Shown here piece by piece: positions 1-64,000 of a stretch of 64,000 nucleotides of DNA. Location: the NCBI GenBank assembly GCA_017538365.1, contig JAFYIZ010000044.1:1-64000 (forward strand), given 5' to 3'. The first letter of the stretch is position 1, and every line of letters starts with the position of its first letter. The position numbers and the translations under genes are program-made. A model generated the notes under the pieces. It saw only the letters and a list, made by a program, of their open reading frames with translations, made no database searches and had not been told where the DNA came from. The stretch comes from a bacterium (GTDB lineage Bacteria > UBP6 > UBA1177).

Positions 1-468
1 CGGAAGTCCGAGCTCTTCTTCAAGCTGCGGAATAGTCATATCATTATTGTCTAACCACCGTTTAAGCAGCGTTAAATTGCGCTCAAAATGGTCGTCTTCA
101 GCTTCTATTCCGTTATCGGGTGTAATATCTTCGGTTTCAGGTTCTTCTTTTGGCGCAAAATGCTGAGTTGAAGATCTGAGCGCGTTAAAAAGGTTTGTTA
201 TTTTGCGCGATACCATTTCGTCGTCTATTCCCTGATCTGCGTTCATCCACAATTCAATGCCGTTTCCTAAAAGCTGATAGAATGCGGTGAAATGTAAAAA
301 CCTGACTGTTATGAGTTGTTTTTCTTCATCGAATTTTATCGGATCTTTATCAACAAAAGAATTATTGCCCGCTTCTCTCTTTTCGCGTTCAGCTGCTTCA
401 CGGTAGCGCGTTAAAATTGTTTTAAAGCGTCTTTCGGCTTCAGCTGTATTTATATAGTTGGCTATCAT
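1..468 (-). CDS. Truncated CDS of unknown function, phage-like context
   Basis: An open frame starts with ATG at 468 and runs without a stop off the left edge, giving at least 156 residues. The product is hydrophilic and charged, with an acidic middle (EEPETEDITPDNGIEAEDD) and no recognisable catalytic motif or membrane segment. Its start overlaps the stop of the small HTH gene at 465-689 as ATGA, so the two are probably translationally coupled and co-transcribed away from the repressor at 798. Early-operon position behind a small DNA-binding protein suggests a replication, transposition or regulatory protein of a mobile element, but that is inference. Family not recognised. Confidence 0.6.
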   Translation of the reverse strand, partial: MIANYINTAEAERRFKTILTRYREAAEREKREAGNNSFVDKDPIKFDEEKQLITVRFLHFTAFYQLLGNGIELWMNADQGIDDEMVSRKITNLFNALRSSTQHFAPKEEPETEDITPDNGIEAEDDHFERNLTLLKRWLDNNDMTIPQLEEELGLP

Positions 469-689
469 GCTAATACCTGCTCAGCTTTTTCGATATTCTT
501 TTTCCACCATTGTGAAAACGGACCGCTTACGAATGCGCCGCGCTCAATGGATTTTGCTATCGCTGTAGCTGATATGCCGAGCTCTTTTGCGATTTTCCGC
601 TGGTTGGTATCATGTCTGATAAGATAACTCTTAAAGGTCACTTGCCTTTCTTTGATTTCCTTTTTTGTCTGCTGCTTGCTTTTTTTCAT
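465..689 (-). CDS. Small helix-turn-helix DNA-binding protein (Cro/Ner-like role)
   Basis: A 74-residue basic protein. The ATG at 689 is preceded by GGAGGAGAG at correct spacing; the same frame stays open to 803 but the upstream part has no ribosome site and would cross the operator. Residues about 30-50 (QRKIAKELGISATAIAKSIERG) read as a helix-turn-helix, where KELGIS fits helix-turn and the following residues the recognition helix. It is divergent from the Xre-type repressor at 798-1178 and overlaps the truncated gene downstream. Such an arrangement, repressor against a small early DNA-binding protein, is typical of temperate phages and phage-like transposable elements (Cro or Ner position). 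The exact family is not certain. Confidence 0.72.
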   Translation of the reverse strand: MKKSKQQTKKEIKERQVTFKSYLIRHDTNQRKIAKELGISATAIAKSIERGAFVSGPFSQWWKKNIEKAEQVLA

Positions 690-743
690 CTCTCCTCCTA
701 AAATAGATCGGCGGTTTATTAAAAAACCGTTTAACAGTTGGCT

Positions 744-796
744 TTTTATCAAAGTTTTTGATAAAAGCAAGAAAAAAATCGGGGGTTTTGATAAAA
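744..796. promoter_or_regulatory. Operator-like inverted repeat with a third half-site
   Basis: TTTTATCAAA (744-753), a 3-base centre, and TTTGATAAAA (757-766) form a perfect inverted repeat in the divergent region between the HTH gene and the repressor. A third TTTGATAAAA at 787-796 ends one base before the repressor ATG at 798. A separate interrupted palindrome, CGGTTT/AAACCG, lies near 710-728 close to the opposite gene. The layout suggests repressor operators controlling both divergent transcripts, with the third site allowing autoregulation. Binding is inferred, not shown. Confidence 0.6.
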
Positions 797-797
797 A

Positions 798-1178
798 ATG
801 CACAACCGCTTGAAATTATTAAGAAAAAAATTATCACTTACTCAACAAGAGTTTAGTGAAATGCTTGGAATCTCTCAAAATTTTCTTTCAATGATTGAGC
901 AAGGTAAAAGTAAAATCTCAGCAGAGCTCTGTTTATCATTATCTAAGATAAACGTAAATCTTGACTGGCTGATAACAGGGCAAGGTGAAATGTTTAAAAC
1001 TTTACCGAGTGAAGATCGGCTTGTTAATATTCCTGATCCTACCGGCGACCTCGCCGCCGCCGTGCGGCTTTTGGCCGAAATGCCTGAAAACAAACGTAGA
1101 GATTGTTTAAACTACATTCAGGATAAAAAACTTTTGCTTGATCTGCAACGTGAAATCGAAAAAATCAAAGCCGATTAA
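798..1178 (+). CDS. Xre/CI-family transcriptional repressor
   Basis: A 126-residue protein with an HTH_3/Xre domain over residues about 4-58: LRKKLSLTQQEFSEMLGIS then NFLSMIEQGKSKIS, ending with NLDWLITGQGEMF, the phrase that follows the HTH in many phage CI-type regulators. The C-terminal half is short and helical (residues 85-126) with no visible Ser/Lys autoprotease dyad, so it is not a LexA-type cleavable repressor. The start is the only plausible one; the region before it holds an operator half-site and only a distant GGGGG. Divergent from a small HTH gene, it probably maintains repression of a mobile element lying to the left. Confidence 0.82.
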   Translation: MHNRLKLLRKKLSLTQQEFSEMLGISQNFLSMIEQGKSKISAELCLSLSKINVNLDWLITGQGEMFKTLPSEDRLVNIPDPTGDLAAAVRLLAEMPENKRRDCLNYIQDKKLLLDLQREIEKIKAD

Positions 1179-1268
1179 ATAAAAAATTCGGCGGTAAATT
1201 TTTTTTAGATCCTGCTTTTCTCTTTATATAGGTTTAAAACCTAATATTTATGGTGCTTTCAGGTTTCT

Positions 1269-1382
1269 TTTTCTGATTGCGGAACTAAAGTTTTGCGGTA
1301 AAATTTTTTAAGGTTGCGTTTTTACTTTGTTTTCTGATTGCGGAACTAAAAAACGTAGTTCCTCAAAATTGGTTCCGCAATC
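1269..1382. repeat. 21-base direct repeat pair plus inverted partial copy
   Basis: Identical 21-base copies lie at 1269-1289 and 1330-1350 (core CTGATTGCGGAACTAAA), 61 bases apart. An inverted partial copy, GTTCCGCAATC, is at 1372-1382 and faces GATTGCGGAAC at 1336-1346. A shorter inverted pair GGAACTA (1342-1348) and TAGTTCC (1356-1362) sits inside. The mixed direct and inverted arrangement is that of multiple binding sites for one protein rather than a simple terminator hairpin. Confidence 0.8.
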
Positions 1383-1554
1383 GGCTTTGAAAAAAAATCG
1401 CGCTTACCGTAAATTCGTTTTAGCACCATCTTAAAATTTAGCAGTAAAATTGAAGGCTTAGGCTTCGATACCGCTCTGACAACGGTTTTCTCGCGCTTTA
1501 CGATCTCACGATCTAGGCGATTGAAAAGGCATTAAAAAGGCAATAAACCGAAAG

Positions 1555-1652
1555 TTTTTGCCAAACTGATTTTTTTGGCAAAACACCACGCAACAACGGA
1601 ACATCATTGAACATTTGTCGCACACATGCTTTCAGCATTTTTTGCCAAACTG
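1555..1652. repeat. 14-base direct repeat with an inverted copy
   Basis: TTTTTGCCAAACTG occurs at 1555-1568 and again at 1639-1652. Between them TTTGGCAAAA at 1574-1583 is the reverse complement of the first copy's TTTTGCCAAA (1556-1565), so a 10-base-pair hairpin with an 8-base loop can form. The second copy ends 25 bases from the cysS stop. These could be attachment or recombination sites of the neighbouring element or a structured 3' end for cysS; no T-run makes a normal terminator. Confidence 0.65.
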
Positions 1653-1676
1653 CACATTGCTTTACAGCTCTGAAAA

Positions 1677-3110
1677 TCAGTTGAAGCTCCACTCCGTTCC
1701 TGTGGGAGTGTCCTGAATCGAGATTCCTTTTTCGAGAAGTTCTTCGCGCATCTTGTCAGCCATTTCGAAATTCTTTTCTGCGCGGAAAGCTTTTCTTTTC
1801 TCGATCATTTCTTCGATCTCTTCACGTTTTATGCCGTAGCGGTTAAGTTGTATCTCTTTGATTTCATTTGTTATTTCGTCAGGATCTCTAAGAAGGACAC
1901 CCATTACTCCGCCGACTTCTTTTATTGCTTCAGCAAAACCCGCGCACTCGTCGGGAGCAGGTCTCGTCTTTTTGGAAACAAGGACTTCGTTCAGGTGCTT
2001 GAAGAGGTTGAAAAGCGCTGCGACGACTCTTGCGCTGTTGAAATCGTCATCCATCGCCTCTTTGAATTCGTTTATGAACTCAGTTGCTTTTTCGTTTCTG
2101 ACAGGTTTTGTTGCCTTTGCAGCGAACTGATTGAGCGTTTTCAGAGTGTTGTAGAAGTAGCAGATCTTCTTTTCGGTATCCTTGAGATTTGCCATCGAAA
2201 AATCGATCGGCGTGCGGTAGTGCGTTGAAAGCATGAAGTAGCGCAGAACTTCTGCATGATACTGCTTGAGTGCGTCTTCAACGGTGATGAAGTTGTGGAG
2301 CGATTTGCTCATCTTCTCTCCTTCGACTGTGAGGAAGCCGTTGTGGACCCAGTATTTTGCGAAAGGTTTGCCAGTCGCGCATTCAGCCTGAGCGATCTCG
2401 TTTTCGTGATGCGGGAAAATGAGGTCTCTGCCGCCTGCGTGGATATCAAATGAATCGCCTAAATATTTCGTGCTCATCGCGCTGCATTCGATGTGCCAGC
2501 CCGGTCTGCCTTCGCCCCACGGGCTTTCCCACTTGGGTTCACCCGGTTTTGATGCTTTCCAGAGCGCGAAATCAAGCGGATTTGCCTTTGTTTCTTCAAC
2601 GTCGAAACGTGTTCCGCTTATCATTTCGTCAAGCTTTCTGCCGCTCAGTTTGCCATAGCCTTTGAACTTTTCGACTGCAAAATAGACGCTGCCGTCAGGA
2701 GTCGCGTAGGCAAAACCTTTGTCGATAAGTTTCTGAACCATCGCGATGATCTCACCGATATGAGCCGTAGCCTTGGGCTCGATGTCGGGACGAGCAAGAC
2801 CTAACGCATCCATCGCCTTGTAGAAAGCTTCGATATTTTCTTCAGTCAGAGCGCGGAAATCGATCCCACGTTCATTTGCGCGGGCAATTATCTTGTCATC
2901 GATATCGGTAAAATTTCTGACGTAAGTTACTGAAAAACCTGAATATTTCAGATAATTAACAATAAGATCTATTGCAACTTCCTTCCTTGCGTGTCCGATG
3001 TGCGGCTTGTCGTAAACTGTCATTCCGCAGGCGTAAAGACCGACGTTTTTGCCGTTCAAAGGAACGAAATCTTCTTTCTTTTCACTCATCGAATTGTAAA
3101 TTCTAAGCAT
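1677..3110 (-). CDS. cysS: Cysteinyl-tRNA synthetase
   Basis: Charges tRNA-Cys with cysteine in the cytoplasm. The 477-residue product is of usual family length. Seen: YACGMTVYD with a zinc-ligand Cys at 28, the class I signature PHIGHAR at 36-42 in place of HIGH, WHIECSAMS and HHENEIAQ supplying further zinc ligands, KMSKSLHN, and the C-terminal phrase TPTGTEW typical of CysRS. The start is ATG 3110 with GGAGAG just upstream; the frame is open far further upstream but that part overlaps the opposite leuD-like gene and has no ribosome site. It stands alone, divergent from the leuD-like gene, next to the mobile-element edge. Confidence 0.97.
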   Translation of the reverse strand: MLRIYNSMSEKKEDFVPLNGKNVGLYACGMTVYDKPHIGHARKEVAIDLIVNYLKYSGFSVTYVRNFTDIDDKIIARANERGIDFRALTEENIEAFYKAMDALGLARPDIEPKATAHIGEIIAMVQKLIDKGFAYATPDGSVYFAVEKFKGYGKLSGRKLDEMISGTRFDVEETKANPLDFALWKASKPGEPKWESPWGEGRPGWHIECSAMSTKYLGDSFDIHAGGRDLIFPHHENEIAQAECATGKPFAKYWVHNGFLTVEGEKMSKSLHNFITVEDALKQYHAEVLRYFMLSTHYRTPIDFSMANLKDTEKKICYFYNTLKTLNQFAAKATKPVRNEKATEFINEFKEAMDDDFNSARVVAALFNLFKHLNEVLVSKKTRPAPDECAGFAEAIKEVGGVMGVLLRDPDEITNEIKEIQLNRYGIKREEIEEMIEKRKAFRAEKNFEMADKMREELLEKGISIQDTPTGTEWSFN

Positions 3111-3208
3111 TTTTCTCTCCACAAAAGTTCCTAAAAAGCGAAATATTATACGCAAACCCTCTCTTAGTTCAAAAAAACCTAAAAACTTTTTTTTAGAAGT
3201 TCCTCTAT

Positions 3209-3214
3209 TATAAT
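3209..3214 (+). promoter_or_regulatory. Candidate -10 box for the leuD-like/malQ pair
   Basis: A consensus TATAAT lies about 90 bases before the leuD-like ATG at 3304, upstream of the 3233-3283 repeat. No good -35 hexamer is seen at 16-18 bases spacing (CTTTTT is there), so this is a weak call. If used, the transcript would carry the stem-loop element in its leader. Confidence 0.35.
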
Positions 3215-3232
3215 CAGGCGATTTTTTTGAAA

Positions 3233-3283
3233 CCTCACCTCTAACCCCTCTCCATTGTGGAGAGGGGAACAAAAGGGGTGAGG
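3233..3283. repeat. Palindromic intergenic repeat of the CCTCACC...CCCCTCTCC type
   Basis: A near-perfect 51-base inverted repeat: CCTCACCTCTAACCCCTCTCC on the left (with one or two unpaired bases), a short ATTGT loop, and GGAGAGGGGAAC...GGGGTGAGG on the right. Elements with this sequence pattern are scattered in intergenic regions of many unrelated bacteria. Here it sits in the divergent region between cysS and the leuD-like gene, 20 bases before the leuD-like start. As RNA it would fold into a strong hairpin in the leader. Confidence 0.75.
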
Positions 3284-3303
3284 TCGCTTTTACGGAGGTC
3301 AAA

Positions 3304-3810
3304 ATGAACAAAATCACGGCTGAAATTTTTGTTTTGAAGGATGGCGACGGAAAACTTATCAATGATATCGACACCGATATGATTTTCCACAACAAGTATC
3401 TTTCGATCGTAGACATCAACCTCATGGGACAGTACGCGCTCGACAACCTTGAAGGCTACAAGGATTTTTCCAAAAAAGTTAAAGAAGGAATGATAGTTGT
3501 TGCAGGTGAAAACTTCGGCGCGGGAAGCAGCCGTCAGCAGGCTGTTGACTGCTTTATTTCCCTTAAATTACAGGGTGTTGCAGCAAAATCATTCGGTGCA
3601 ATTTATAAAAGAAACATCATCAACACGGGTTTCCCGATGATTGAAATCACCGACATCGAAAACGGTGCGCTCGAAACGGGAAAAACTCTCGATTTCGATA
3701 TCGATTCAGGTGAAATCCTTGATAACGGCAAAGTTGCAGGACACTTCAAAAAATTCTCTACAGTGCAAAAAGACATCATCGAAAAGAAAGGTCTTCTCAA
3801 CTGCATTTAG
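3304..3810 (+). CDS. LeuD-like small subunit of an isopropylmalate dehydratase-type enzyme
   Basis: A 168-residue aconitase-swivel protein of the short LeuD type. Visible hallmarks are NDIDTDMIFHNKYL near residues 20-33, the substrate-loop phrase GENFGAGSSRQQAV at about 68-81, and KSFGAIYKRNIINTGFPMIE. Small subunits pair with an iron-sulfur large subunit (LeuC) to isomerise 2-isopropylmalate in leucine synthesis; related pairs act on homoaconitate or dimethylmalate, and sequence by eye does not separate these. No large subunit lies in the window, so it must be encoded elsewhere. The start has an excellent GGAGG site. malQ follows after 7 bases, so the two are probably co-transcribed, an unusual pairing. 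Confidence 0.85.
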   Translation: MNKITAEIFVLKDGDGKLINDIDTDMIFHNKYLSIVDINLMGQYALDNLEGYKDFSKKVKEGMIVVAGENFGAGSSRQQAVDCFISLKLQGVAAKSFGAIYKRNIINTGFPMIEITDIENGALETGKTLDFDIDSGEILDNGKVAGHFKKFSTVQKDIIEKKGLLNCI

Positions 3811-3817
3811 GTGAAAA

Positions 3818-5335
3818 ATGGCTGAAAAAGTGAAAATAAATCCGAGAAAAGCGGGAATAATTCTTCATCCGACTTCTCTTCCAGGCCGCTGGGGAACAGG
3901 CGATTTCGGCAAGTCTGCTTACGATTTCGTCGATTTTCTTGCCGATTCGGGAATAAGAATCTGGCAGATACTTCCGCTCACTCCGACCGGCACTGACGGA
4001 TGCCCGTACAATTCTTTCAGCGCGTTTGCGGGAAACGAAATTCTGATCGACATCAACGAACTGATTGATAAAAAACTGGTCGAAATTCCCGAAGAAATTC
4101 CTGAATTTAACGATTACCGCGTCGATTACCCGAAAGTGATAAAATTCAAATCTGAAATTTTAGATAAGGCGGCTGAAAAATTCTATTCCGAAAGTAAAAA
4201 CGATGCTGATTTTGCTGCGTTCATGCAGGAAAATGCAGGCTGGATAAATGATTTCGCCTTGTTCAGAGTCCTGACTAAAGAATTTGAAGGAAAATCGTGG
4301 AAATTCTGGCCGGCTGAATTCAGAAACCGCGATAAAAACGCCCTCGAAAAGTTTGCATCATCGCATGAGCAGGAGCTTTTCCGCCACTGCTTTGCTCAAT
4401 ATCTTTTCTTTTCGCAGTGGAAAAAACTCAAAAATTACGCGAATGACAAAAATATCGAAATCATGGGCGACATTCCGATTTTCCTTTCGTTCGACAGCGC
4501 CGATGTCTGGGCAAACCAGCATATTTTCAAGATGACTGACGGGGTTATGTCGGAAGTCGCAGGCGTTCCGCCGGATTATTTCAGTGCCGACGGGCAGCTT
4601 TGGGGAAATCCGCTCTACGATTGGATTGTTCTTGAAAAGGAAGATTTTTCGTGGTGGATTGAGCGCTTTATGCACAATCTGAAACTTTACGACATTCTGC
4701 GCCTCGACCATTTCAGAGGCTTCAGCGCGTACTGGTCTGTTCCCGCAACAGAAACGACAGCAAAAAACGGTCATTGGGAAAAAGGACCGGGAACAAAACT
4801 TTTCGAAACGCTTTTCAAAAAAGCGGGAAAAATCCCGATCATTGCGGAAGACCTGGGCGATATTGACGCCGATGTAGTGAAACTTCGCGAAACTTGCGGA
4901 TTTGCCGGAATGAAAGTGCTCCAGTTTGCCTTTTACGAAGGGACTGACCACGAATTCCTTCCGCACAACTACACAAATACAAACTGCGTCTGCTACACCG
5001 GAACGCACGACAACGACACGACTGTCGGCTGGTTCTGGTCACTTTCAGACGGAACAAAATCTTTTGTAACTCACTATCTCGGAAGCAACGGCGACGATAT
5101 CCACTGGAAAATGATAAGACTCGCGATGTCATCTATCGCCGAAAAGGCGCTTTTCCCGCTTCAGGACGTGCTCGGATGGGGCGGTGACTGCCGCTTCAAT
5201 GTGCCCGGAACAACGGGGCCGCAGAACTGGACCTGGAGATTCCAGAAAGACTCCCTTACAAAATACCATTCCGATCTGCTGCGCGGCATAGTCGTCGCAT
5301 TCAACCGCGAATCCAAAACATCTTCAAAAGCGTGA
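3818..5335 (+). CDS. malQ: 4-alpha-glucanotransferase (amylomaltase)
   Basis: Transfers alpha-1,4-glucan segments between chains in cytoplasmic maltodextrin or glycogen metabolism (GH77). The 505-residue length matches the short bacterial MalQ form. Seen: the N-terminal LHPTSLPGRWGTGDFG, IWQILPLTPTG, CPYNSFSAFAGN, GDIPIFLSFDSADVWAN, the PPDYFSADGQLWGNPLYDW loop, LRLDHFRGF with the nucleophile Asp, IIAEDLGDI with the acid/base Glu, and GTHDNDT. Start ATG 3818 follows AGGTG. It lies directly behind the leuD-like gene and is followed by an iterated-nonamer intergenic element. No other glycogen genes are nearby. Confidence 0.96.
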   Translation: MAEKVKINPRKAGIILHPTSLPGRWGTGDFGKSAYDFVDFLADSGIRIWQILPLTPTGTDGCPYNSFSAFAGNEILIDINELIDKKLVEIPEEIPEFNDYRVDYPKVIKFKSEILDKAAEKFYSESKNDADFAAFMQENAGWINDFALFRVLTKEFEGKSWKFWPAEFRNRDKNALEKFASSHEQELFRHCFAQYLFFSQWKKLKNYANDKNIEIMGDIPIFLSFDSADVWANQHIFKMTDGVMSEVAGVPPDYFSADGQLWGNPLYDWIVLEKEDFSWWIERFMHNLKLYDILRLDHFRGFSAYWSVPATETTAKNGHWEKGPGTKLFETLFKKAGKIPIIAEDLGDIDADVVKLRETCGFAGMKVLQFAFYEGTDHEFLPHNYTNTNCVCYTGTHDNDTTVGWFWSLSDGTKSFVTHYLGSNGDDIHWKMIRLAMSSIAEKALFPLQDVLGWGGDCRFNVPGTTGPQNWTWRFQKDSLTKYHSDLLRGIVVAFNRESKTSSKA

Positions 5336-5386
5336 CTTTCTTGCATAAAACATCTATAAATCCGCAGTTTTTTAAAGGTCTTTTCG

Positions 5387-5449
5387 GCGGCGCATCACTA
5401 AGGACCTTAAGGACTCTAAGGACCCTAAAGTCCTTAAGGAAAGCGCCGC
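5387..5449. repeat. Iterated nonamer element A with GCGGCGC/GCGCCGC ends
   Basis: GCGGCGC (5387-5393) and GCGCCGC (5443-5449) bracket five consecutive 9-base units at 5397-5441: ACTAAGGAC, CTTAAGGAC, TCTAAGGAC, CCTAAAGTC, CTTAAGGAA. It fills the gap between malQ and the flavin/FeS membrane protein, whose ribosome site AAGGAG starts just after it. Element B at 59596-59655 has the same plan with five nonamers. Confidence 0.8.
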
Positions 5450-5465
5450 AATAAAAGGAGAAACT

Positions 5466-6602
5466 ATGAAAAAAAATTTCCGTGTTTTCAGAATTCTGAT
5501 TGTCGCAACAGCTTTTATCGCAGCATTTTTTATGTTGAAAGAGCCCGTTAAAACAAGCGAAGACTCATGCAATCTCGATAAGGATGCAGCCAAAAAGATT
5601 TTTGCGGCAGCCGAAAGTTTTAAAAAAATCGGAGAAGAATGTTTTTATGACGTTTTCGACAAAAATTCTGAAAATATCGGAAGAGTGCTTTACACCAAGC
5701 CGGACGAGAACTCAATTGCCGGATTCGGAGGCTCCCTGCGTGTCGTTGTCGGCATCGACCAAAAAGGAAATATCGCGGGAATTGAGCTCGGTGACAACTA
5801 CGAATCTGTCGGTTTTGTCGAGCGTGTCAGGAACGAAGGTTTCTTTGAAAAATGGAACGGCAAAAGCGTCGCTGAGGCGGCAAAAGCCGAAGTCGATACG
5901 GTAAGCGGCGCCACGATGTCAACGAGAGCGATAAAATCGATGGTTGCCCTCAATCTGTCGAAATACAGCGGCAGTGAATTTCAGGCAAACTCAACCGAAA
6001 CGGAGCCGCTCTGGCTTAAAATCATCGTTTTTCTGCTTCTCGCCTACTCGCTTTTCGCATTTTTCTTTCCGCAGAAAACGGCGAAATTCAGAATTTTCCA
6101 CCTCGCTGCACTTGCAATTGTTCTCGGTTTTATAGGAGGATTCGCGCTTTCGATTGAATCGTTCAAAAACTGGACTGTTTCAGCATCAATAGCACTGATT
6201 CCTGCTGTAATACTGGCTTTGGCAATACTTATGCCGCTTTTTACAGGTAAAAATTTCTACTGCACTTTTGTCTGTCCGTTCGGTGCGATACAGGAGCTTT
6301 TCGGAAAGATTCCTCTTCCGAAGAAGGATTTACCGGCGAAATTCATGAAGGGAGCCGCGGTTTTCAAAGTCGTTCTGCTTGTTGCGCTCTATATTCTGAT
6401 GATTTTCAAAATCGTGGCAGACTTCACGGTTTTTGAGCCTTTCAGCGCGTTCAAATTCGAGGCGGCAGCGCTTCCGTCCCTAATTATCGCCGCATTATTC
6501 CTGACCGTTTCGCTTTTTTTGAACCGTCCGTGGTGCAGACTAATCTGCCCGACGGGAACTATTTTGAATATGTTCAGAAAGAAAAACGGCGGAGAGATTT
6601 AG
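5466..6602 (+). CDS. Membrane flavoprotein with FMN-binding domain and 4Fe-4S-type cysteine motifs (NosR/NapH-like)
   Basis: A 378-residue protein: one N-terminal membrane anchor (about 8-24), an extracytoplasmic FMN-binding domain to about 165 with the flavinylation motif VSGATMST (the SGAT Thr is the usual covalent FMN site, attached by ApbE), then about five membrane helices carrying FYCTFVCPFGAIQ and PWCRLICPTGTI. This fused order of FMN domain, membrane helices and two CxxxCP motifs is the plan of NosR, NapH and PceC-type electron-transfer proteins. It probably moves electrons across the membrane; donor and acceptor are unknown and no reductase gene is adjacent. The start has AAGGAG. It ends 3 bases from the convergent SGNH gene. 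Confidence 0.82.
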   Translation: MKKNFRVFRILIVATAFIAAFFMLKEPVKTSEDSCNLDKDAAKKIFAAAESFKKIGEECFYDVFDKNSENIGRVLYTKPDENSIAGFGGSLRVVVGIDQKGNIAGIELGDNYESVGFVERVRNEGFFEKWNGKSVAEAAKAEVDTVSGATMSTRAIKSMVALNLSKYSGSEFQANSTETEPLWLKIIVFLLLAYSLFAFFFPQKTAKFRIFHLAALAIVLGFIGGFALSIESFKNWTVSASIALIPAVILALAILMPLFTGKNFYCTFVCPFGAIQELFGKIPLPKKDLPAKFMKGAAVFKVVLLVALYILMIFKIVADFTVFEPFSAFKFEAAALPSLIIAALFLTVSLFLNRPWCRLICPTGTILNMFRKKNGGEI

Positions 6603-6605
6603 CGG

Positions 6606-7793
6606 TTATTTTTTGAAGTATTCCTTCATAAGCGGAATAACTCTTTCAGCCATGTTGTTTCCGACGAGCTTGGCAGATTTTGGTATATAGTGGATACCGT
6701 CGTAAAACATTGTTTCAGAATAACCGCTGAAAAGATAGGACTGCTTAAACATCACAGGATCTTTACTTTCAGAGATTCCTTTCTCGAAATACACTACAAA
6801 ACTGTTCAATCCCTGAGCAGCCATCTCGTTCCTGTAGAGAACTTTATACTCCGCGGCGCTCAGAGGCTCTTTCAACTGCAGAAAAGGCGGTATGAAAAAC
6901 ACGCTCTTTATCCCTTTTACGCCCAGGTTGTCGGACACTTTTTTTGCCCGAGCCTTGAATTTGGCAAGCAATTCATCAGCACGCGCCACAAATTCGGGAA
7001 TAAGCGGAACAAAGTCTGCATCTTTTTCAAAAGACCCCGATTTCTGAACAGAATCGTTATAAAATGTCTCGCTGATAACCTTTATGACAGCGCTGCGCTG
7101 AAGAAACGGCCTTTTTTTGTTGCCTTCAATGTTTTCGATCATGACCTCCCCCACGCTTTCGTTGGGCTTGAACGGCTCGTAGTCGATATTTCCTCTTAGA
7201 AAACTGTTGTTGATGTCGACTATAGCCGTATAGAACACAGCCATGTCAAGTTCCAGCTTTTCAGCGCTAAGCTCAGCTAAAGGTGCCGCACGCTGGAGAT
7301 CATACCCCTCTATTCCGATATTGAACACAGTGATTTTCTTATCGGGAAATTCTTCCTGCAGCCTTTTCTGCATTACGAAAGGAATCGTATTTTCCTCGAC
7401 AAAAAGGATTCCGAGGATTCTCGAATCACCGAAAACAGCGATACGGTATTCGTTTTCCTCTTTTTTCTGCGGCTCTTCCCCGCGGAAACCGAAAGAATTG
7501 AAGTTGAAACTGTCGGTCCTCGCTTTTTTGTAGTGGAACACCACCGTTCCCGGAACTCCGACAAGTCTTTCTCCTATCGAAGCGAAATCCTCGCGCGCCT
7601 TGATTGCCGTTTTGCGTTCCTCTTCAGTAAAAGCGATGCTCGCATAGTATTCCACATTGTTGAGCGTGTTGCCGAAAGAAGTGAACTTGCGAAGGATGAA
7701 TTCTGAAACTCCGAATAGAAGAGATATCAGAAAAAGCGCGCAGAAAAGAGCTTTTAGAGACCTTATTTTATCTATGCGTTTGCTTTTCTTCAA
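6606..7793 (-). CDS. Membrane-anchored SGNH-fold protein, probable polymer O-acetylation partner (copy 2)
   Basis: About 395 residues with an N-terminal membrane helix and an extracytoplasmic SGNH/GDSL-like domain: AVFGDSRILG (block I Ser), NIGIEGYD (block II), YTAIVDINNS (block III region) and DGIHYIPK (block V Asp/His). It is a paralogue of the gene upstream, with similar start (LKKSKRIDKI against MKMPKRIDRV), spacing and motifs. The chosen start is TTG 7793, which has GGAGGA five or six bases ahead and aligns with the paralogue; an in-frame ATG at 7805 has no ribosome site. It overlaps the upstream gene by 26 bases. With the MBOAT gene it resembles alginate AlgI/AlgJ/AlgX-type acetylation sets. 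Substrate polymer unknown. Confidence 0.78.
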   Translation of the reverse strand: MKKSKRIDKIRSLKALFCALFLISLLFGVSEFILRKFTSFGNTLNNVEYYASIAFTEEERKTAIKAREDFASIGERLVGVPGTVVFHYKKARTDSFNFNSFGFRGEEPQKKEENEYRIAVFGDSRILGILFVEENTIPFVMQKRLQEEFPDKKITVFNIGIEGYDLQRAAPLAELSAEKLELDMAVFYTAIVDINNSFLRGNIDYEPFKPNESVGEVMIENIEGNKKRPFLQRSAVIKVISETFYNDSVQKSGSFEKDADFVPLIPEFVARADELLAKFKARAKKVSDNLGVKGIKSVFFIPPFLQLKEPLSAAEYKVLYRNEMAAQGLNSFVVYFEKGISESKDPVMFKQSYLFSGYSETMFYDGIHYIPKSAKLVGNNMAERVIPLMKEYFKK

Positions 7794-8982
7794 AATATCC
7801 TCCATTTTCCAAAGTTCTGATCAGCTCGTCAGCGATATGATCCGCCGCTATCCGCATGAATTTCGGCGTATAGTGTATTCCGTCAAAAAAAACGGTATCC
7901 TGTTCTCCCTGGAATATTTCACTCTGATCAACAATATTCGAACCGTATTTTCCAGTTTCCAAAGCTTTCCTGACTCCCTCGATGCATTTTCTTGTGAAAA
8001 GATTTATTCCGGGCAAATACATTTCATTACGGTACAGAAAAAACTTTTCGTTGTCGCTGAGCGGCCGCTTGACATTCATCATCGCCGGCAGAATAAAAAG
8101 GGAAGCTATCCCGTTTTTGTTGAAAAAATCAGTTGCATCAGCCATTCTGCCCAGATATGTTTCAGGAAATTTTTCGGCAAATTCGATTTTCTGAGGCGGA
8201 ATAGGAAACGCAGGGATTTCTTGTCCCGTCGTCCGTGCGACCATTTTCTCGGCATCACTGATATAGGTGTGTTTTAAAGTGTTTAAAAGCCTTATTTTGT
8301 CGTAAACGGTTTTATCCTCCTCTCTCCCCTCAATTCCTGGGACGAGTTTTTCATCCCCTTTGAACGGCGGCCAGTCTATGTTACCGAAATCAAAGGCCCC
8401 TTGAATATCTATTATCCATGAATAGAAAACCACCATGTCGGGTTTGATTTTTTCCAAATAAAACTTGGCTGTCGTAACGGCCCGCTGGATATCGTGACCT
8501 TCGACCCCCATATTCAGGACAGTTATGTTTCTCTGAAAATGTTCACGCAGTTTCTGTTCCGCGATAGATGAGATCGTATCTTTGTCCTGAATAATTAAAC
8601 CGAACACTTTGGAATCGCCGAAAACCGCTATTCTGAACTCATCATCACCTTTTTCGGTGAACTCCTTGTTTCTGAATCCGTCAGAATTCAGGGTAAAACT
8701 CTCTCTTACCGCCGGCTTGTATTTGAAAATTATCGTTCCGGGAATGCTTGTCTGCCGCTCCTCGCCCAGACTTATAATGTCGCGTTTGAACTTTTCTACA
8801 CTCTCTGCCTCATCTTTTGACAAAACGATATTCTCATAGAAGTCGACGTCCGTTTTGGCACCTCTGAAAACCGTAAGATCGAGAACTGTTTCCGAAAACA
8901 GGAAATATGCCGCGACACATAAAACAGCAATCGCGAACCTGCCCGCGGAATTTACCCTGTCAATTCTTTTCGGCATTTTCAT
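7768..8982 (-). CDS. Membrane-anchored SGNH-fold protein, probable polymer O-acetylation partner (copy 1)
   Basis: A 404-residue protein with one membrane helix near residues 13-32 and an outside SGNH-type domain: AVFGDSKVFG, LNMGVEGHDIQRA, YSWIIDIQGAF and FFDGIHYTPKF carry the Ser, Gly, block III and Asp/His positions. In MBOAT systems such proteins pass acetyl groups onto an exported polysaccharide or cell-wall polymer in the periplasm. It starts 6 bases after the MBOAT stop and overlaps the paralogue downstream. A second in-frame ATG at 8976 is an equally good start. Whether it is active or only a binding partner cannot be told by eye. Confidence 0.8.
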   Translation of the reverse strand: MKMPKRIDRVNSAGRFAIAVLCVAAYFLFSETVLDLTVFRGAKTDVDFYENIVLSKDEAESVEKFKRDIISLGEERQTSIPGTIIFKYKPAVRESFTLNSDGFRNKEFTEKGDDEFRIAVFGDSKVFGLIIQDKDTISSIAEQKLREHFQRNITVLNMGVEGHDIQRAVTTAKFYLEKIKPDMVVFYSWIIDIQGAFDFGNIDWPPFKGDEKLVPGIEGREEDKTVYDKIRLLNTLKHTYISDAEKMVARTTGQEIPAFPIPPQKIEFAEKFPETYLGRMADATDFFNKNGIASLFILPAMMNVKRPLSDNEKFFLYRNEMYLPGINLFTRKCIEGVRKALETGKYGSNIVDQSEIFQGEQDTVFFDGIHYTPKFMRIAADHIADELIRTLENGGYFEEKQTHR

Positions 8983-8988
8983 TCCGCA

Positions 8989-10383
8989 CTAAAACCTGAA
9001 GTAGATGAAAGGATCGGAAAATACCATCGTATTACTGGAAAGTGCCGCAGCAAAGAGAACTATAAGGAAAACTGCCTCCAGACATTTGAAGACTTTGGAA
9101 CTTCCGAATTTAGCCGTTACAAGTCCGTAAACCGGGAATCCGAACACAAGTCCCGCGGCAAGTGCAAAAACTGATTTCATGTCAAAAAGCCTGAGAATTT
9201 CGACTGAAGATGATGCGGGAACATACATCTCCCGCAATATTTCAAAAAACTGAGGAACAGAATTTGCCCGCACCGAAAGGAAAAATGCGGGAAATACCAA
9301 AACCATCATGTAAAGATGAGCCAGCACTTTGCTGCGGTATGAGCAGTTTTTCTTAAAAATTCTCTCAATCGTAAGAAAAAATGCGGAAATCGCGCCGAAA
9401 AGGACGAAATGCCACACAGCTCCGTGCCACAAACCGCACACAAGAAAAACGATCCAGATATTGACTATAGTCCTGAACTCCCCTTTTCTGTTGCCTCCGA
9501 GAGGAATGTAAAGGTAATCCCTGAACCATGTCGAAAGCGATATGTGCCATCTGTGCCACATGTTTCCCATGGATGTCGCGACAAAAGGATAGAGGAAGTT
9601 TTCAGGAATCCTCACACCGAACATTCTGGCAAGACCGATAGCCATGTCGGAGTATCCCGAAAAATCGAAGTAAAGCTGAATCCCGAAAAGTAAAGCTGAC
9701 AGCCACGCCACAGATGTTCCCATTGACGAAGATTCCATCGAAAAAATTTTATCGACTACCGGCGCGACGGCGTTTGAAATAAGCACTTTTTTGGCAAGAC
9801 CGTAGATAAAACGCTTCAGACCGTAAAGAAATGCAGCATAGTGGACAGATCTGTATTTGAGCTGCGGAATAAAGTTGTCGTAACGGACGATCGGCCCGGC
9901 AACAAGCTGAGGAAAGAACGAAATGTAAAGCGCGGTATCGATAAACGAGACTTTTCTTTCCTCGTGTTTTCTGTAGAAATCGATTATGCACGATACTGCC
10001 TGAAATGTAAAAAACGACACTCCGAGCGGCAGATGGAACTTCGTAGGAAGAAGAGTGACTCCGAATCTGGCTAAAACAGGGGAAAGTTCAGCAGTGAAAA
10101 AGTTGGCGTATTTAAAAATCAGAAGGATCAAAACCGCCGAAACCGTTCCTAGAGAGGCAAAAAAAGTTTTGTATTTCTCATGCGCCTGTATCAATTTTAT
10201 CGAACAGTAGGCAATTGTTATCGTTGTCAGCATCAGAACGACAAAAAATCCTTCGCCGTACATGTAAAACACCAGACTCGCAAAAAGGAGAAAAACCTTG
10301 CGGAATCTCTCGGGAAGCACAGCGTGCACAAACCAGACGAAAGGAAGAAAAACAAATAAAAATATCGGGCTGCTGAAAACCAT
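8989..10383 (-). CDS. MBOAT-family membrane O-acyltransferase (AlgI/DltB-like)
   Basis: A 464-residue polytopic membrane protein. Hallmarks are the N-terminal FSSPIFLFVFLPFVW, LPLGVSFFTFQAVSCIIDFYR, FDFSGYSDMAIGLARMFG, HRWHISLSTWFRDYLYIPLGG and VCGLWHGAVWHF with the family's invariant His. AlgI/DltB relatives move acyl groups, usually acetyl, from a cytoplasmic donor across the membrane for polymer modification. The start ATG 10383 follows AGAGG; the frame is open to 10416 but that part lacks a ribosome site. It heads a three-gene operon with two SGNH proteins. No polysaccharide synthesis genes lie nearby, so the polymer is unknown. Confidence 0.93.
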   Translation of the reverse strand: MVFSSPIFLFVFLPFVWFVHAVLPERFRKVFLLFASLVFYMYGEGFFVVLMLTTITIAYCSIKLIQAHEKYKTFFASLGTVSAVLILLIFKYANFFTAELSPVLARFGVTLLPTKFHLPLGVSFFTFQAVSCIIDFYRKHEERKVSFIDTALYISFFPQLVAGPIVRYDNFIPQLKYRSVHYAAFLYGLKRFIYGLAKKVLISNAVAPVVDKIFSMESSSMGTSVAWLSALLFGIQLYFDFSGYSDMAIGLARMFGVRIPENFLYPFVATSMGNMWHRWHISLSTWFRDYLYIPLGGNRKGEFRTIVNIWIVFLVCGLWHGAVWHFVLFGAISAFFLTIERIFKKNCSYRSKVLAHLYMMVLVFPAFFLSVRANSVPQFFEILREMYVPASSSVEILRLFDMKSVFALAAGLVFGFPVYGLVTAKFGSSKVFKCLEAVFLIVLFAAALSSNTMVFSDPFIYFRF

Positions 10384-10494
10384 GAAAACCTCTGAAACCA
10401 GTATAAAAAAATACAAAAAACGCGGTAGTTTACTAAAAAATCGGTAAATTTAAAGTTTAGTCGGTCAATGAAGATTCCGATTTTCGCCAAAAAC

Positions 10495-10523
10495 TTCAAA
10501 ACCTCGATTCTTTTTGGTATAAA
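10495..10523 (+). promoter_or_regulatory. Candidate sigma-70-type promoter for the panC operon
   Basis: TTCAAA (10495-10500), a 17-base spacer and TATAAA (10518-10523) with a TGG extension in front of the -10 box, 34 bases ahead of the panC start. It is the only convincing promoter in the divergent gap between the MBOAT and panC genes. Confidence 0.5.
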
Positions 10524-10556
10524 CCTGCGTTTTTTTATCAACTATCGGAGTTCATT

Positions 10557-11417
10557 ATGAAAGTTTTACGTGAAATAAGTGAAGTAAGAAATGCAAGGCG
10601 CGAGTGCAAATCGACTTTGGGACTCGTTCCGACGATGGGAGCTCTGCACGAAGGACACCTCACCCTCATCAGAAAAAGCGTTGAAAAATGCAGCCAGACT
10701 ATCGTTTCGATTTTCGTAAATCCGACTCAGTTCGGTCCGAACGAAGATTACGAAAAGTATCCGAGAACTGTTGAAGAAGACCTTAAAAAATGCGAAGAAG
10801 CAGGCGCGGATTACGTTTTTCTGCCGACAAATCAGGTGATTTACGGAACTGAAAAGCCGCTTGTCACTCTCAATGTCGACAAGGAAATGACTTCCATCCT
10901 CTGCGGAAAAAGCAGACCGATCCACTTCAACGGCGTTGCGCAGATAGTTTCGATCCTTTTCAATATCGCTCAGCCCGATGTCGCGTTTTTCGGTGAAAAG
11001 GATTATCAGCAGCTCACAATCATCCGCAAAATGGTTGCCGATCTTCATTTTCCGCTTGAAATCGTCGGCGTTCCGACAGTCCGCGAAGAGAGCGGCCTTG
11101 CAAGAAGTTCGAGAAACCGCTACCTTTCCGAAGCCGAACTCGCAGTCGCACCGAATATTTACAAAGTCATGAATATCATCAAAGAAAAAGCCTGCACACT
11201 TCATGCAAAGAATGAAACTGTTCCGGTCGAGACTCTTGAAAACGAAGCTAAAAAAATGATTTCGGAACTTGTTCCGGGATCAAAAATCGACTACTTCGAA
11301 ATCCGCAGTACGAATGATCTCAAAAGAAGTGAAAATCTTGCAGCCGACTCACGCATTTTTACAGCGGTTTATGTAGGAACGACAAGGCTTATCGACAACC
11401 TTTACATTGGAAAATAG
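10557..11417 (+). CDS. panC: Pantothenate synthetase
   Basis: Joins pantoate and beta-alanine with ATP to make pantothenate for coenzyme A. The 286-residue length is normal. Seen: LVPTMGALHEGHLTLI (HxGH adenylate-binding loop), IFVNPTQFGPNEDYEKYPR, FFGEKDYQQL, and EESGLARSSRNRYLS matching the second ATP-binding loop. Start ATG 10557 has GGAG at good spacing. It is first in the tight operon panC-folK-orf-der-mltG, joining cofactor synthesis to ribosome assembly and cell-wall genes. Confidence 0.97.
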   Translation: MKVLREISEVRNARRECKSTLGLVPTMGALHEGHLTLIRKSVEKCSQTIVSIFVNPTQFGPNEDYEKYPRTVEEDLKKCEEAGADYVFLPTNQVIYGTEKPLVTLNVDKEMTSILCGKSRPIHFNGVAQIVSILFNIAQPDVAFFGEKDYQQLTIIRKMVADLHFPLEIVGVPTVREESGLARSSRNRYLSEAELAVAPNIYKVMNIIKEKACTLHAKNETVPVETLENEAKKMISELVPGSKIDYFEIRSTNDLKRSENLAADSRIFTAVYVGTTRLIDNLYIGK

Positions 11418-11429
11418 AAAAAATCCGCG

Positions 11430-11963
11430 ATGAAATACCTTCTTTCCCTAGGCTCCAACACAGGCGACTCAATGCAAAATCTGAAAACGGCGATTGCTAA
11501 ACTTGAAGAAAAATCGATTTTCGTCGAAGACTGCTCGAGCGTCTACTCTTCGACCCCTGTCGATTATCTCGATCAGCCCGATTTTCTGAACATGTCGCTT
11601 ATCGTAGAAACCGCCTGCGGACCGCAGCAGCTGCTTAGCGAACTTAAAAATATCGAGTGCGGAATGGGAAGGGTAAAAACTATCGAAAAAGGACCTCGCA
11701 ATATAGACTTGGATATCATTTTCTGGGAAAACGGAAGTTTTGAATCGTCAGACCTTACAATCCCGCACAAAGAGGCTGACAAGAGACTTTTTGTGATATT
11801 TCCGACGCTCGAAATCATCGGAAGCGCGGGTTGTTTCGGCAGTGAAAAGGCGCGTCTGGACCACATTCTTGAAACCGAACAGGAGCGTTTTACGGGGCAG
11901 AAAATAGAAAAACTGTGTCCTTTCAAAATAGAAGGAGAAGATTATGGCTGGGAAAATCGTTGA
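11430..11963 (+). CDS. folK: Hydroxymethyldihydropterin pyrophosphokinase
   Basis: Transfers pyrophosphate from ATP to 6-hydroxymethyl-7,8-dihydropterin in folate synthesis. The 177 residues show the family motifs LLSLGSNTGDSMQNL at the start, SSVYSSTPVDYLDQPDFLNM, and GPRNIDLDIIFWE with the magnesium-binding Asp pair, then LTIPHKEADKRLFVIFPTLEI. It starts 12 bases after panC and its end overlaps the next small gene by 20 bases. No folP or folB lies nearby. Confidence 0.96.
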   Translation: MKYLLSLGSNTGDSMQNLKTAIAKLEEKSIFVEDCSSVYSSTPVDYLDQPDFLNMSLIVETACGPQQLLSELKNIECGMGRVKTIEKGPRNIDLDIIFWENGSFESSDLTIPHKEADKRLFVIFPTLEIIGSAGCFGSEKARLDHILETEQERFTGQKIEKLCPFKIEGEDYGWENR

Positions 11964-12246
11964 CAAATTTTTGGAAAAAGTGCCGTTCTCGAACGAAATA
12001 ATCGATGCGGTGAACAAAAATTTCGACCTCACTTTCACAAAACAGCTTGCGGCTGAAATATCGCACCAGCTTCTCGAGCAGGGAAGCAAGCTCAAAAACG
12101 AGATAACAAACGCCGTTTCGGAACAGATCCGCAAGGAAATCAGAGAGCAGATTGACAAAACCGACAAGGCGAAACTGATTGCTGAAACGCTCGAAAATCT
12201 TGAAATAACGATTTCTTTCAAGCCGAAAAAACGGAGCAGAAAATGA
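11944..12246 (+). CDS. Conserved-looking small helical protein, unknown function
   Basis: A 100-residue protein placed between folK and der. It has an AGAAGGAGAAG ribosome site inside the end of folK, overlaps folK by 20 bases and der by 4 (ATGA), so it is almost certainly expressed. The sequence is helical and charged: FLEKVPFSNEIIDAVNKNF, then a long amphipathic stretch (LLEQGSKLKNEITNAVSEQIRKEIREQID) likely to form a coiled coil, ending with a basic tail KPKKRSRK. No membrane segment or known domain is seen. Context next to a ribosome-assembly GTPase and a basic tail could mean RNA or ribosome association, but that is a guess. Confidence 0.75.
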   Translation: MAGKIVDKFLEKVPFSNEIIDAVNKNFDLTFTKQLAAEISHQLLEQGSKLKNEITNAVSEQIRKEIREQIDKTDKAKLIAETLENLEITISFKPKKRSRK

Positions 12247-13613
12247 GTAAAATCATCAACAACGTCAAGCCGCTGATTGCGATAATAGGCCGGCCTAATG
12301 TAGGGAAATCGACCCTTTTCAACAAAATCCTGAACAAAAATTCGGCGATTGTCGACGATATGCCCGGTGTAACCAGAGATCTCAACTATCAGGATCTGAT
12401 TTACGACGACAAACCTTTTACCATCATCGATACCGGCGGTTTCCACATTGACGAAGACGAAACCGACGCGATAACAAAAGGAATTCGAGACCAGATAAAC
12501 GAAGTTCTCGACGAGGTCGACGGCGTTATAATGCTCTGCGACGGCGAAACGGGACTCACGGGAAGCGACCGCGAGATTTATCACCTTATCCGCGTCAAAG
12601 GGCTCCGCTCGTGGCTTGCAGTTTCAAAAATCGATTCCGAAAACAAAGAGATCGCATCAGCTGAATTTTATGAAACAGGCGCAGATATGGTCTATCCGGT
12701 TTCAGGAAAAACAGGCTACGGCGTTTTCGACCTGCTTGACGACGTGACGAAGGAATTCTGGACCGAAAAAGAGATAAACGAAAAACTTCCGCCCGCTCCC
12801 GAAGAGATAAAAATTGCGATTTTCGGCCGTCCGAATGTCGGAAAATCGACTCTCGTCAACAAAATAATCGGTCAGGACAAAATGCTCGTGAGCCCGATTC
12901 CCGGAACCACGATGGATCCGATCGATTCTACCGCAAAATACATGGGAAAAACGCTGCGCCTCATAGACACTGCCGGAATCCGCAGAAAGAAAAAAATCGA
13001 AATGCTTATGGAAAAGGCAGCAATAGTCCGTGCATTCCACTCTGTTGACCGCTCCGACATCGTAATTTTCATGATGGATGCACAAGAACTCGCAACCGAT
13101 CAGGATCTCCGCATTTTAGGGCTCGCCCACGATAAGGGAAAAGGAATCATCATCGTTATAAACAAGTGGGATCTCATCGAAAAAGAGACGGGAACCTATG
13201 AAAAAATCGTTCAGGATCTGCGCGACAGAATAAAATTCGCGCCGTACGCACCGATAATTTCGATTTCGGCAATGCAGGGAATGCGCGTGCAGAAACTTCT
13301 TGAAAAAGTAATGAGTGTGCATGAAAACTACCGCAAAATGATTGACGACGAAACTCTGGAAGAGTGGCTTTCAAACGTTCTTTCCAAAAATCCGCCGCCA
13401 CTTACCCGCAAAAATAAAATGATCCACTTCAACGGAATCACGATGGAACAGACTTCGCCGCTTACCGTCGTAATCAAGGTTAGCGCGCCGAATGATATCC
13501 ATTTTTCCTACGACAGATACCTTCTCAACAAATTTTACGAAGCCTTTCCGTACGAGGGAGTGCCGGTAAAAATCGTTTACAGACACAGCTTTAAAAAGCC
13601 GAAAAAGGGGTAA
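12243..13613 (+). CDS. der: Ribosome-assembly GTPase Der (EngA)
   Basis: A double-GTPase required for 50S subunit maturation. 456 residues. The first G domain has GRPNVGKSTLFNK, GVTRD, DTGGF and SKID; the second has GRPNVGKSTLVNK, GTTMDPID, DTAGIRRKKK and NKWD, followed by the C-terminal KH-like domain (VKIVYRHSFKKPKKG). The first domain's G4 motif reads SKID, not NKxD, a small change that may lower guanine specificity. The start overlaps the previous gene as ATGA. Confidence 0.97.
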   Translation: MSKIINNVKPLIAIIGRPNVGKSTLFNKILNKNSAIVDDMPGVTRDLNYQDLIYDDKPFTIIDTGGFHIDEDETDAITKGIRDQINEVLDEVDGVIMLCDGETGLTGSDREIYHLIRVKGLRSWLAVSKIDSENKEIASAEFYETGADMVYPVSGKTGYGVFDLLDDVTKEFWTEKEINEKLPPAPEEIKIAIFGRPNVGKSTLVNKIIGQDKMLVSPIPGTTMDPIDSTAKYMGKTLRLIDTAGIRRKKKIEMLMEKAAIVRAFHSVDRSDIVIFMMDAQELATDQDLRILGLAHDKGKGIIIVINKWDLIEKETGTYEKIVQDLRDRIKFAPYAPIISISAMQGMRVQKLLEKVMSVHENYRKMIDDETLEEWLSNVLSKNPPPLTRKNKMIHFNGITMEQTSPLTVVIKVSAPNDIHFSYDRYLLNKFYEAFPYEGVPVKIVYRHSFKKPKKG

Positions 13614-13615
13614 AC

Positions 13616-14647
13616 ATGAAAAAAATCATACTGACGGTTTTTGTTATCGCGATAGTAGTCGCGCTTTTCAAATGTTATTCGGTCTACAGCGGATATCAGG
13701 CTTTCAAAACGACGAAAATCGAAGTTCCGGACAAAACGACAGTCGTAATCGAAAAAGGAAATACCTGGAACAGCGCGGCTAAAAAACTTGCCGAAACCAA
13801 GGTCATTACCGATGCCAAACAGTTCATGTGGATGATAAAAGAGAAGGATTTCGGCAAGTCGCTCAAAACCGGCGAATTCGAATTTTCAGGTGAAATAACG
13901 CCGCTTGAAGCCGCACAAAAAATCATGAGCGGCAAAGTGAAACTCTACTCTTTCACAGTTCCCGAAGGCTACAACAAATACGATACCGCCGCAGTTTTCA
14001 AAAATCTTGACTGGATGCATGGAAGCGACAAATTTCTTGAAATCTGCCACGATAAAAACTTTCTCGAATCAATCGGCGCAAAAAACAAGCAAAGCTGCGA
14101 AGGTCTGCTTTTCCCTTCGACTTACAGCTTTCCCAGAGGCAGCGACATAGTTGCTGTTATGAAAAAAATGGCCGAGCAGATGAAAAACACTCTTGCAAAA
14201 TATCAGGCTGACATCGAAAAATCCGGAATGGACGTCTATGATCTTTTAAAACTCGCCTCAATCGTCGAAAAAGAGACCGGAGCGAAGGACGAACAGCCAA
14301 AAATCGCATCGGTTTTCCTCAACAGGCAGAGAATCGGCATGAAAATGCAGACCGATCCTTCGGTAATTTACGGACTTCTGCCCAAATTCAACGGAAATAT
14401 CACCAAAAAAGATCTGATGACCGATCATCCGTGGAACACCTACACCCGCTACGGATTTCCGGCGACTCCGCTCTGTTTTCCGGGCGATGGCGCGATAAAA
14501 AGCGTTCTTCATCCCGACAACACGAAATTCCTATACTTCGTCGCAACGGGAAAAGGCTATCACTATTTTTCAAAGACGCTCAAAGAGCACAACGCGGCTG
14601 TAGAACATTATCAGGTTCAGGGCAGACGCGACAAATTTGTTTATTAA
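13616..14647 (+). CDS. mltG: Endolytic murein transglycosylase
   Basis: A 343-residue YceG/MltG protein that cuts nascent peptidoglycan strands at the inner membrane. It has one N-terminal membrane helix (about 4-20), a LysM-like segment (VVIEKGNTWNSAAKKLAE), and the catalytic domain with LKLASIVEKETGAKDEQPKIASVFLNR holding the essential Glu, then MKMQTDPSVIYGL and HPWNTYTRYGFPATP. Start 13616 is 3 bases after der stops. It ends the panC operon and converges on the Ser/Thr kinase with a 23-base gap in which no terminator is seen. Confidence 0.95.
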   Translation: MKKIILTVFVIAIVVALFKCYSVYSGYQAFKTTKIEVPDKTTVVIEKGNTWNSAAKKLAETKVITDAKQFMWMIKEKDFGKSLKTGEFEFSGEITPLEAAQKIMSGKVKLYSFTVPEGYNKYDTAAVFKNLDWMHGSDKFLEICHDKNFLESIGAKNKQSCEGLLFPSTYSFPRGSDIVAVMKKMAEQMKNTLAKYQADIEKSGMDVYDLLKLASIVEKETGAKDEQPKIASVFLNRQRIGMKMQTDPSVIYGLLPKFNGNITKKDLMTDHPWNTYTRYGFPATPLCFPGDGAIKSVLHPDNTKFLYFVATGKGYHYFSKTLKEHNAAVEHYQVQGRRDKFVY

Positions 14648-14670
14648 AAAATCAGAATAAATATCAGAGC

Positions 14671-16584
14671 TTAGTCGAATTTTTCGATCAGTCTTTTTGT
14701 TTCGCCGGCTTCCAGCTCGACAGGAATAGTTTTGTCGATTCCCGCTTTCGGATTTTTGAACTGGATTTTGTAGCTTCCTGCAGGAAGTTTGTGCTTTGAT
14801 ATCGGAGTCGCACCTATAAGTTTGCCGTCGATATATATATTCGCCCACGGCATGCTGTTGATTGTAAGGTATGCCGGTTCACCCGATTCCGCAACCGATT
14901 TTACGGAAGAGTTATCCGTTTTTTTCGATTTTGACTGAGCAGGAGCGTTTTTCATCGGCTTAAGTATTACGCTGACTTCCTTGTTCATATTTGCGGGAAC
15001 TTTGCCGATGTTCTCTTCGTAAGGGAAGTATCCGTGTTTTTCAACTCTGACAACGATGTCAAGTCCTACCGGAATATCGTTTACGATTGTCGGAGTTGCA
15101 GCCTGAACTTTTTTGTCGTTGATATAGAGAACAGCACCGTCGGGATCGGATTTGACCGTTATCATCGTTTTCTGCTCGCCGATGCGGTACATTTTTACGA
15201 ACTTTTCAAGTTTGTCGCCTTTGCTTAGGAAAATACTCTCTTTCACATCAACGAAACCTGTTTTGGAGAATGAAATTTCGTGCTGACCGGCAAGAAGTCC
15301 TTCCATGACACAAGGAGTTTCGCAACGCTTCTGGTACATCGTATTTTCATCCACGACGACTATCGTCTTTTTCTCGTTCGAATCGACGATTAGAGAAGCC
15401 GCATCTTTTTTGCTTCCGCCCATAACAACAAGAAGCGCAATCGCAAAACCGAGAACTATAAGAACTGCAGCAAAAATAAGCACCAGTTTTTTCGGTGAAG
15501 AATTTCTGTGGATCACCGATTTTTCGTCTTCGACTGTCGTAACTTCGCTGCGGGCCGGCTGAGACGACTCGCGGAGCGGCATGTCGGCCGGTTTTTTGAT
15601 TTTGTGGTATTCCTCAAGTTTTGCAGTTTCTTCTTCAAGTTCGTCGGCAAAGAACTCGCTCATGAAGTTCATCATATCCTGACGGGAGAAACTCTTTCCG
15701 CTCGCATAGCTGAACTTTTTGAGGTCTTCGGAAAATTCGCTTGCCCACTGATAACGGTCTTCCCTGTCTTTCGCAAGCGCTTTCAGCACGATTCTGTCGA
15801 GTTCCGGCGGAACTGCGCTGTTGAAAACGCTGGGCGGCAGGACTTCCGCTTTTCTGATTTTTTCAAGCGTTTCGACATCGTTTTTGCCGAGAAAAAGACG
15901 CTTTCCTGTGAGCATTTCAAAGAAAACGACACCTAGAGAGAAAATATCGCTTCGTCTGTCTATCGGCTGACCGCTGACCTGCTCCGGCGACATGTAGCTG
16001 AACTTTCCCTTGAGCATTCCGACCTGGGTTTTCGTCGATTTGCTCTTCGCCTTTGCAATACCGAAGTCGATGAGTTTTACCGTACCTTCGTATGAAACGA
16101 TCATGTTCTGCGGAGAAATATCGCGGTGAACGATGTTGAGCGGATTCATCTTCTCGTCAGTTTTGCGGTGCGCGTAGTCCAAACCGTCGCAAACCTGCGA
16201 AATGATGTATGCACTCTGCTCGACCGGCATCAGCAGATCGACTCTTTTCAGTCTTTTGCGGATAGTTTTGAGATCCTTTCCGTTGATGAGTTCCATCGCG
16301 ATGAAGTAGGAATCTTCGATTTTTCCGAGTTCGAAAATCTGAACGACGTTCGGATGCTGGAGTTTTACAGCGATCTTAGCCTCATCGACGAACATTTTGA
16401 TGAATTCGGCATCTTCCGCGACTTCAGGCAGAATTCTTTTTATCGCAACGATTTTTTCAAAACCTTCGACTCCGAACATTTTGGCTTTGAAGACCTCGGC
16501 CATACCGCCGACGTTGATCAGCTCTAAAAGATAGTATTTTCCGAATAATCTAGGCAACTTATAAGTCGAATTATTTTCTTCCAT
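14671..16584 (-). CDS. Membrane Ser/Thr protein kinase with C-terminal PEGA-type domains
   Basis: 637 residues. An N-terminal Hanks-type kinase domain (about 15-285) shows GKYYLLELINVGGMAEV, AIKRIL with the ATP Lys, VHRDISPQNMI with the catalytic Asp, LIDFGIAKAK and MSPEQVSGQPIDRRSDIFSLG. A single membrane helix (about 375-397) leads to an outside region with two or three PEGA-like repeats (VLYINDKKVQAATPTIV, IYIDGKLIGATPISKHKLPAGSYKI). HRDIS in place of HRDLK is frequent in myxobacterial kinases. Start ATG 16584 is preferred over TTG 16599. It has its own promoter and is downstream of the histidine-kinase operon. The partner may be the PP2C at 55323-56090. Confidence 0.92.
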   Translation of the reverse strand: MEENNSTYKLPRLFGKYYLLELINVGGMAEVFKAKMFGVEGFEKIVAIKRILPEVAEDAEFIKMFVDEAKIAVKLQHPNVVQIFELGKIEDSYFIAMELINGKDLKTIRKRLKRVDLLMPVEQSAYIISQVCDGLDYAHRKTDEKMNPLNIVHRDISPQNMIVSYEGTVKLIDFGIAKAKSKSTKTQVGMLKGKFSYMSPEQVSGQPIDRRSDIFSLGVVFFEMLTGKRLFLGKNDVETLEKIRKAEVLPPSVFNSAVPPELDRIVLKALAKDREDRYQWASEFSEDLKKFSYASGKSFSRQDMMNFMSEFFADELEEETAKLEEYHKIKKPADMPLRESSQPARSEVTTVEDEKSVIHRNSSPKKLVLIFAAVLIVLGFAIALLVVMGGSKKDAASLIVDSNEKKTIVVVDENTMYQKRCETPCVMEGLLAGQHEISFSKTGFVDVKESIFLSKGDKLEKFVKMYRIGEQKTMITVKSDPDGAVLYINDKKVQAATPTIVNDIPVGLDIVVRVEKHGYFPYEENIGKVPANMNKEVSVILKPMKNAPAQSKSKKTDNSSVKSVAESGEPAYLTINSMPWANIYIDGKLIGATPISKHKLPAGSYKIQFKNPKAGIDKTIPVELEAGETKRLIEKFD

Positions 16585-16622
16585 CGAAAATTCCCACAAA
16601 CGATCAAAAAAATTCTGCCATT

Positions 16623-16651
16623 ATTCTAATTATTGAATTTTTAGAAGTCAA
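16623..16651 (-). promoter_or_regulatory. Sigma-70-type promoter for the Ser/Thr kinase gene
   Basis: On the minus strand TTGACT (16646-16651), a 17-base spacer and TAGAAT (16623-16628) lie about 40 bases before the kinase ATG at 16584. The fit is good, so the kinase can be transcribed independently of the upstream sensor operon. Confidence 0.65.
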
Positions 16652-16663
16652 ATAAAAGAATTG

Positions 16664-18664
16664 TTATTTAACGCTGACTGATTCTATCGGAAAAGTGATG
16701 TGAAAAACCGTTCCGGATGAAGAAGTGTCCCAAAGAACGATTGAACCGCCCGAAAGTTTTACTATTTTTTCGCAGGTCGCAAGCCCGAGACCGTTTCCGT
16801 TCTTTTTCGTCGTGTAAAAAGGCTCGAAAATCGAATCTTTGTGTTCAGCCGGAATGCCGGGCCCGTTGTCGGAAACTTCGATCAGCAGTTTTTTCTTCTT
16901 TTTCGCAACAGTTACTTTGACTACTCCCACACGATCAGTTTTTTCAAGCGCCTGAAGACTGTTGTTTACCAGGTTTACGAAAACGTTTTTCAGAACATCC
17001 CAGTCAAACAAGAATTCCCTGCCGCCGGTCTGATCGGTAAAGTTGACCGTGCGGTCGGCATAACTGAAAAACTGCTTCATTTCTGCAAAAAACGACCTGA
17101 AATTGTAGGGATAAGGCGAAAGCTTTATGTTTCTTCCGTAAACGAGCATCTTCTCGATCGTATCGTTAAGCCGCTTCAACTCTTTGAGTGAAATATCGAG
17201 ATATTCAGTATCTATATCTTTTTTTCTGTCTATCGCATCTTTCACCACTTCGATGTTGAACATGATCGAAGTCATAGGAGAACGGAGTTCGTGGGCGACA
17301 AACGAAAGCATTTTATCTACTTCCTTGAAATGTTTGAGCATTTCAACTTTCTTTTCCGTTTCTATGACCGTGGCGAAAAGAGAGATTTTTTCGAACTTAT
17401 TCAGCGTCATTTCAGCCATATTGCTGATGCAAAGCATGGCATTGTGAGAAATATTCCTTGAATTTATTACGAAAAATCCTGTAAGTTCGTTGTGATATAT
17501 GACCGGCAGGAAAAAATCGCCGCCCGTTTTTTTGACAAAACCTTCGAGTGTCGGTACCGAAATCAGCGCAAAATCCTTTGAAACATAGGTTTCATGCAGA
17601 AGAAACTGCTCGCTGAGAAGCGGCTGGAAATCGTCGTTTCCGTCGTAAAGTTCGACCGGCATCTTCCTGCTCTGCCACAAAAGATCATCCAGATAAACAT
17701 ACTTTATGTGCTTGATTTCATGGAACCATTCGTTTACGCATTCGTAAAATTTATCAAAAAGAAGCGGCGCTTCAGTGATATCCTCGATTTCAAGACGGAA
17801 CTTGTTCAGATAGGTCTGATAGTAGTTGCGGCTTTTGTATATAAAACTCTCGACCGAAGATGAAAAATATGAAATAGCTACTCCGGTCAGCATGAAAAGC
17901 ATGAACAGAGTACAGAGCACGACAAGCGAAAAGTTTGCGCTACCGAAAGCGCGCGTCACTAAAAATCTCAATGAAAACAAGAAGTTAACAAGGAAAGAAG
18001 CAGGAAGCGCAAAAAATATGATAAGCCAGAAATTTATCCTGTTCAGTCCGGTCGACGACCTCGGATTCACATAAAGAAAAAGCCCGAAGCACACCACGAA
18101 AAGCGCAGAAAGGATCATTGCCGCCACATTGAAATAGAGCGAATTGTAAAACATCACCGAAAAAGCCGAAGCAGCCGGCACAAGAAGCGAAAGCAGCGCC
18201 ATCGCGGAAATATTGAAAAGAACGAATTTTTTCACATTTGCATTCAAGTATTTGATTTTTCTGAATATTATAGGAATATCAAGAGCAAGTGCGGCAAGCG
18301 GAAGAACAAAATAGACCAAATAGAGCCTTGTCTTCATATAAATAAACAGAACAACCATAAAAACCACGGAAACGGCTATCGTCGTCATCCATATTATGTT
18401 CGGGAGAACGGCGTGCGGAAATGAATAAATGTAAAGTGTTGAAAATATTACGAAACATAGCATTGCTACAAAAAAATAGACTTTCGAAAACGGAAAATAG
18501 ACCGCAGCGACAGAGGAAAAAATAAAAACATTGGAAATCATAATAAAGAACAGCCAGAGATTCTGAGGCAATCCCCTGCCCTTTATCATGATGTGCCAGC
18601 CTGTCGAAGACATGGCTATCGCGAAAAAAATAACGAAATATAAAAAAGAAGCTGACTCAGACAT
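16664..18664 (-). CDS. Multi-pass membrane sensor histidine kinase
   Basis: 666 residues. The first about 240 residues form seven or eight membrane helices with little periplasmic sequence, like the 7TM-type sensors. Residues about 250-420 form a soluble, GAF-like region with no clear metal or cofactor motif. The kinase core follows: FVAHELRSPMTS with the phospho-accepting His, NLVNNSLQALE (N box), DNGPGIP (G1) and NGLGLATCEKIVKLSGG (G2). Its ATG overlaps the response regulator stop by 8 bases, so it is the third gene of a coupled operon and almost surely phosphorylates that regulator. The signal could be membrane-borne or cytoplasmic. Confidence 0.94.
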   Translation of the reverse strand: MSESASFLYFVIFFAIAMSSTGWHIMIKGRGLPQNLWLFFIMISNVFIFSSVAAVYFPFSKVYFFVAMLCFVIFSTLYIYSFPHAVLPNIIWMTTIAVSVVFMVVLFIYMKTRLYLVYFVLPLAALALDIPIIFRKIKYLNANVKKFVLFNISAMALLSLLVPAASAFSVMFYNSLYFNVAAMILSALFVVCFGLFLYVNPRSSTGLNRINFWLIIFFALPASFLVNFLFSLRFLVTRAFGSANFSLVVLCTLFMLFMLTGVAISYFSSSVESFIYKSRNYYQTYLNKFRLEIEDITEAPLLFDKFYECVNEWFHEIKHIKYVYLDDLLWQSRKMPVELYDGNDDFQPLLSEQFLLHETYVSKDFALISVPTLEGFVKKTGGDFFLPVIYHNELTGFFVINSRNISHNAMLCISNMAEMTLNKFEKISLFATVIETEKKVEMLKHFKEVDKMLSFVAHELRSPMTSIMFNIEVVKDAIDRKKDIDTEYLDISLKELKRLNDTIEKMLVYGRNIKLSPYPYNFRSFFAEMKQFFSYADRTVNFTDQTGGREFLFDWDVLKNVFVNLVNNSLQALEKTDRVGVVKVTVAKKKKKLLIEVSDNGPGIPAEHKDSIFEPFYTTKKNGNGLGLATCEKIVKLSGGSIVLWDTSSSGTVFHITFPIESVSVK

Positions 18665-20048
18665 CTTTACGCAAACCGAATTCTTCTATTCTTTTGTCAA
18701 GCGTCGGACGTGTTATTCCAAGCAGCTCGGCAGTTTTGCCTTTGTGCCAGTTGGTCTGTTTGAGAACATATTCGATATAGTTCCTTTCAACATCGCGCAG
18801 AGGCATCAGCTTTTCAGGCATAACGAGTTCTTCGACAATATTCTGTTTTGCACTCGGAGCCTCTTTCTTCTCAGCGACAAGAAAAGAAAAACTGTCGCGT
18901 GTAAGAACTTTGTCCTTCGCCTTTATCGAAGCACGCTGTATCGTGTTTTCAAGCTCGCGGATATTGCCGGGCCACGTGTGCGACCTGAGATAATCCACAG
19001 CCTCTTTCGTAATGCTCTGAATAGAGGTGTTCATCATGAAATTCGCCTTCTTTATGAAGTGCAGGATCAGCATTTCCAAATCGTTCAGGTGCTCGCGAAG
19101 CGGCGGCACAGAAATCGTGATGACATTGAGTCTGTAGAAAAGATCCTCTCTGAACTTCCCTTTTTCGACAAGTTCCTTCAGATTTTTGTTCGTGAGAGCG
19201 ACGATTCTGCCGTTGAAACGCTTTTTTTCGGTCGCTCCGATTGGATAGAAATCCTTTTCCTGAATGACGCGCAGAAGTTTCGTTTGAAATTCGTAAGGCA
19301 TTTCCGAAATTTCGTCGAGAACAAGAGTTCCACCTTTGACCGCTTCAAGTTTGCCCTCGCGGTTTGCAGTCGCGCCGGTGAAAGCTCCTTTGACGTAACC
19401 CATAAGTTCGCTTTCGATCAGATTTTCGGGCACTGCGGCACAGTTTATCGCGATAAAAGGCTCTTCCGGCACGGTATTTTCGTGGATCGCCTTCGCAACC
19501 ATCTCCTTTCCGGTCCCGCTTTCACCTGTAACAAGAATCGTCGCCTTGTTTCCTTTCAGAGTTCCGATAGTTTTGTAAATATCTATCATCAGAGGATCGC
19601 GCCCGATTATCGTGTCTTTGAACGGAGTGCTGTCGGGCTCTATAAAGTAGGCGACACGCTCTTTCAAAGTAAGCGTTTCGAGTGCGCATTCAACGGTAGA
19701 ACGCAGTTTTTCAAGCGGAACGGGCTTCGTCAAAAATTCGTAAGCACCCAAATTCATTGCTTTTACTGCCGCATCAAGGTCACCGAAAGCGGTCAGCATC
19801 ACGATAAGCGGCATATCTTTTTTGTTAAAAGTCCTATTGAGGTCTTCGAGAAGTTCCAGACCGGTCTTGACCGGCATATTTATGTCGAGCAGAACAAGAT
19901 CGGGATGCTCTTTTTCTATCGCGATATAGCCTGTCCTTCCGTCATCAGCGGTAAAAACAGTGTACCCTTCCGATTCAAGGTATTTCTGATAGCTCCGCAA
20001 AATAGAAAGATCGTCGTCAACTATGAGTATTTTCCACTTGTTTTTCAT
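18657..20048 (-). CDS. NtrC-family sigma-54-dependent response regulator
   Basis: 463 residues in three domains. The receiver (1-125) has DDD at 11-13, the phospho-accepting Asp55 in LLDINMP and the Lys in LTKPVPLEK. The AAA+ domain (about 150-385) has GESGTGKEM (Walker A), the sigma-54 contact loop KGAFTGA, LDEISEMP (Walker B) and FREDLFYRLNV. The C-terminal Fis-type HTH is WHKGKTAELLGITRPTLDKRI. It therefore activates sigma-54 promoters after phosphorylation. ATG 20048 overlaps the upstream methyltransferase-like gene as ATGA and the histidine kinase follows with an 8-base overlap. No clear -24/-12 promoter was found in the window, so targets may lie elsewhere. Confidence 0.96.
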   Translation of the reverse strand: MKNKWKILIVDDDLSILRSYQKYLESEGYTVFTADDGRTGYIAIEKEHPDLVLLDINMPVKTGLELLEDLNRTFNKKDMPLIVMLTAFGDLDAAVKAMNLGAYEFLTKPVPLEKLRSTVECALETLTLKERVAYFIEPDSTPFKDTIIGRDPLMIDIYKTIGTLKGNKATILVTGESGTGKEMVAKAIHENTVPEEPFIAINCAAVPENLIESELMGYVKGAFTGATANREGKLEAVKGGTLVLDEISEMPYEFQTKLLRVIQEKDFYPIGATEKKRFNGRIVALTNKNLKELVEKGKFREDLFYRLNVITISVPPLREHLNDLEMLILHFIKKANFMMNTSIQSITKEAVDYLRSHTWPGNIRELENTIQRASIKAKDKVLTRDSFSFLVAEKKEAPSAKQNIVEELVMPEKLMPLRDVERNYIEYVLKQTNWHKGKTAELLGITRPTLDKRIEEFGLRKDV

Positions 20049-21640
20049 TGCTCGACCTCACGTGATTCACTGTTTTCGCCGAGATAACGCTCGATGATAT
20101 CGACTTCGCCCGGAGAAAGTTTGAAAAGCTGATAGACAAAGCCGTCAAGTCTTTCCGAAACAGCCGCGAGTTCTTTCTGCAGAGCTTCGTTTTCTCTCGA
20201 AAGGGCCATTTCTCGGTAGATTCTGCGGATATCAAGCACTTCTTGCGTTATAAGGCTCTGGAAATTCTTTCCGCACAGCATGAACGGGATTTTATTGAAA
20301 TTTTTCTTCAAAAACTTGTTGTGATGCGGAAATTTTATCTTGTAGAAAAATTCGACGAGCTTTGAATTGAGGTAACCTTCCGCAAAAAAGAGATCAACGT
20401 CGGACGTGCGCGGAATGACCGCCGCAACGTCGTTCATAAAGTAAAGTCCGTCCTCGTCGTACGCAAAAACAGGTTTTACCGAAAGATACCGCATAATCAG
20501 TTTTTTGCTTTCGAAACTGCTTTCCGCCGGAATCTGGAAAAAGGCCTGAGGATCGGGATAAATATATTTTTTGACTCTTAAAGTTCTGAACGGAAGAATC
20601 TCCTTCGATGTGACAAGCGGTCGGTATGCGGCACTTCTTCTCAGAGTTTTGACAAGTTCGTCAACCGGTGCGTTTCTGAACATTCCGAGGAAAAACCTGA
20701 AGTAGTCGCCGCATGTTCCCCCTGCCATTTCCTCTATTTTTGAAACCAAAGCCAGCTGATCTGCGGTGACTTTATCGTTGAACGTGAAAAGATGGTTGAA
20801 ATCAAGACAGTTGCGGTCAAGTTCGAGTACCTTCCCTTCTGAAAAATCGCGGATAACGACATTCTGCGACTGCATCGGGATCATACCTTCGATTTTTTTA
20901 ATCAGCTTAAGCTGCAGAAAATCGGCAAAACGGTCGATTTCTTCCGCTTCGAAGTGTGCGTAAAGACTTTTTTTATCTTTTCTGGTGAGCGGAGAAGAAA
21001 GAAAAGTTTTTTTGACCATCAGATAAAAAACGGCGTCGTATTTAAGCAGAACCGACAAAGTATCAAGCAGACTTTCGCTAGCAAACGGATAGTTTGCCGA
21101 ATCATCGACGACAATATCGAAATTCTGCGGCCGCAGCTGCGTTCCGTCATCATTCATCAGATCGAACAAGGTCGTCTGCATCGAAATAGAAAGCGCCGCG
21201 TCACGCGAAACGGGGTAATACTCAATGTTTTTGAAAGGCGATTCTTTTGTCCTTTCGGAAGAGTAGCCGATGAAAAGCTGGATTTTTTTCTCGGTTTCAT
21301 AAGGGAGAATTATCGAATCGGTGAGAAGAAGCACGGACTGTTTCGGCTGCACTTTGACGTTCTGAAGTTCGATCACTTTTTCTGCCGGAAGCGAGAGAAT
21401 CGCACTTACCGAAAGCGACAGAACAAAGTCACGCCCCAATCTGTCCGAAAATTCGTTATTGAGAAGCGAAAAATCGCTTTTGGCTATTCCTACCAGAGTG
21501 TTTGCCGCCGGCCGCTTGTTTTGAAGCGAAAGCCAGAATTTGTTCAGCAGGAATGCGTAGGGATCAGTCTTGATCGATCTTTGCTTTATAAACTCGTTGA
21601 TTTCGTAAAAAAGTTTTACAAGTTTTTTTCTTTTATCCAT
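20045..21640 (-). CDS. Methyltransferase-derived protein with TaqI/type IIG-like C-terminal region, apparently catalytically dead
   Basis: 531 residues, not a standard family by eye. Residues about 372-456 (FESKKLIMRYLSVKPVFAYD, YFMNDVAAVIP, FAEGYLNSKLVEFFYK, NFNKIPF) match the pattern of TaqI-C-type target-recognition domains of type IIG and BREX PglX methyltransferases. Residues 498-517 (LDGFVYQLFKLSPGEVDIIE) match their terminal phrase of the type IDELVYELYGLTEEEIKIVE. The N-terminal half looks like a decayed methyltransferase fold: FDIVVDDSANYP (174-185) stands where FDVVIGNPPY is expected, and no FxGxG motif is visible. It overlaps the response regulator by ATGA. A sensing or DNA-binding adaptor for the two-component system is inferred. 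Start ATG 21640 is within a ribosome-site context AGGTGAG. Confidence 0.75.
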   Translation of the reverse strand: MDKRKKLVKLFYEINEFIKQRSIKTDPYAFLLNKFWLSLQNKRPAANTLVGIAKSDFSLLNNEFSDRLGRDFVLSLSVSAILSLPAEKVIELQNVKVQPKQSVLLLTDSIILPYETEKKIQLFIGYSSERTKESPFKNIEYYPVSRDAALSISMQTTLFDLMNDDGTQLRPQNFDIVVDDSANYPFASESLLDTLSVLLKYDAVFYLMVKKTFLSSPLTRKDKKSLYAHFEAEEIDRFADFLQLKLIKKIEGMIPMQSQNVVIRDFSEGKVLELDRNCLDFNHLFTFNDKVTADQLALVSKIEEMAGGTCGDYFRFFLGMFRNAPVDELVKTLRRSAAYRPLVTSKEILPFRTLRVKKYIYPDPQAFFQIPAESSFESKKLIMRYLSVKPVFAYDEDGLYFMNDVAAVIPRTSDVDLFFAEGYLNSKLVEFFYKIKFPHHNKFLKKNFNKIPFMLCGKNFQSLITQEVLDIRRIYREMALSRENEALQKELAAVSERLDGFVYQLFKLSPGEVDIIERYLGENSESREVEQ

Positions 21641-21712
21641 TTTTTCTCACCTTTCAAAGTTCGATAAATTCAGTATAGGAACCAAATTTAAAAAAATCAA
21701 GCAATTCAAGGC

Positions 21713-21740
21713 AAAAAAAAAGGGCACCGAAGTGCCCTTT
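21713..21740 (-). terminator. Intrinsic terminator after the repeat-tailed lipoprotein gene
   Basis: AAAGGGCAC (21719-21727), a CGAA loop (+ strand) and GTGCCCTTT (21732-21740) form a perfect 9-base-pair stem. Read on the minus strand it is followed by a run of T residues (the A-run at 21713-21721). It lies 22 bases past the stop of the lipoprotein gene at 21762 and separates it from the methyltransferase-like operon. Confidence 0.9.
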
Positions 21741-21761
21741 AAAAATCTGATGACGATTGGC

Positions 21762-23108
21762 TTATTCGCCGCTGTCTGTATCCGTGTCTGTATCCGTGTC
21801 TGCTTCCGTGTCTGCTTCCGTGTCTGCTTCCGTGTCTGCTTCCGTGTCTGCTTCTGTGTCTGCTTCCGTGTCTGCATCGGTGTCAGCGTCGGTGTCTGCA
21901 TCGGTATCCGTAGCAGTGTCTGCATCGGTGTCAGCGTCGGTGTCTGCATCGGTGTCTGCATCGGTGTCTGCATCGGTGTCAGCGTCGGTGTCTGCATCGG
22001 TGTCTGCATCGGTGTCTGCGTCGGTGTCTGCATCGGTGTCTGCGTCGGTGTCTGCATCGGTGTCAGCGTCGGTGTCTGCATCGGTATCAGCGTCGGTGTC
22101 GGTACCTTCTTTTGCTACGCACTCTTTGGTCTTTTTGTCTTTCTCGTAACCTTCTGCGCAGTCACAAGTGTTCTTCTTTTCGTTGTAAACTTCTGTTGTT
22201 GCATCACATTCAGCTTTGCAGAAGTAACCGGTAAGTTTGGTTTCATCTGCCGTGCAGACTGTTCCTTCTTCACATTCGATAACATCGCAGAGATCTTCCG
22301 GACATTCAACTTCTTTCTGCTGCTGGTTTTCGATTGCTATGCAGGAGCAAGCTTCATAACCCTGCTGTTCATAAGCTTCAGCAATTTCTTCCGGAGCGAT
22401 GATGACAGCTGCATCGATACCAAGTTTGATTTTCTTGCCGGCAGCAACAGTGCTGTCATCCATGCAGTACTGGAATCTTCCTGCAGAGATATTGCCGTTT
22501 GCAGCGCTCATACCAACCGTGCAGGTTTTTACCATGTTGATCATGTAGTTTGCGCCAAGAACATAAGTCATTTCGTTGATGTAAGCAACTGTCGGACCGA
22601 AATCAGCGATTTCACCGCTTTCAACTTCTGCCAAATCAGCTTCGGTAAGAATAACCTGAGCTTCTACGCCGTAAGCGATAGCAGCAGAATTTTGATCAAC
22701 CAGAGCCTGGTAAATAGAATCGGTAACGATTGCCTTGGTGCCATTGGTAAGTTCTGCAGCCATAAGATAGGTACCTGCATTGAAGGAAACATTCGGATAA
22801 GCTTCATCATAGAAAGAAGCTTTGAGCATGTCAGCTGTTTCTGCTTCGCTCGGGGTCTGCAAAGTGCCGTAGCCGTTGATCAAAACATAGCTGTCATAAT
22901 TTGATGTTTTGAAAGAGTCGTCGATTTTGCAGGTGTCGGTAGGCGTTGTGTCGCCGGTGTCGCTGGTGTCAGTGTCGGTGTCACTGGTGTCAGTGTCGGT
23001 AGACGTGTCGGTGTCGCCAGTGTCCGTGTTGTCTTTTTTGTCGCCGCCGCAGCTGACAACAAAAAGAGCGAAAACGATCGCTACGAGAGCAAGTGTGAAT
23101 TTCTTCAT
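21762..23108 (-). CDS. Lipoprotein with Asp/Thr-rich linker and long DTDA/DTEA repeat tail
   Basis: 448 residues. A signal peptide with lipobox VVSC (Cys20) is followed by an acidic Asp/Thr linker (about 25-55), a globular region of unknown family to about 265, a Cys-rich EGF-like region (CSCIAIENQ ... [18 protein letters not shown] ... [17 protein letters not shown]), and a C-terminal tail of about 112 residues made almost only of DTDA and DTEA repeats. The tail is encoded by a 12-base tandem repeat. It has GGAGAT before the start, its own promoter and a strong terminator, so it is a single-gene unit. A surface lipoprotein with an extended, strongly acidic, possibly calcium-binding tail is likely; function unknown. 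Confidence 0.85.
21765..22100 (-). repeat. 12-base tandem repeat tract coding the DTDA/DTEA tail
   Basis: On the plus strand the unit TGCATCGGTGTC (variants TGCGTCGGTGTC, AGCGTCGGTGTC) repeats through about 21880-22100 and a variant unit GCTTCCGTGTCT through about 21800-21870. An interruption CGGTATCCGTAGCAGTGTC lies near 21902. Every unit is a multiple of three, so copy-number change would lengthen or shorten the tail without frameshift. Confidence 0.9.
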
Positions 23109-23175
23109 TTGAAATCTCCTAAAAAAAGTTAGTAAAAAATACCCTCAAATTCTTGTTGTAAAAAAACCGTCAAAA

Positions 23176-23203
23176 ATTTTAAAGCCGAAAAAATTTTTGT
23201 CAA
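23176..23203 (-). promoter_or_regulatory. Sigma-70-type promoter for the repeat-tailed lipoprotein
   Basis: On the minus strand TTGACA (23198-23203), a 16-base spacer and TAAAAT (23176-23181) lie about 68 bases before the ATG at 23108. Confidence 0.65.
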
Positions 23204-23259
23204 GCAAAAAAAACATTGCATGTCTTTTCAGAACTAATATCAATAAAATAAACAAGTTA

Positions 23260-25119
23260 TCAATTTCCAACGAGCGTACTGAGAAGAATTATGAAGACTC
23301 CGGCAAGCGATTCTCCGGCGATGATTCCGGAAGCCGCCGGAACTATGTATTCTTCCAAAGTTTTCTTTTTGTGCTCAATGAAAAGAACGATGAGCGCACC
23401 CAAGAACATCGAAAGCGAGTTCCAGAACGGAATGACGAACGAAAGTCCGATTCCCATCGATGACGGGATGTATTTAGCTGCTTTCGGGAACCACTTTTCG
23501 AGAAGCGGAATGATTATGCCGATCGCAACGCCGATTATCATCGCGATTTTAGCCGTTGAGTGAAGTGTCGAAAATCCCTGAGCAAGAAGGTCTGCGACTC
23601 TCGACCAGACCTGGGCTGCAGGAGCCGGGAAGTAGTCGCTTCCGAGAACATCAGGAGTCGGAACTATGAGATAAAATGCGGGAACAATGACTATCGTTCC
23701 GGCAAAAATGCCTATAAACTGCGCCAAAAACATCTTTCGCGGGTTTGCACCGAGAATGTAACCGGTTTTGAGGTCGGTGAGAAGGTCAGCCGAAGATCCC
23801 GCAATACCCGAAGTGATGGAAGCTGTCATAAGAGTAGTCACTTTGCTTCCCGGGCGCAGCATTCCGTAAAATGCCTGAGTTACCTGACCGAGCGCTCCGA
23901 CCGGAGTCGTGTCGGTTTCGCCTGTAGCGCGGCATGCAACGATCGAAAGGAAGAACGAAAGAATGACAGCAAGGACCGAAACCCATACCGGAATATCAAA
24001 CGCGAAAAGCATGATAAGAGCGATTCCCGTTCCGCCGACCAGAATGCCCCAGAAAAACCAGCTCATCGGAACTTCGACTTTCTCTATCTCGGTGAGCTCG
24101 CGTTTTTTGCGGGAGAAAAGGTCTTTAAGCGAAGCAAACGCCTTGAGCGCGACTTTCCACTGCATAAGGAACGAGGTAAATCCGGCAGAAACCATGACGG
24201 AAGCACCGAACCAGAGGCTCCAGCTGCTTATTCCGCGGTATCCCAGTTCTGTGATCGCGCCGATTTTTACCATATACGGAGCTAAAACTATATAGTTGAG
24301 TATCGCACCAAAGAGAATGCTCCAAGCCGTACGCCAGCCCATGATGCCGCCTGCTGCAACCATGATGAGGCTCGTTTCCATCGAAACGGTGTATTCTGCA
24401 AGTTTTTCACCGAAGACCGCGTAGGTATATTTTATCCATTCGAAAAAATCACGTATTACAGTGAGCACGGCGCCGCCAAGAGCAAATCCGAGCAGAGTGC
24501 GCGTCTGTTTTTTGCTTTCTTCACCGGCATAGAGGCTTTTAAGCGTTTCGGCAGTCGCAGTTCCAGACGGAAACGGCAGTTTTTCCATGTTTATCATCTG
24601 CTTTTTCATCGGTATCGCCATGACTACGCCCGCGATTCCCAGAAATACAGTCCACGCCGTGAGCACCCAGAAATTGAGATGCTGTCCTGTGATCAAAATA
24701 TATGCCGCGATCGCGCTGACCATCGTTCCGCCGGTCGTATAACCTGCGCTTGAAGCAGTTGATTTCATCGAGTTGTTTTCGAGAAGCGTCATGTCTGTCG
24801 TGAAAATTTTCGGGAAAAGGACGCGCAAAAGTTTCCAGATGCTGAATGAAAGAACGCACGCCGTGATCGTGACACCCAGTCCCCAGCCTGTTTTAAGACC
24901 GATGTAAAGGTTCGTGAGGCTCATGAGTCCGCCGATGATCATTCCCATGACGACTGCTCGGACAGTGAGCTGTTTCACGTCACCCTGATAAACGTTTTTC
25001 AGCCACCGGCGGTCATCTTCTTCGTACTGTTCTTCCAAAGTGAGCGGTCTTTTCGGAGCGACTTTTGCCGAAACGCCGTTTCCGGCAGAAAAATTTACGT
25101 TTTTGTTTTCTTCTGTCAT
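23260..25119 (-). CDS. OPT-family oligopeptide/metal-chelate transporter
   Basis: 619 residues with about fourteen to sixteen membrane helices. OPT features are the N-terminal cytoplasmic part ending LTVRAVVMGMIIGGLMSLTNLYIGLKTGWG, the NSMKSTASSAGYTTGG stretch, KLPFPSGTATAETLKSLYAGE, and SSADLLTDLKTGYILGANPRKMFLAQFIG. These transporters import small peptides, or in some clades siderophore-type metal chelates, using the ion gradient. Start ATG 25119 follows AGGGG. It is bounded by the coiled-coil protein upstream and the repeat lipoprotein downstream and appears to be a separate unit. Substrate not determinable from sequence. Confidence 0.93.
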   Translation of the reverse strand: MTEENKNVNFSAGNGVSAKVAPKRPLTLEEQYEEDDRRWLKNVYQGDVKQLTVRAVVMGMIIGGLMSLTNLYIGLKTGWGLGVTITACVLSFSIWKLLRVLFPKIFTTDMTLLENNSMKSTASSAGYTTGGTMVSAIAAYILITGQHLNFWVLTAWTVFLGIAGVVMAIPMKKQMINMEKLPFPSGTATAETLKSLYAGEESKKQTRTLLGFALGGAVLTVIRDFFEWIKYTYAVFGEKLAEYTVSMETSLIMVAAGGIMGWRTAWSILFGAILNYIVLAPYMVKIGAITELGYRGISSWSLWFGASVMVSAGFTSFLMQWKVALKAFASLKDLFSRKKRELTEIEKVEVPMSWFFWGILVGGTGIALIMLFAFDIPVWVSVLAVILSFFLSIVACRATGETDTTPVGALGQVTQAFYGMLRPGSKVTTLMTASITSGIAGSSADLLTDLKTGYILGANPRKMFLAQFIGIFAGTIVIVPAFYLIVPTPDVLGSDYFPAPAAQVWSRVADLLAQGFSTLHSTAKIAMIIGVAIGIIIPLLEKWFPKAAKYIPSSMGIGLSFVIPFWNSLSMFLGALIVLFIEHKKKTLEEYIVPAASGIIAGESLAGVFIILLSTLVGN

Positions 25120-25172
25120 TGAAACCCCTGATTTTCTAAAAAATGAAAGTTAAAAAGAGATTTTCGATGGAA

Positions 25173-28100
25173 CTAATCCTCTGAATCTCCGCTGTCCTTC
25201 GTGTCTTCGATGAGAGCAAGGACTCTGAGATAGTAAGCGCTCTTCGGGCTGAGTTCCTTTCTGAGCTTGATGAGGATTTTCTTCGCCGCACTTACGTCAC
25301 CTGCCTGAAGGTCTGCATAAGCTCTGTCGAACATTGCGGCAGCGGTCTTTTCGATTTCTTTGAGACCGTTCTGTGCAGACTTGCTGTTGGCATCAGCATA
25401 GAGAGCGTCAAAGAAGTATTTTCTGGCCTCGGCGATGTTTTCGTCTTTCAGAATTTCCATTCCCTGAGCGGCAAGAGCATCGGCTTTGACCGAGTTGAGC
25501 TGTTTCGTGTATGCGCTGTATTCGTAGTTTCTGTCTCTCTCTTCTTTGAATTCGCTTCCGCCTGCAAAAGAGATCGATTTTTCTTTGATGAGAGCGTCAA
25601 CCTTAGCCTTGTACTGCTTTTCTATGTTGTTTTTCGACTGCTCGTACTTAGCTTTTGCGGCTTCTTCACGCTTTTCGGCAGCTTTGAGGTTCGCTTCGTG
25701 AGCCGCTTTTCTCTTTGCGGCAGCCTTTTCCTGCTCGTCTTTCAGCGTGTCTGTCCTCTTCTCGGCAGCTTCGAGTTCAGCGCGTACTCTCGCCTCGTCT
25801 TTTCCTCTGTCGGCAATCATCTTTTTCGAGCTGCTTTCAAGCTGCGCGATTTTTGCATTTATCGCTTTTTTGTCGGTCTCTGCTTTCTTTTCGTACTTCG
25901 CATAAACCGCCTGTTTCTCTTTTTCTATCGCGTTTTCGTTGGCGTCTTTCTTCTGCTCGATAGCGATTTCGATATCGTTTACCTTCTTTTCAGCGGCAGC
26001 CTTTTTGTTTTCGAGCTGCTGAGCGAGATTGTCTCTCGTCTTTTCTGCGTTTGCATCAGCCGTTTCGCGCTGTTTTTCAAGAGCTGCGAGCTGTTTTCTC
26101 TTTTCAGCCGAAGTCTTGTCGTAAGCAGCTTTTCTCTGTTTAGCCTTTGCGTTCCTTTCAGCTTCGCGTTTAGCGGCACGGCCTTCGATCTCTTTGATTT
26201 TATTAGCCTTGTTTGCGTTGATGGTAGCCTGTTTCTTTTTGATGTCCTTTTCGAAAGCGGCCTTTTCCTGCTCGACTTTCTTCATTTCGGCATTGAGAGC
26301 CTTCTTTTCTTCAGCTTTTTTAGCTTTGAAAGCCGCAGTTTCTTTCTTGATGTCAGCTTCGCCTTTCTTCTGCTCAGCGTCGATCTTAGCCTGCTCGGAC
26401 TTGTAGTTCTTCGAAATGGAAGCAGTCTCTTTTTCTATGAATTTGTCGTGACCGTCCTCGAAAGAAGCGAGATCTTTCGAAGCTGCAGCCTGATCTTTTT
26501 TTAGTTTCTGCCATTTCGGATCTTTTTCGTATTTTTCTACCTTATCCTGAATTTCGAACATCTGGGTTTCGATGGTTTCGACTTTTTTAGCGCGCTCAGC
26601 CTGACCTTTGCTGTAAGCCTGTTCAGCCTTTTCCTCGGCAGCGCCTCTTTCCGATTCGAACTTGCGCTCCGCATCTTCTCTCTTCTTGTCGAACTTTTCC
26701 TGATTTTTGCTGAGCTTTTCTTCCTGCTTGTCGTTGTAATCGCTGATTTCCGAGTCTATCTTGTCGAATTTTTCGGTATAGGAAGAGAGTTTTTTGTCAT
26801 ATTCCTCGAGCTGTTTGTTGAGATTCTCGGTATCATCATCGGCTTTCTTCTCGGCAGCTTCGAGGTCTTTTGAATCCTGAGCTTCGCCGTCAGCAATGAT
26901 TTTGTCGAACTTTTCAGATTCCTTCTGCTCTTCAGCCTCGAAATCCCCTTCCATCTTTTCAACTTCCTTGGAAAGTTTTTTGATCTGCTTTTCGAGATCT
27001 GAATTTGATTTTTCGAGATTCTGAATCTTGTCGTTATACTCTTTTTCGGCAGCTTCTATATCGGCTTTCGACTGTTTTTTGGTCTGCATGAGCTGTTTTT
27101 TGAGGTCTTTGCCGCCTTTTTTGTATTTTTCATCGATAGCGGCAATCTCAGCCTCGATCTCTTTCTGGTAAATCTCTTCAGCCGGTCTGTCGTCTTCAAG
27201 CTGTTTGTTCAGTTTTTCGATTTCTTTATCGGTCTTTTTGAGCTTGTCGCGGTAGATCGCGTCCATATTCTCGACATTTTCCCTGAGAGTTTCGAGCTTT
27301 TTCTGATGCTCGCGTTCCTGTTTTTTATCGGCTTTAGCCTGTTTTTTCTCGTCCTGCTCGAACTTTTCGGTAAGTTTTTTCTGTTCGTCGAGTTTGCCGT
27401 TCATCGAATCTTCGAGTTTTTTCATTTCGCCGTCGCGCCATACAGAAATGGTCTTCATCTCTTTCTTGACGCTCTTGAAAGCACGTCTCGCCTTGTCGTA
27501 TTCATCTTTTCCTGGCTCGTTGTAACGGCGTTTCTTGTTGGTTTCCTTAACGAACTGAAGCTCTTTGTAGCCTTTTTCTCTGAGGTCGAGATCCTTTCTT
27601 TCAATTTTGTTTACCGTTTCGACGGCTCTTGAAGCATCGCCGTTTTTGGTCATCGATTTCGCATCGTCGAGTGCCTGCATAACCTCGTCGACCGTGTCGG
27701 CCAGATTTACGTTTTCAGCCTTTCTGAAAAGGGAGGAAGCCTCTTTGCCTTTGCCTGCTTTGTATGCTTTGAACGCCGAGCGGAGAACTTCCTTTTTCTC
27801 TCTTTCGGTCATCTGCGGAGCTTCTTCCTTCTGCGGAGCTGCTTCTTCCTCGTCATCACCGCCTTCTTCACCGCCTTCGTTAAGATTGGAAAGCGCTTCC
27901 ATGAGTTTTGCCGCAACTTCGGAAGCAAAATCTTCTGCGTCGGTATCACTGCTTACATTGACATCCTGCTTTTTAGCGATTTTTCCGTTCTTGTCGAAAA
28001 TGTAAAGAACCGCCGTAAATCCTTCGTCATTCGCCTTTACGACAGGGAAAAGGACATACTGCGATTTTTTGACTTTTTTGGCTTCGTCACGAGCGCATTT

Positions 28101-28331
28101 AAGCTTTACGCCGCACTTTTTGAACTTGCCGGCAGCAGCCGAATCGATATCGGAAAGTTGTGCACCTTTCACGGTTTTGTAAAGAATTTTAAACTCTTTC
28201 GAGAGACTTTTCGCCATCGAAGCAGCGTCGTCTTCACCCGCAGCCGGAACAACCGCCATTTTGGGATCTGCAGCGAAAATAGAAAGAGAAACCAAAAGCA
28301 TAAACACGAAAAGAAAAGATTTTCTGAACAT
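25173..28331 (-). CDS. Large exported coiled-coil protein with C-terminal TPR-like repeats
   Basis: 1052 residues. A signal peptide (1-20, cut after IFAA) is followed by a small globular domain (about 22-150; KMAVVPAAGEDDAASMAKSL, QYVLFPVVKANDEGFTAVLYIFD) resembling the nucleotide-free CsgG/TolB-N type fold used to build periplasmic assemblies. An acidic EEGGDDEEEA linker and then some 700 residues of highly charged Lys/Glu coiled coil follow (about 255-940). The last about 100 residues look like two TPR units (ALAAQGMEILKDENIAEARKYFFDALYADA, FDRAYADLQAGDVSAAKKILIKL). A long periplasmic rod or scaffold is inferred. It has its own promoter with a flanking inverted repeat, and lies after rodA. 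Family not recognised. Confidence 0.85.
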   Translation of the reverse strand: MFRKSFLFVFMLLVSLSIFAADPKMAVVPAAGEDDAASMAKSLSKEFKILYKTVKGAQLSDIDSAAAGKFKKCGVKLKCARDEAKKVKKSQYVLFPVVKANDEGFTAVLYIFDKNGKIAKKQDVNVSSDTDAEDFASEVAAKLMEALSNLNEGGEEGGDDEEEAAPQKEEAPQMTEREKKEVLRSAFKAYKAGKGKEASSLFRKAENVNLADTVDEVMQALDDAKSMTKNGDASRAVETVNKIERKDLDLREKGYKELQFVKETNKKRRYNEPGKDEYDKARRAFKSVKKEMKTISVWRDGEMKKLEDSMNGKLDEQKKLTEKFEQDEKKQAKADKKQEREHQKKLETLRENVENMDAIYRDKLKKTDKEIEKLNKQLEDDRPAEEIYQKEIEAEIAAIDEKYKKGGKDLKKQLMQTKKQSKADIEAAEKEYNDKIQNLEKSNSDLEKQIKKLSKEVEKMEGDFEAEEQKESEKFDKIIADGEAQDSKDLEAAEKKADDDTENLNKQLEEYDKKLSSYTEKFDKIDSEISDYNDKQEEKLSKNQEKFDKKREDAERKFESERGAAEEKAEQAYSKGQAERAKKVETIETQMFEIQDKVEKYEKDPKWQKLKKDQAAASKDLASFEDGHDKFIEKETASISKNYKSEQAKIDAEQKKGEADIKKETAAFKAKKAEEKKALNAEMKKVEQEKAAFEKDIKKKQATINANKANKIKEIEGRAAKREAERNAKAKQRKAAYDKTSAEKRKQLAALEKQRETADANAEKTRDNLAQQLENKKAAAEKKVNDIEIAIEQKKDANENAIEKEKQAVYAKYEKKAETDKKAINAKIAQLESSSKKMIADRGKDEARVRAELEAAEKRTDTLKDEQEKAAAKRKAAHEANLKAAEKREEAAKAKYEQSKNNIEKQYKAKVDALIKEKSISFAGGSEFKEERDRNYEYSAYTKQLNSVKADALAAQGMEILKDENIAEARKYFFDALYADANSKSAQNGLKEIEKTAAAMFDRAYADLQAGDVSAAKKILIKLRKELSPKSAYYLRVLALIEDTKDSGDSED

Positions 28332-28370
28332 TTTTTTACCCTTTAAAATTCAATTAAATAAACAAAAACC

Positions 28371-28418
28371 GGCGGAAGTTAATGAAAAGAAGATTTTTTG
28401 TCAAAATTTTTTTCCGCC
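28371..28418 (-). promoter_or_regulatory. Promoter bracketed by an inverted repeat, for the coiled-coil gene
   Basis: On the minus strand TTGACA (28399-28404), 17 bases and TAACTT (28376-28381) form a good promoter 45 bases before the ATG at 28331. GGCGGAA (28371-28377) and TTCCGCC (28412-28418) are a perfect 7-base inverted pair that overlaps the -10 box and flanks the -35 box. It may be an operator or the remnant of a GC-bounded intergenic element. Confidence 0.55.
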
Positions 28419-28420
28419 GC

Positions 28421-29509
28421 CTAAGAATAAGAGCGGTGAAGGCTCACGTTATGCACCAGCCCCATCAGCAGCATGTTGAAAATGAGCGAACTTCCGCCGT
28501 ATGAAAACCACGGCAGCGGAATTCCGACGACAGGCAGAATTCCCGTAACCATACCGATATTGACAAGCACCTGAAGCCAGATGTGGGCGCAGGAACCGAC
28601 AAGAATCAGTGCCGAAAACTTGTCCTTGACCCTGCCGACAAGCAGAAGAATCCTTACAAGAAGCAGAAAATACAGAAAAAGAAGCAGCATAACGCCGAAA
28701 AAACCGAATTCTTCGGCATAGACGGAAAAAATGAAGTCTGTGTGGTGTTCCGGAATGAAACGGAGCATGTTCTGCGTACCGCGGTTGTAGCCTTTGCCGT
28801 GCAGTCTGCCGCTTCCTACCGCGATTATCGACTGTTTGATGTGGTACTGCGAAGTCTGGCTGAGTTCCTGCGATTCTTCTCCCAAAAGCATCGTTACAAG
28901 CGAAATTACACGAGTTTTCTGATAGTCGTGAAGCCCCCACATCCAAAGTATCGGAACGGAAACGATGATGAAAAGCAGAACGCCGATGAGCCATTTCCGG
29001 TTGATTTTTGTCGAAAGAATCATCGCGCACGAAACAGCTCCGACAAGGATTGCCGTACCCAGATCGGGTTCCTTGTAAATCAGAAAAACGGGAATGAATA
29101 TACCGAACGCTTCAGGCAGAATGTCGATAAGGTTGTAGCCGTCTTCAAGCGTCGGTTTGAGGTTAAACTGGTAAGCTATGAATAATATTACCGAAATTTT
29201 TGTCAGCTCGCTAACCTGAAAGTTCATGAATCCGATATCGAGCCACCTCTGCGCGCCGCCGCTCGTTTTTCCGATGAGAAGAACCAGAACCAGAAGAATT
29301 ATGTTTGCGAAATAAATCGGAATCGCCGCCCGCTCGAAAAGACGGAGATCGGAATACGAAACAAAAATAAAGACCGCCACGGCAAGCACGACCCAGATCG
29401 ACTGGATGTAAAACTTCGAAATAAGGGCGCTGCTGAGGGAAAGCAAGCCTAAAAAAAGTATGGCGGCAAGCGGAAGAATCAAAAGAATGTCTATCTTTTT
29501 TTGGGGCAT
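28421..29509 (-). CDS. rodA: Rod-shape peptidoglycan glycosyltransferase RodA (SEDS family)
   Basis: 362 residues with about ten membrane helices. RodA/FtsW signatures: SGGAQRWLDIGFMNFQVSELTKI, YKEPDLGTAI, KTRVISLV, the periplasmic QYHIKQSIIAVGSGRLHGKGYNRGTQ, and PEHHTDFIFSVYAEEFGFFG (RodA type, with the catalytic-region Asp/Glu context), ending LPWFSYGGSSL. It polymerises lipid II into glycan strands for the elongasome. GGAG precedes ATG 29509. It is divergent from the modular lipoprotein gene; no mreBCD or mrdA genes are in the window. Confidence 0.95.
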   Translation of the reverse strand: MPQKKIDILLILPLAAILFLGLLSLSSALISKFYIQSIWVVLAVAVFIFVSYSDLRLFERAAIPIYFANIILLVLVLLIGKTSGGAQRWLDIGFMNFQVSELTKISVILFIAYQFNLKPTLEDGYNLIDILPEAFGIFIPVFLIYKEPDLGTAILVGAVSCAMILSTKINRKWLIGVLLFIIVSVPILWMWGLHDYQKTRVISLVTMLLGEESQELSQTSQYHIKQSIIAVGSGRLHGKGYNRGTQNMLRFIPEHHTDFIFSVYAEEFGFFGVMLLLFLYFLLLVRILLLVGRVKDKFSALILVGSCAHIWLQVLVNIGMVTGILPVVGIPLPWFSYGGSSLIFNMLLMGLVHNVSLHRSYS

Positions 29510-29607
29510 TGCTCAGAACTCCGAACAAACAAAACAGGTACCGGATATATAGTTTTTGCGCAAATTTGTAAAATTATTCCCGGTTCTGCCGCAATTCACT
29601 TCAAAAT

Positions 29608-29637
29608 TTGCCTTTTTGTTTAATATTGTACTATAAA
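29608..29637 (+). promoter_or_regulatory. Candidate promoter for the modular lipoprotein
   Basis: TTGCCT (29608-29613), an 18-base spacer and TATAAA (29632-29637) lie 31 bases ahead of the ATG at 29669, in the divergent gap with rodA. Confidence 0.5.
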
Positions 29638-29668
29638 TGTTTTGTTGTTGTTCACGTTGGAGACAAAA

Positions 29669-32224
29669 ATGAAAAAAATTTTTTTATGTTTGCTGTTTTT
29701 CAGCATTTTATTTGTGATGATCGGCTGCGGAAATAAAAAATCCACTTCGATATATGATCTCAATGAAGAAGAAACTGAAGAAATCCGCGGTGATATTTAT
29801 ACCAAATGCTATCCTGACAAAACCTGTAACGGCGATTTGATCTGTGACAGAAGGTACAATATCTGCATAAGGGACTGTTCCAACTGCGACGGATTTGCAG
29901 AAGAAGAACCGGATGACGACACTCTTTCCATGTGCAACCCGAATCCGTGCCAAAGCATCGCAAATGCGACCGGAATCTGCACTATAACCGAAGACGAAAC
30001 TGATTTCGACTGTGAATGCAAACCTAATTATACTTGGAACAGCCAGGCAAAAACCTGCGACGCAGATTCCAAACACAACTACTGTTACGACCTTCCGGCA
30101 TACGCTAAATGGAATACTGTTTCATCCATCACACAGGTGTGGAACGGTGAGACATGGGTTCCTGACAACAAAGGAGTCTACGATACGACGCCGAGCACGA
30201 CAGAATGCCATTTCGTATGTGATGAAAACTATGAATGGAACGGAACTTCCTGCTATGCAGCCACAAAAACGGAAAACTGCACAGACCTTCCCGAAAACGC
30301 AATCTGGAATACTGTTTCACAAATCACCCAGACTTGGAACGGATATTCATGGACTCCGGACACCAAAGGATACTACAACCCCACTCCGAGCACCACTCAA
30401 TGCAGGTTCAAATGCAAAGACAAACACTTTTATCACGATGACAAGTGTGTGACACCATGCACCGAAGGTATCTGCAACATTCCGAATTCGACCGGTCTCT
30501 GCAATGCTTTAAGTTGGGACAAATACAACTGTGAATGTGAGGAAAACTATACTTGGAACGACTCGACACTGACTTGCGATGCAAATTCCAAAACTACGAA
30601 ATGCATAGGACTTCCCTCAAACGCAGCATGGAACATCGTGGCAAGCATAACTCAGGTATGGAACGGTACGGAATGGCTGCCTACGAATGAAAGCAGTTAC
30701 AGCGAGACATCAAGCACTACTGAGTGCAGATACAAGTGTAAAACCAACTATTCATGGGAAAATTCCGTTTGCACTCCGAACTCCAGAGTTACCGATTGCA
30801 CCGGACTTCCCGAAAACGCAAACTGGAACAACGGTTTAACCGTTACACAGACTTGGAACGACCCTGTTTGGACTCCGAGCGCAAACGGAAGCTACAGTAC
30901 AAATCCCGGCACAACACCCTGCACATTCCAGTGCAATGAAGATTATCACTGGGCGAATCCGAAGTGTGTATACAACCAGAGAACCGCTGACTGCACAGGC
31001 CTTCCTGCAAATGCACAATGGAATTCGGTTTCAAAAATAACTCAAACGTGGAACAACGGATGGACTCCGAATACGACAGGAAAATTCAACGCTTCTCCAA
31101 GCACCTCGGAATGCAGATTCAAATGCAACGACAACTATTTCTGGGACGGAACCAGATGCGCTGCAGATCAATGCAACCCCAAAATCTGCGACATACCTAA
31201 TTCAACAGGTGTCTGCATTTCGAAAGGAGCGAATAAACAAACCTGTGAATGCAACCCCGGATTTTACTGGTGGGACGACCTCGGCTGTACGGACAAAAAA
31301 CCGCTTTCATTAGGCAATATCTGCACCGGACAGAACAAGTGCTACAACAAAAACATGGAAATATCACCGTGTCCGGACGAAGGAGCCGATTTCTACGGTC
31401 AGGATGCTCAATATGCCGCACTCGGAAAATGCACACCGAAAAGTTTTACGGTAAAAACCGTTGCAGATCAGAATATAGTCGTCGACAACAACACCGGTCT
31501 CGAATGGCAGCAGGCCGCTCCGAGCCAGAAATATTCCTGGGAAAAGGCAAAAGACTACTGCAGCGGTCTTGTTTACGGCGGGCACACCGGCTGGCGTCTA
31601 CCGACACCGCAGGAATTCCTTACAATCATAGACAGCGGCAAGCACAATCTCGCTTTGGACGAAACATACTTCACCAATATGCCCTCAAATCAGCTGGCGC
31701 GTATGTGGACATCCAAAGAGGCTCCCGAGGATCCTGACATCGCTGTTGTCTTAAGTGTTTATTTCGGTTTTATCAACCGTAACGAAGAGTATCCCAAAAC
31801 AGATCTTCAAAATGTTATATGCGTTTGGGGCGATGAAATGCCGACAGGCTCTTTCACAACTTCAACTCTGGGAGACGACGATGAAGATGTCGTTATTGAT
31901 TCCACTACAGGACTAATGTGGCAGAAAACTGTCGAAACAAAAATCTGGAAAGATGCTCTTTACTACTGCGACAACCTGGATTATGCAGGATATTCCGACT
32001 GGAGACTGCCGAACAGAAACGAACTTGCGTCTCTTGTAAATTTTGATCTCTACCAACCGGCATCCGATTTCCCCGACATGCCGGAAGACGAATATTTCTG
32101 GACATCCTCCTACTTGTCAGGCGCAAGCAGTATTGCTGTAACCGTTGCTTCTCTTCAAGGTGTTTTCTACTTCCCAGTAAAAACAGAGCTGAGATCCGTC
32201 CGCTGCGTCAGAAACAACAATTAA
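29669..32224 (+). CDS. Large modular surface lipoprotein: EGF-like and Trp/Cys modules with two DUF1566 domains
   Basis: 851 residues. The ATG at 29669 has GGAGAC upstream and begins a signal peptide with lipobox MIGC (Cys20); the upstream in-frame TTG codons are not needed. Three EGF-like units (for example CNPNPCQSIANATGIC, CECKPNYTWN) alternate with five copies of a roughly 58-residue module of pattern C-x-x-LP-x-NA-x-WN ... ITQTWNG ... W-x-P ... STTECRFKC ... Y-x-W ... C. The C-terminal third holds two DUF1566 (Lcl-type) domains: DNNTGLEWQQ ... GWRLPTPQEFLTI and DSTTGLMWQK ... DWRLPNRNELASL. It is probably anchored in the outer membrane, surface-exposed and disulfide-rich, with an adhesion or carbohydrate-related role inferred. 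Confidence 0.88.
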   Translation: MKKIFLCLLFFSILFVMIGCGNKKSTSIYDLNEEETEEIRGDIYTKCYPDKTCNGDLICDRRYNICIRDCSNCDGFAEEEPDDDTLSMCNPNPCQSIANATGICTITEDETDFDCECKPNYTWNSQAKTCDADSKHNYCYDLPAYAKWNTVSSITQVWNGETWVPDNKGVYDTTPSTTECHFVCDENYEWNGTSCYAATKTENCTDLPENAIWNTVSQITQTWNGYSWTPDTKGYYNPTPSTTQCRFKCKDKHFYHDDKCVTPCTEGICNIPNSTGLCNALSWDKYNCECEENYTWNDSTLTCDANSKTTKCIGLPSNAAWNIVASITQVWNGTEWLPTNESSYSETSSTTECRYKCKTNYSWENSVCTPNSRVTDCTGLPENANWNNGLTVTQTWNDPVWTPSANGSYSTNPGTTPCTFQCNEDYHWANPKCVYNQRTADCTGLPANAQWNSVSKITQTWNNGWTPNTTGKFNASPSTSECRFKCNDNYFWDGTRCAADQCNPKICDIPNSTGVCISKGANKQTCECNPGFYWWDDLGCTDKKPLSLGNICTGQNKCYNKNMEISPCPDEGADFYGQDAQYAALGKCTPKSFTVKTVADQNIVVDNNTGLEWQQAAPSQKYSWEKAKDYCSGLVYGGHTGWRLPTPQEFLTIIDSGKHNLALDETYFTNMPSNQLARMWTSKEAPEDPDIAVVLSVYFGFINRNEEYPKTDLQNVICVWGDEMPTGSFTTSTLGDDDEDVVIDSTTGLMWQKTVETKIWKDALYYCDNLDYAGYSDWRLPNRNELASLVNFDLYQPASDFPDMPEDEYFWTSSYLSGASSIAVTVASLQGVFYFPVKTELRSVRCVRNNN

Positions 32225-32322
32225 ACAGTCACAGGCACTACTTTTTGCGCCGACTTGCAAGAAAAATGAAATAAATTTAATATGCCGCTTGTTTCTGGTT
32301 CGGTTTTTTGACGGAGGGTTAT

Positions 32323-33300
32323 ATGGAATTCGGAGAATTGAATGAAAAAATCAGAGCCCACGCACTGACGATAAACGCTCTGAAATCGGAAATTTCTAAA
32401 GTTATAGTCGGTCAGGAAGAGATGGTCGAAGCGCTCATCATGGGAATGATCGGCGAAGGTCACATTCTGCTTGAAGGTGTTCCAGGACTTGCAAAAACGA
32501 CTGCGGTAAAGGCGTTTGCAGACTCGACAGACCTCGATTTTCAGAGGATACAGTTCACTCCCGATCTGCTTCCCGCAGATATAATCGGAAGCAGGATCTT
32601 CAACATGACTGAGCACAATTTCGAGACGAAAAAAGGTGTCATTTTCTCGAATGTCATCCTTGCCGACGAGATAAACCGTGCACCGGCAAAAGTTCAGTCG
32701 GCTCTTCTTGAAGCAATGCAGGAGAGACAGGTAACTATCGGCGGCGACACTTTTAAACTTCCCGACCCGTTCATCGTTCTGGCAACACAGAACCCGCTTG
32801 AGCAGGAAGGAACATATCCGCTTCCCGAAGCGCAGGTCGACAGATTCATGTTCAAAGTGCTTATCGACTATCCGACACCTGATGAAGAGCTTAAAATAAT
32901 TGAAAAATTCGAAAGACGCGAACTTACGCAGAAACTCAACAAAATCCTGAATAAATCTGAAATAAAGGAGTGGCAGGAAATCGCAAAACAGATTTACACC
33001 GACGACAGAATCAAAAAATATGTTATTTCAATTGTTTCGGAAACGAGACAACCGAAAGAAAAGGCTATCGCACAGCTCATTGATGTCGGAGCAAGCCCTC
33101 GTGCAAGCATTTTCCTCATTCTTGCAGGCAGGATCCGCGCATTCATCGAAGGAAGAACCTTTGTTACGCCTGAAGACATCAAAGAAGTCGCATATCCGGT
33201 GCTCCGCCACAGAATCATCCCGTCATTCGAAGCCGAAGCCGAAAAAATCTCAACCGACAAAATCATCGCCGACCTCTTGAATAGAGTTGAGGTTCCGTAG
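32323..33300 (+). CDS. MoxR-family AAA+ ATPase
   Basis: 325 residues. AAA_3 signatures are EGVPGLAKTT (Walker A), RIQFTPDLLPADIIGS, VILADEINRAPAKVQSALLEAMQERQVTI (Walker B and MoxR loop), ATQNPLEQEGTYPLPEAQVDRFMFK and the C-terminal lid with DVGASPRAS and YPVLRHRI. MoxR proteins act as chaperones for assembly of partner complexes, usually with DUF58 and VWA proteins encoded beside them. None is adjacent here; the next gene is cmk after a 196-base gap with an octamer element. The start ATG 32323 has GGAGGG; an in-frame TTG at 32308 precedes that site and is rejected. Confidence 0.94.
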   Translation: MEFGELNEKIRAHALTINALKSEISKVIVGQEEMVEALIMGMIGEGHILLEGVPGLAKTTAVKAFADSTDLDFQRIQFTPDLLPADIIGSRIFNMTEHNFETKKGVIFSNVILADEINRAPAKVQSALLEAMQERQVTIGGDTFKLPDPFIVLATQNPLEQEGTYPLPEAQVDRFMFKVLIDYPTPDEELKIIEKFERRELTQKLNKILNKSEIKEWQEIAKQIYTDDRIKKYVISIVSETRQPKEKAIAQLIDVGASPRASIFLILAGRIRAFIEGRTFVTPEDIKEVAYPVLRHRIIPSFEAEAEKISTDKIIADLLNRVEVP

Positions 33301-33406
33301 CGGCGCAGAAAATACCGTGATCTCGGAATCACGGGATCTCGTGATCTCGAAGCGCCGCAATAATACCGGAATCTCGTGATCTCGAAATCCCGAAAGTGGC
33401 GGCGCC
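33300..33406. repeat. Iterated octamer element C, two modules sharing a GC-rich boundary
   Basis: Module one: GCGGCGC (33300-33306), four 8-base units at 33316-33347 (CGTGATCT, CGGAATCA, CGGGATCT, CGTGATCT), then GCGCCGC (33352-33358). Module two continues from that boundary with CGGAATCT, CGTGATCT, CGAAATCC (33367-33390) and closes with GGCGGCGCC (33398-33406). It starts on the last base of the moxR stop codon and fills much of the gap to cmk. Confidence 0.8.
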
Positions 33407-33424
33407 CGAAATTCTTGAATAACC

Positions 33425-33456
33425 GCGAAAAATCAAACTCAAATTTGATTTTTCGC
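33425..33456. repeat. Perfect 13-base-pair hairpin ahead of cmk
   Basis: GCGAAAAATCAAA (33425-33437), six loop bases and TTTGATTTTTCGC (33444-33456) are exact reverse complements. It follows element C and precedes cmk by 40 bases. A weak T-rich stretch follows, so it may end the moxR transcript or structure the cmk leader. Confidence 0.6.
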
Positions 33457-33496
33457 AATTTTCAATTACAATGCACTGGTTTTTTGGGAGGGTGCT

Positions 33497-34165
33497 ATGA
33501 AAAAAATCAGAGTTGCAATCGACGGTCCGGCGGGTGCGGGCAAAAGCAGCGTGAGCAGACTCACGGCTGAAAAACTGGGTTATTCATATATCGATACCGG
33601 CGCGATTTACCGCGCTTTAGCAGTTTTCATGGGGGATGCAGGCATTGAAGAACACGACAAAATAAGAGAGCTTCTGAAAAATTTCGAAGTCTCTTTCAAA
33701 ATCGAAAACGGAATCAACCGCGTTTTTCTAAACGGACGAGATGTGACAACAGAGATCCGCGCCGAAAAAATCAGCATGAAGGCAAGTTCGGTCTCGGCAA
33801 TCCCGTTTGTCCGCGAGGCGCTTTTCAATATGCAGAGAAAATATGCCGAAACAGGCGGCGTCGTCATGGAAGGGCGCGACATAGGAACAGTCATCATGCC
33901 CGATGCGGAACTCAAGATTTTTCTTACCGCCTCACCTGAAAAACGGGCAAAAAGAAGAATGCTCGAAATCGAAGCGAAAGGCCTGAAAGTCGATTTTGAC
34001 GAACTCGTTAAAGAAATCAAAGAGCGCGACATCAAGGATTCGACCCGCGCGGTTTCTCCGCTGAAACAGGCTGAAGACGCCGTTCTGCTCGACAACTCCG
34101 ACATAAATCTTGAGCAGACAGTCGATCTCATCGTAAAATATGCACATGAAAGAGAGGGAAAATGA
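33497..34165 (+). CDS. cmk: Cytidylate kinase
   Basis: Phosphorylates CMP/dCMP with ATP. The 222 residues show the P-loop IDGPAGAGKSSVSRLTAEKLGY, DTGAIYRAL, and VMEGRDIGTVIMPDAELKIFLTAS, then DSTRAVSPLKQAEDAVLLDNS. GGGAGG precedes the start. It overlaps ispH as ATGA and heads cmk-ispH-dprA-topA; cmk next to ispH is a frequent bacterial pairing. Confidence 0.97.
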   Translation: MKKIRVAIDGPAGAGKSSVSRLTAEKLGYSYIDTGAIYRALAVFMGDAGIEEHDKIRELLKNFEVSFKIENGINRVFLNGRDVTTEIRAEKISMKASSVSAIPFVREALFNMQRKYAETGGVVMEGRDIGTVIMPDAELKIFLTASPEKRAKRRMLEIEAKGLKVDFDELVKEIKERDIKDSTRAVSPLKQAEDAVLLDNSDINLEQTVDLIVKYAHEREGK

Positions 34166-35058
34166 AAATAACTGTTGCCGACAATTCAGGTGTCTGCTTC
34201 GGCGTGAGGAGGGCTTTCTCGCTCCTTGAAGAAGCCGTAACAAACGCTAAAAAAAGCGGAATGAAAGTCTTTATGCTCGGGCCTCTAATCCACAATCCGA
34301 GAGTGATTGCGCAGTATGCCGGAAAAGGAGTTGATGTCATCGACATTGATTCAATTCAGGGAAATTCGTGCGTAGTGATAAGAAGCCACGGTATCACAAA
34401 GGATGAACGAGCTCTTCTCGACAGATTCAGCGGAATCACACTGGTCGACACGACATGTCCTTACGTCCAGAGGATTCATCAGCTTGTTGAAAAGCGCTCT
34501 GCCGAAGGTTTTGCAGTCCTCATCATGGGAGACAGAGAACACTCCGAAGTGAGAGGAATAACTTCAAAAATAACGGGCGATTTTTTCGTCATCCACCCGA
34601 CTGAATTTGAGTCAAAAAACGAAGAACTCATCTCGTTTATCAAGACTCATGACAGAATTTTCGCAGTTGCACAGACGACTTCGCGCCCTGCAAACTACGA
34701 TTTTCTCCTCAAAAAAGTGCGGAAAACTGTCGGAACAATGGAGAGGCACAGATTTATCGCGGCTGAAACGATATGCACGGCAACTCTAAAAAGGCAGGAT
34801 TCGGCTGGCGAACTTGCAAAAAAAGTCTCTTCGATGGTCGTTATCGGCGGCAGAAATTCGTCCAACACCTCAAAACTTTTTCAGGTCGTTTCGGAAAAAA
34901 ACAAAAATTCATTCTGGGTAGAATCGCCCGAAGATTTCACAGGTCCGGATATCGAAATACTGAAAAAATCGGAATCTGTAGGAATCACCGCCGGAGCATC
35001 TACTCCCGACGAGCAGATTGAGGAAATGAAATCGTTTTTGGGCTCACTCAATGGCTAA
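34162..35058 (+). CDS. ispH: 4-Hydroxy-3-methylbut-2-enyl diphosphate reductase
   Basis: Last step of the MEP isoprenoid pathway; a cytoplasmic 4Fe-4S enzyme. 298 residues with the three cluster cysteines in NSGVCFGVRRA, DTTCPYVQ and ETICTATLKRQ, plus GPLIHNP, IRSHGI, GGRNSSNT and GITAGASTPDEQI. It overlaps cmk by 4 bases and dprA by 8. Presence shows that the organism makes isoprenoids by the MEP route. Confidence 0.97.
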   Translation: MKITVADNSGVCFGVRRAFSLLEEAVTNAKKSGMKVFMLGPLIHNPRVIAQYAGKGVDVIDIDSIQGNSCVVIRSHGITKDERALLDRFSGITLVDTTCPYVQRIHQLVEKRSAEGFAVLIMGDREHSEVRGITSKITGDFFVIHPTEFESKNEELISFIKTHDRIFAVAQTTSRPANYDFLLKKVRKTVGTMERHRFIAAETICTATLKRQDSAGELAKKVSSMVVIGGRNSSNTSKLFQVVSEKNKNSFWVESPEDFTGPDIEILKKSESVGITAGASTPDEQIEEMKSFLGSLNG

Positions 35059-35959
35059 AATAAGCAACATCGAAGAAACCCATCCTGACAGGATTCTAAA
35101 ACTAAAACCCGAAATCGGCCTTCCTCTTGACATTGAGGGTTCCATCCTTCCGTGCGATGCGGATGCTGTGGCAATCGTCGGAAGCAGAAAGCCATCTCTT
35201 TATGGCATAAAACTCGCTGAAAAGGTGGCTACTGCGGCAATAAATTGCGGAAAAACGGTGATCAGCGGTCTGGCCCGCGGCATCGACACAGAATCGCACA
35301 GAGCTGCACTCAGAGCCGGAGGAAGAACAATCGCTGTTTTAGGAACCGGAATAAACGTAATTTACCCCGAAGAAAACATCGGTCTTGCCGAAGAAATAAA
35401 GGTGAGCGGCGCGGTAATTTCCCAATTCAGGCCTGATACGCCGCCAATCGGCAGAAATTTTCCGATAAGAAATGAAACTGTGGCGAAAATGTGCGGAACA
35501 CTTGTTCTCATTCAGGCTGCGGCAAAGAGCGGAAGCCTCATCACGGCGAGACTTGCTCTCGAATACGGCAAAAAAGTTTTTGTCTGCCCAGGAGAGATCG
35601 GAGATCCGCTTTTTGAAGGAAACTACGGATTTCTGAAAAAATACAGGGGGAGCAGAAATCTCAAAATACTTTTCGATTTCGACATGCTTACCGAAGAGAA
35701 ACAACACATTCAAGACACTGAAATCACAACAGAAATTCACGTTTTAAACAACAAAAAAGAACCGCAACTTGATGGAACCAAAAAAATTGTTTATAACATA
35801 ATAAAGTCAAATCCGTCAGGGATCGACTTTGATACACTTACCGTTCTTTCCGGAATCGGCGCTGCGGAGCTTCCGGCTGTGCTGCTTACGCTGGTTCTCG
35901 AAGGAATAGTGAGCGAGCTTAACGGCAAAATTTATAAACCAAGTGAGGCGAAATTATGA
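35051..35959 (+). CDS. dprA: DNA processing protein DprA
   Basis: 302 residues. The Rossmann-like DprA core is clear: AIVGSRKPSLYG, VISGLARGIDTESHRAAL, VLGTGINVIYPEEN, NFPIRNETVAKM, and AAAKSGSLITARLALEYGKKVFVCPG. The last about 60 residues (IVYNIIKSNPSGIDFDTLTVLSGI ...) form a winged-helix DprA domain. The usual N-terminal SAM-like domain is reduced, since the core starts near residue 30. DprA loads RecA onto incoming single-stranded DNA in natural transformation. It overlaps ispH by 8 bases and topA by ATGA; dprA-topA linkage is common. Confidence 0.95.
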   Translation: MAKISNIEETHPDRILKLKPEIGLPLDIEGSILPCDADAVAIVGSRKPSLYGIKLAEKVATAAINCGKTVISGLARGIDTESHRAALRAGGRTIAVLGTGINVIYPEENIGLAEEIKVSGAVISQFRPDTPPIGRNFPIRNETVAKMCGTLVLIQAAAKSGSLITARLALEYGKKVFVCPGEIGDPLFEGNYGFLKKYRGSRNLKILFDFDMLTEEKQHIQDTEITTEIHVLNNKKEPQLDGTKKIVYNIIKSNPSGIDFDTLTVLSGIGAAELPAVLLTLVLEGIVSELNGKIYKPSEAKL

Positions 35960-38184
35960 AACTTCTTATCGTGGAATCACCAACCAAGGCAAAAACTCTT
36001 ACAAAATATCTGCCCGATTTCAAAGTCGTGGCATCGATGGGTCACATCATCGATCTTCCGTCGAAAACTCTGGGAATCGACATTGACGACAATTTCAAAC
36101 CCGACTACGAAGTGATTCCGGGAAAGGAAGGAACAATTTCGATGCTCAAAAAAGAGGCTGATGCGGCTGATGAAATCTACATCGGTTCCGACCCTGACCG
36201 CGAAGGAGAAGCAATAGCGTTCCACATCGCGTCACTTTTTACGAATAAAGTCATCCACCGCGTTCTTTTCCACGAAATCACGAAAAGCGGAATAGAAAAA
36301 GCGCTTTCGACTTCGGCAGAACTCAACGAAGACCTTTACAATTCGCAGCAGGCACGCAGAATCCTCGACAGAATCGTCGGCTACAAACTTTCTCCCTTCC
36401 TCTGGAGAAGCGTTAAAAAAGGACTCAGTGCAGGCAGAGTTCAGTCGGTCGCATTAGAGATGATAGTTGACCGTGAAAAAGAGATCCGCGCTTTCGTTCC
36501 CGAAGAATACTGGTCATTCAAAGCAGATTTTGCAGGGAAAAACGGCAAATTCGACGCTCTCCTTGAAAAAATCAAAGGTGAAAAAGTTGAAATAGCAAAC
36601 GAAAAAGATGCTGTCGCAATCAGAGACGACATCGCAAAAACCAACTCTTTCTCGATAGTTTCGATTGAAAAGAAGGAAAAGAAGGAATCTCCCCTTCCTC
36701 CGCTCAACACGAGCAATCTTCAGCAGGAAGGTTCGCGCCTTCACAACTACACGGGCGAACAGACGATGCGTATCGCGCAGTCGCTTTATGAAGGTAAAGA
36801 TTTGGGCGAAGACGGATTCACCGGTCTTATCACCTACATGAGAACCGACTCTTTCAGAATTTCGGAAGAGGCGAATGCGGCTCTCAGAGACTACATTGCG
36901 GCAAATGTAGGCAAAGAGTTCCTTGCACCGAAAACAAAGATCTATGCAAACAAAAAAGGAAAAACACAGGATGCACACGAAGCTATCAGACCGACAAACG
37001 TCGAACTCACACCGTCTAAAGTCGCTTCAAAACTCACCAAAGACGAGCTCAACATTTACACTCTCATCTGGAAGAGATTCGTTGCGACTCAGATGAAAGA
37101 TGCCGTTTACGAAACGACTGCAATCACGATAGAAGACACCGAAAAGAAATACTCCTTCAAAAAGACCGGAAGCGTCATCACTTTCGAAGGTTTCCGCAAA
37201 ATATACAAAAAAACAGGAAAAGACGACACGATTCCGAAGGTAACCGAAAACGAATCCGTTCAACTCGAAAATCCGGTATGCGAGCAGCATTTCACGAAGC
37301 CGACACCGAGATTCACAGAAGGCAGCCTCGTCAAAGAACTCGAAGAAAAAGGAGTCGGCAGACCTTCGACTTATGCAACTGTCATAAAACAGATCGTTCA
37401 GCGCAACTATGTCGAGCGCATGAAAGAACCCAGAGGCGCACTCATGGCAACAGACCTCGGAATTTTAGTAAGCGACACACTTGTTTCATTCTTCCCCGAA
37501 ATCATAAACGTCAACTTTACCGCTGAGATGGAATCTGATCTCGACACCGTCGAAACCGGCGAAAAAGACTGGCTCGACGTTCTCAGAACTTTCTATGCGA
37601 CCTTCTCTAAAGTCCTCGACAAAGGAATAACCGAAGTCAAAAAAGAGGGCAAAAAGAAAATTTACGCCGAAGAGCCGTGTCCTAAATGCGGCAAAAAACT
37701 CGTTCTCAGATGGTCGAAAAAAGGAAATCTCCCGTTCCTTTCATGCGAAGGTTATCCGGAATGCGACTTTGCCGGAACATTTGAAAAAGACGGCGACGTT
37801 TATCACCTCAAAGAGGAAACCGAAGAGGAAAAGAGTGTGGAACTTGATGAAGTCTGCCCGAACTGCGGAAGCAAACTCGTCATCAAAAAAGGACGTTTCG
37901 GCGAATTCAAGGCTTGCAGCGCTTATCCGAAGTGCAAGACGATAATCAAAGAAGAAAAGAAAATCTGCGACTGCCCGGTCTGTGGCGACGGCGCTATAAC
38001 CGTAAAACGCTCCAAAAAAGGAAGACTTTTCTACGGCTGCTCAAATTATCCGAAATGCGATTTCGTCAGCTGGTACAAACCGGTCGAAGGCGAAGTCTGC
38101 CCGGAATGCGGATTCAAATATGTCGTTGAAAAGAAAAGAAGCGGCAAAGTCTGCCAGAAATGCGGCAAAAAAATCGATAAATAA
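35956..38184 (+). CDS. topA: DNA topoisomerase I
   Basis: 742 residues, type IA. The TOPRIM domain has LLIVESPTKAKTL with the acidic Glu and GSDPDREGEAIAFHI; the strand-passing core has SAGRVQSVALEMI and the catalytic Tyr in LITYMRTDSFRIS; GVGRPSTYATVI follows. The C-terminal end holds four Cys4 zinc-finger-like units, such as CPKCGKKL, CPNCGSKL, CPVCGDGA and CPECGFKY, of which three or four retain all cysteines. It relaxes negative supercoils. It overlaps dprA as ATGA and is last in the cmk operon. Confidence 0.98.
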   Translation: MKLLIVESPTKAKTLTKYLPDFKVVASMGHIIDLPSKTLGIDIDDNFKPDYEVIPGKEGTISMLKKEADAADEIYIGSDPDREGEAIAFHIASLFTNKVIHRVLFHEITKSGIEKALSTSAELNEDLYNSQQARRILDRIVGYKLSPFLWRSVKKGLSAGRVQSVALEMIVDREKEIRAFVPEEYWSFKADFAGKNGKFDALLEKIKGEKVEIANEKDAVAIRDDIAKTNSFSIVSIEKKEKKESPLPPLNTSNLQQEGSRLHNYTGEQTMRIAQSLYEGKDLGEDGFTGLITYMRTDSFRISEEANAALRDYIAANVGKEFLAPKTKIYANKKGKTQDAHEAIRPTNVELTPSKVASKLTKDELNIYTLIWKRFVATQMKDAVYETTAITIEDTEKKYSFKKTGSVITFEGFRKIYKKTGKDDTIPKVTENESVQLENPVCEQHFTKPTPRFTEGSLVKELEEKGVGRPSTYATVIKQIVQRNYVERMKEPRGALMATDLGILVSDTLVSFFPEIINVNFTAEMESDLDTVETGEKDWLDVLRTFYATFSKVLDKGITEVKKEGKKKIYAEEPCPKCGKKLVLRWSKKGNLPFLSCEGYPECDFAGTFEKDGDVYHLKEETEEEKSVELDEVCPNCGSKLVIKKGRFGEFKACSAYPKCKTIIKEEKKICDCPVCGDGAITVKRSKKGRLFYGCSNYPKCDFVSWYKPVEGEVCPECGFKYVVEKKRSGKVCQKCGKKIDK

Positions 38185-38191
38185 GCATTTT

Positions 38192-38208
38192 CCGGAATCA
38201 CGTGATTC
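38192..38208. repeat. Perfect 14-base palindrome between convergent topA and acpS
   Basis: GAATCACGTGATTC (38195-38208) is fully self-complementary, preceded by CCG and followed by AAATCACTTTT. In octamer terms it reads CGGAATCA CGTGATTC, matching units of elements C and D, so it may be a short remnant of that family. It lies in the 27-base gap between the topA and acpS stops. Confidence 0.6.
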
Positions 38209-38211
38209 AAA

Positions 38212-38544
38212 TCACTTTTCCCAAATTACGACGGCGGTCGCGAATTTCCGTTCGTGGCTGATTGAAAGGTGGAGTTTCCCTTCAATTTCGAATCTGTCAA
38301 ATTCAAAAAACGGCTTTCCGTTTTCATCATGAGCAATCGTTATCCATGAAAAATTGAAATCCCTTTTGTTTAGAGCTTTGACAAGCGCCTCTTTTGCCGC
38401 CCAGAATCCGGCAATGTGCTCTTCTTTAAACTTGAATCTGCCGATATATGCGTGTTCCTTTTCGCTTAGAAAGCGGTTCCAGAGTTCAGGCTTGTCCTTG
38501 AATCTTTCGACTTCGACTATGTCGGTTCCGACACCTGCGATCAT
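38212..38544 (-). CDS. acpS: Holo-[acyl-carrier-protein] synthase
   Basis: Transfers 4'-phosphopantetheine from CoA to acyl carrier protein. 110 residues, normal length. GVGTDIVEVERF supplies the magnesium-binding Asp near residue 8, and FWAAKEALVKAL the Glu and Lys; the end SISHERKFATAVVIWEK matches the family. It is last in the six-gene operon from the Ser/Thr kinase at 44648, 13 bases after the outer-membrane protein gene. Confidence 0.96.
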   Translation of the reverse strand: MIAGVGTDIVEVERFKDKPELWNRFLSEKEHAYIGRFKFKEEHIAGFWAAKEALVKALNKRDFNFSWITIAHDENGKPFFEFDRFEIEGKLHLSISHERKFATAVVIWEK

Positions 38545-38557
38545 ATTTTCCCCACAC

Positions 38558-40438
38558 TTATAAATTTATTTCGATTTCGACCTTCACCCCTTTGAAATCG
38601 GGAAGATAGCGGCATGTTCCGCCGTCACAGGTAAAACCACCTTTTTCAAGACCGCCGAAAACGTAAGTTCTCAAAAATTTGTATTTGTAACCGATCGATC
38701 CTCCGGTATAAAAAGTCGGAGAATAATGAAAGGAGTTTCCTCCGCCAACAACATCTTTAAAAACTCCTTCCTCTTCTTCGTCATCATACTGTACAGTTTT
38801 ATATTTTTTTTCAATCCACGTCGTGTTTTTGACGGCCGCGAAAAATTCGTGAGTCCGTTTGTATTTCCACGAAACTTCTGCAACCGTCTTGAGTTCGTGA
38901 ACGTTATCCATTTCGTGAACATCGTCAAGCCAGTAGTCCTTGTGATAGTAGTCATTAGTGAGTTTCATCGACCAGTCGGAGACAAAACCGCCGATGTGAA
39001 TGAATGAAATTATCCAGTTGCGGCTGTTCTTTCTGTTTGAATTGCCGTCAACCTTGTGCCAGCCGGCTCCAGCCGAAAGCGAAACGTGTTTCCACTCTTT
39101 TTCACCGCTTAACGCCGAATACCAGAAATCTTCCGCCTGATAGTTGAGAATCAGGTTCGTTCTGCTTTGAGGAAGTGCGCTTTTGTTGCCGAGTGAGTCG
39201 CCCTTCACCAGGTCAGCATGAAATTTTATGCCGGAATAATTCTCGTTAAAACTGATTCTACCGCCTACTGCCCAAGTATCGAACTCGTTATCAATCTGGA
39301 GCTCTTTCGGAAGCAGTGTCGGCGGGTTGAAGTAACGGCGTTTCTGATAGTCTGAATCTTCCATTCTGTTGTAGTTGAGGAAAAACTTGTTGTACATTTT
39401 CCCTTCCAGCTTGAAGGTAAGGCGGCTTTTTTTCTCACCGAAATCAAAGTAGTAGAGAAGTGATGAATAAAACGCCGCGGCATTCTGCAAGTCATTTTTT
39501 TCTTTGTCGATTTTCGGATCGTTTTCTTTGATCTGTTTATTTTCGGTCGTATTTTCATAGCCGTAAGGCACATAGACCGCACCGGCATAAAACGAAAAAC
39601 CGGGAAACGGATTGCGAAGCGCAACATAACTTCCGATAAAGTGGAATTCCTTTTCAGCACTTACTCCGGTTTTAACTGTAGCCGTACTTACTGGAGTTAC
39701 GAGATCGTATTTTCCGTAGTTTCCGTAACCGTACTGAACAGCAGCTTCGGCGATTTTCCACTTGTATCCCGTCTCCATACCGGCAAGCCAGTCGTCAGCC
39801 TCGTTCATTCTTTTGAAAGTCGCGCTGTCACGAAGCTGCGGATTCGCCCTGCCGCCGAACGCCTTGATGAAGAAACCGTTGTAGTTTCCCGCAATGTTGC
39901 CGCCGCGTATCGAATTGTCGCCGTAGACCTGATCGTTTTTCATCGAAAACGCCATTCCGCGGTTCATACTTTCATAAAAATCACCCGCCGTGAACTGAAA
40001 ATTCTTCCATTTTCCTTTCGCGTAAATCCTGTCCAGATACTGTTCCCAGCAATGGTTGAAGTGTTCGTCGCTGTAAACGTAATCGAAATTTTTAACGTAA
40101 TCGTAATCATCATTCTTGCCGGCAAAGAAAAGAAGGGTTTTTCTGATTCCGAAAGTGTAGTTTTTATATGTTATTTCGCCAAGATCCTCAGTCTGCAGGA
40201 CGCTGTAAGTGTCTTTTGCAGCGCCGCCGCTGATATCCTGGTCGACAAATACATGGGCCTTGTTTTTGGAATAGAATTTCCATGTTATTTCCGGTTTTCC
40301 GGTTTGCGGAGACGCTTCAGGTAACGTCTCTACGGGTTGTGTTCCGGTATTGCCGGTATTTTCGGAGGGTTTTTCGACCGTTTCTGCAAAAACAGGAAAA
40401 ATGCTGAAAATCAGTAAAAACAGAGTTATTTTTTTCAT
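38558..40438 (-). CDS. Outer-membrane beta-barrel-like protein, unknown function
   Basis: 626 residues with a signal peptide (1-18, MKKITLFLLIFSIFPVFA) and a Thr/Glu/Pro-rich segment (20-48). The rest shows the alternating aromatic and polar strands of a large outer-membrane barrel: YKWKIAEAAVQYGYGNYG, FSFYAGAVYVPYGYEN, SRLTFKLEGKMYNKFFL, ending with VKVEIEINL. NRGMAFSMKNDQVYGDNSIRGG resembles the DUF6029-type barrel proteins. It overlaps lipB by 4 bases, so it is transcribed with envelope and cofactor genes. No plug, TonB box or known substrate motif is seen. Confidence 0.75.
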   Translation of the reverse strand: MKKITLFLLIFSIFPVFAETVEKPSENTGNTGTQPVETLPEASPQTGKPEITWKFYSKNKAHVFVDQDISGGAAKDTYSVLQTEDLGEITYKNYTFGIRKTLLFFAGKNDDYDYVKNFDYVYSDEHFNHCWEQYLDRIYAKGKWKNFQFTAGDFYESMNRGMAFSMKNDQVYGDNSIRGGNIAGNYNGFFIKAFGGRANPQLRDSATFKRMNEADDWLAGMETGYKWKIAEAAVQYGYGNYGKYDLVTPVSTATVKTGVSAEKEFHFIGSYVALRNPFPGFSFYAGAVYVPYGYENTTENKQIKENDPKIDKEKNDLQNAAAFYSSLLYYFDFGEKKSRLTFKLEGKMYNKFFLNYNRMEDSDYQKRRYFNPPTLLPKELQIDNEFDTWAVGGRISFNENYSGIKFHADLVKGDSLGNKSALPQSRTNLILNYQAEDFWYSALSGEKEWKHVSLSAGAGWHKVDGNSNRKNSRNWIISFIHIGGFVSDWSMKLTNDYYHKDYWLDDVHEMDNVHELKTVAEVSWKYKRTHEFFAAVKNTTWIEKKYKTVQYDDEEEEGVFKDVVGGGNSFHYSPTFYTGGSIGYKYKFLRTYVFGGLEKGGFTCDGGTCRYLPDFKGVKVEIEINL

Positions 40439-41067
40439 TTGCCTCTCCCGTTTATTTCGTCAGCTATTTTTTCAGCGACATCACGCACCCGAAAAATCCT
40501 GCCGGTTTCCTCTTTGACCGAAGTTATTCTGCAATTCGGAATACCGCACGGAACAATTCTTGAAAAATATGATAAGTCATTGGAAATATTTAAAGAAAAT
40601 CCGTGAATCGGCACAAATTTTTTAAAGTGCATTCCGGTGAAGGCGATTTTTCTCTCTTCGACCCAGAGTCCTGCTTTTTCATCGTGCCATTCGAGGTTTT
40701 TCACACCGCAGAAGCTAGCGAGAACGCTTTTTATCGAATCGGCAAAGAATAGAACAAATTCTTTTATCGAATTAAATCCATAGTTTCTGAAATCTATAAC
40801 GGGATAGATCACAAGCTGTCCCGGTCCGTGGAAAGTAAGCTCTCCGCCGCGTCTGATATTGTAAACGGGAATATCGCCGACCGGTTTGATGAAATCTTCT
40901 TCCTTGCCGCGAAGCCCTGAAGTGTAGACCGGTTTATGCTCTAGAAAGAGGACGCAGCCATTGCTTTTTTTTGCAATGACATCGTTTCTCAGATTTTCCT
41001 GGAATTCAAGGATTTCACCATAATCGCAGGTGTCTTCAAAAATCCGGAATGGAATTTCAGCAGCCAT
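40435..41067 (-). CDS. lipB: Octanoyl-[ACP]:protein N-octanoyltransferase
   Basis: Moves octanoate from acyl carrier protein to lipoyl domains, the first step in lipoate synthesis. 210 residues with the signatures FLEHKPVYTSGLRGKEEDF, RRGGELTFHGPGQLVIYPVIDF, ERKIAFTGMHFKKFVPIHGFSLN (conserved Lys) and IVPCGIPNCRITS with the nucleophile Cys. It overlaps the phosphoesterase by 11 bases and the outer-membrane protein by 4. No lipA is in the window. Confidence 0.95.
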   Translation of the reverse strand: MAAEIPFRIFEDTCDYGEILEFQENLRNDVIAKKSNGCVLFLEHKPVYTSGLRGKEEDFIKPVGDIPVYNIRRGGELTFHGPGQLVIYPVIDFRNYGFNSIKEFVLFFADSIKSVLASFCGVKNLEWHDEKAGLWVEERKIAFTGMHFKKFVPIHGFSLNISNDLSYFSRIVPCGIPNCRITSVKEETGRIFRVRDVAEKIADEINGRGK

Positions 41068-41809
41068 TTCTAAGCCTTTCGCCGAATGAAGCGGGGAGAC
41101 GCAACTCCCTTATTTTATTGATCGTAAGCTCAAAATCGTATTCGACTCTGTGATATTTAAGAAGCTGTTTGTCAGTATCGTATGAAACAAAACTCGACCT
41201 GGGATCTCCGTCACGCGGCTGACCTACCGATCCGCAGACACACACTACCGGATTCGGAAGAGTCGAAATATCAATTTCGCCACCCGAAATATTGAGCTCG
41301 ACAGACTGATTGTTGCCAGTCAGAAGAAAAAGATTGGTATAGTGGCTGTGACCCAGGAAATTCACTTTCTGCAGGAACGGAGCAACGTCGTAAAGGCGGT
41401 TAACCCCTCTGCAGTTAAAAATATAGTCGTATCTTTCAGGCATTCTTGGCGAGCCGTGCGAAAGAAGACAGCGCGCCGCATCATCAACGTGGATGTATTT
41501 CAAACGGTCAAGAAATGCGAACTGATCGTTTGTCAGAATATCGGTTGTCCAGTTGATTACATACCTGACAGCATCGTAATAATCGTTGATATCGGTCTTT
41601 CCGACAATGCCGGCATCGTGGTTGCCAAGCACTCCGAAATCAACATTTTCTTTAAGAATATCAATAGTTTCTCCCGGCCACGGACCATAACCTACAGCGT
41701 CGCCGGAAAAAAGAATCGCATCGGGCTTGATGTTCTCTCTGATCTCTTTCATAACCGCTTCCAAAGCGGGAAGATTTGAGTGGACATCGCCGATGACTAC
41801 GATCTTCAT
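41057..41809 (-). CDS. Calcineurin-like metallophosphoesterase (YfcE/ApaH-type superfamily)
   Basis: 250 residues. All metallophosphoesterase motifs are visible: VVIGDVHSN (D8, H10), LFSGDAVGYGPWP, LGNHDAG, LLSHGSP and FLGHSHY. Such enzymes cleave phosphodiesters or nucleotides with two metals; substrate cannot be read from the motifs. It lies 3 bases after phoH and overlaps lipB, in an operon headed by a Ser/Thr kinase. Cytoplasmic, no signal peptide. Confidence 0.92.
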   Translation of the reverse strand: MKIVVIGDVHSNLPALEAVMKEIRENIKPDAILFSGDAVGYGPWPGETIDILKENVDFGVLGNHDAGIVGKTDINDYYDAVRYVINWTTDILTNDQFAFLDRLKYIHVDDAARCLLSHGSPRMPERYDYIFNCRGVNRLYDVAPFLQKVNFLGHSHYTNLFLLTGNNQSVELNISGGEIDISTLPNPVVCVCGSVGQPRDGDPRSSFVSYDTDKQLLKYHRVEYDFELTINKIRELRLPASFGERLRNGC

Positions 41810-41812
41810 CGT

Positions 41813-43141
41813 CTACAGAAGCTCCGCAGCGGCGTTTGCAAGTGCCGAACGCTCGCCTTTTTCAAGAGTTATATGACCTGCAAGGGCAAGGTCTTTAAAA
41901 CGGTCGACAATGTAGCTCAGACCGTTGTTTGACTCGTTCATGTACGGGTTGTCGATCTGGAACGGGTCGCCCGTAAGAACCATTTTCGTGTTTTCGCCGA
42001 CTCTCGAAACGATTGTTTTGATCTCGTGCGGAGTGAGGTTCTGCGCCTCGTCGACGATGATAAACTGCTCGGGAATGCTCCTGCCGCGGATATAGGTCAG
42101 AGCTTCGACTTCGATTACCTTGCTGGACATAAGCTCGTTCATTTTGCCGACGCTGTTCATGTCGTGATCTGCAAGAAGATATTCCAAATTGTCGAAAACG
42201 GGCTGCATCCACGGTTTAAGCTTTTCGTCAATCGTGCCTGGCAAAAATCCGATGTCCTTTCCCATCGGATAGATCGGCCTTGCAACAAGCATTTTCGTGT
42301 ATTTTCCCTCTTCAAGGCACTTCTGCAGACCTGCCGCGATAGCAAGAAGGGTTTTCCCCGTTCCAGCCGTTCCGATAAGGCTAACGAGTTTTACCCTGTC
42401 GTCCATCAGAAGGTCTAAAGCAAGTCTCTGAGCGAAGTTTCTCGCCTTGAGCCCCCACACTTCCTTGAACTGTTTGAGCGGAACGATCGCCTTTTCAAAC
42501 GGATCAACTTTGACAGTTGCCGTGTGCTGCTCGCCGATTTCTGCATCAACGAGCTTGAAAAACTGGTTCGCGTGAGCCGTCTCGAAAGGAGTTCCCACCA
42601 AAGAATCAAGCGGGATTTTTTTCTCTTCAAAAATACGGTCGATAAACGCCCCTTCGATGCTCATTGTTTCGTATCCGGTCGGGAGTTTGTTGAAGTTTAC
42701 CGTATCGTTTCTGTAATTTTCAGCTTTAATGCCGTAAACGTCGGCTTTGATGCGGAGATTGACGTCCTTGCTTACGAGAACAACCTCTCTGTCGGGGTTG
42801 TCTTTCGTGATTTTGTAAGCGGCGCACAGAATTACGTTGTCGGCATAACCTGAAGCGAGTTTTGCACCAGGGAGCTCGAATTCTCCAGTGATGTCTATCC
42901 TTATCGAACCTCCGCTCGGAAGCGCGACACCGTCAAGAAGGCTTCCCTGCTGGCGGAGTTCCTCGATGTGACGCGCAAAAGCACGGGCTGCAAGACCGAC
43001 CTGATTCATATCTTTTTTGAATTTGTCGAGCTCTTCGATAACTACGATCGGAACGACGATGTCATGTTCGTCAAAATTAAAAATAGCTTTCGGATCGGAA
43101 ATCAGAACATTCGTGTCAAGGACAAAAATCTTTTTAGCCAT
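41813..43141 (-). CDS. PhoH-family ATPase with N-terminal PIN nuclease domain
   Basis: 442 residues in two domains. The PIN domain (1-150) has FVLDTNVLISD, VVIEELDKFK, and SGYADNVILCAAY with the acidic residues of a ribonuclease site. The PhoH ATPase (about 225-440) has LIGTAGTGKTLLAIAAGL, ARPIYPMGKDIGFLPGTIDEKLKPWMQP, FIIVDEAQNLTPHEIKTI and LTGDPFQIDNPYM. The PhoH2 group is linked to RNA unwinding and cleavage. It overlaps the Ser/Thr kinase gene by 8 bases and is followed by the phosphoesterase after 3. Confidence 0.95.
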   Translation of the reverse strand: MAKKIFVLDTNVLISDPKAIFNFDEHDIVVPIVVIEELDKFKKDMNQVGLAARAFARHIEELRQQGSLLDGVALPSGGSIRIDITGEFELPGAKLASGYADNVILCAAYKITKDNPDREVVLVSKDVNLRIKADVYGIKAENYRNDTVNFNKLPTGYETMSIEGAFIDRIFEEKKIPLDSLVGTPFETAHANQFFKLVDAEIGEQHTATVKVDPFEKAIVPLKQFKEVWGLKARNFAQRLALDLLMDDRVKLVSLIGTAGTGKTLLAIAAGLQKCLEEGKYTKMLVARPIYPMGKDIGFLPGTIDEKLKPWMQPVFDNLEYLLADHDMNSVGKMNELMSSKVIEVEALTYIRGRSIPEQFIIVDEAQNLTPHEIKTIVSRVGENTKMVLTGDPFQIDNPYMNESNNGLSYIVDRFKDLALAGHITLEKGERSALANAAAELL

Positions 43142-44648
43142 TATCCACCTCCTGTTTAAGGTTCAAATTGACCGTCATATCCTTGTCAAGCGTGACCGCC
43201 ATAGGTTTTATCGAGTAATCTTCGTATTCAAAACCGAGAATTATCACTTCCGATTCTTTTCTCGGCAGCTTCTTCGTGCAGGGCGTTTTGCAGATCGTTT
43301 TGCCGTTTTCGTTGTTGAAAACCCTGACACCGGGAATATTCGAATTTACCGTAAGTTTCATCATCGGAACGCTTTTTTTGCCGTTTGCAAGCGTTTTTTT
43401 CGGCTGCTCGACCGGTTTTTTCTCCGGTTTTTCCTTTTCGTTTTCAACGGCTGCGTTTTTCGGAGTGTCATACTTCGAAAGCTCGGTGCGTTCAGCCATC
43501 ATCGGAGGATTCTGCTTTCTGAAGAAAGTATAAGCCGCAATTCCCGCTACGATCAAAAGAAGGCAGACAACCACGACCTTGAGAACCGTTCCGGAAGAAC
43601 GGTTTTCCATCGAAATGTGCTTTACCTTTTCATCCTGCGACGAATTGAGCATTCTGATTATCTCTTCGCTCGAAATCATGTCGGAAGCAGGATTCATGCT
43701 TCTGACGGTTCCCGAATTGAAAAGGAATGCGAGACTGATTTTTTCTTCCAGATTGTGTTTCAGGTAAATATTTTTCAGATCGTTGAGAAGCAGCATCATC
43801 GTGCCGTATCTGTTGAAAGGCTTCTTTTCGAGGCACTTCATTATCAGCGCATTGACATCTGAAGGAATGTCGGGGTTTACATTGCTCGGCAGCTCAGGAA
43901 ATTCATACTGGTGTTTGTGCAGTATTTTCATGTAGTTGTCATCAAAAAAAGGAAGTCTGCCAGTCAGCATTTCATACATGATGACGCCGAGAGAATAAAT
44001 GTCGGAAGCTGGCTCGACACTCTCTCCGGCAGCCTGTTCAGGCGACATATACTCCGGAGTTCCGAAAATCGCGCCCGACTTTGTCAAAGTGCGCAGACGC
44101 TCGTCCGGTTTCGCATCGGCCTGGAGAATTTTCGAAATGCCGAAATCAACGATTTTGACAAAAGGATAGTTGCCGTCCTTGTTTGTCAGAAGAATATTTT
44201 CAGGCTTGAGATCACGGTGGATTATTCCTTTTCCGTGCGCCGAATAAAGCGCTACAGCTATCTGGGAAGCCACCGAAACGGCGAATTCAAGCGGAAGGAC
44301 ATGCTGTTCCTTCATAACGTCGGCAAGAGAACGGCCTTCGACATACTCCATGACAAAATAAGCGTTTCCCTCTTCGGTGTAGCCGAAATCGGTGACGTCG
44401 ACAATGTTATCCTGGCCTATATTCGATGCCGCGATAGCTTCGCGTTTGAACCTTTCGACCGTGTCTTTGCGCTTACTCTGCTCGTAGTGCAGGATCTTGA
44501 TTGCGACTTTTTTCCGCAAAATCTCGTGCTCGGCGAGGTAAACGCTTCCCATGCCGCCGGTGCCTACGAGTTTGATTATTTTATAACGGTCGTTTATCAC
44601 CGTTCCTATATACTTTTCTTCAAAATCAGCAGTAATATTCGTTATCAA
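43134..44648 (-). CDS. Membrane Ser/Thr protein kinase (second copy)
   Basis: 504 residues. Hanks-type kinase domain (about 20-290): LVGTGGMGSVYLAEH, VAIKILH, IHRDLKPENILL, IVDFGISK, GTPEYMSPEQ and DIYSLGVIMYEMLTG. A membrane helix (about 355-377, VVVVCLLLIVAGIAAYTFF) leads to a Pro/Lys-rich linker and a PEGA-like outside domain (VNSNIPGVRVFNNENGKTICKTPC, MTVNLNLKQ). It differs from the kinase at 14671 by the standard HRDLK loop. It heads a six-gene operon and overlaps phoH, so it may sense the envelope and act on the neighbouring enzymes; targets unknown. Confidence 0.94.
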   Translation of the reverse strand: MITNITADFEEKYIGTVINDRYKIIKLVGTGGMGSVYLAEHEILRKKVAIKILHYEQSKRKDTVERFKREAIAASNIGQDNIVDVTDFGYTEEGNAYFVMEYVEGRSLADVMKEQHVLPLEFAVSVASQIAVALYSAHGKGIIHRDLKPENILLTNKDGNYPFVKIVDFGISKILQADAKPDERLRTLTKSGAIFGTPEYMSPEQAAGESVEPASDIYSLGVIMYEMLTGRLPFFDDNYMKILHKHQYEFPELPSNVNPDIPSDVNALIMKCLEKKPFNRYGTMMLLLNDLKNIYLKHNLEEKISLAFLFNSGTVRSMNPASDMISSEEIIRMLNSSQDEKVKHISMENRSSGTVLKVVVVCLLLIVAGIAAYTFFRKQNPPMMAERTELSKYDTPKNAAVENEKEKPEKKPVEQPKKTLANGKKSVPMMKLTVNSNIPGVRVFNNENGKTICKTPCTKKLPRKESEVIILGFEYEDYSIKPMAVTLDKDMTVNLNLKQEVDNG

Positions 44649-44695
44649 AACTTCCTCTCACAAAACATTCAAAAACGGAATTTAGCCAAATAAAA

Positions 44696-45805
44696 TCAAT
44701 AAGATACCGTTATATCATCAAGATAGAAACCGCTGGCCTCATCGGATTCGTCGCTCGTAAAACGGAAACCGATATCGACGACCTCTCCCTTAAACGGGGA
44801 AAGATCACCTGTAAACTTGTAGTATTGGGTTCCGAGCTGTTTCGTAATTTTCGTCTTGTGGTTGTCAAGCGCTGCAAGCGGCGAAGAAGGAGTGTCTGCG
44901 GAAAGAGCGACACCGCTATCGACAAGTTCCCAAACATCTTCGCTTTTCTTCACGACGACTTCGACATAATCAAAAGGCGAATAGCCGTTTCCGATAAGAT
45001 CGACCCATGCATAGAACGTTATTTCGGGCTTTCCTGCCGGCGGAATCTTCATCGAATCTTCGTAATAAAACAGATCCTTGCATTTGGCCGGATAGTTACC
45101 CTCAAGATTGGTCGCCGCGACATTCCCGCCGCCGTGAGCTTCTCCGGGACCGCTAACCGGAGCACCTATTTTCCAGCACGGATTTTCTTCAGAAGCTGGA
45201 ACTATCTTCCATTTTGCACCGCTGTCCTCGAAATCCTCTGTCATAAGGGTTTTGCCGAGAGGAATGTCGTTACTCGAAGTATCGGCATCGTTGTCGCTGA
45301 CGGTATCGGTGTTATGGTCTTCAGTATCGGAAGTATCGGAATCGGCATTGTCGTTGTCGTTTGTATCCGGATCGTCGGAATCAGGAATTTCAGTGTCACC
45401 GTTGTCATTGTTACCCCAGTCAGACGACGCAGCTTCGCACTCGCCTGATGCCAGATTGCACTTAGGATAATTCGGATCCATGCAGTCGCTGTTGGAAGAA
45501 CAAAAAACGACCTCAGCCTCCTTATTAGTTATGCAGAAACCTTCGCTCTCCTTACACTTCCAATTTTTGGGACAATCAGCCTGACTTGTGCAGAGCTGCC
45601 TCTTTTTGCAGTAATAAACAAGCGTTCCGAGTTGCTCATCCTGCTTCGGATTTTCTAAATCGCAGTAAGAATAATGATCGCAGTCAAGGTTCGAATTACA
45701 GTTTGTTTTTGCCTCAACTTCCGGATCTTCATCCTCTGAACAGGAAACGGCAAAAACAAGGGAAACGACTGAAATCAGAAACAAAAACAAGAACTTTTTC
45801 TTCAT
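44696..45805 (-). CDS. Surface lipoprotein with Cys-rich and beta-sandwich-like domains
   Basis: 369 residues. Lipobox AVSC (Cys22) follows a signal peptide. A Cys-rich region with two similar units (CNSNLDCDHYSYCD, CTSQADCPKNWKCKE, CSSNSDCMDPNYPKC) leads to an Asp-rich linker (about 125-180, DNDNADSDTSDTEDHNTD). The C-terminal half (MTEDFEDSGAKWKIVP ... DDITVSY) looks like a MAM or jelly-roll type binding domain. It is bounded by its own promoter and shares layout with the lipoproteins at 21762 and 54586. Function unknown; carbohydrate or protein binding at the surface is inferred. Confidence 0.82.
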   Translation of the reverse strand: MKKKFLFLFLISVVSLVFAVSCSEDEDPEVEAKTNCNSNLDCDHYSYCDLENPKQDEQLGTLVYYCKKRQLCTSQADCPKNWKCKESEGFCITNKEAEVVFCSSNSDCMDPNYPKCNLASGECEAASSDWGNNDNGDTEIPDSDDPDTNDNDNADSDTSDTEDHNTDTVSDNDADTSSNDIPLGKTLMTEDFEDSGAKWKIVPASEENPCWKIGAPVSGPGEAHGGGNVAATNLEGNYPAKCKDLFYYEDSMKIPPAGKPEITFYAWVDLIGNGYSPFDYVEVVVKKSEDVWELVDSGVALSADTPSSPLAALDNHKTKITKQLGTQYYKFTGDLSPFKGEVVDIGFRFTSDESDEASGFYLDDITVSY

Positions 45806-45836
45806 TTTTCACTCCTGAAAAAATTAAGTCTGGCTA

Positions 45837-45864
45837 TTCTAATAATATAAGGAAAAATTTCAAC
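45837..45864 (-). promoter_or_regulatory. Promoter for the Cys-rich lipoprotein
   Basis: On the minus strand TTGAAA (45859-45864), a 16-base spacer and TAGAAT (45837-45842) lie 31 bases before the ATG at 45805, just behind the pal stop. Confidence 0.6.
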
Positions 45865-45893
45865 TATTCGGGGAAAATTTTCTACCGCAGGAA

Positions 45894-46628
45894 CTAGTTT
45901 TCGCGTTTGAATTCAGCTCTTCTGTTTTTGAACCAAGCTTCTTCATTAGAAGCAGGATCGACGGGAAGTTCTTCACCGTAGGAAACGATTTTTATTCTCT
46001 CACCATCAATACCGGCCTGTATCAGTTTGTTTTTGACTTCCAGCGCTCTCTTTTCACCGAGCGAAAGGTTGTAGTCGTTGCTGCCGCGTTCGTCTGCGTG
46101 ACCTTCGATTCTGACAACTCTTTCGGGGAAATTCATCATCCACTGAGCCATAAGATCTATCTTCGGGAGATCTTCTTCGAGAACGGCGTACTGGTTGTAT
46201 TCAAAGTGAACGACCTGGAAATCCATTTCGGGATTCTTCGGATCGGCAGTCGTATCAGCCTCATCAGTCGAAGCGACATTTTCCTCTTTGATGGTGCCGT
46301 CGTCCTCGCTGTTTTCCTTTCCGTCTTTCTTCATGCACTCATCCGGATGTTCACGGTAATACTTTGCGATCGCGTCGCTTTTTTCCTTGACGGCGTTGAA
46401 AAGTTCCTTCGCCTTGTCGTAATTTTTGTTGTTGATCTCTTCACGAGCCTGTCTCAAAAGCTCTTCGGCAGCGAGATAGTTCTCTCTGTCGCAGTCCTTG
46501 CCGCCTTCAGCATCGGCAAAAGCCTTTTCGGCAAGTTCCCTTTCATCTTTCGGAGGATTGCCTGCGCAGGAACAAAGCACTGTAAAAACAAAAACCGCTA
46601 TTGCACAAAAATTGAAAATCTGTTTCAT
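45894..46628 (-). CDS. pal: Peptidoglycan-associated lipoprotein Pal
   Basis: 244 residues. Lipobox LCSC (Cys21), then a helical acidic region (about 25-135, longer than in E. coli Pal) and the C-terminal OmpA domain with [41 protein letters not shown] and [10 protein letters not shown], the meso-diaminopimelate-binding fold. It tethers the outer membrane to peptidoglycan. It is last in the tolQRAB-pal block, 12 bases after tolB. Confidence 0.95.
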
Positions 46629-46640
46629 ATCTCACCTCTC

Positions 46641-47942
46641 TTAATTAGTTTCTGCCGGAGACCACGAAGGCATCTGCACTTCGCCTTCACCCGAATAAAC
46701 CGCGATCTGTTTCGTTCCGCTTACATTGGAAAGGAAAAGTTTGCTTTTACCGCTTCTGTTTGAAGAGAAACCGATAATTTTGCTGTCGGGCGAAAATGTC
46801 GGAGACTCGTTTTTCCCCTGATTCTGCGTGATTCTGCTGATCTGTCTCGAAGCCAGGTCAATTATAAAAAGATCGAACTGGTACTTTTCGTCACGGCCGC
46901 TGAATGCAACTTTTGTTCCGTCCGGACTGTATTCCGGGTCCTGATTGTAGTTTCCCTGCTCGGTCAGCCTTTCGACTTTGTTGAGGTCGGAAAGAGACAT
47001 TCTGTAAATCTGCGGATTTCCCGATCTGCCGGAAACAAAAACGATTTCCTGACCGTTCGGGCTTACGCTCGGAGCGGCGTCGATTTCGGAATTAACTGTC
47101 AGTCTCTTGAGTTCATTCGTCATCGTGTCGAGCGAATAAATCTCAGAGTTTCCGTCTTTCGAAAGGCAGAGCGCGATAGTTTTGTTGTCGGGATAAGCGC
47201 TTGCGGAAACATTGAGTCCGTCATACGCAGATACAGTCTTTATCTGCGATGTTTTGAGATCGTAGGAATAAAGATTCGGATTGTTCTTTTCGTGGCTTGT
47301 GAAGAAAATCTTGCTACCGTCAGCCGACCATTCTGGAAGAAGGATCGTTTTCGACGTGGAATAGAGTTCTTTTCTGCCCGAACCGTCGAAATTCGTGACT
47401 ACGAGCGAGTATTTTTCACCCGTTTTTTCAACAAACGCGATTTTCGAGAACATGAAATTCATCTCTTCTCCGGTAAGCAGTTTGATGACTTCGGCTGCAA
47501 AGCGGTAAGCCGACTTTTTAGCCAGAGCAGCCTTCGAGCTGTACTTTTTCTGAATGAGCGCTTTTCCCTTCGCGACATCGAAAAACGCAAGCTCAAGCTC
47601 TACATCGTCTTTACCCTTTATCGTTCCTTTGATGAGACCGTTGGCACCGACATCAAGCCACGCTTTGAAGTTAACCGCTTTGAATGCCGTTTCGGGTTTT
47701 TCAAGAAACGACTTTTTATCTAGGACTTTAAAATATCCCGTAATATCAAGCACTTTTTCTATAGCAGAAGAAATTTCCGAAGCGTGTGCCGCATCAGCTC
47801 CGTCAAGAACCGCAAGCGGGGAAACAGCCATGTTGTACTCGGCAACAGCACCGTCTTTTACCTCAACCTGAAGCTGGGCAAAAAGATTAAAGCAAGCAAA
47901 AATCACCGCGGTAAGGGTGATCAATCTGAAGTGAACGGACAT
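46641..47942 (-). CDS. tolB: Tol-Pal system periplasmic protein TolB
   Basis: 433 residues: a signal peptide (1-22), the TolB N-terminal domain (to about 160, VSPLAVLDGADAAHASEISSAIEKVLDITGYF), and a six-blade beta-propeller with repeated DGSKIFFTS, PNGQEIVFVSGRSGNPQIYRM, PDGTKVAFSG and PDSKIIGFSSNRSG motifs. TolB relays between TolA and Pal. It starts within the end of the TolA/TonB-like gene (overlap 22 bases). Confidence 0.96.
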   Translation of the reverse strand: MSVHFRLITLTAVIFACFNLFAQLQVEVKDGAVAEYNMAVSPLAVLDGADAAHASEISSAIEKVLDITGYFKVLDKKSFLEKPETAFKAVNFKAWLDVGANGLIKGTIKGKDDVELELAFFDVAKGKALIQKKYSSKAALAKKSAYRFAAEVIKLLTGEEMNFMFSKIAFVEKTGEKYSLVVTNFDGSGRKELYSTSKTILLPEWSADGSKIFFTSHEKNNPNLYSYDLKTSQIKTVSAYDGLNVSASAYPDNKTIALCLSKDGNSEIYSLDTMTNELKRLTVNSEIDAAPSVSPNGQEIVFVSGRSGNPQIYRMSLSDLNKVERLTEQGNYNQDPEYSPDGTKVAFSGRDEKYQFDLFIIDLASRQISRITQNQGKNESPTFSPDSKIIGFSSNRSGKSKLFLSNVSGTKQIAVYSGEGEVQMPSWSPAETN

Positions 47943-48772
47943 TCAAAACCCTCCTTTAATACAAGTTTCTTCAAATTCTTATCGTCAGGCAAAGGAAGCT
48001 TTCCGGTTTTTTTGACGGCTTCGATTACCGAACTGTCGTAAACAGAATTTCCCGATGAAGCCTTGATTTTGATATCGTAAACTTCACCGCTGAAAGTTAT
48101 CTTGAAATAGATTTTTGTCATAAGTTTTTTACGCTCGTCAGCTGAGATTATACTCGGAATATTCCAGTTTTCCTTAATCTTTTTACTGACTTGTCTTGCA
48201 TACATATTTGCTTTGAGCGCAAGTGCCGGATCTGTAACGTCACCGTCGTCGACTCCGTCTTTAGCTCCTTCCTTGCTCTCTTCCGCACGGGCGTCGCGCT
48301 TGATTTTTTCCATGACGTCGCCGGCCAGAAGCTCATCAAGAGACGAAGGCTTTTTCTTTTCCTCTTTCGGCTGTTCCTCAGGTTTCTTCTTTTCGGCCGG
48401 TTTAGGCTCTTCCTTCGGCTTCAGCGAATTTTCCTTTCCTTCGGGCTTAGGCTTCGGTTTAACTTCGGCTTTTTCCTCTTTTTTAGGCTCTGTTTTCTGA
48501 TCTTTTTTCTCCGATTTCGGGGCAGGTTTCGGCTGGGTTATACGCGGCAGCAGCTTTTTGTCGCGCTCTTCTCCCAGTTTCACGAGCTTTGCCTGAACGA
48601 TTTCGAACTCGATTTTATGGCTGTCGGCAAACCAGAGACCGCTTGCAAAGAAAATCAGAACGAGAATATGCACTGCAAGCGACCCTACGGAACATCCGAG
48701 GAATGTTTTCCGGCTTACTCCGCCGGAATTTTTCCCGAAAATAAATGATCCGTTCCTTACATTGCCCGCCAT
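47921..48772 (-). CDS. tolA: TolA/TonB-family protein of the Tol-Pal system
   Basis: 283 residues. One membrane anchor (about 25-48) precedes a Lys/Pro/Glu-rich rod (about 75-155, with repeated KPEEKPKP-type sequence) and a C-terminal TonB-like domain (KIYFKITFSGEVYDIKIKASSGNSVYDSSVIEAVKKT). The periplasmic rod is short and proline-rich in the TonB manner, not the long Ala/Lys helix of enteric TolA, but position between tolR and tolB assigns the Tol role. It couples proton flow in TolQR to the outer membrane. Confidence 0.85.
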   Translation of the reverse strand: MAGNVRNGSFIFGKNSGGVSRKTFLGCSVGSLAVHILVLIFFASGLWFADSHKIEFEIVQAKLVKLGEERDKKLLPRITQPKPAPKSEKKDQKTEPKKEEKAEVKPKPKPEGKENSLKPKEEPKPAEKKKPEEQPKEEKKKPSSLDELLAGDVMEKIKRDARAEESKEGAKDGVDDGDVTDPALALKANMYARQVSKKIKENWNIPSIISADERKKLMTKIYFKITFSGEVYDIKIKASSGNSVYDSSVIEAVKKTGKLPLPDDKNLKKLVLKEGFECPFTSD

Positions 48773-48777
48773 GCCGG

Positions 48778-49227
48778 TTACTCCTTCTCCAAAGGTTCAG
48801 TAACAAGGTTGATGTTGTTGATACCGGCTTTTTTCATTATAGCCATGACCCTGACAACGTAACCGTAGGAAAGATCTCGGCTCGCATGAAGGTATATCTC
48901 CTTTTTTTCCTGCAGAAATGCGTTGGTCTTGAGCTTGACCTCAAGTTCTTTGAGCGGAACTTCTATCGGCGGCTTCACGTCGCTTACGAATATCCTGTTG
49001 TCAGCCTCTGTTTTACCGCTGAAAATCCTGACAATGAACTTGTCTTTCGGGCTTTCTATGGGAATTGTCTCCGTCTGCGGAAGGTCAAGGTCGACACCCT
49101 GTTCGATAAGCGGTGCCGCGACCATGAAGATTATCAGAAGCGTAAAAACGATATCAACCATCGGAGTGATGTTCATCTCCGCGCGGACATTTCTTTTCCG
49201 CGGTTCTTCCATTCCGTAATTCGCCAT
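48778..49227 (-). CDS. tolR: Tol-Pal system protein TolR (ExbD family)
   Basis: 149 residues with one membrane helix: MNITPMVDIVFTLLIIFMVAAPL carries the family's protonatable Asp. The periplasmic part includes IYLHASRDLSYGYVVRVMAIMKKAGINNINLVTEP. It forms the proton channel with TolQ. It starts on the last base of the tolQ stop and ends 5 bases before tolA. ExbD assignment alone would be possible; tolB and pal in the operon favour TolR. Confidence 0.94.
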   Translation of the reverse strand: MANYGMEEPRKRNVRAEMNITPMVDIVFTLLIIFMVAAPLIEQGVDLDLPQTETIPIESPKDKFIVRIFSGKTEADNRIFVSDVKPPIEVPLKELEVKLKTNAFLQEKKEIYLHASRDLSYGYVVRVMAIMKKAGINNINLVTEPLEKE

Positions 49228-49949
49228 CAGACGTTGCTCCTTTTGATCTGATTAAGGAAATCTGCCGAAATATTCATCGCTTCGTTCTCGAATTTCTGAA
49301 GGCGCGCATTGAAGTAGTTGAAAGCTACCGATGCAGGGATCGCTGCGATAAGTCCGAACGCCGTTGTTACAAGCGCATCTGAAAGGTGTGGAGCAATCGA
49401 ACCGAGCGTCGCACTGCCTGTTTTTCCGATTTCCTGGAATGCGTTCATGATGCCGTAAACAGTTCCGAAAAGACCGATGAAAGGAGAAGCCGTCGCAGTC
49501 GTCGCCAGAAATGAAAGTCCGTTTTCGAGAAGCTGTATTCTTACGTGGGTTTCGCGTCTCATCGCCCTGTCAACGTTTGCAGTAAGTTCGTCGACCTTTC
49601 CGCCGATAAGGACGATTCCTTTGTCTTCCCAGCTTTCCTTCGTCTCTTTAAACTCAGCGTAACCTGCCGCAAATACCGATGCGACCGGAGATTTTACCAA
49701 AGCCGCAGTTTTGGAGGAAACATCCTGAAGATCTTTGTTTTTCCAGAAAATATCGACAAATTTAGCCGTTTCTATCGTGGCAAGCCTGTATTGAATGAAC
49801 TTCGTGACGATTATCGCCAGCGAAATCACGCTTGCCAGAATGAGAACCAGAAGCATGATATTTACAAGCAGTGAAGAATTTTTCATCGTTTCGGCAAGAT
49901 TAAGACCTGACGTGAGCGTAGTTGCCGCAAAATTAAGATTGATGACCAT
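49227..49949 (-). CDS. tolQ: Tol-Pal system protein TolQ (ExbB/MotA family)
   Basis: 240 residues with three membrane helices: about 28-52, then a pair in TATASPFIGLFGTVYGIMNAFQEIG and PHLSDALVTTAFGLIAAIPASVAFNYF, the conserved MotA/TolQ/ExbB block. Start ATG 49949 has GGAGG five bases ahead; a TTG just before it is too close to that site. It is 31 bases after rseP and first of the Tol genes proper. Confidence 0.94.
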   Translation of the reverse strand: MVINLNFAATTLTSGLNLAETMKNSSLLVNIMLLVLILASVISLAIIVTKFIQYRLATIETAKFVDIFWKNKDLQDVSSKTAALVKSPVASVFAAGYAEFKETKESWEDKGIVLIGGKVDELTANVDRAMRRETHVRIQLLENGLSFLATTATASPFIGLFGTVYGIMNAFQEIGKTGSATLGSIAPHLSDALVTTAFGLIAAIPASVAFNYFNARLQKFENEAMNISADFLNQIKRSNV

Positions 49950-49980
49950 CAAAGCCTCCGTATAAATTAAATTTCAAACC

Positions 49981-51615
49981 TCAGTTACGATTCAAAAACA
50001 TCGGAATGTATCTCGCGAAATCGTTGAATATCGCAAAAACCATAAGCGCGCACAGCAGAAACAGTCCTACCATCAGCGCCTTTTCCTTTATTTTCTGAGG
50101 AATCGTCCGCCTGAAAATCCCTTCAAGCCCGTAAATAACAACATATCCGCCGTCAAGGACAGGTATCGGGAACAGGTTTATAAGCCCCAGATTTATGCTT
50201 ATCATCGCCATTATCGCCAGGAAATAACGGACTCCGGCATCGGCGGCACGCTTCGAAATGTCAAAAATCATTATCGGCCCGCCGAGCCCTTTCGTCGAAA
50301 TTTTTCCGCTTATCATGTAGGCAAGCCCCTTGAAAGTCGCGCCGATCACATCAACCACTTCTTTCGCGGCATACCTGACAGGGAAAGTCAGAAGATTGTT
50401 GCGACGCGCATAAAACTCTTCGACATTCGGATCGTAATCGAAATATGCGCCCCAGTTTATCCTTTTGTCGCGCATTCCGGTCATCTCGTTTTCAGATTCA
50501 TCGAAAGAAGCGGTAAATTCGATATCAAGAGGTTCCCTGTCTCTTATAAGCGAAAGTTTGACGTTGTCACCTTCCTTGAGTTTGCCCATAACTGAATAGA
50601 ACTGAAACGGCGCGGTCACTTCCGTCCCGTTCACAGCCGTTATGAAATCTCCCTTTTTCACTCCGACTTTTTCGGAGTAACTGCCGCTCTGAACCTCGTT
50701 GACGACCAGACCGCCGTAAGCGATGACGAGCTCTTCAGACTTATTTTCGTCAGTTTTTTCGGGAAAATCTACTGAAATTTCATTACCGCCGCGCAGCACA
50801 GTCATCTTTTTGAAAGGCTTTTTGATTCTTTCGGCGAGTTCATAGTATCTTTCGATTTTTTCTCCGTCGATTGAACGGACGACATCGCCGTTTTCAAGCC
50901 CTGCGAACTCTTTAAGCAGGAATATTTTAGCCTCTCTCGGAGCACGGACGACACCGAGTTCGCAGCGCGAGTGTGTATCGCCGAAAGGATCGGTGTAAGA
51001 ACCCGTTTTCGGAGTCACTGTATAAGTCTTAACCTCTTTCGTAAACGCTTTTTCGACTTCGACTGTGATGTTTTCGCACTTTCCGGAATCGGTCATAGGC
51101 GCTAAAATCGACGGAATGTCGTCCCAAACCGCTATATCCTCACCGTTTATCTTTATTATCCTGTCGCCGTCGGAAATTCCCGCAGCATAAGCCGCACCGT
51201 CGGAAGAAACGAATTCTAAAACAGATGAAGGAGCAGAAAACATAAAGCAGGAAACAACCATGAGAACCAGAAACGCGAAAATCAGGTTGAAAACAGGCCC
51301 TGCACAGACAATAAGCACCTTCTGCCACCACTTTTTGGTATTGAAAGCGAACGGACGATCCTTTTCTTCAATATCGTCACCTTCGGAAGTCGATTCGCCC
51401 AGCATCTTGACATATCCGCCGAGCGGAACAAGCGAAATTCTGTATTCGGTATCACCCGATTTTTTCTTGAAAAGAGGCTTACCGAAACCTATTGAAAAGA
51501 TTTCGACCCTTACCCTGCACATTCTGGCGACAATAAAGTGACCGAATTCATGCACCAGAACAACTATTCCGAGAAGAACTATCCCGAACAAATACATATA
51601 CATCTCAAATTCCAT
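49981..51615 (-). CDS. rseP: RseP-type site-2 membrane metalloprotease
   Basis: About 544 residues. The zinc motif HEFGH lies in VLVHEFGHFIVARMCRV, followed by FSIGFGKPLF; two PDZ-like regions (about 130-190 and 285-340, DGDRIIKINGEDIAVWDD and GVKKGDFITAVNGTEV) and the second active-site motif PIPVLDGGYVVIYGLEGI complete the M50 protease. It cleaves membrane-anchored anti-sigma factors or signal peptides in the inner membrane. Start is uncertain: ATG 51615 was chosen, with later in-frame ATGs at 51603 and 51597 possible. rseP leading directly into tolQRAB-pal is noteworthy. Confidence 0.93.
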   Translation of the reverse strand: MEFEMYMYLFGIVLLGIVVLVHEFGHFIVARMCRVRVEIFSIGFGKPLFKKKSGDTEYRISLVPLGGYVKMLGESTSEGDDIEEKDRPFAFNTKKWWQKVLIVCAGPVFNLIFAFLVLMVVSCFMFSAPSSVLEFVSSDGAAYAAGISDGDRIIKINGEDIAVWDDIPSILAPMTDSGKCENITVEVEKAFTKEVKTYTVTPKTGSYTDPFGDTHSRCELGVVRAPREAKIFLLKEFAGLENGDVVRSIDGEKIERYYELAERIKKPFKKMTVLRGGNEISVDFPEKTDENKSEELVIAYGGLVVNEVQSGSYSEKVGVKKGDFITAVNGTEVTAPFQFYSVMGKLKEGDNVKLSLIRDREPLDIEFTASFDESENEMTGMRDKRINWGAYFDYDPNVEEFYARRNNLLTFPVRYAAKEVVDVIGATFKGLAYMISGKISTKGLGGPIMIFDISKRAADAGVRYFLAIMAMISINLGLINLFPIPVLDGGYVVIYGLEGIFRRTIPQKIKEKALMVGLFLLCALMVFAIFNDFARYIPMFLNRN

Positions 51616-51812
51616 ACTTAAAAAAAACAATCAAAGCATCGGATTATAAACATAAAAATAAATAAGAAAAGAGATAAATGCATATATTTTTATATTTTTT
51701 ATCCATCTTTATCGCACTATAACACACAAACTACAACATAATAAACAAATCAGTTGCTATAAAAATTTCAGGATTCGTGAAAGAATTAAAAAAATCGGAT
51801 AGCTGACTGCGA

Positions 51813-52430
51813 CTACTTTTTAGCCGGTTTTTCAGGTCTCGGCCAACCAAGGAACTCTTCGGTGTCTTCGTCCATAAGTTCCGGATATTTCGTAAGGAAT
51901 GTGTCTTTCCACTCTTTAAGCGGGAATCTTCCTTCTTTTACGAACATCGTGATGTACATAAGCCTGTCGTTCATCGTTATAACCTGATAACGCTGTACAA
52001 GCTGGTCGAGAAGCGCGAGAAGCATTCCGTCATTAAGGTTTTTGGCACCTGCATCAACACATTTTTCAGCGGCTCTTTTGATCCAGCCGTTTACCATCTC
52101 TTTGTTGATGTTCTCAACTTTTTTGATTCTGATCATAGCTTCGATCCAAGCTTTGTGATCGCCTTTCTGTTCAGCTTCATCCCAATATTTCTGGTAGAAA
52201 CTTTCTGCGATTTTCTCGTCAACCTGCCTGTTGAGTTCCGTCAACTCCTGATCGTTCGGATACTGTCCTCTCAAAGTTACAAGTTTTGCCTTTGCCTGCT
52301 GATATTCGCCTTTTTCGACAAGCTCTTTGACATTAGCTCTTTCGTCGACTGTTTTTTTCTCACCGCAGGAAACTGCCGTGAAAGCAAAAAGCATTGCGAA
52401 AACAACCATAATAAGAACCGATTTTCTCAT
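51813..52430 (-). CDS. Helical lipoprotein, unknown function
   Basis: 205 residues. The ATG at 52430 directly follows GGAGGATTTC; the in-frame ATG at 52442 contains that site and is rejected. Signal peptide with lipobox AVSC (about Cys22). The mature part is helical, with a TPR-like beginning (VKELVEKGEYQQAKAKLVTLRGQYPNDQELTEL) and a C-terminal Pro/Lys tail. A periplasmic assembly or scaffolding role is possible but not shown. It lies behind the porin-like gene's terminator, and rseP is downstream after 200 AT-rich bases. Confidence 0.8.
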   Translation of the reverse strand: MRKSVLIMVVFAMLFAFTAVSCGEKKTVDERANVKELVEKGEYQQAKAKLVTLRGQYPNDQELTELNRQVDEKIAESFYQKYWDEAEQKGDHKAWIEAMIRIKKVENINKEMVNGWIKRAAEKCVDAGAKNLNDGMLLALLDQLVQRYQVITMNDRLMYITMFVKEGRFPLKEWKDTFLTKYPELMDEDTEEFLGWPRPEKPAKK

Positions 52431-52469
52431 GAAATCCTCCATTTTTCCTTAACGGAAAAGAAAAAAATA

Positions 52470-52495
52470 AAAAAAACGGGGACTTTCGTCCCCTT
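52470..52495 (-). terminator. Intrinsic terminator after the porin-like gene
   Basis: GGGGAC (52478-52483), loop TTTC, GTCCCC (52488-52493), extended by neighbouring pairs. On the minus strand the hairpin is followed by a T-rich run (A-run at 52458-52476). It lies right after the stop at 52502. Confidence 0.9.
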
Positions 52496-52501
52496 CAAAT
52501 C

Positions 52502-53908
52502 TTAGAACTCGGCACCAGCCTGAAGAGCGATGGTCGTGAAACCGTAATCGTATTTTTTACCATCACTGTTGATATCTTTTGCGTCAACTTTCGATTTCGG
52601 CTGCATCAAAAATGTAAGACCTGCCATCGCGCGGACGCCTGCAATCTCTTTAGTGAAGAAGTTAGCCGTAACGCCTATTCTCATAATCATAGAAGCACTT
52701 CTGAAGTTGGTGTAGTCAAGATAGTGAGCACTGCCGTCAAGGTAAACACCCTGAACGAGGTCGAATCTGAGTGCGAGACCGGCTTTGTCAATCCATTCGT
52801 GTTTGAAGTGGTATGCGTATCCGGGAGCAAGAGAAAGAAGCATTGCAGTGGTGTTTTTCCTTGCCGTTCCTTTCATCATCTTCATCATGTTGTAGTCGAA
52901 AGTGATCGGCATTTCAAAGCCGTATGCTGAAACGTTGATGTGAACACCAATACCGGTCAGATCAAGCGTTTTGTTTGAGTAGTAATCATTTCTGTACTGG
53001 AAAGCGAACGCAGCTTTGACATAATCTTTGAAGCCGTATCCGACTCTTCCGTAAAGACCGAAAGTTCTGTCTGATTCCCAGAATTCGCTTGCATTAGCGC
53101 CGGTTCCGAGAGAAAGACCAAGGAAAAGATTGTGGTCTTTTTTGATTATGCCGTTGTAACCGAGAGCAAGACCTGCATCGGTTTCGGGAAGGAAACCTTC
53201 AACTGCGATAAGGCTTCTGGTAAGGAAAGGAGTCGTGAAGCCCATTCCGAGATTCTGCCATGTGTCAACAAGACCGTATTCAGGAATTATTTTTCCGCCT
53301 TTGATAAAAACATCATAGAATTTAACGCCGCCGTAAACTTCATAAAGAGCGTTTGCTGCGCCGTTCTGGATCGAATGATGGTTTACTTTTGCAAGCGGGT
53401 TGGAACCGTTCTCAATGAAAAAGTAGTTAGTTCTGATGTTGAGAGTTCCCTTTGCAAGAACGTGTTTGCCGAGATATTCAACACCGATTATGCCTTCGTC
53501 AAGGCTGCCGAACATCGTGCTGAGAGATTTTCCGCCTTCTTTATATGAACCGTAAGGAGTGAAACCGCCTTTTACGAGAAGAACCGGTTTTATACCTTTC
53601 AACGATTTTCCTGCAGCGGCATTTTCAGCCGGAGCTGCGTTTTCTTCTGCATCAGCTGCCTCTTTCTGCTCTTTTTTAGCAGGTTTTTCTTCTTCCGGAT
53701 CTCCCATAAGATCTTTCATTGCGGCATCACTTTCGGACATTTCCTTTGATTTTTTCTTGGCAGGAGCTTCCTCCTCATCTTCAGATTCTTCAGAATCTTC
53801 GGATTCATCTTCGAAACCGCCGAAATCGTCATCAAAATCATCTGCCGTGATTACGAATGGAACGACAAAAAGAACTGCAATAAGCAGTGCGAACATTTTC
53901 TTGAACAT
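52502..53908 (-). CDS. Porin-like outer-membrane beta-barrel protein with acidic N-terminal region
   Basis: 468 residues. The ATG at 53908 follows GGAGG; a TTG before it is too close. Signal peptide (about 1-22), then an unusual acidic/Lys low-complexity segment (23-95, DDFDDDFGGFEDESEDSEES and EEEKPAKKEQKEAADAEENA), then a barrel of alternating strands (GKSLKGIKPVLLVKGGFTPYGSY ... NIRTNYFFIENGS ... YGGVKFYDVFIKGGKIIPEYG) ending with the aromatic strand TTIALQAGAEF typical of outer-membrane insertion. Resembles phosphate/pyrophosphate-selective-type porins. Abundant single-gene unit is suggested by strong ribosome site and terminator. Confidence 0.8.
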   Translation of the reverse strand: MFKKMFALLIAVLFVVPFVITADDFDDDFGGFEDESEDSEESEDEEEAPAKKKSKEMSESDAAMKDLMGDPEEEKPAKKEQKEAADAEENAAPAENAAAGKSLKGIKPVLLVKGGFTPYGSYKEGGKSLSTMFGSLDEGIIGVEYLGKHVLAKGTLNIRTNYFFIENGSNPLAKVNHHSIQNGAANALYEVYGGVKFYDVFIKGGKIIPEYGLVDTWQNLGMGFTTPFLTRSLIAVEGFLPETDAGLALGYNGIIKKDHNLFLGLSLGTGANASEFWESDRTFGLYGRVGYGFKDYVKAAFAFQYRNDYYSNKTLDLTGIGVHINVSAYGFEMPITFDYNMMKMMKGTARKNTTAMLLSLAPGYAYHFKHEWIDKAGLALRFDLVQGVYLDGSAHYLDYTNFRSASMIMRIGVTANFFTKEIAGVRAMAGLTFLMQPKSKVDAKDINSDGKKYDYGFTTIALQAGAEF

Positions 53909-54057
53909 CAAATCCTCCTAAAAAGTCAAAATACTTGCAAAACAATCAAAAAAATCTGAAAGAGAGTAGTAAAAGAACATCTAATTTCAAGTTTTTTCGG
54001 TGTTTCACTAATAATTTTTCCTATCAAAACAAAAAAACACTAAAAAACCCATAAAAA

Positions 54058-54582
54058 TCAACGGGAAACAAGACTTTCAAGTTCGCGCTTCAAAGCCTCT
54101 TCGTCACCCGGTGTGTATCCGCTGTGGCGCGAAACAACCATGCCGTTTTTATCAACAACCATCATGTAGGGCACCGAATCGCCGCCCGGAATCATCGAAC
54201 TGACTGTGTTTCCGCTCGGATCGACAAGTATCGGGAAAGGCAAAGCTGCCTCTGCCGCAAACTCGTTCACTTTGTCAATCATTTCTTCGGTATCGGTGGA
54301 AATCCCGACGAATTCGACTGAATCGGAAAAATCGCCGTACATTTCGGCAAGTTTCTTGAGTTCCTGCTTGCACGGTTCGCACCAAGTCGCCCAAAAAGCG
54401 GCAACGAGATGCTTTTTTCCACGGATTTCTTCAAACGAAAACGTTCCGCCGTCGACTTTTTCAAGAGTTATCGAAAAACCGCCCTGTTTTTGCCCCTGAT
54501 TGTCGGAAGCAGTTTTAGTTTCTGCCGAGCCGCACGAAGCGAACAAAAGCAAAGCTGTCAAAAAAAGTGCAATATTTTTCAT
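54058..54582 (-). CDS. Thioredoxin-like lipoprotein (TlpA/ResA type)
   Basis: 174 residues with lipobox FASC (Cys17). The thioredoxin fold has WATWCEPCKQEL with the redox CxxC, GISTDTEEM, PFPILVDPSGNTVSSM and the cis-Pro region GGDSVPYMMVVDKNG. It is membrane-anchored, facing the periplasm, and probably reduces or oxidises thiols during protein or cytochrome maturation. It lies 3 bases after another thioredoxin-like lipoprotein gene, last of the four-gene operon from the lipid kinase. Confidence 0.92.
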   Translation of the reverse strand: MKNIALFLTALLLFASCGSAETKTASDNQGQKQGGFSITLEKVDGGTFSFEEIRGKKHLVAAFWATWCEPCKQELKKLAEMYGDFSDSVEFVGISTDTEEMIDKVNEFAAEAALPFPILVDPSGNTVSSMIPGGDSVPYMMVVDKNGMVVSRHSGYTPGDEEALKRELESLVSR

Positions 54583-54585
54583 AAA

Positions 54586-55308
54586 TTAAATCTCATCCAA
54601 GATAAATTCGATATCATCCATGATTCCAGTTTCCAACTCTTCGTCCCAACCCTGACCGTAAATGAGAATTTCCATAGTGTTGGCGTCAATAAAAGCCCAA
54701 GTCGGATATGCGATGCCGTAATCCTCGGAAGCAAATTTCTTGAAAAGTCCCTGTTTTTTCAAGTAGGCATAAACTGCAAATTCAGCGGTATCGGGATCGC
54801 CCCAAAGATAGAGATCCTTGGTTTCTGCAAGTTTTGCCGGTTCGAGAGAAGGTTGCGGACCCGAAAGCAGACCGTTAAAAATCAGAACTATATTAAAACC
54901 TTTATCGCGATATTCCTTTTTATTGATTTTCAAAAGACTGCCTTTGAGAATCTGGCACGGAGGACAATCGTAAGTCGTGAAAACGAGCCATATCAGCTTG
55001 CTTGACGGATTGTTTTTGTTATACCATTCTGCAAGAGAATGCTCTACGTCAAGATCATCATACATAATGACATTCTGCGCTATATCTCCCTCTTTATTGG
55101 AAGTAGGTGTAACTTCCGGATATACAAGTTCTTTGGTTTCGTCAGCATCCTGAACTTCGGAATCTTCGACTTCCGAATCGTTTTCCTCAGAATCGCTCAC
55201 TTCATCGGAATCGGTGTTTTCGCCGGATTTTTCTTCACTGCTTCCGCCGCAGGAAACAAAGAAGAACATTGCGCAGACAACTGCGACTGAAATCATGAAT
55301 TTTTTCAT
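54586..55308 (-). CDS. Thioredoxin-fold lipoprotein with acidic linker
   Basis: 240 residues. Lipobox FVSC (Cys20), acidic Ser/Asp/Glu linker (about 25-62, SDEVSDSEENDSEVEDSE), then a thioredoxin-type domain with LVFTTYDCPPCQILKG holding CPPC, and YPTWAFIDANTMEILIYGQG for the cis-Pro/strand region. The linker type is shared with other lipoproteins of this window. It starts 14 bases after the PP2C gene ends. With the TlpA-like neighbour it forms a pair of periplasmic redox lipoproteins. Confidence 0.85.
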   Translation of the reverse strand: MKKFMISVAVVCAMFFFVSCGGSSEEKSGENTDSDEVSDSEENDSEVEDSEVQDADETKELVYPEVTPTSNKEGDIAQNVIMYDDLDVEHSLAEWYNKNNPSSKLIWLVFTTYDCPPCQILKGSLLKINKKEYRDKGFNIVLIFNGLLSGPQPSLEPAKLAETKDLYLWGDPDTAEFAVYAYLKKQGLFKKFASEDYGIAYPTWAFIDANTMEILIYGQGWDEELETGIMDDIEFILDEI

Positions 55309-55322
55309 AAAAATCTCCTTAT

Positions 55323-56090
55323 TTATGGTTCAACTTTTACCAGAATAACCGTGATATTGTCTTTTCCGCCGTTCGCGTTCGCCATGTCGACAAGCTGTTT
55401 CGTCATCTCCTCGAGAGAAACTCCGCTGCCGAGCACCGCTTCCATGTCGGGATCGGCGACCATGTCGGAAAGTCCGTCAGAGCAGAGCAGATAGATTTCT
55501 CCGGCTCTTGCCGTGCGCTTCTGAATGTCGACAAGAACGTTGTCCTTCATGCCCAGCGCCCTCATGATAACGTTTTTATGCGGGAAAGTCTTAGCCTGTT
55601 CTTTCGTGATCTGTCCTGCTTTGATGTATTCGTTGACAAGCGAGTGGTCTTCCGAAACCTGAGTAAGCTCGCCCTCGAAGAAGCAGTAGCAGCGGCTGTC
55701 GCCGACATGTGCGACATAAAGATCATCGCCGCCGTCTTTAGCAATTATCGAAACGACTGTCGTTCCCATTCCGCTGCACGCCGCGTCCTCTGAAGACTGC
55801 TTGAAAATGCGCTTGTTTGCGAATTTTATCCCGACCATCAGCTTGTTCGCGTCAAGTGCAAGCGTCGGATCGAGTTTGTAAGGCCACGTCATATCGTCAT
55901 CTTCTTCGGAAGCGTGGAAAAACTCCGCAATAGTATCGATCGCGATTTTCGAAGCGACTTCACCGGCGTTGTGACCGCCCATTCCGTCGGCAACGACAAA
56001 AACACCTTCGTTTTCAAGAATGACGTAACTGTCCTCGTTGAGTTCCCTTTTCATGCCGGGATGCGTCTTTGCAGCACTTTTATAATGCAT
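55323..56090 (-). CDS. PP2C-family Ser/Thr protein phosphatase
   Basis: 255 residues, cytoplasmic. All PP2C metal motifs are visible: KRELNEDSYVIL, VFVVADGMGGHNAGEVAS, VAHVGDSRCYCF, LLCSDGLSDMV and GGKDNITVILVKVEP. It reverses Ser/Thr phosphorylation and is the obvious partner of the two membrane Ser/Thr kinases in the window, though not adjacent to either. It starts 3 bases after the lipid-kinase gene. Confidence 0.95.
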   Translation of the reverse strand: MHYKSAAKTHPGMKRELNEDSYVILENEGVFVVADGMGGHNAGEVASKIAIDTIAEFFHASEEDDDMTWPYKLDPTLALDANKLMVGIKFANKRIFKQSSEDAACSGMGTTVVSIIAKDGGDDLYVAHVGDSRCYCFFEGELTQVSEDHSLVNEYIKAGQITKEQAKTFPHKNVIMRALGMKDNVLVDIQKRTARAGEIYLLCSDGLSDMVADPDMEAVLGSGVSLEEMTKQLVDMANANGGKDNITVILVKVEP

Positions 56091-56093
56091 TTT

Positions 56094-57017
56094 TCACTCC
56101 GTAACTAAATCCAACAACGGTCCGGTTTCGACTACAAGTTTTCCAGACGACGAGTACATATCGCCGTCCAAAGTATATCTGAACGATTTTTCTCCGTTTA
56201 TGAAGAAGCGGCTTCCAACCGTATCGTCAACGACATCTGGCGGAACAGCGCGGCCGAGCCAGACTCTGAGAACCTGAGGAACGATTCTCGCCTTGTCGCG
56301 GAAAGCTATCATCTGCGCTTTTTTCGGATCGATCTTTGCTCTGAAAGTGAGATCCATTCCGAGTCCGACCGACGGAAGCGTTGTGATGAGAAAAGCCAGA
56401 TAAGGCGCTCTGCCGAACGAAAAACCGTCTGCATTGAGCTCCTGCCATGTCGGTTTAAAAAATTCTTTCGCCAAATTTCCGTGAACAAGCATCGAACCCG
56501 CCATCGCAAGCACCGATTTCGCCGCAACAAGCGGAGACGGGTTGCTGCTTCTGTGGTATAAATCCATGAAAGTGCAGACCGCGCCGCTTCCGAAAATGAA
56601 TCCGTAACGCTCGTTCACCTTGAGAAGCGAAATCTGCCGGCAGTTCAGTTCCCTTTCCTTGTACGCCTTGACAACGCGCTTGAAAATCGAGACAGTGTTT
56701 CCTTTCAGCTTGAGGTTCGTAGCGGTCATGTTCATCGTTCCGCCTTTGAGAATCGCGATTTTAGGAAGTTCCTCGCCGCGGTAAATCTTCATCATCGAAG
56801 TGAGCGCGACATGAACAGTTCCGTCGCCGCCGTTTATCGCGATAACATCGACTTTTTTCTGCTTGAAATGCTCCATCGCAGCGTCCATTTTGTCGAATGA
56901 ATCGGGAAGACGAACAAGATCCTTGTCGGGAGCACATTCAATCAGCTGTTGAAGCCTGTCTGGATGTTTTCTGTTCTTTTTTGAATAAGGATTGGAGACA
57001 AGACCGATTCCCGGCAT
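56094..57017 (-). CDS. Diacylglycerol/lipid kinase family protein
   Basis: 307 residues. The DAGK catalytic domain shows GLVSNPYSKKNRKHPDRL, then IAINGGDGTVHVALTSM (nucleotide-binding GGDGT), LKGGTMNMTA, and a C-terminal domain ending with FRYTLDGDMYSSSG. It phosphorylates diacylglycerol or a related membrane lipid. AGGTG precedes ATG 57017. It heads an operon with PP2C and two thioredoxin lipoproteins. Exact lipid unknown. Confidence 0.88.
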   Translation of the reverse strand: MPGIGLVSNPYSKKNRKHPDRLQQLIECAPDKDLVRLPDSFDKMDAAMEHFKQKKVDVIAINGGDGTVHVALTSMMKIYRGEELPKIAILKGGTMNMTATNLKLKGNTVSIFKRVVKAYKERELNCRQISLLKVNERYGFIFGSGAVCTFMDLYHRSSNPSPLVAAKSVLAMAGSMLVHGNLAKEFFKPTWQELNADGFSFGRAPYLAFLITTLPSVGLGMDLTFRAKIDPKKAQMIAFRDKARIVPQVLRVWLGRAVPPDVVDDTVGSRFFINGEKSFRYTLDGDMYSSSGKLVVETGPLLDLVTE

Positions 57018-57086
57018 AAAAGCACCTCGAAAAAATAAACAACGGATTATAGTGTCAATGATTTTTTTGTCAAAAACTTACCGTCT

Positions 57087-57181
57087 CGCCGCCGCATTTT
57101 TGGCCACCGTCGAGATCCCGGTCGCCGCCGTCGAGATCCCGGGATTCCGAGATCACGTGATCACGACAAGATTCGGCGGCC
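57087..57181. repeat. Iterated octamer element D between buk and the lipid kinase
   Basis: CGCCGCCGC (57087-57095) and CGGCGGCC (57174-57181) bracket a 15-base direct repeat CCGTCGAGATCCCGG (57107-57121, 57128-57142) and four 8-base units at 57132-57163: CGAGATCC, CGGGATTC, CGAGATCA, CGTGATCA. It ends exactly at the buk stop codon and fills the gap to the lipid kinase. Confidence 0.8.
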
Positions 57182-58255
57182 TTAATAGACCTTAGCTTCT
57201 TCTTTTCCGTCGACGACTCTGAAAGCACCTTCTGCAAGTGCGGCAAGCTCGTCTTCGCCCGGATAAACGAAGAATTCACCCATCCAGCCGGTGTATTCCT
57301 TGAGATCTTCGACGAATTTCTTGAAGTATGCGCATCCGCCTGTGACGATGATTCCGTCAATTTTTCCTTTCAGAGCCGCGGCATAAGCGCCGATCTCTTT
57401 TGCGACCTGATATTCAAAGGCTTCGAACACTTTCAAAGTTTCGGGGTCTCCCGCTTTTACCTGGTTTTCAATGTCGCGGAAATCTTCTGTTCCGATGTAT
57501 GCCTTGAATCCGCTCTCCCTCGAGAAAATGCGGATCACTTCTTCTTTCGGCATTGAGTAGCACATATTTATGATTCCGATAAGCGGCATCGCGCCTGCTC
57601 TGTTCATGCTGAAAGGTCCCATTCCGAGAAGTCCGTCGTTGACGTCTACCACTTTGCCGCCTTCGAGTGCAGCGATCGAAATTCCGCCGCCCAAGTGAGC
57701 CACAACATAGTTCGCTTTGTAGAAATCCTTGCCCTGCTTCTCGGCGATTTTTCTTGCAACAGCCTTGATGTTGAGAGCGTGAACGCGGCATATCCTCGTG
57801 ATTCCCGGAAGCCCGGAAAGTCTCGCCTTATCCCACATGTTGTCGGTGGTTACCGGGTCAACGATGTAGCTTTCCTTGAGACCGAAATCTTTCGCCAGTC
57901 TGTCTGCGATTATTCCGCCTAAATTTGATGCGTGGTTTGCAAATTTGCAGCTGTTGAGATCATCAAGAAGTGCCTGATTGACGAGGTATGTGCCTCCTTC
58001 AAGCGGTTTTACCGGGCCGCCTCTGCCGACCGATGCGACAACCTGAAAGCCTTTTTCCGCAACGACTTTGTCAACGGCGGTTTTTATCATCGAATACCTG
58101 AAATCAAACTGCTCCGAAACGAGCTTGAACTTTGCCAGCTCTTCCTGCGGATGCCTTACCGTCTCTTCGTAAAGCGAGCCTTCGCGGCTGAAAATGGCGA
58201 ATTTTGTCGAAGTTGAACCTGGATTTACAACGATTGCGACTTCTGTTTTTGTCAT
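57182..58255 (-). CDS. buk: Butyrate kinase
   Basis: Converts butyryl-phosphate and ADP to butyrate and ATP (or the branched-chain equivalents). 357 residues of the acetokinase family: VNPGSTSTKFAIF, FANHASNLGGIIA, AHLGGGISIAALEGG, NDGLLGMGPFSMNRAGAMP and VTGGCAYFKKFVEDL. The ATG at 58255 follows GGAGAG; the in-frame ATG at 58267 includes that site and is rejected. With ptb it forms a CoA-to-ATP fermentation unit, interrupted by a DUF493 gene. Confidence 0.95.
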   Translation of the reverse strand: MTKTEVAIVVNPGSTSTKFAIFSREGSLYEETVRHPQEELAKFKLVSEQFDFRYSMIKTAVDKVVAEKGFQVVASVGRGGPVKPLEGGTYLVNQALLDDLNSCKFANHASNLGGIIADRLAKDFGLKESYIVDPVTTDNMWDKARLSGLPGITRICRVHALNIKAVARKIAEKQGKDFYKANYVVAHLGGGISIAALEGGKVVDVNDGLLGMGPFSMNRAGAMPLIGIINMCYSMPKEEVIRIFSRESGFKAYIGTEDFRDIENQVKAGDPETLKVFEAFEYQVAKEIGAYAAALKGKIDGIIVTGGCAYFKKFVEDLKEYTGWMGEFFVYPGEDELAALAEGAFRVVDGKEEAKVY

Positions 58256-58270
58256 TTTTCTCTCCATAAA

Positions 58271-58540
58271 TTAAATTGCGAATTTTACATCGGGATGAGC
58301 TTTCAAAGCCTCGTAAAGAGCGTGCATTTTCTCTTTGTTTTCAACATATACTGGCACCGTGTAGGAGGTGTATTTTCCGGCGGAACTTTTGTTTTCCGTC
58401 ACCTTTCCTTTGAGCGGAACTTCGGTTTTTGCAAGAATATCCAGAAGATCGGCGACATTTTTTCCGACTTCCTCTTTGGAGTGCATGACGACTTTCAAAG
58501 AGATGAGAACCGGATATTTTACTTCGTGTTTTCCAGCCAT
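58271..58540 (-). CDS. DUF493/YbeD-family small protein
   Basis: 89 residues. The family pattern is clear: KYPVLISLKVVMHSKEEVG, KSSAGKYTSYTVPVYVENKEKMHALYEALKAHPDVKFAI, matching the SSxGKYxSxTV and LYxxLxxxxxVKxV core of YbeD. An ACT-like ferredoxin fold is known for the family; function is not established. It lies between ptb and buk with gaps of about 11 and 15 bases, so it is co-transcribed. Confidence 0.88.
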   Translation of the reverse strand: MAGKHEVKYPVLISLKVVMHSKEEVGKNVADLLDILAKTEVPLKGKVTENKSSAGKYTSYTVPVYVENKEKMHALYEALKAHPDVKFAI

Positions 58541-58551
58541 AACTATTTGAT

Positions 58552-59472
58552 TTAATTAGCGTTTACTGTGATTCCAAGAACGAGTGAATTGATCTTCGCC
58601 CTTGCATCGTCTGCACGCGAACTCAAAAGAACGGGAACTTTTGCTCCGACGATTACGTGACCTGTCTGAGCGCCGCCCCAGTAGTGGACGAGCTTGCCGA
58701 GAACGTTTCCGCTTTCGATGTTCGGGAAAATAAGGATGTCTGCGCATCCCGCCATAACGGAATTGATACCTTTTACTTTTGCAGCGTATTCCGAAATGAC
58801 GTTGTCAATTGCGTAAGGTCCTTCGAGGTAAGCGTTGATGTCGTCAAGCTCGCCTTCAGCCTTCATTCTCTGGATCTCTGCCGCGTCAACAGTCGACTGG
58901 ATCCTCGGAGAAACGGTTTCGATCGCCGAAATGTAAGCGACTCTCGGTTTTTCGAAGCCGAGTTTGTGGAAAACATTGACTGCACCGCGGGTCATCTCTA
59001 TCTTCTGCTCAAGTGTGGGAAGCGGGATTATGCCGCCGTCCATGATGCCGACAAGACGCTTGTTCTCGCCTTTTGAAAGCGGATCTTCATACATCAGGAT
59101 ATCGCTGACGACAGCTGCAGCCTTGAGTCCGTTCTCTTTTCTGAAAACCGCTTTCATGATCTGCGCGGTCTCGACGCTTCCCTTCAGAAGGATGTTGACC
59201 CTGCCGTCTGCCGCGTAATCAGCCGCTTTTGAGCAGCTTTCAACGTTGTCTGCGCACGGAACTATCTCGACTTTGCCTTCAAGAACAGTGCCTTCAATCA
59301 GGTGTTTTATCTTTTCTTCGTTTCCGAAAAGAACCGGAACCGCGAGGTTTTCAACGACCATGTCTATTGCAGCTTCGACTGCGACCGGCTTATCGGCGCC
59401 GACAACCGCAACGACCTGCTTTTTTTCCATTTTCTTAACGAAATCAATCATTTCATCAAAACTTCTGAACAT
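58552..59472 (-). CDS. ptb: Phosphate butyryltransferase
   Basis: Exchanges CoA for phosphate on butyryl-CoA (or another short acyl-CoA). 306 residues of the phosphate acetyl/butyryltransferase family: VAVVGADKPVAVEAA, LLKGSVETAQIMKAV, YISAIETVSPRIQSTVDAAE, and GPYAIDNVISEYAAKVKGINSVMAGCADILIFPNIESGN. First gene of ptb-DUF493-buk. GGAGAG precedes the ATG. An acyl group other than butyryl (such as isobutyryl) is possible. Confidence 0.93.
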   Translation of the reverse strand: MFRSFDEMIDFVKKMEKKQVVAVVGADKPVAVEAAIDMVVENLAVPVLFGNEEKIKHLIEGTVLEGKVEIVPCADNVESCSKAADYAADGRVNILLKGSVETAQIMKAVFRKENGLKAAAVVSDILMYEDPLSKGENKRLVGIMDGGIIPLPTLEQKIEMTRGAVNVFHKLGFEKPRVAYISAIETVSPRIQSTVDAAEIQRMKAEGELDDINAYLEGPYAIDNVISEYAAKVKGINSVMAGCADILIFPNIESGNVLGKLVHYWGGAQTGHVIVGAKVPVLLSSRADDARAKINSLVLGITVNAN

Positions 59473-59595
59473 TTTTCTCTCCTAAAAATTAAATCAACAA
59501 TCAAAAATCGCGCAATAGTTGCATTTTAAAAGAGTTAAATCAAGAAAAATCATGTTGTCGGAACGCGCCTGTCTCGCCCGCATTAAAGCTCACGG

Positions 59596-59655
59596 GGCCG
59601 CCACCTTAAGGACTTTAAGGACCTTAAAGACCCTAAGGACCTTAGCGACGCGGCC
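59596..59655. repeat. Iterated nonamer element B with GC-rich inverted ends
   Basis: GGCCGC (59596-59601) and GCGGCC (59650-59655) bracket exactly five 9-base units at 59605-59649: CTTAAGGAC, TTTAAGGAC, CTTAAAGAC, CCTAAGGAC, CTTAGCGAC. It has the same plan as element A at 5387-5449, in the gap between ptb and the tRNA genes. Confidence 0.85.
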
Positions 59656-59716
59656 ACAGAATAAAAAAAACCTTTCAATCAAAAAATCGAAATTTCTGTA
59701 TGGGGAAGAAAAAAGA

Positions 59717-59793
<77 letters not shown>

Positions 59794-59811
59794 ACCTCGA
59801 TTGTGAAAGAG

Positions 59812-59887
59812 TGGTAGGCGCTGCAGGGTTCGAACCTGCGACCACCGGCTTGTAAGGCCGATGCTCTCCCAGCTGAGCTAAGCGCCC
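59812..59887 (-). tRNA. tRNA-Val (anticodon TAC)
   Basis: On the minus strand GGGCGCT and AGCGCCT form the acceptor stem, the D arm is GCTC-AGCTGGGA-GAGC, the anticodon stem TCGGC/GCCGG holds loop CTTACAA (anticodon TAC), the T arm is GCAGG-TTCGAAC-CCTGC, and A plus CCA is encoded. 76 bases. Confidence 0.97.
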
Positions 59888-59972
59888 ATCAGCGGCAGGT
59901 AATATAGCCAGAATTATTTTGAAGTCAAATAAAAAATGATTTTTTTTGGAATAAGATGCTAATGATTTGAAT

Positions 59973-60221
59973 TTATTTGAAAAAATCGGACAAATCCAAA
60001 GGCGGGAGTTCACCTTTCTTTTCGACCAGATAAGCTCTCGTCTTTTCAAGAGCAGTCTGGACATCTTCAGGAAGTTCCGAAGCGCAGAAGGCCTCGATCT
60101 CGTCACGCAGAGCGTTGTATTTTTTCGCCAGCAGCTCCCATTCGAACGCCGATTTGCACAGCATTATCCTGACGTCAATGTCGCTGAGCGATTTCATCAT
60201 AATTTTGATATCGTTAAGCAT
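59973..60221 (-). CDS. Small protein of unknown function
   Basis: 82 residues, helical and acidic at the C-terminus (ELPPLDLSDFFK). ATG 60221 has GGCGGAG upstream at good spacing and lies 12 bases after the previous gene's stop, so it is likely a real last gene of the 61220 unit. No domain, membrane segment or cysteine motif is seen. Confidence 0.7.
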   Translation of the reverse strand: MLNDIKIMMKSLSDIDVRIMLCKSAFEWELLAKKYNALRDEIEAFCASELPEDVQTALEKTRAYLVEKKGELPPLDLSDFFK

Positions 60222-60233
60222 CTTCGACTCCGC

Positions 60234-61220
60234 CTAACCTTTTGATTTCTTCCAGTTTTCGAAAGTCGGGATATCGAACGCAGAAATGTAGTAATTCGTC
60301 AGATATTCCTTGAACTTATCAGAATCGGAAAGCACTTTGAAACCGTATTTTTTGTCGATGTATTTGACAGCTTCCATGTAGATTTTATCGAAATTCGCCC
60401 TTCCGACGCGCATTTTCGCCTTGTCGATCTCGAGGCTGACGAAAGTTTTGTAGGATTTGTACATTTCGTCGTCTTCCATTCCTTCGACAGGCTTTCCTGG
60501 AATATCCTCGTCGCGCTGCGTCTCAGCTTCGGTTTCAGGCTCGGCTTTTGCCTTGGGCGCCGGTTTCGGAGCCTGCTTTTTCGCCGGTTTTTCAGGCTTT
60601 TTCTCAGGTTTTTTCGCCGTGCTGAGTTTAACCATCGACTCTTCATCAAACGGAACATAGAGAACGAAAGTCTTCTGGTTTTCGGTCAGCTGTTCAAGCA
60701 GAAGAAGTCCGTAAGCCGCAAGATTGTTGCCGAGCTCTTCAAATTCAGCAGTCGTAAGCTGGTCAAGCCCGATCTTGCGTTTCAAAGTTCCGCCCCAGTA
60801 GCCGTAATTCTTTCTCTGCTCAAGCGCGAAGCAGTAAAGTTTCACAAAGCACGCATACTCCTCAAGCGGAAGCATTTTTATAAGTTCGGCCAGATCTTTC
60901 GGGATCATGACGCCGTCCTGATTCTTTTTGTATGAAACCCTGACAAATTCAAGGTCGTTGGAGATCGGATAAATCTCTTTTCTGCGCGGTTTTTCAGCAA
61001 CTTCAACGACTTCTTCAACGCGCTCCGGCTGAGCTTTCACCTCTTTTACGACTGGTTTCTCCTCAACTTTCGGCTGCTGTTCAGCCTTTGTTTCCGCCGG
61101 TTTCTGAATATTTTCGGCTTCCGGCTTTTTAGGCGCCTCTTTTTCAGCTTCGACGATTTTTAAAAGGTAGTCGCGGACTTCGCTTTTTACCGCATTTCCG
61201 ATGTTTTTGATTAAACCCAT
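60234..61220 (-). CDS. Charged cytoplasmic protein with Lys/Pro/Glu linkers, unknown function
   Basis: 328 residues. Starts with GLIKNIGNAVKSEVRDYLLKIVEAEK, then a Lys/Pro/Glu linker (about 28-85), a folded segment (about 85-205; RVSYKKNQDGVMIPKDLAELIKMLPLEEYACFVKLYCFALEQRKNYGYWGG resembles a helical DNA-binding or replication-organiser module), a second Lys/Pro linker (205-245), and a C-terminal folded helical region (260-328). GGAGG precedes two adjacent ATGs; the second (61220) has the better spacing. Part of an operon with a periplasmic protein and mltB-like gene. Function unknown. Confidence 0.72.
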   Translation of the reverse strand: MGLIKNIGNAVKSEVRDYLLKIVEAEKEAPKKPEAENIQKPAETKAEQQPKVEEKPVVKEVKAQPERVEEVVEVAEKPRRKEIYPISNDLEFVRVSYKKNQDGVMIPKDLAELIKMLPLEEYACFVKLYCFALEQRKNYGYWGGTLKRKIGLDQLTTAEFEELGNNLAAYGLLLLEQLTENQKTFVLYVPFDEESMVKLSTAKKPEKKPEKPAKKQAPKPAPKAKAEPETEAETQRDEDIPGKPVEGMEDDEMYKSYKTFVSLEIDKAKMRVGRANFDKIYMEAVKYIDKKYGFKVLSDSDKFKEYLTNYYISAFDIPTFENWKKSKG

Positions 61221-61231
61221 CATTTCCTCCG

Positions 61232-61645
61232 TTATTTTATTTCAAGTTTAATGTTTTTGACCGTGCACTTTTCGGCAAGCCCCGTTTTTTCGTTGTAAAG
61301 GCAGACCGGAAGCACTATTTTTGCCGAAGTTTCACCGAAATTCGAGGTGTATTCTGCCTTTCCCTCTTTATTTTTTACGAAAAAATCCTTCTCTATTTTG
61401 CCCAGTTCCTTTTTTTCCGCATCAAGGAAAAGAAATTTATAGGGAGCATATTCGTTGTCGTTGAATTTCGTGTTTTTTCCGTAAGTTATCGTATAGACCA
61501 CGCTTTTTCCCGATTTTTTGAAAGTTACGTCCACTGTAGGATTTTCACCTTCAGCTGCAAAAAGCGAAAGCGGAGCTGCAACAGCGATAAAAACCAATAA
61601 AATCAGAAGTTTATCGAAGCAAACCAATTTAAGGAAGCCTTTCAT
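61232..61645 (-). CDS. Exported protein of unknown function
   Basis: 137 residues. A signal peptide of somewhat unusual length (about 1-30, MKGFLKLVCFDKLLILLVFIAVAAPLSLFAAEG) precedes a small beta-rich domain (VDVTFKKSGKSVVYTITYGKNTKF ... IVLPVCLYNEKTGLAEKCTVKNIKLEIK) with two cysteines that could form a disulfide. No family is recognised. It is 11 bases upstream of the next gene, so co-transcribed. Confidence 0.75.
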   Translation of the reverse strand: MKGFLKLVCFDKLLILLVFIAVAAPLSLFAAEGENPTVDVTFKKSGKSVVYTITYGKNTKFNDNEYAPYKFLFLDAEKKELGKIEKDFFVKNKEGKAEYTSNFGETSAKIVLPVCLYNEKTGLAEKCTVKNIKLEIK

Positions 61646-61698
61646 TTTTTAACTCCTCACAAAAAAACCGGAAGATTTTAATTTTCAAAAGGAAAAAG

Positions 61699-62613
61699 TC
61701 AATTTGCGCTGTCTTTTCCGCAGGAATCAACCGCCGCACCCGCTTTTTTCACAAGATCGGAGTATTTTTTTACTCCTTCTGCATAGATTTTATCGTTGTT
61801 GTAGGCTTTGAAGGCCGCAACACTTCCTTTTTCAGAATAACCGTGCAGTTTCAGATAGTTGGCTACTGACACAATCGCGTCTTCCATGACGAAAAGATCG
61901 ATTTTCCCGTCACCGTTTCCGTCACGCGCAAATTTCATAGAAGCAGGCATGAACTGCGGAAAGCCGATAGCGCCGGCCCACGAGCCCTTGACTTCGAGCG
62001 GATCGAAATTTTTCTCTTTCGCCTGAATGAGAAGCGCCTTAAAGTTTGAAAAAGCATTCTTTTTGAGCCTTTCAACACGCTTTTTTCCAGCTTCAACGCT
62101 CATCGCGCCCTCTTTTTTGTATTCGCCGCTCTGAATAAGCTCATCGTTTCTCTTTTCACCGAAAAAATACTGTGCGGCAAAAATTCTGATGATTTTCTGG
62201 TCTCCCGTGATAGTTCCGAGCCTGCTTTCCCAGTTCAGGATTCCGATGATATCTGAGGCTTCGACTTTTGTTTCGGCGTAGGTTTTACAGAATAAATCCT
62301 TGTATTTGTTGAAGAAATCAACTCCGTTTTTCACAGTTTCGTCGTTTATGAGCTTGTCGATATAGCTCGTGTGGTCTTCCGCCTGCTTTTTTATCGAAAG
62401 CGGCGAATAGATAAAGGCGAGATTTTTTTCGGTAATTTCGTCTGCAACAAGAGATCCTTCAACGATCTTTCGCAGTTCGTCTTTGGAATAATGCTTTGAA
62501 ACAGCCTTAAAAAGTGTATCGAAACTTTTTTCGTCGTATTTCTGCACCGCCTCATCGGCGAAAAGAGAGTTGAAAATCAGGAAAACAATGATGAAAACAA
62601 GAGATCTTTTCAC
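61699..62613 (-). CDS. Lytic murein transglycosylase, MltB-like (SLT_2 family)
   Basis: 304 residues with a signal peptide (1-19). The catalytic Glu lies in GILNWESRLGTI; GSWAGAIGFPQFMPASMKFARDGNGDGKIDLF is the characteristic MltB block. It cleaves glycan strands with anhydro-muropeptide formation in the periplasm. It starts with GTG at 62613, overlapping the stop of the upstream Cthe_2159-like gene by one base (TAGTG). No lipobox is apparent, unlike MltB. Confidence 0.92.
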   Translation of the reverse strand: MKRSLVFIIVFLIFNSLFADEAVQKYDEKSFDTLFKAVSKHYSKDELRKIVEGSLVADEITEKNLAFIYSPLSIKKQAEDHTSYIDKLINDETVKNGVDFFNKYKDLFCKTYAETKVEASDIIGILNWESRLGTITGDQKIIRIFAAQYFFGEKRNDELIQSGEYKKEGAMSVEAGKKRVERLKKNAFSNFKALLIQAKEKNFDPLEVKGSWAGAIGFPQFMPASMKFARDGNGDGKIDLFVMEDAIVSVANYLKLHGYSEKGSVAAFKAYNNDKIYAEGVKKYSDLVKKAGAAVDSCGKDSAN

Positions 62614-64000
62614 TATTTGTAGTAAACCTCAAGTCCGTTCGGGAACGGCTGTACGTTGTAGCCCGAAAGATCGGTTATAACTGAAGGCTGACCGGTGAAC
62701 GACTGAATATAGCTTCCACTCTGCCCGCCAGGTCCACCAGGTCCACCGCCTCCCGGGAAACCGCCGCCACCACTGCCGCTGCCGGCAGTACCGGAAATCG
62801 TAGGCTTGAAAGCGATATTTGCATTTCCGTAATAGTTGTTCGTGTCAAAACTCATGCTGTAATTTGTTCCCTGTTCAGATTTTCCTGTGCTGAATCCGAG
62901 AGCAGTCTGAGTGGTGATACTTGCTGCACCGTCTGAATCAAAAGAGCCGCCCATTCCGCCGTTGATCTGGCATTCAACAACGATTACACCGCCGTTGATG
63001 GTCAGCGTGCCGTTGCTGTCTATGCCGTCTGTATCGCCAGTACCCGTTTTGACGTAGTGGAATCCGCCGCTGATTGTGAGATAGCCTGTGCTGTTGCTTC
63101 CGCCTCCATGACCGCCCCAGCCTGACGAACCTGAGCTGTCATTTCCGCCTGCCGCATTCCAGCCGTCGTCTCTGCCGTAAACCGCCGTAACACCGCCTGT
63201 TACCGTGATATACCAGCCCTGCATTCCTTCGAATGACATTGTGACATTGAGCGTTCCAGCCAGAATATCGAGTTTGTTGTCGGCATGAAGCCCCTGATCA
63301 TCCGAAGCTATTGTCGTGTCACCGCCTTTGATATAGATATTGCCGCTATGAATACCGTCATCTCTGGCATTGACCTTGATCGTTCCGCCAAGGATTTTGA
63401 CTATAGCAACATTCAGATTTAAATTTTCAGCATCTGTAACGGTGTCAGGAACACTCGCCTTGATTCCTTTGAGCGAAGGATTGTTTTTTGAGTCATATTG
63501 TTGAGTGGAAGTCGTGATAACGCTGCCGCCGCCGGAAGTAACATCTATGACACCATCTTTGATCTCGACATAGGAAATCGCGTGGATTCCGTCGCCGTTT
63601 GTAGCGTTTACAGTAACTTTGCCGCCTTTGATTTTGATGTATCCTTTGACGCCGTCGTAAGGATCTTCGGCTTCCGTAGTAAGTACCAGTTTCTCAGTAT
63701 TGTCAGATTTGATGCCGTCGCCGCCTGAGGTAACAGAAATATCTCCGCCGCGGATAACGACTGAATCCTTTCCTATGATTCCGTCATCTTTAGCTGTTAC
63801 GACAAGCGTTCCGCCGTCGATATCAAGGTCGTCTTTTGAAGAGATACCGTCCTGATAAGTAGCGTTTATCGTAAGCGTTCCCTCGCCTGCAAGAATAAGG
63901 TCGGACTTGCTGTAAAGAACCGCCGTCGGATCAGTCGTAGCAGCTCTCGTTCCGTCGGTGAGCGTGTTCTGCGTTCCGTTAGCCGTGAAAATTCTCACAT
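62613..64000 (-). CDS. Cthe_2159-like repeat protein, probable carbohydrate-binding, 5' end outside window
   Basis: At least 462 residues, open at the right edge. It is built of short repeats of the pattern GDGI or DDGI followed by I-x-GG, such as LDIDGGTLVVTAKDDGI, VVIRGGDISVTSGGDGI and IKGGKVTVNATNGDGIHA, giving the parallel beta-helix seen in carbohydrate-binding Cthe_2159 proteins. A Gly-rich stretch follows (SGSGGGGFPGGGGPGGPGG) and a short end domain (FTGQPSVITDLSGYNVQPFPNGLEVYYK). A signal peptide or lipobox is expected upstream beyond the window. It overlaps mltB by one base. A GTG at 63998 is only an internal codon. Confidence 0.82.
   Translation of the reverse strand, partial: VRIFTANGTQNTLTDGTRAATTDPTAVLYSKSDLILAGEGTLTINATYQDGISSKDDLDIDGGTLVVTAKDDGIIGKDSVVIRGGDISVTSGGDGIKSDNTEKLVLTTEAEDPYDGVKGYIKIKGGKVTVNATNGDGIHAISYVEIKDGVIDVTSGGGSVITTSTQQYDSKNNPSLKGIKASVPDTVTDAENLNLNVAIVKILGGTIKVNARDDGIHSGNIYIKGGDTTIASDDQGLHADNKLDILAGTLNVTMSFEGMQGWYITVTGGVTAVYGRDDGWNAAGGNDSSGSSGWGGHGGGSNSTGYLTISGGFHYVKTGTGDTDGIDSNGTLTINGGVIVVECQINGGMGGSFDSDGAASITTQTALGFSTGKSEQGTNYSMSFDTNNYYGNANIAFKPTISGTAGSGSGGGGFPGGGGPGGPGGQSGSYIQSFTGQPSVITDLSGYNVQPFPNGLEVYYK

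Follow-up and report, generated by a model that had tools for sequence, protein, structure and literature searches.

Element A, a clamped array of five nonamers at positions 5387-5449 of a 64,000-nucleotide stretch of bacterial DNA (the window), is best read, with a little more confidence than doubt, as a copy of a small, non-autonomous, dispersed intergenic hairpin repeat of the REP/MITE type. The likeness to REPs and MITEs is one of working only, and membership in neither class is claimed because defining features of both were tested and did not hold.

Elements A and B and the nonamer family

Element A was delimited using its sequence, its fold and the whole-genome pattern, and its clamp arms from the sequence and that pattern. 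The initial annotation had placed five nonamers of pattern NYTAAGGAC between GCGGCGC and GCGCCGC, and the sequence agrees, with units 4 and 5 departing from the pattern. Element B was described there as having an identical plan and unit count; it does have five units, in other variants, on the same plan, and its clamp is GGCCGC/GCGGCC instead. The two elements are composed as follows.

5387-5449, plus strand: element A, nonamer-body family FI, GC clamp, five nonamers and GC clamp, laid out as GCGGCGC-ATC-five nonamers-A-GCGCCGC
5387-5393, plus strand: 5' clamp arm of element A, GCGGCGC
5397-5441, plus strand: five nonamers of element A, in order ACTAAGGAC CTTAAGGAC TCTAAGGAC CCTAAAGTC CTTAAGGAA
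5443-5449, plus strand: 3' clamp arm of element A, GCGCCGC
59596-59655, plus strand: element B, family FI, laid out as GGCCGC-CAC-CTTAAGGAC-TTTAAGGAC-CTTAAAGAC-CCTAAGGAC-CTTAGCGAC-GCGGCC

The neighbours of element A are a 4-alpha-glucanotransferase gene (3818-5335) and an FMN-binding/Fer4_5 gene (5466-6602), and the element ends about 8 bases upstream of the ribosome-binding site of the latter. Element B is flanked by tRNA-Asp (59717-59793, minus strand) and a phosphate acetyl/butyryl transferase gene (58552-59472, minus strand); protein assignments at both sites were made with Pfam. A and B are members of two FI subfamilies in a comparison of 17 copies, which is why their unit variants differ.

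Copies of FI were enumerated through pattern and model searches, with simple ORF calls near sites, in the genome of the window (G000, a 2.32 Mb MAG of 49 contigs, 97.6% complete) and in its genus-mates. A double-unit pattern allowing up to 2 mismatches matched 8 times in the window (0.08 expected from shuffles) and 35 times in the whole genome (2 in the reversed control). The pattern is thus far above chance and is not restricted to the two copies of the initial annotation. Double units fall at about 12 FI sites in G000, every one intergenic, and the view of a real intergenic element recurring across the genome with a clamp-array-clamp anatomy was upheld. A model built from FI copies gave 21 matches in G000, 33 in the genus-mate G014 and 0-4 in each of the remaining genus-mates, counts that often include one element twice, once per strand.

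The 17 FI copies, drawn from two species, have a common unit order, and unit 2 is TTTAAGGAC in 14 of them; the copies are paralogous and such counts are therefore not independent. Independent slippage at each site is unlikely, as had been proposed, because the 17 copies keep the order of differentiated units: the FI sites hold copies of a single ordered element. The accompanying proposal of a unit count fixed at five was not sustained: five is the mode (11 of 17 copies) in a range of 3-7, with 3, 4, 6 and 7 also present. Internal units are duplicated in some copies, for example three consecutive TTTAAGGAC in G014 (C19). Total length is steadier than unit count (mostly about 57-63 bp, octamer-bodied copies included), and most five-unit copies have 3-4 bases between the clamp end and unit 1.

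Two other repeats were observed in the window. At 28370-28419 an inverted repeat, CGGCGGAAG...TTCCGCCG, lies in the gap between two minus-strand genes and has no array within it, and at 21773-22100 a 12-base repeat is present 27 times inside a long minus-strand ORF (21762-23108), where it probably encodes an acidic (Asp-rich) linker of a surface lipoprotein.

Hairpin anatomy and the bodies behind the clamp

Three features were missed in the initial annotation: the near-palindromic body, the flanks as stem arms and the other bodies behind the same clamp. Read in the register TTAAGGACC, with reverse complement GGTCCTTAA, the FI array pairs as AAGG-A-CCTT with one mismatch per nine bases, so that the body is near-palindromic, and its two flanks pair with each other as a GC-only stem. 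Either strand is predicted to fold into a single long hairpin, with z from -2.7 to -6.5 for the tested copies. By inspection of the copies, the clamp arms remain complementary while the clamp sequence varies among copies; an automatic consensus fold contained no compensatory changes in the body, and missed the clamp since the arms were misaligned.

A second body, family FII, is built from the octamer CGNNATNN and has the clamp, the length of about 60 bp and the roughly five-unit plan of FI. Three copies are found in the window.

33300-33358, plus strand: FII element with the same clamp and a CGNNATNN body, starting at the stop codon of gene 32308-33300; orthologue in G009 (C117)
33352-33405, plus strand: second FII element, having a clamp arm in common with the preceding one; missing at the orthologous site of G009
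57124-57180, plus strand: FII element with clamp GCCGCC/GGCGGC

Chaining of this kind, in which neighbours share one clamp arm, is seen in some FII copies. A search with GCGSCGC-N30-60-GCGSCGC returned 22 matches in G000, 19 in G009 and 14 in G014 (4-5 in the reversed control), and 2-8 in other genus-mates (control 1-4), with no excess in high-GC relatives. A few of the matches are coding sequence; those containing arrays are mostly about 57-63 bp long and have a nonamer (FI) or octamer (FII) body. Triple FII octamers were found in 15 of 15 genomes of the genus, at 10-123 per genome and 0 in every reversed control, and a third octamer, CGTNACGN, has up to 68 matches in G011 and none in G000. 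Bodies of different unit families thus stand behind one clamp.

In one clamped element of normal length (L364, G009 C2:36780-36841) the body consists of directly repeated TAGGG nonamers, for which the clamp encloses no complementary partner. Finely tuned pairing of the stem was rejected, as the fold was not weakened by permuting FI units or the variable letters of FII; on these predictions the skeleton would allow pairing in any register, with nothing finer visible. FII units retain CG and AT at intervals of four bases and vary at the remaining four positions; in 125 units with CG and AT intact, those variable positions are asymmetric in a palindromic manner (no C at positions 3-4 except in one case, almost no G at positions 7-8).

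The unoptimised long-range pairing, the spacing and palindromic asymmetry of FII, the L364 body and the absence of strand preference in FI would all suit iteron-like protein-binding arrays, in which a dimer that binds DNA or RNA would recognise every 8-9 bp unit as a palindromic site, about five such sites would follow one another, the clamp would be a boundary and specificity would shift between species. We consider this explanation unlikely: wholly different units (FI, FII and CGTNACGN) occur at one site within the genus, so that repeated switches of specificity would be needed, no common function was seen among neighbouring genes, and no candidate protein was identified.

Orthologous sites and gene context

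Genes beside eleven FI sites were used to fetch the orthologous intergenic stretches from up to 14 genus-mates. At C31 a nonamer element is present in G000 and G014, CGNNATNN-type arrays in G001 and G004 and ACGACG-type arrays in G003, G006 and G012, other species being empty. The site of element B holds FI in G000, a clamped octamer array in G001 and CGTTACG arrays in G002, G006 and G012, and is short and empty in G009, G011 and G014. FI in G000 corresponds to FII in G014 at C37 and to FII in G009 at C47:69k, the latter site being empty in G006 and G014; empty sites in relatives were thus found at B and C47:69k, and also at C5. An FI-like element is retained at C39 in G000, G002, G006 and G009. 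One FII copy is identical across 62 bases between G000 and G014, with flanks about 86% identical, and other inherited FII copies keep the skeleton while the remaining letters change and extra clamp-sharing copies are added. For the element A locus the only comparable syntenic sites were those of the distant G005 and G010, where no element separates the two genes, which abut. By these comparisons the elements are gained and lost, and some are inherited at the same sites in related species.

In a comparison with five relatives, other arrays turned up at 8 of 11 FI sites and at 2 of 8 control sites where G000 has no array (p = 0.07), which is no more than suggestive of FI sites being preferred sites (hot spots) for other arrays. 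Three further observations were made at orthologous loci: a control site by window positions 45806-45893 has an FII array in 5 of 5 relatives tested and none in G000; the G004 orthologue of C44 (L300) is a long unclamped intergenic array of TTAGATTCC nonamers at a site that is empty in several relatives; and a further dispersed intergenic hairpin, GAGACGTGTCAGGTCACGTCTC, occurs with close variants at orthologous loci of G004, G006, G008, G012 and G014.

The arrays of relatives at those control sites, the several unit families with species dialects and the unit duplications are what would be expected if replication slippage and template switching built and corrected near-palindromic arrays as a neutral by-product, with no copying between loci and no function. 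This explanation is held to be rather improbable, given a unit order and clamp common to unlinked loci, a narrow length range and a copy with 62 unchanged bases in two species despite about 14% divergence of its flanks. More doubtful again is a modular system in which intergenic acceptor sites would be recognised by their conserved GC clamp and a dedicated activity would write or exchange the array of about five units inside it, each species filling the same sites with self-complementary units of 8-9 bases in a dialect of its own.

Where both neighbours of an FI site were identified, tRNA genes included, the arrangements comprise 3 convergent, 3 divergent and 5 co-directional cases, and hence FI has no strand or context preference. 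FII copies are mostly at gene 3' ends, some immediately after the stop codon, and a ribosome-binding site follows within a few bases of element A, the C47:69k copy and a G014 copy at C5. Least probable of the alternatives is that the elements, with their unusual stem, are intrinsic (Rho-independent) terminators or transcription insulators, for all the stable GC-based intergenic stems, the FII copies right after stop codons and the position of element B between a tRNA and the next gene, since several FI copies are located between divergent genes or just before ribosome-binding sites and T-runs follow the stem in 5 of 84 flanks (15% nearby), with none detected at element A. T-runs being rarer after the stem than nearby, the elements are not ordinary intrinsic terminators, and that candidate was rejected. 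A known structured RNA family was likewise rejected, as the only window matches to Rfam at the gathering threshold were two tRNAs and no model covers element A or B. Viral origin was rejected with 4 IMG/VR matches (23 for the reversed pattern).

Comparison with known repeats and proposed origin

REPs, as described in PMC3733652 and PMC3116915, are short intergenic palindromes of 20-40 bp that form hairpins, exist in many copies and in several families per genome, sometimes as neighbouring opposite-oriented pairs, and bear a GTAG or CGTC tag, the GTAG type being associated with a RAYT transposase; they are mostly downstream of genes (PMC3733652). The elements described here resemble REPs, BIMEs and REPINs in being palindromic, intergenic and dispersed, and FII resembles REPs in its location mostly downstream of genes. 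They differ in their length of about 60 bp and in what the clamp encloses, a tandem array of about five units, each of 8-9 bases and of varying family. By inspection of 41 listed elements with flanks, no tetranucleotide such as GTAG or CGTC is common to either end. Mobilisation by a RAYT-type transposase was rejected, as PF01797 had no match, and hence no Y1 transposase was found, in G000 (97.6% complete) or G014 (98%).

Like MITEs, the elements are short, non-coding, bounded by inverted repeats, scattered in intergenic regions and present or absent at orthologous sites. Terminal inverted repeats were found as GC-only arms of 6-9 bp, which, unlike those of MITEs, vary among copies and enclose internal tandem arrays, and no target-site duplication was found (direct-repeat score 41, against 50 +/- 8 for shuffled flank pairs).

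In a literature search for the unit sequence or the plan, the nearest parallel found was the TAACTGA family of direct repeats, which are intergenic and occur in Beggiatoaceae, Cyanobacteria and some Bacteroidetes (PMC4679880). Those are uniform heptamers with no predicted fold, mostly just before start codons (PMC4679880), whereas the present units are diverged near-palindromic nonamers or octamers, enclosed by a clamp and found in all gene contexts. The patchy distribution reported for TAACTGA repeats (PMC4679880) is similar to that of the nonamers. Other lineages, chiefly Bacteroidales MAGs of rumen and gut origin, also have exact triple nonamers, and among the matches listed GC clamps occur only in G014 contigs. 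General presence in Bacteroidales was not found, exact triple units being present in 2 of 295 genomes in an even sample of one order, and one of the two was the search centre itself. Tidjanibacter sp. RGIG9066 (G099, a 1.9 Mb Bacteroidales MAG) has 141 exact double TAAGGAC nonamers (reversed control 0), in arrays (L062, L106, L131 and others) that lack clamps and are accompanied by other short repeats, CAATTGTCAATTTTCAATT for example.

Under the dispersed-hairpin-repeat reading, copies would have spread as whole elements through a within-genome copying process, and units would afterwards have been duplicated or lost via slippage or unequal exchange. Transcribed copies may be passive obstacles, stable and double-stranded, in leaders and at the ends of genes, contributing 3'-end protection, leader stability or spacing, and would be neither terminators nor operators of one regulon. 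Such an mRNA-barrier role is the most likely function and is offered tentatively, with more doubt than confidence; for FI a role at mRNA 3' ends is weakened because its sites have no strand or context preference. Against the dispersed-hairpin-repeat reading stand the missing Y1/RAYT transposase and target-site duplications, the pairing that is not finely tuned and the L364 body without complementarity.

Small dispersed repeats are usually defined by conserved sequence. What is conserved here is mainly a plan, namely a GC clamp, a length of about 60 bp and about five near-palindromic units, and unit sequence can differ by species at one site. The compared orthologous sites form a natural series in which the origin, spread and change of body of such elements can be studied, as can the question of whether hairpin or unit is under selection, and the elements are usable as markers for an uncultured gut lineage.
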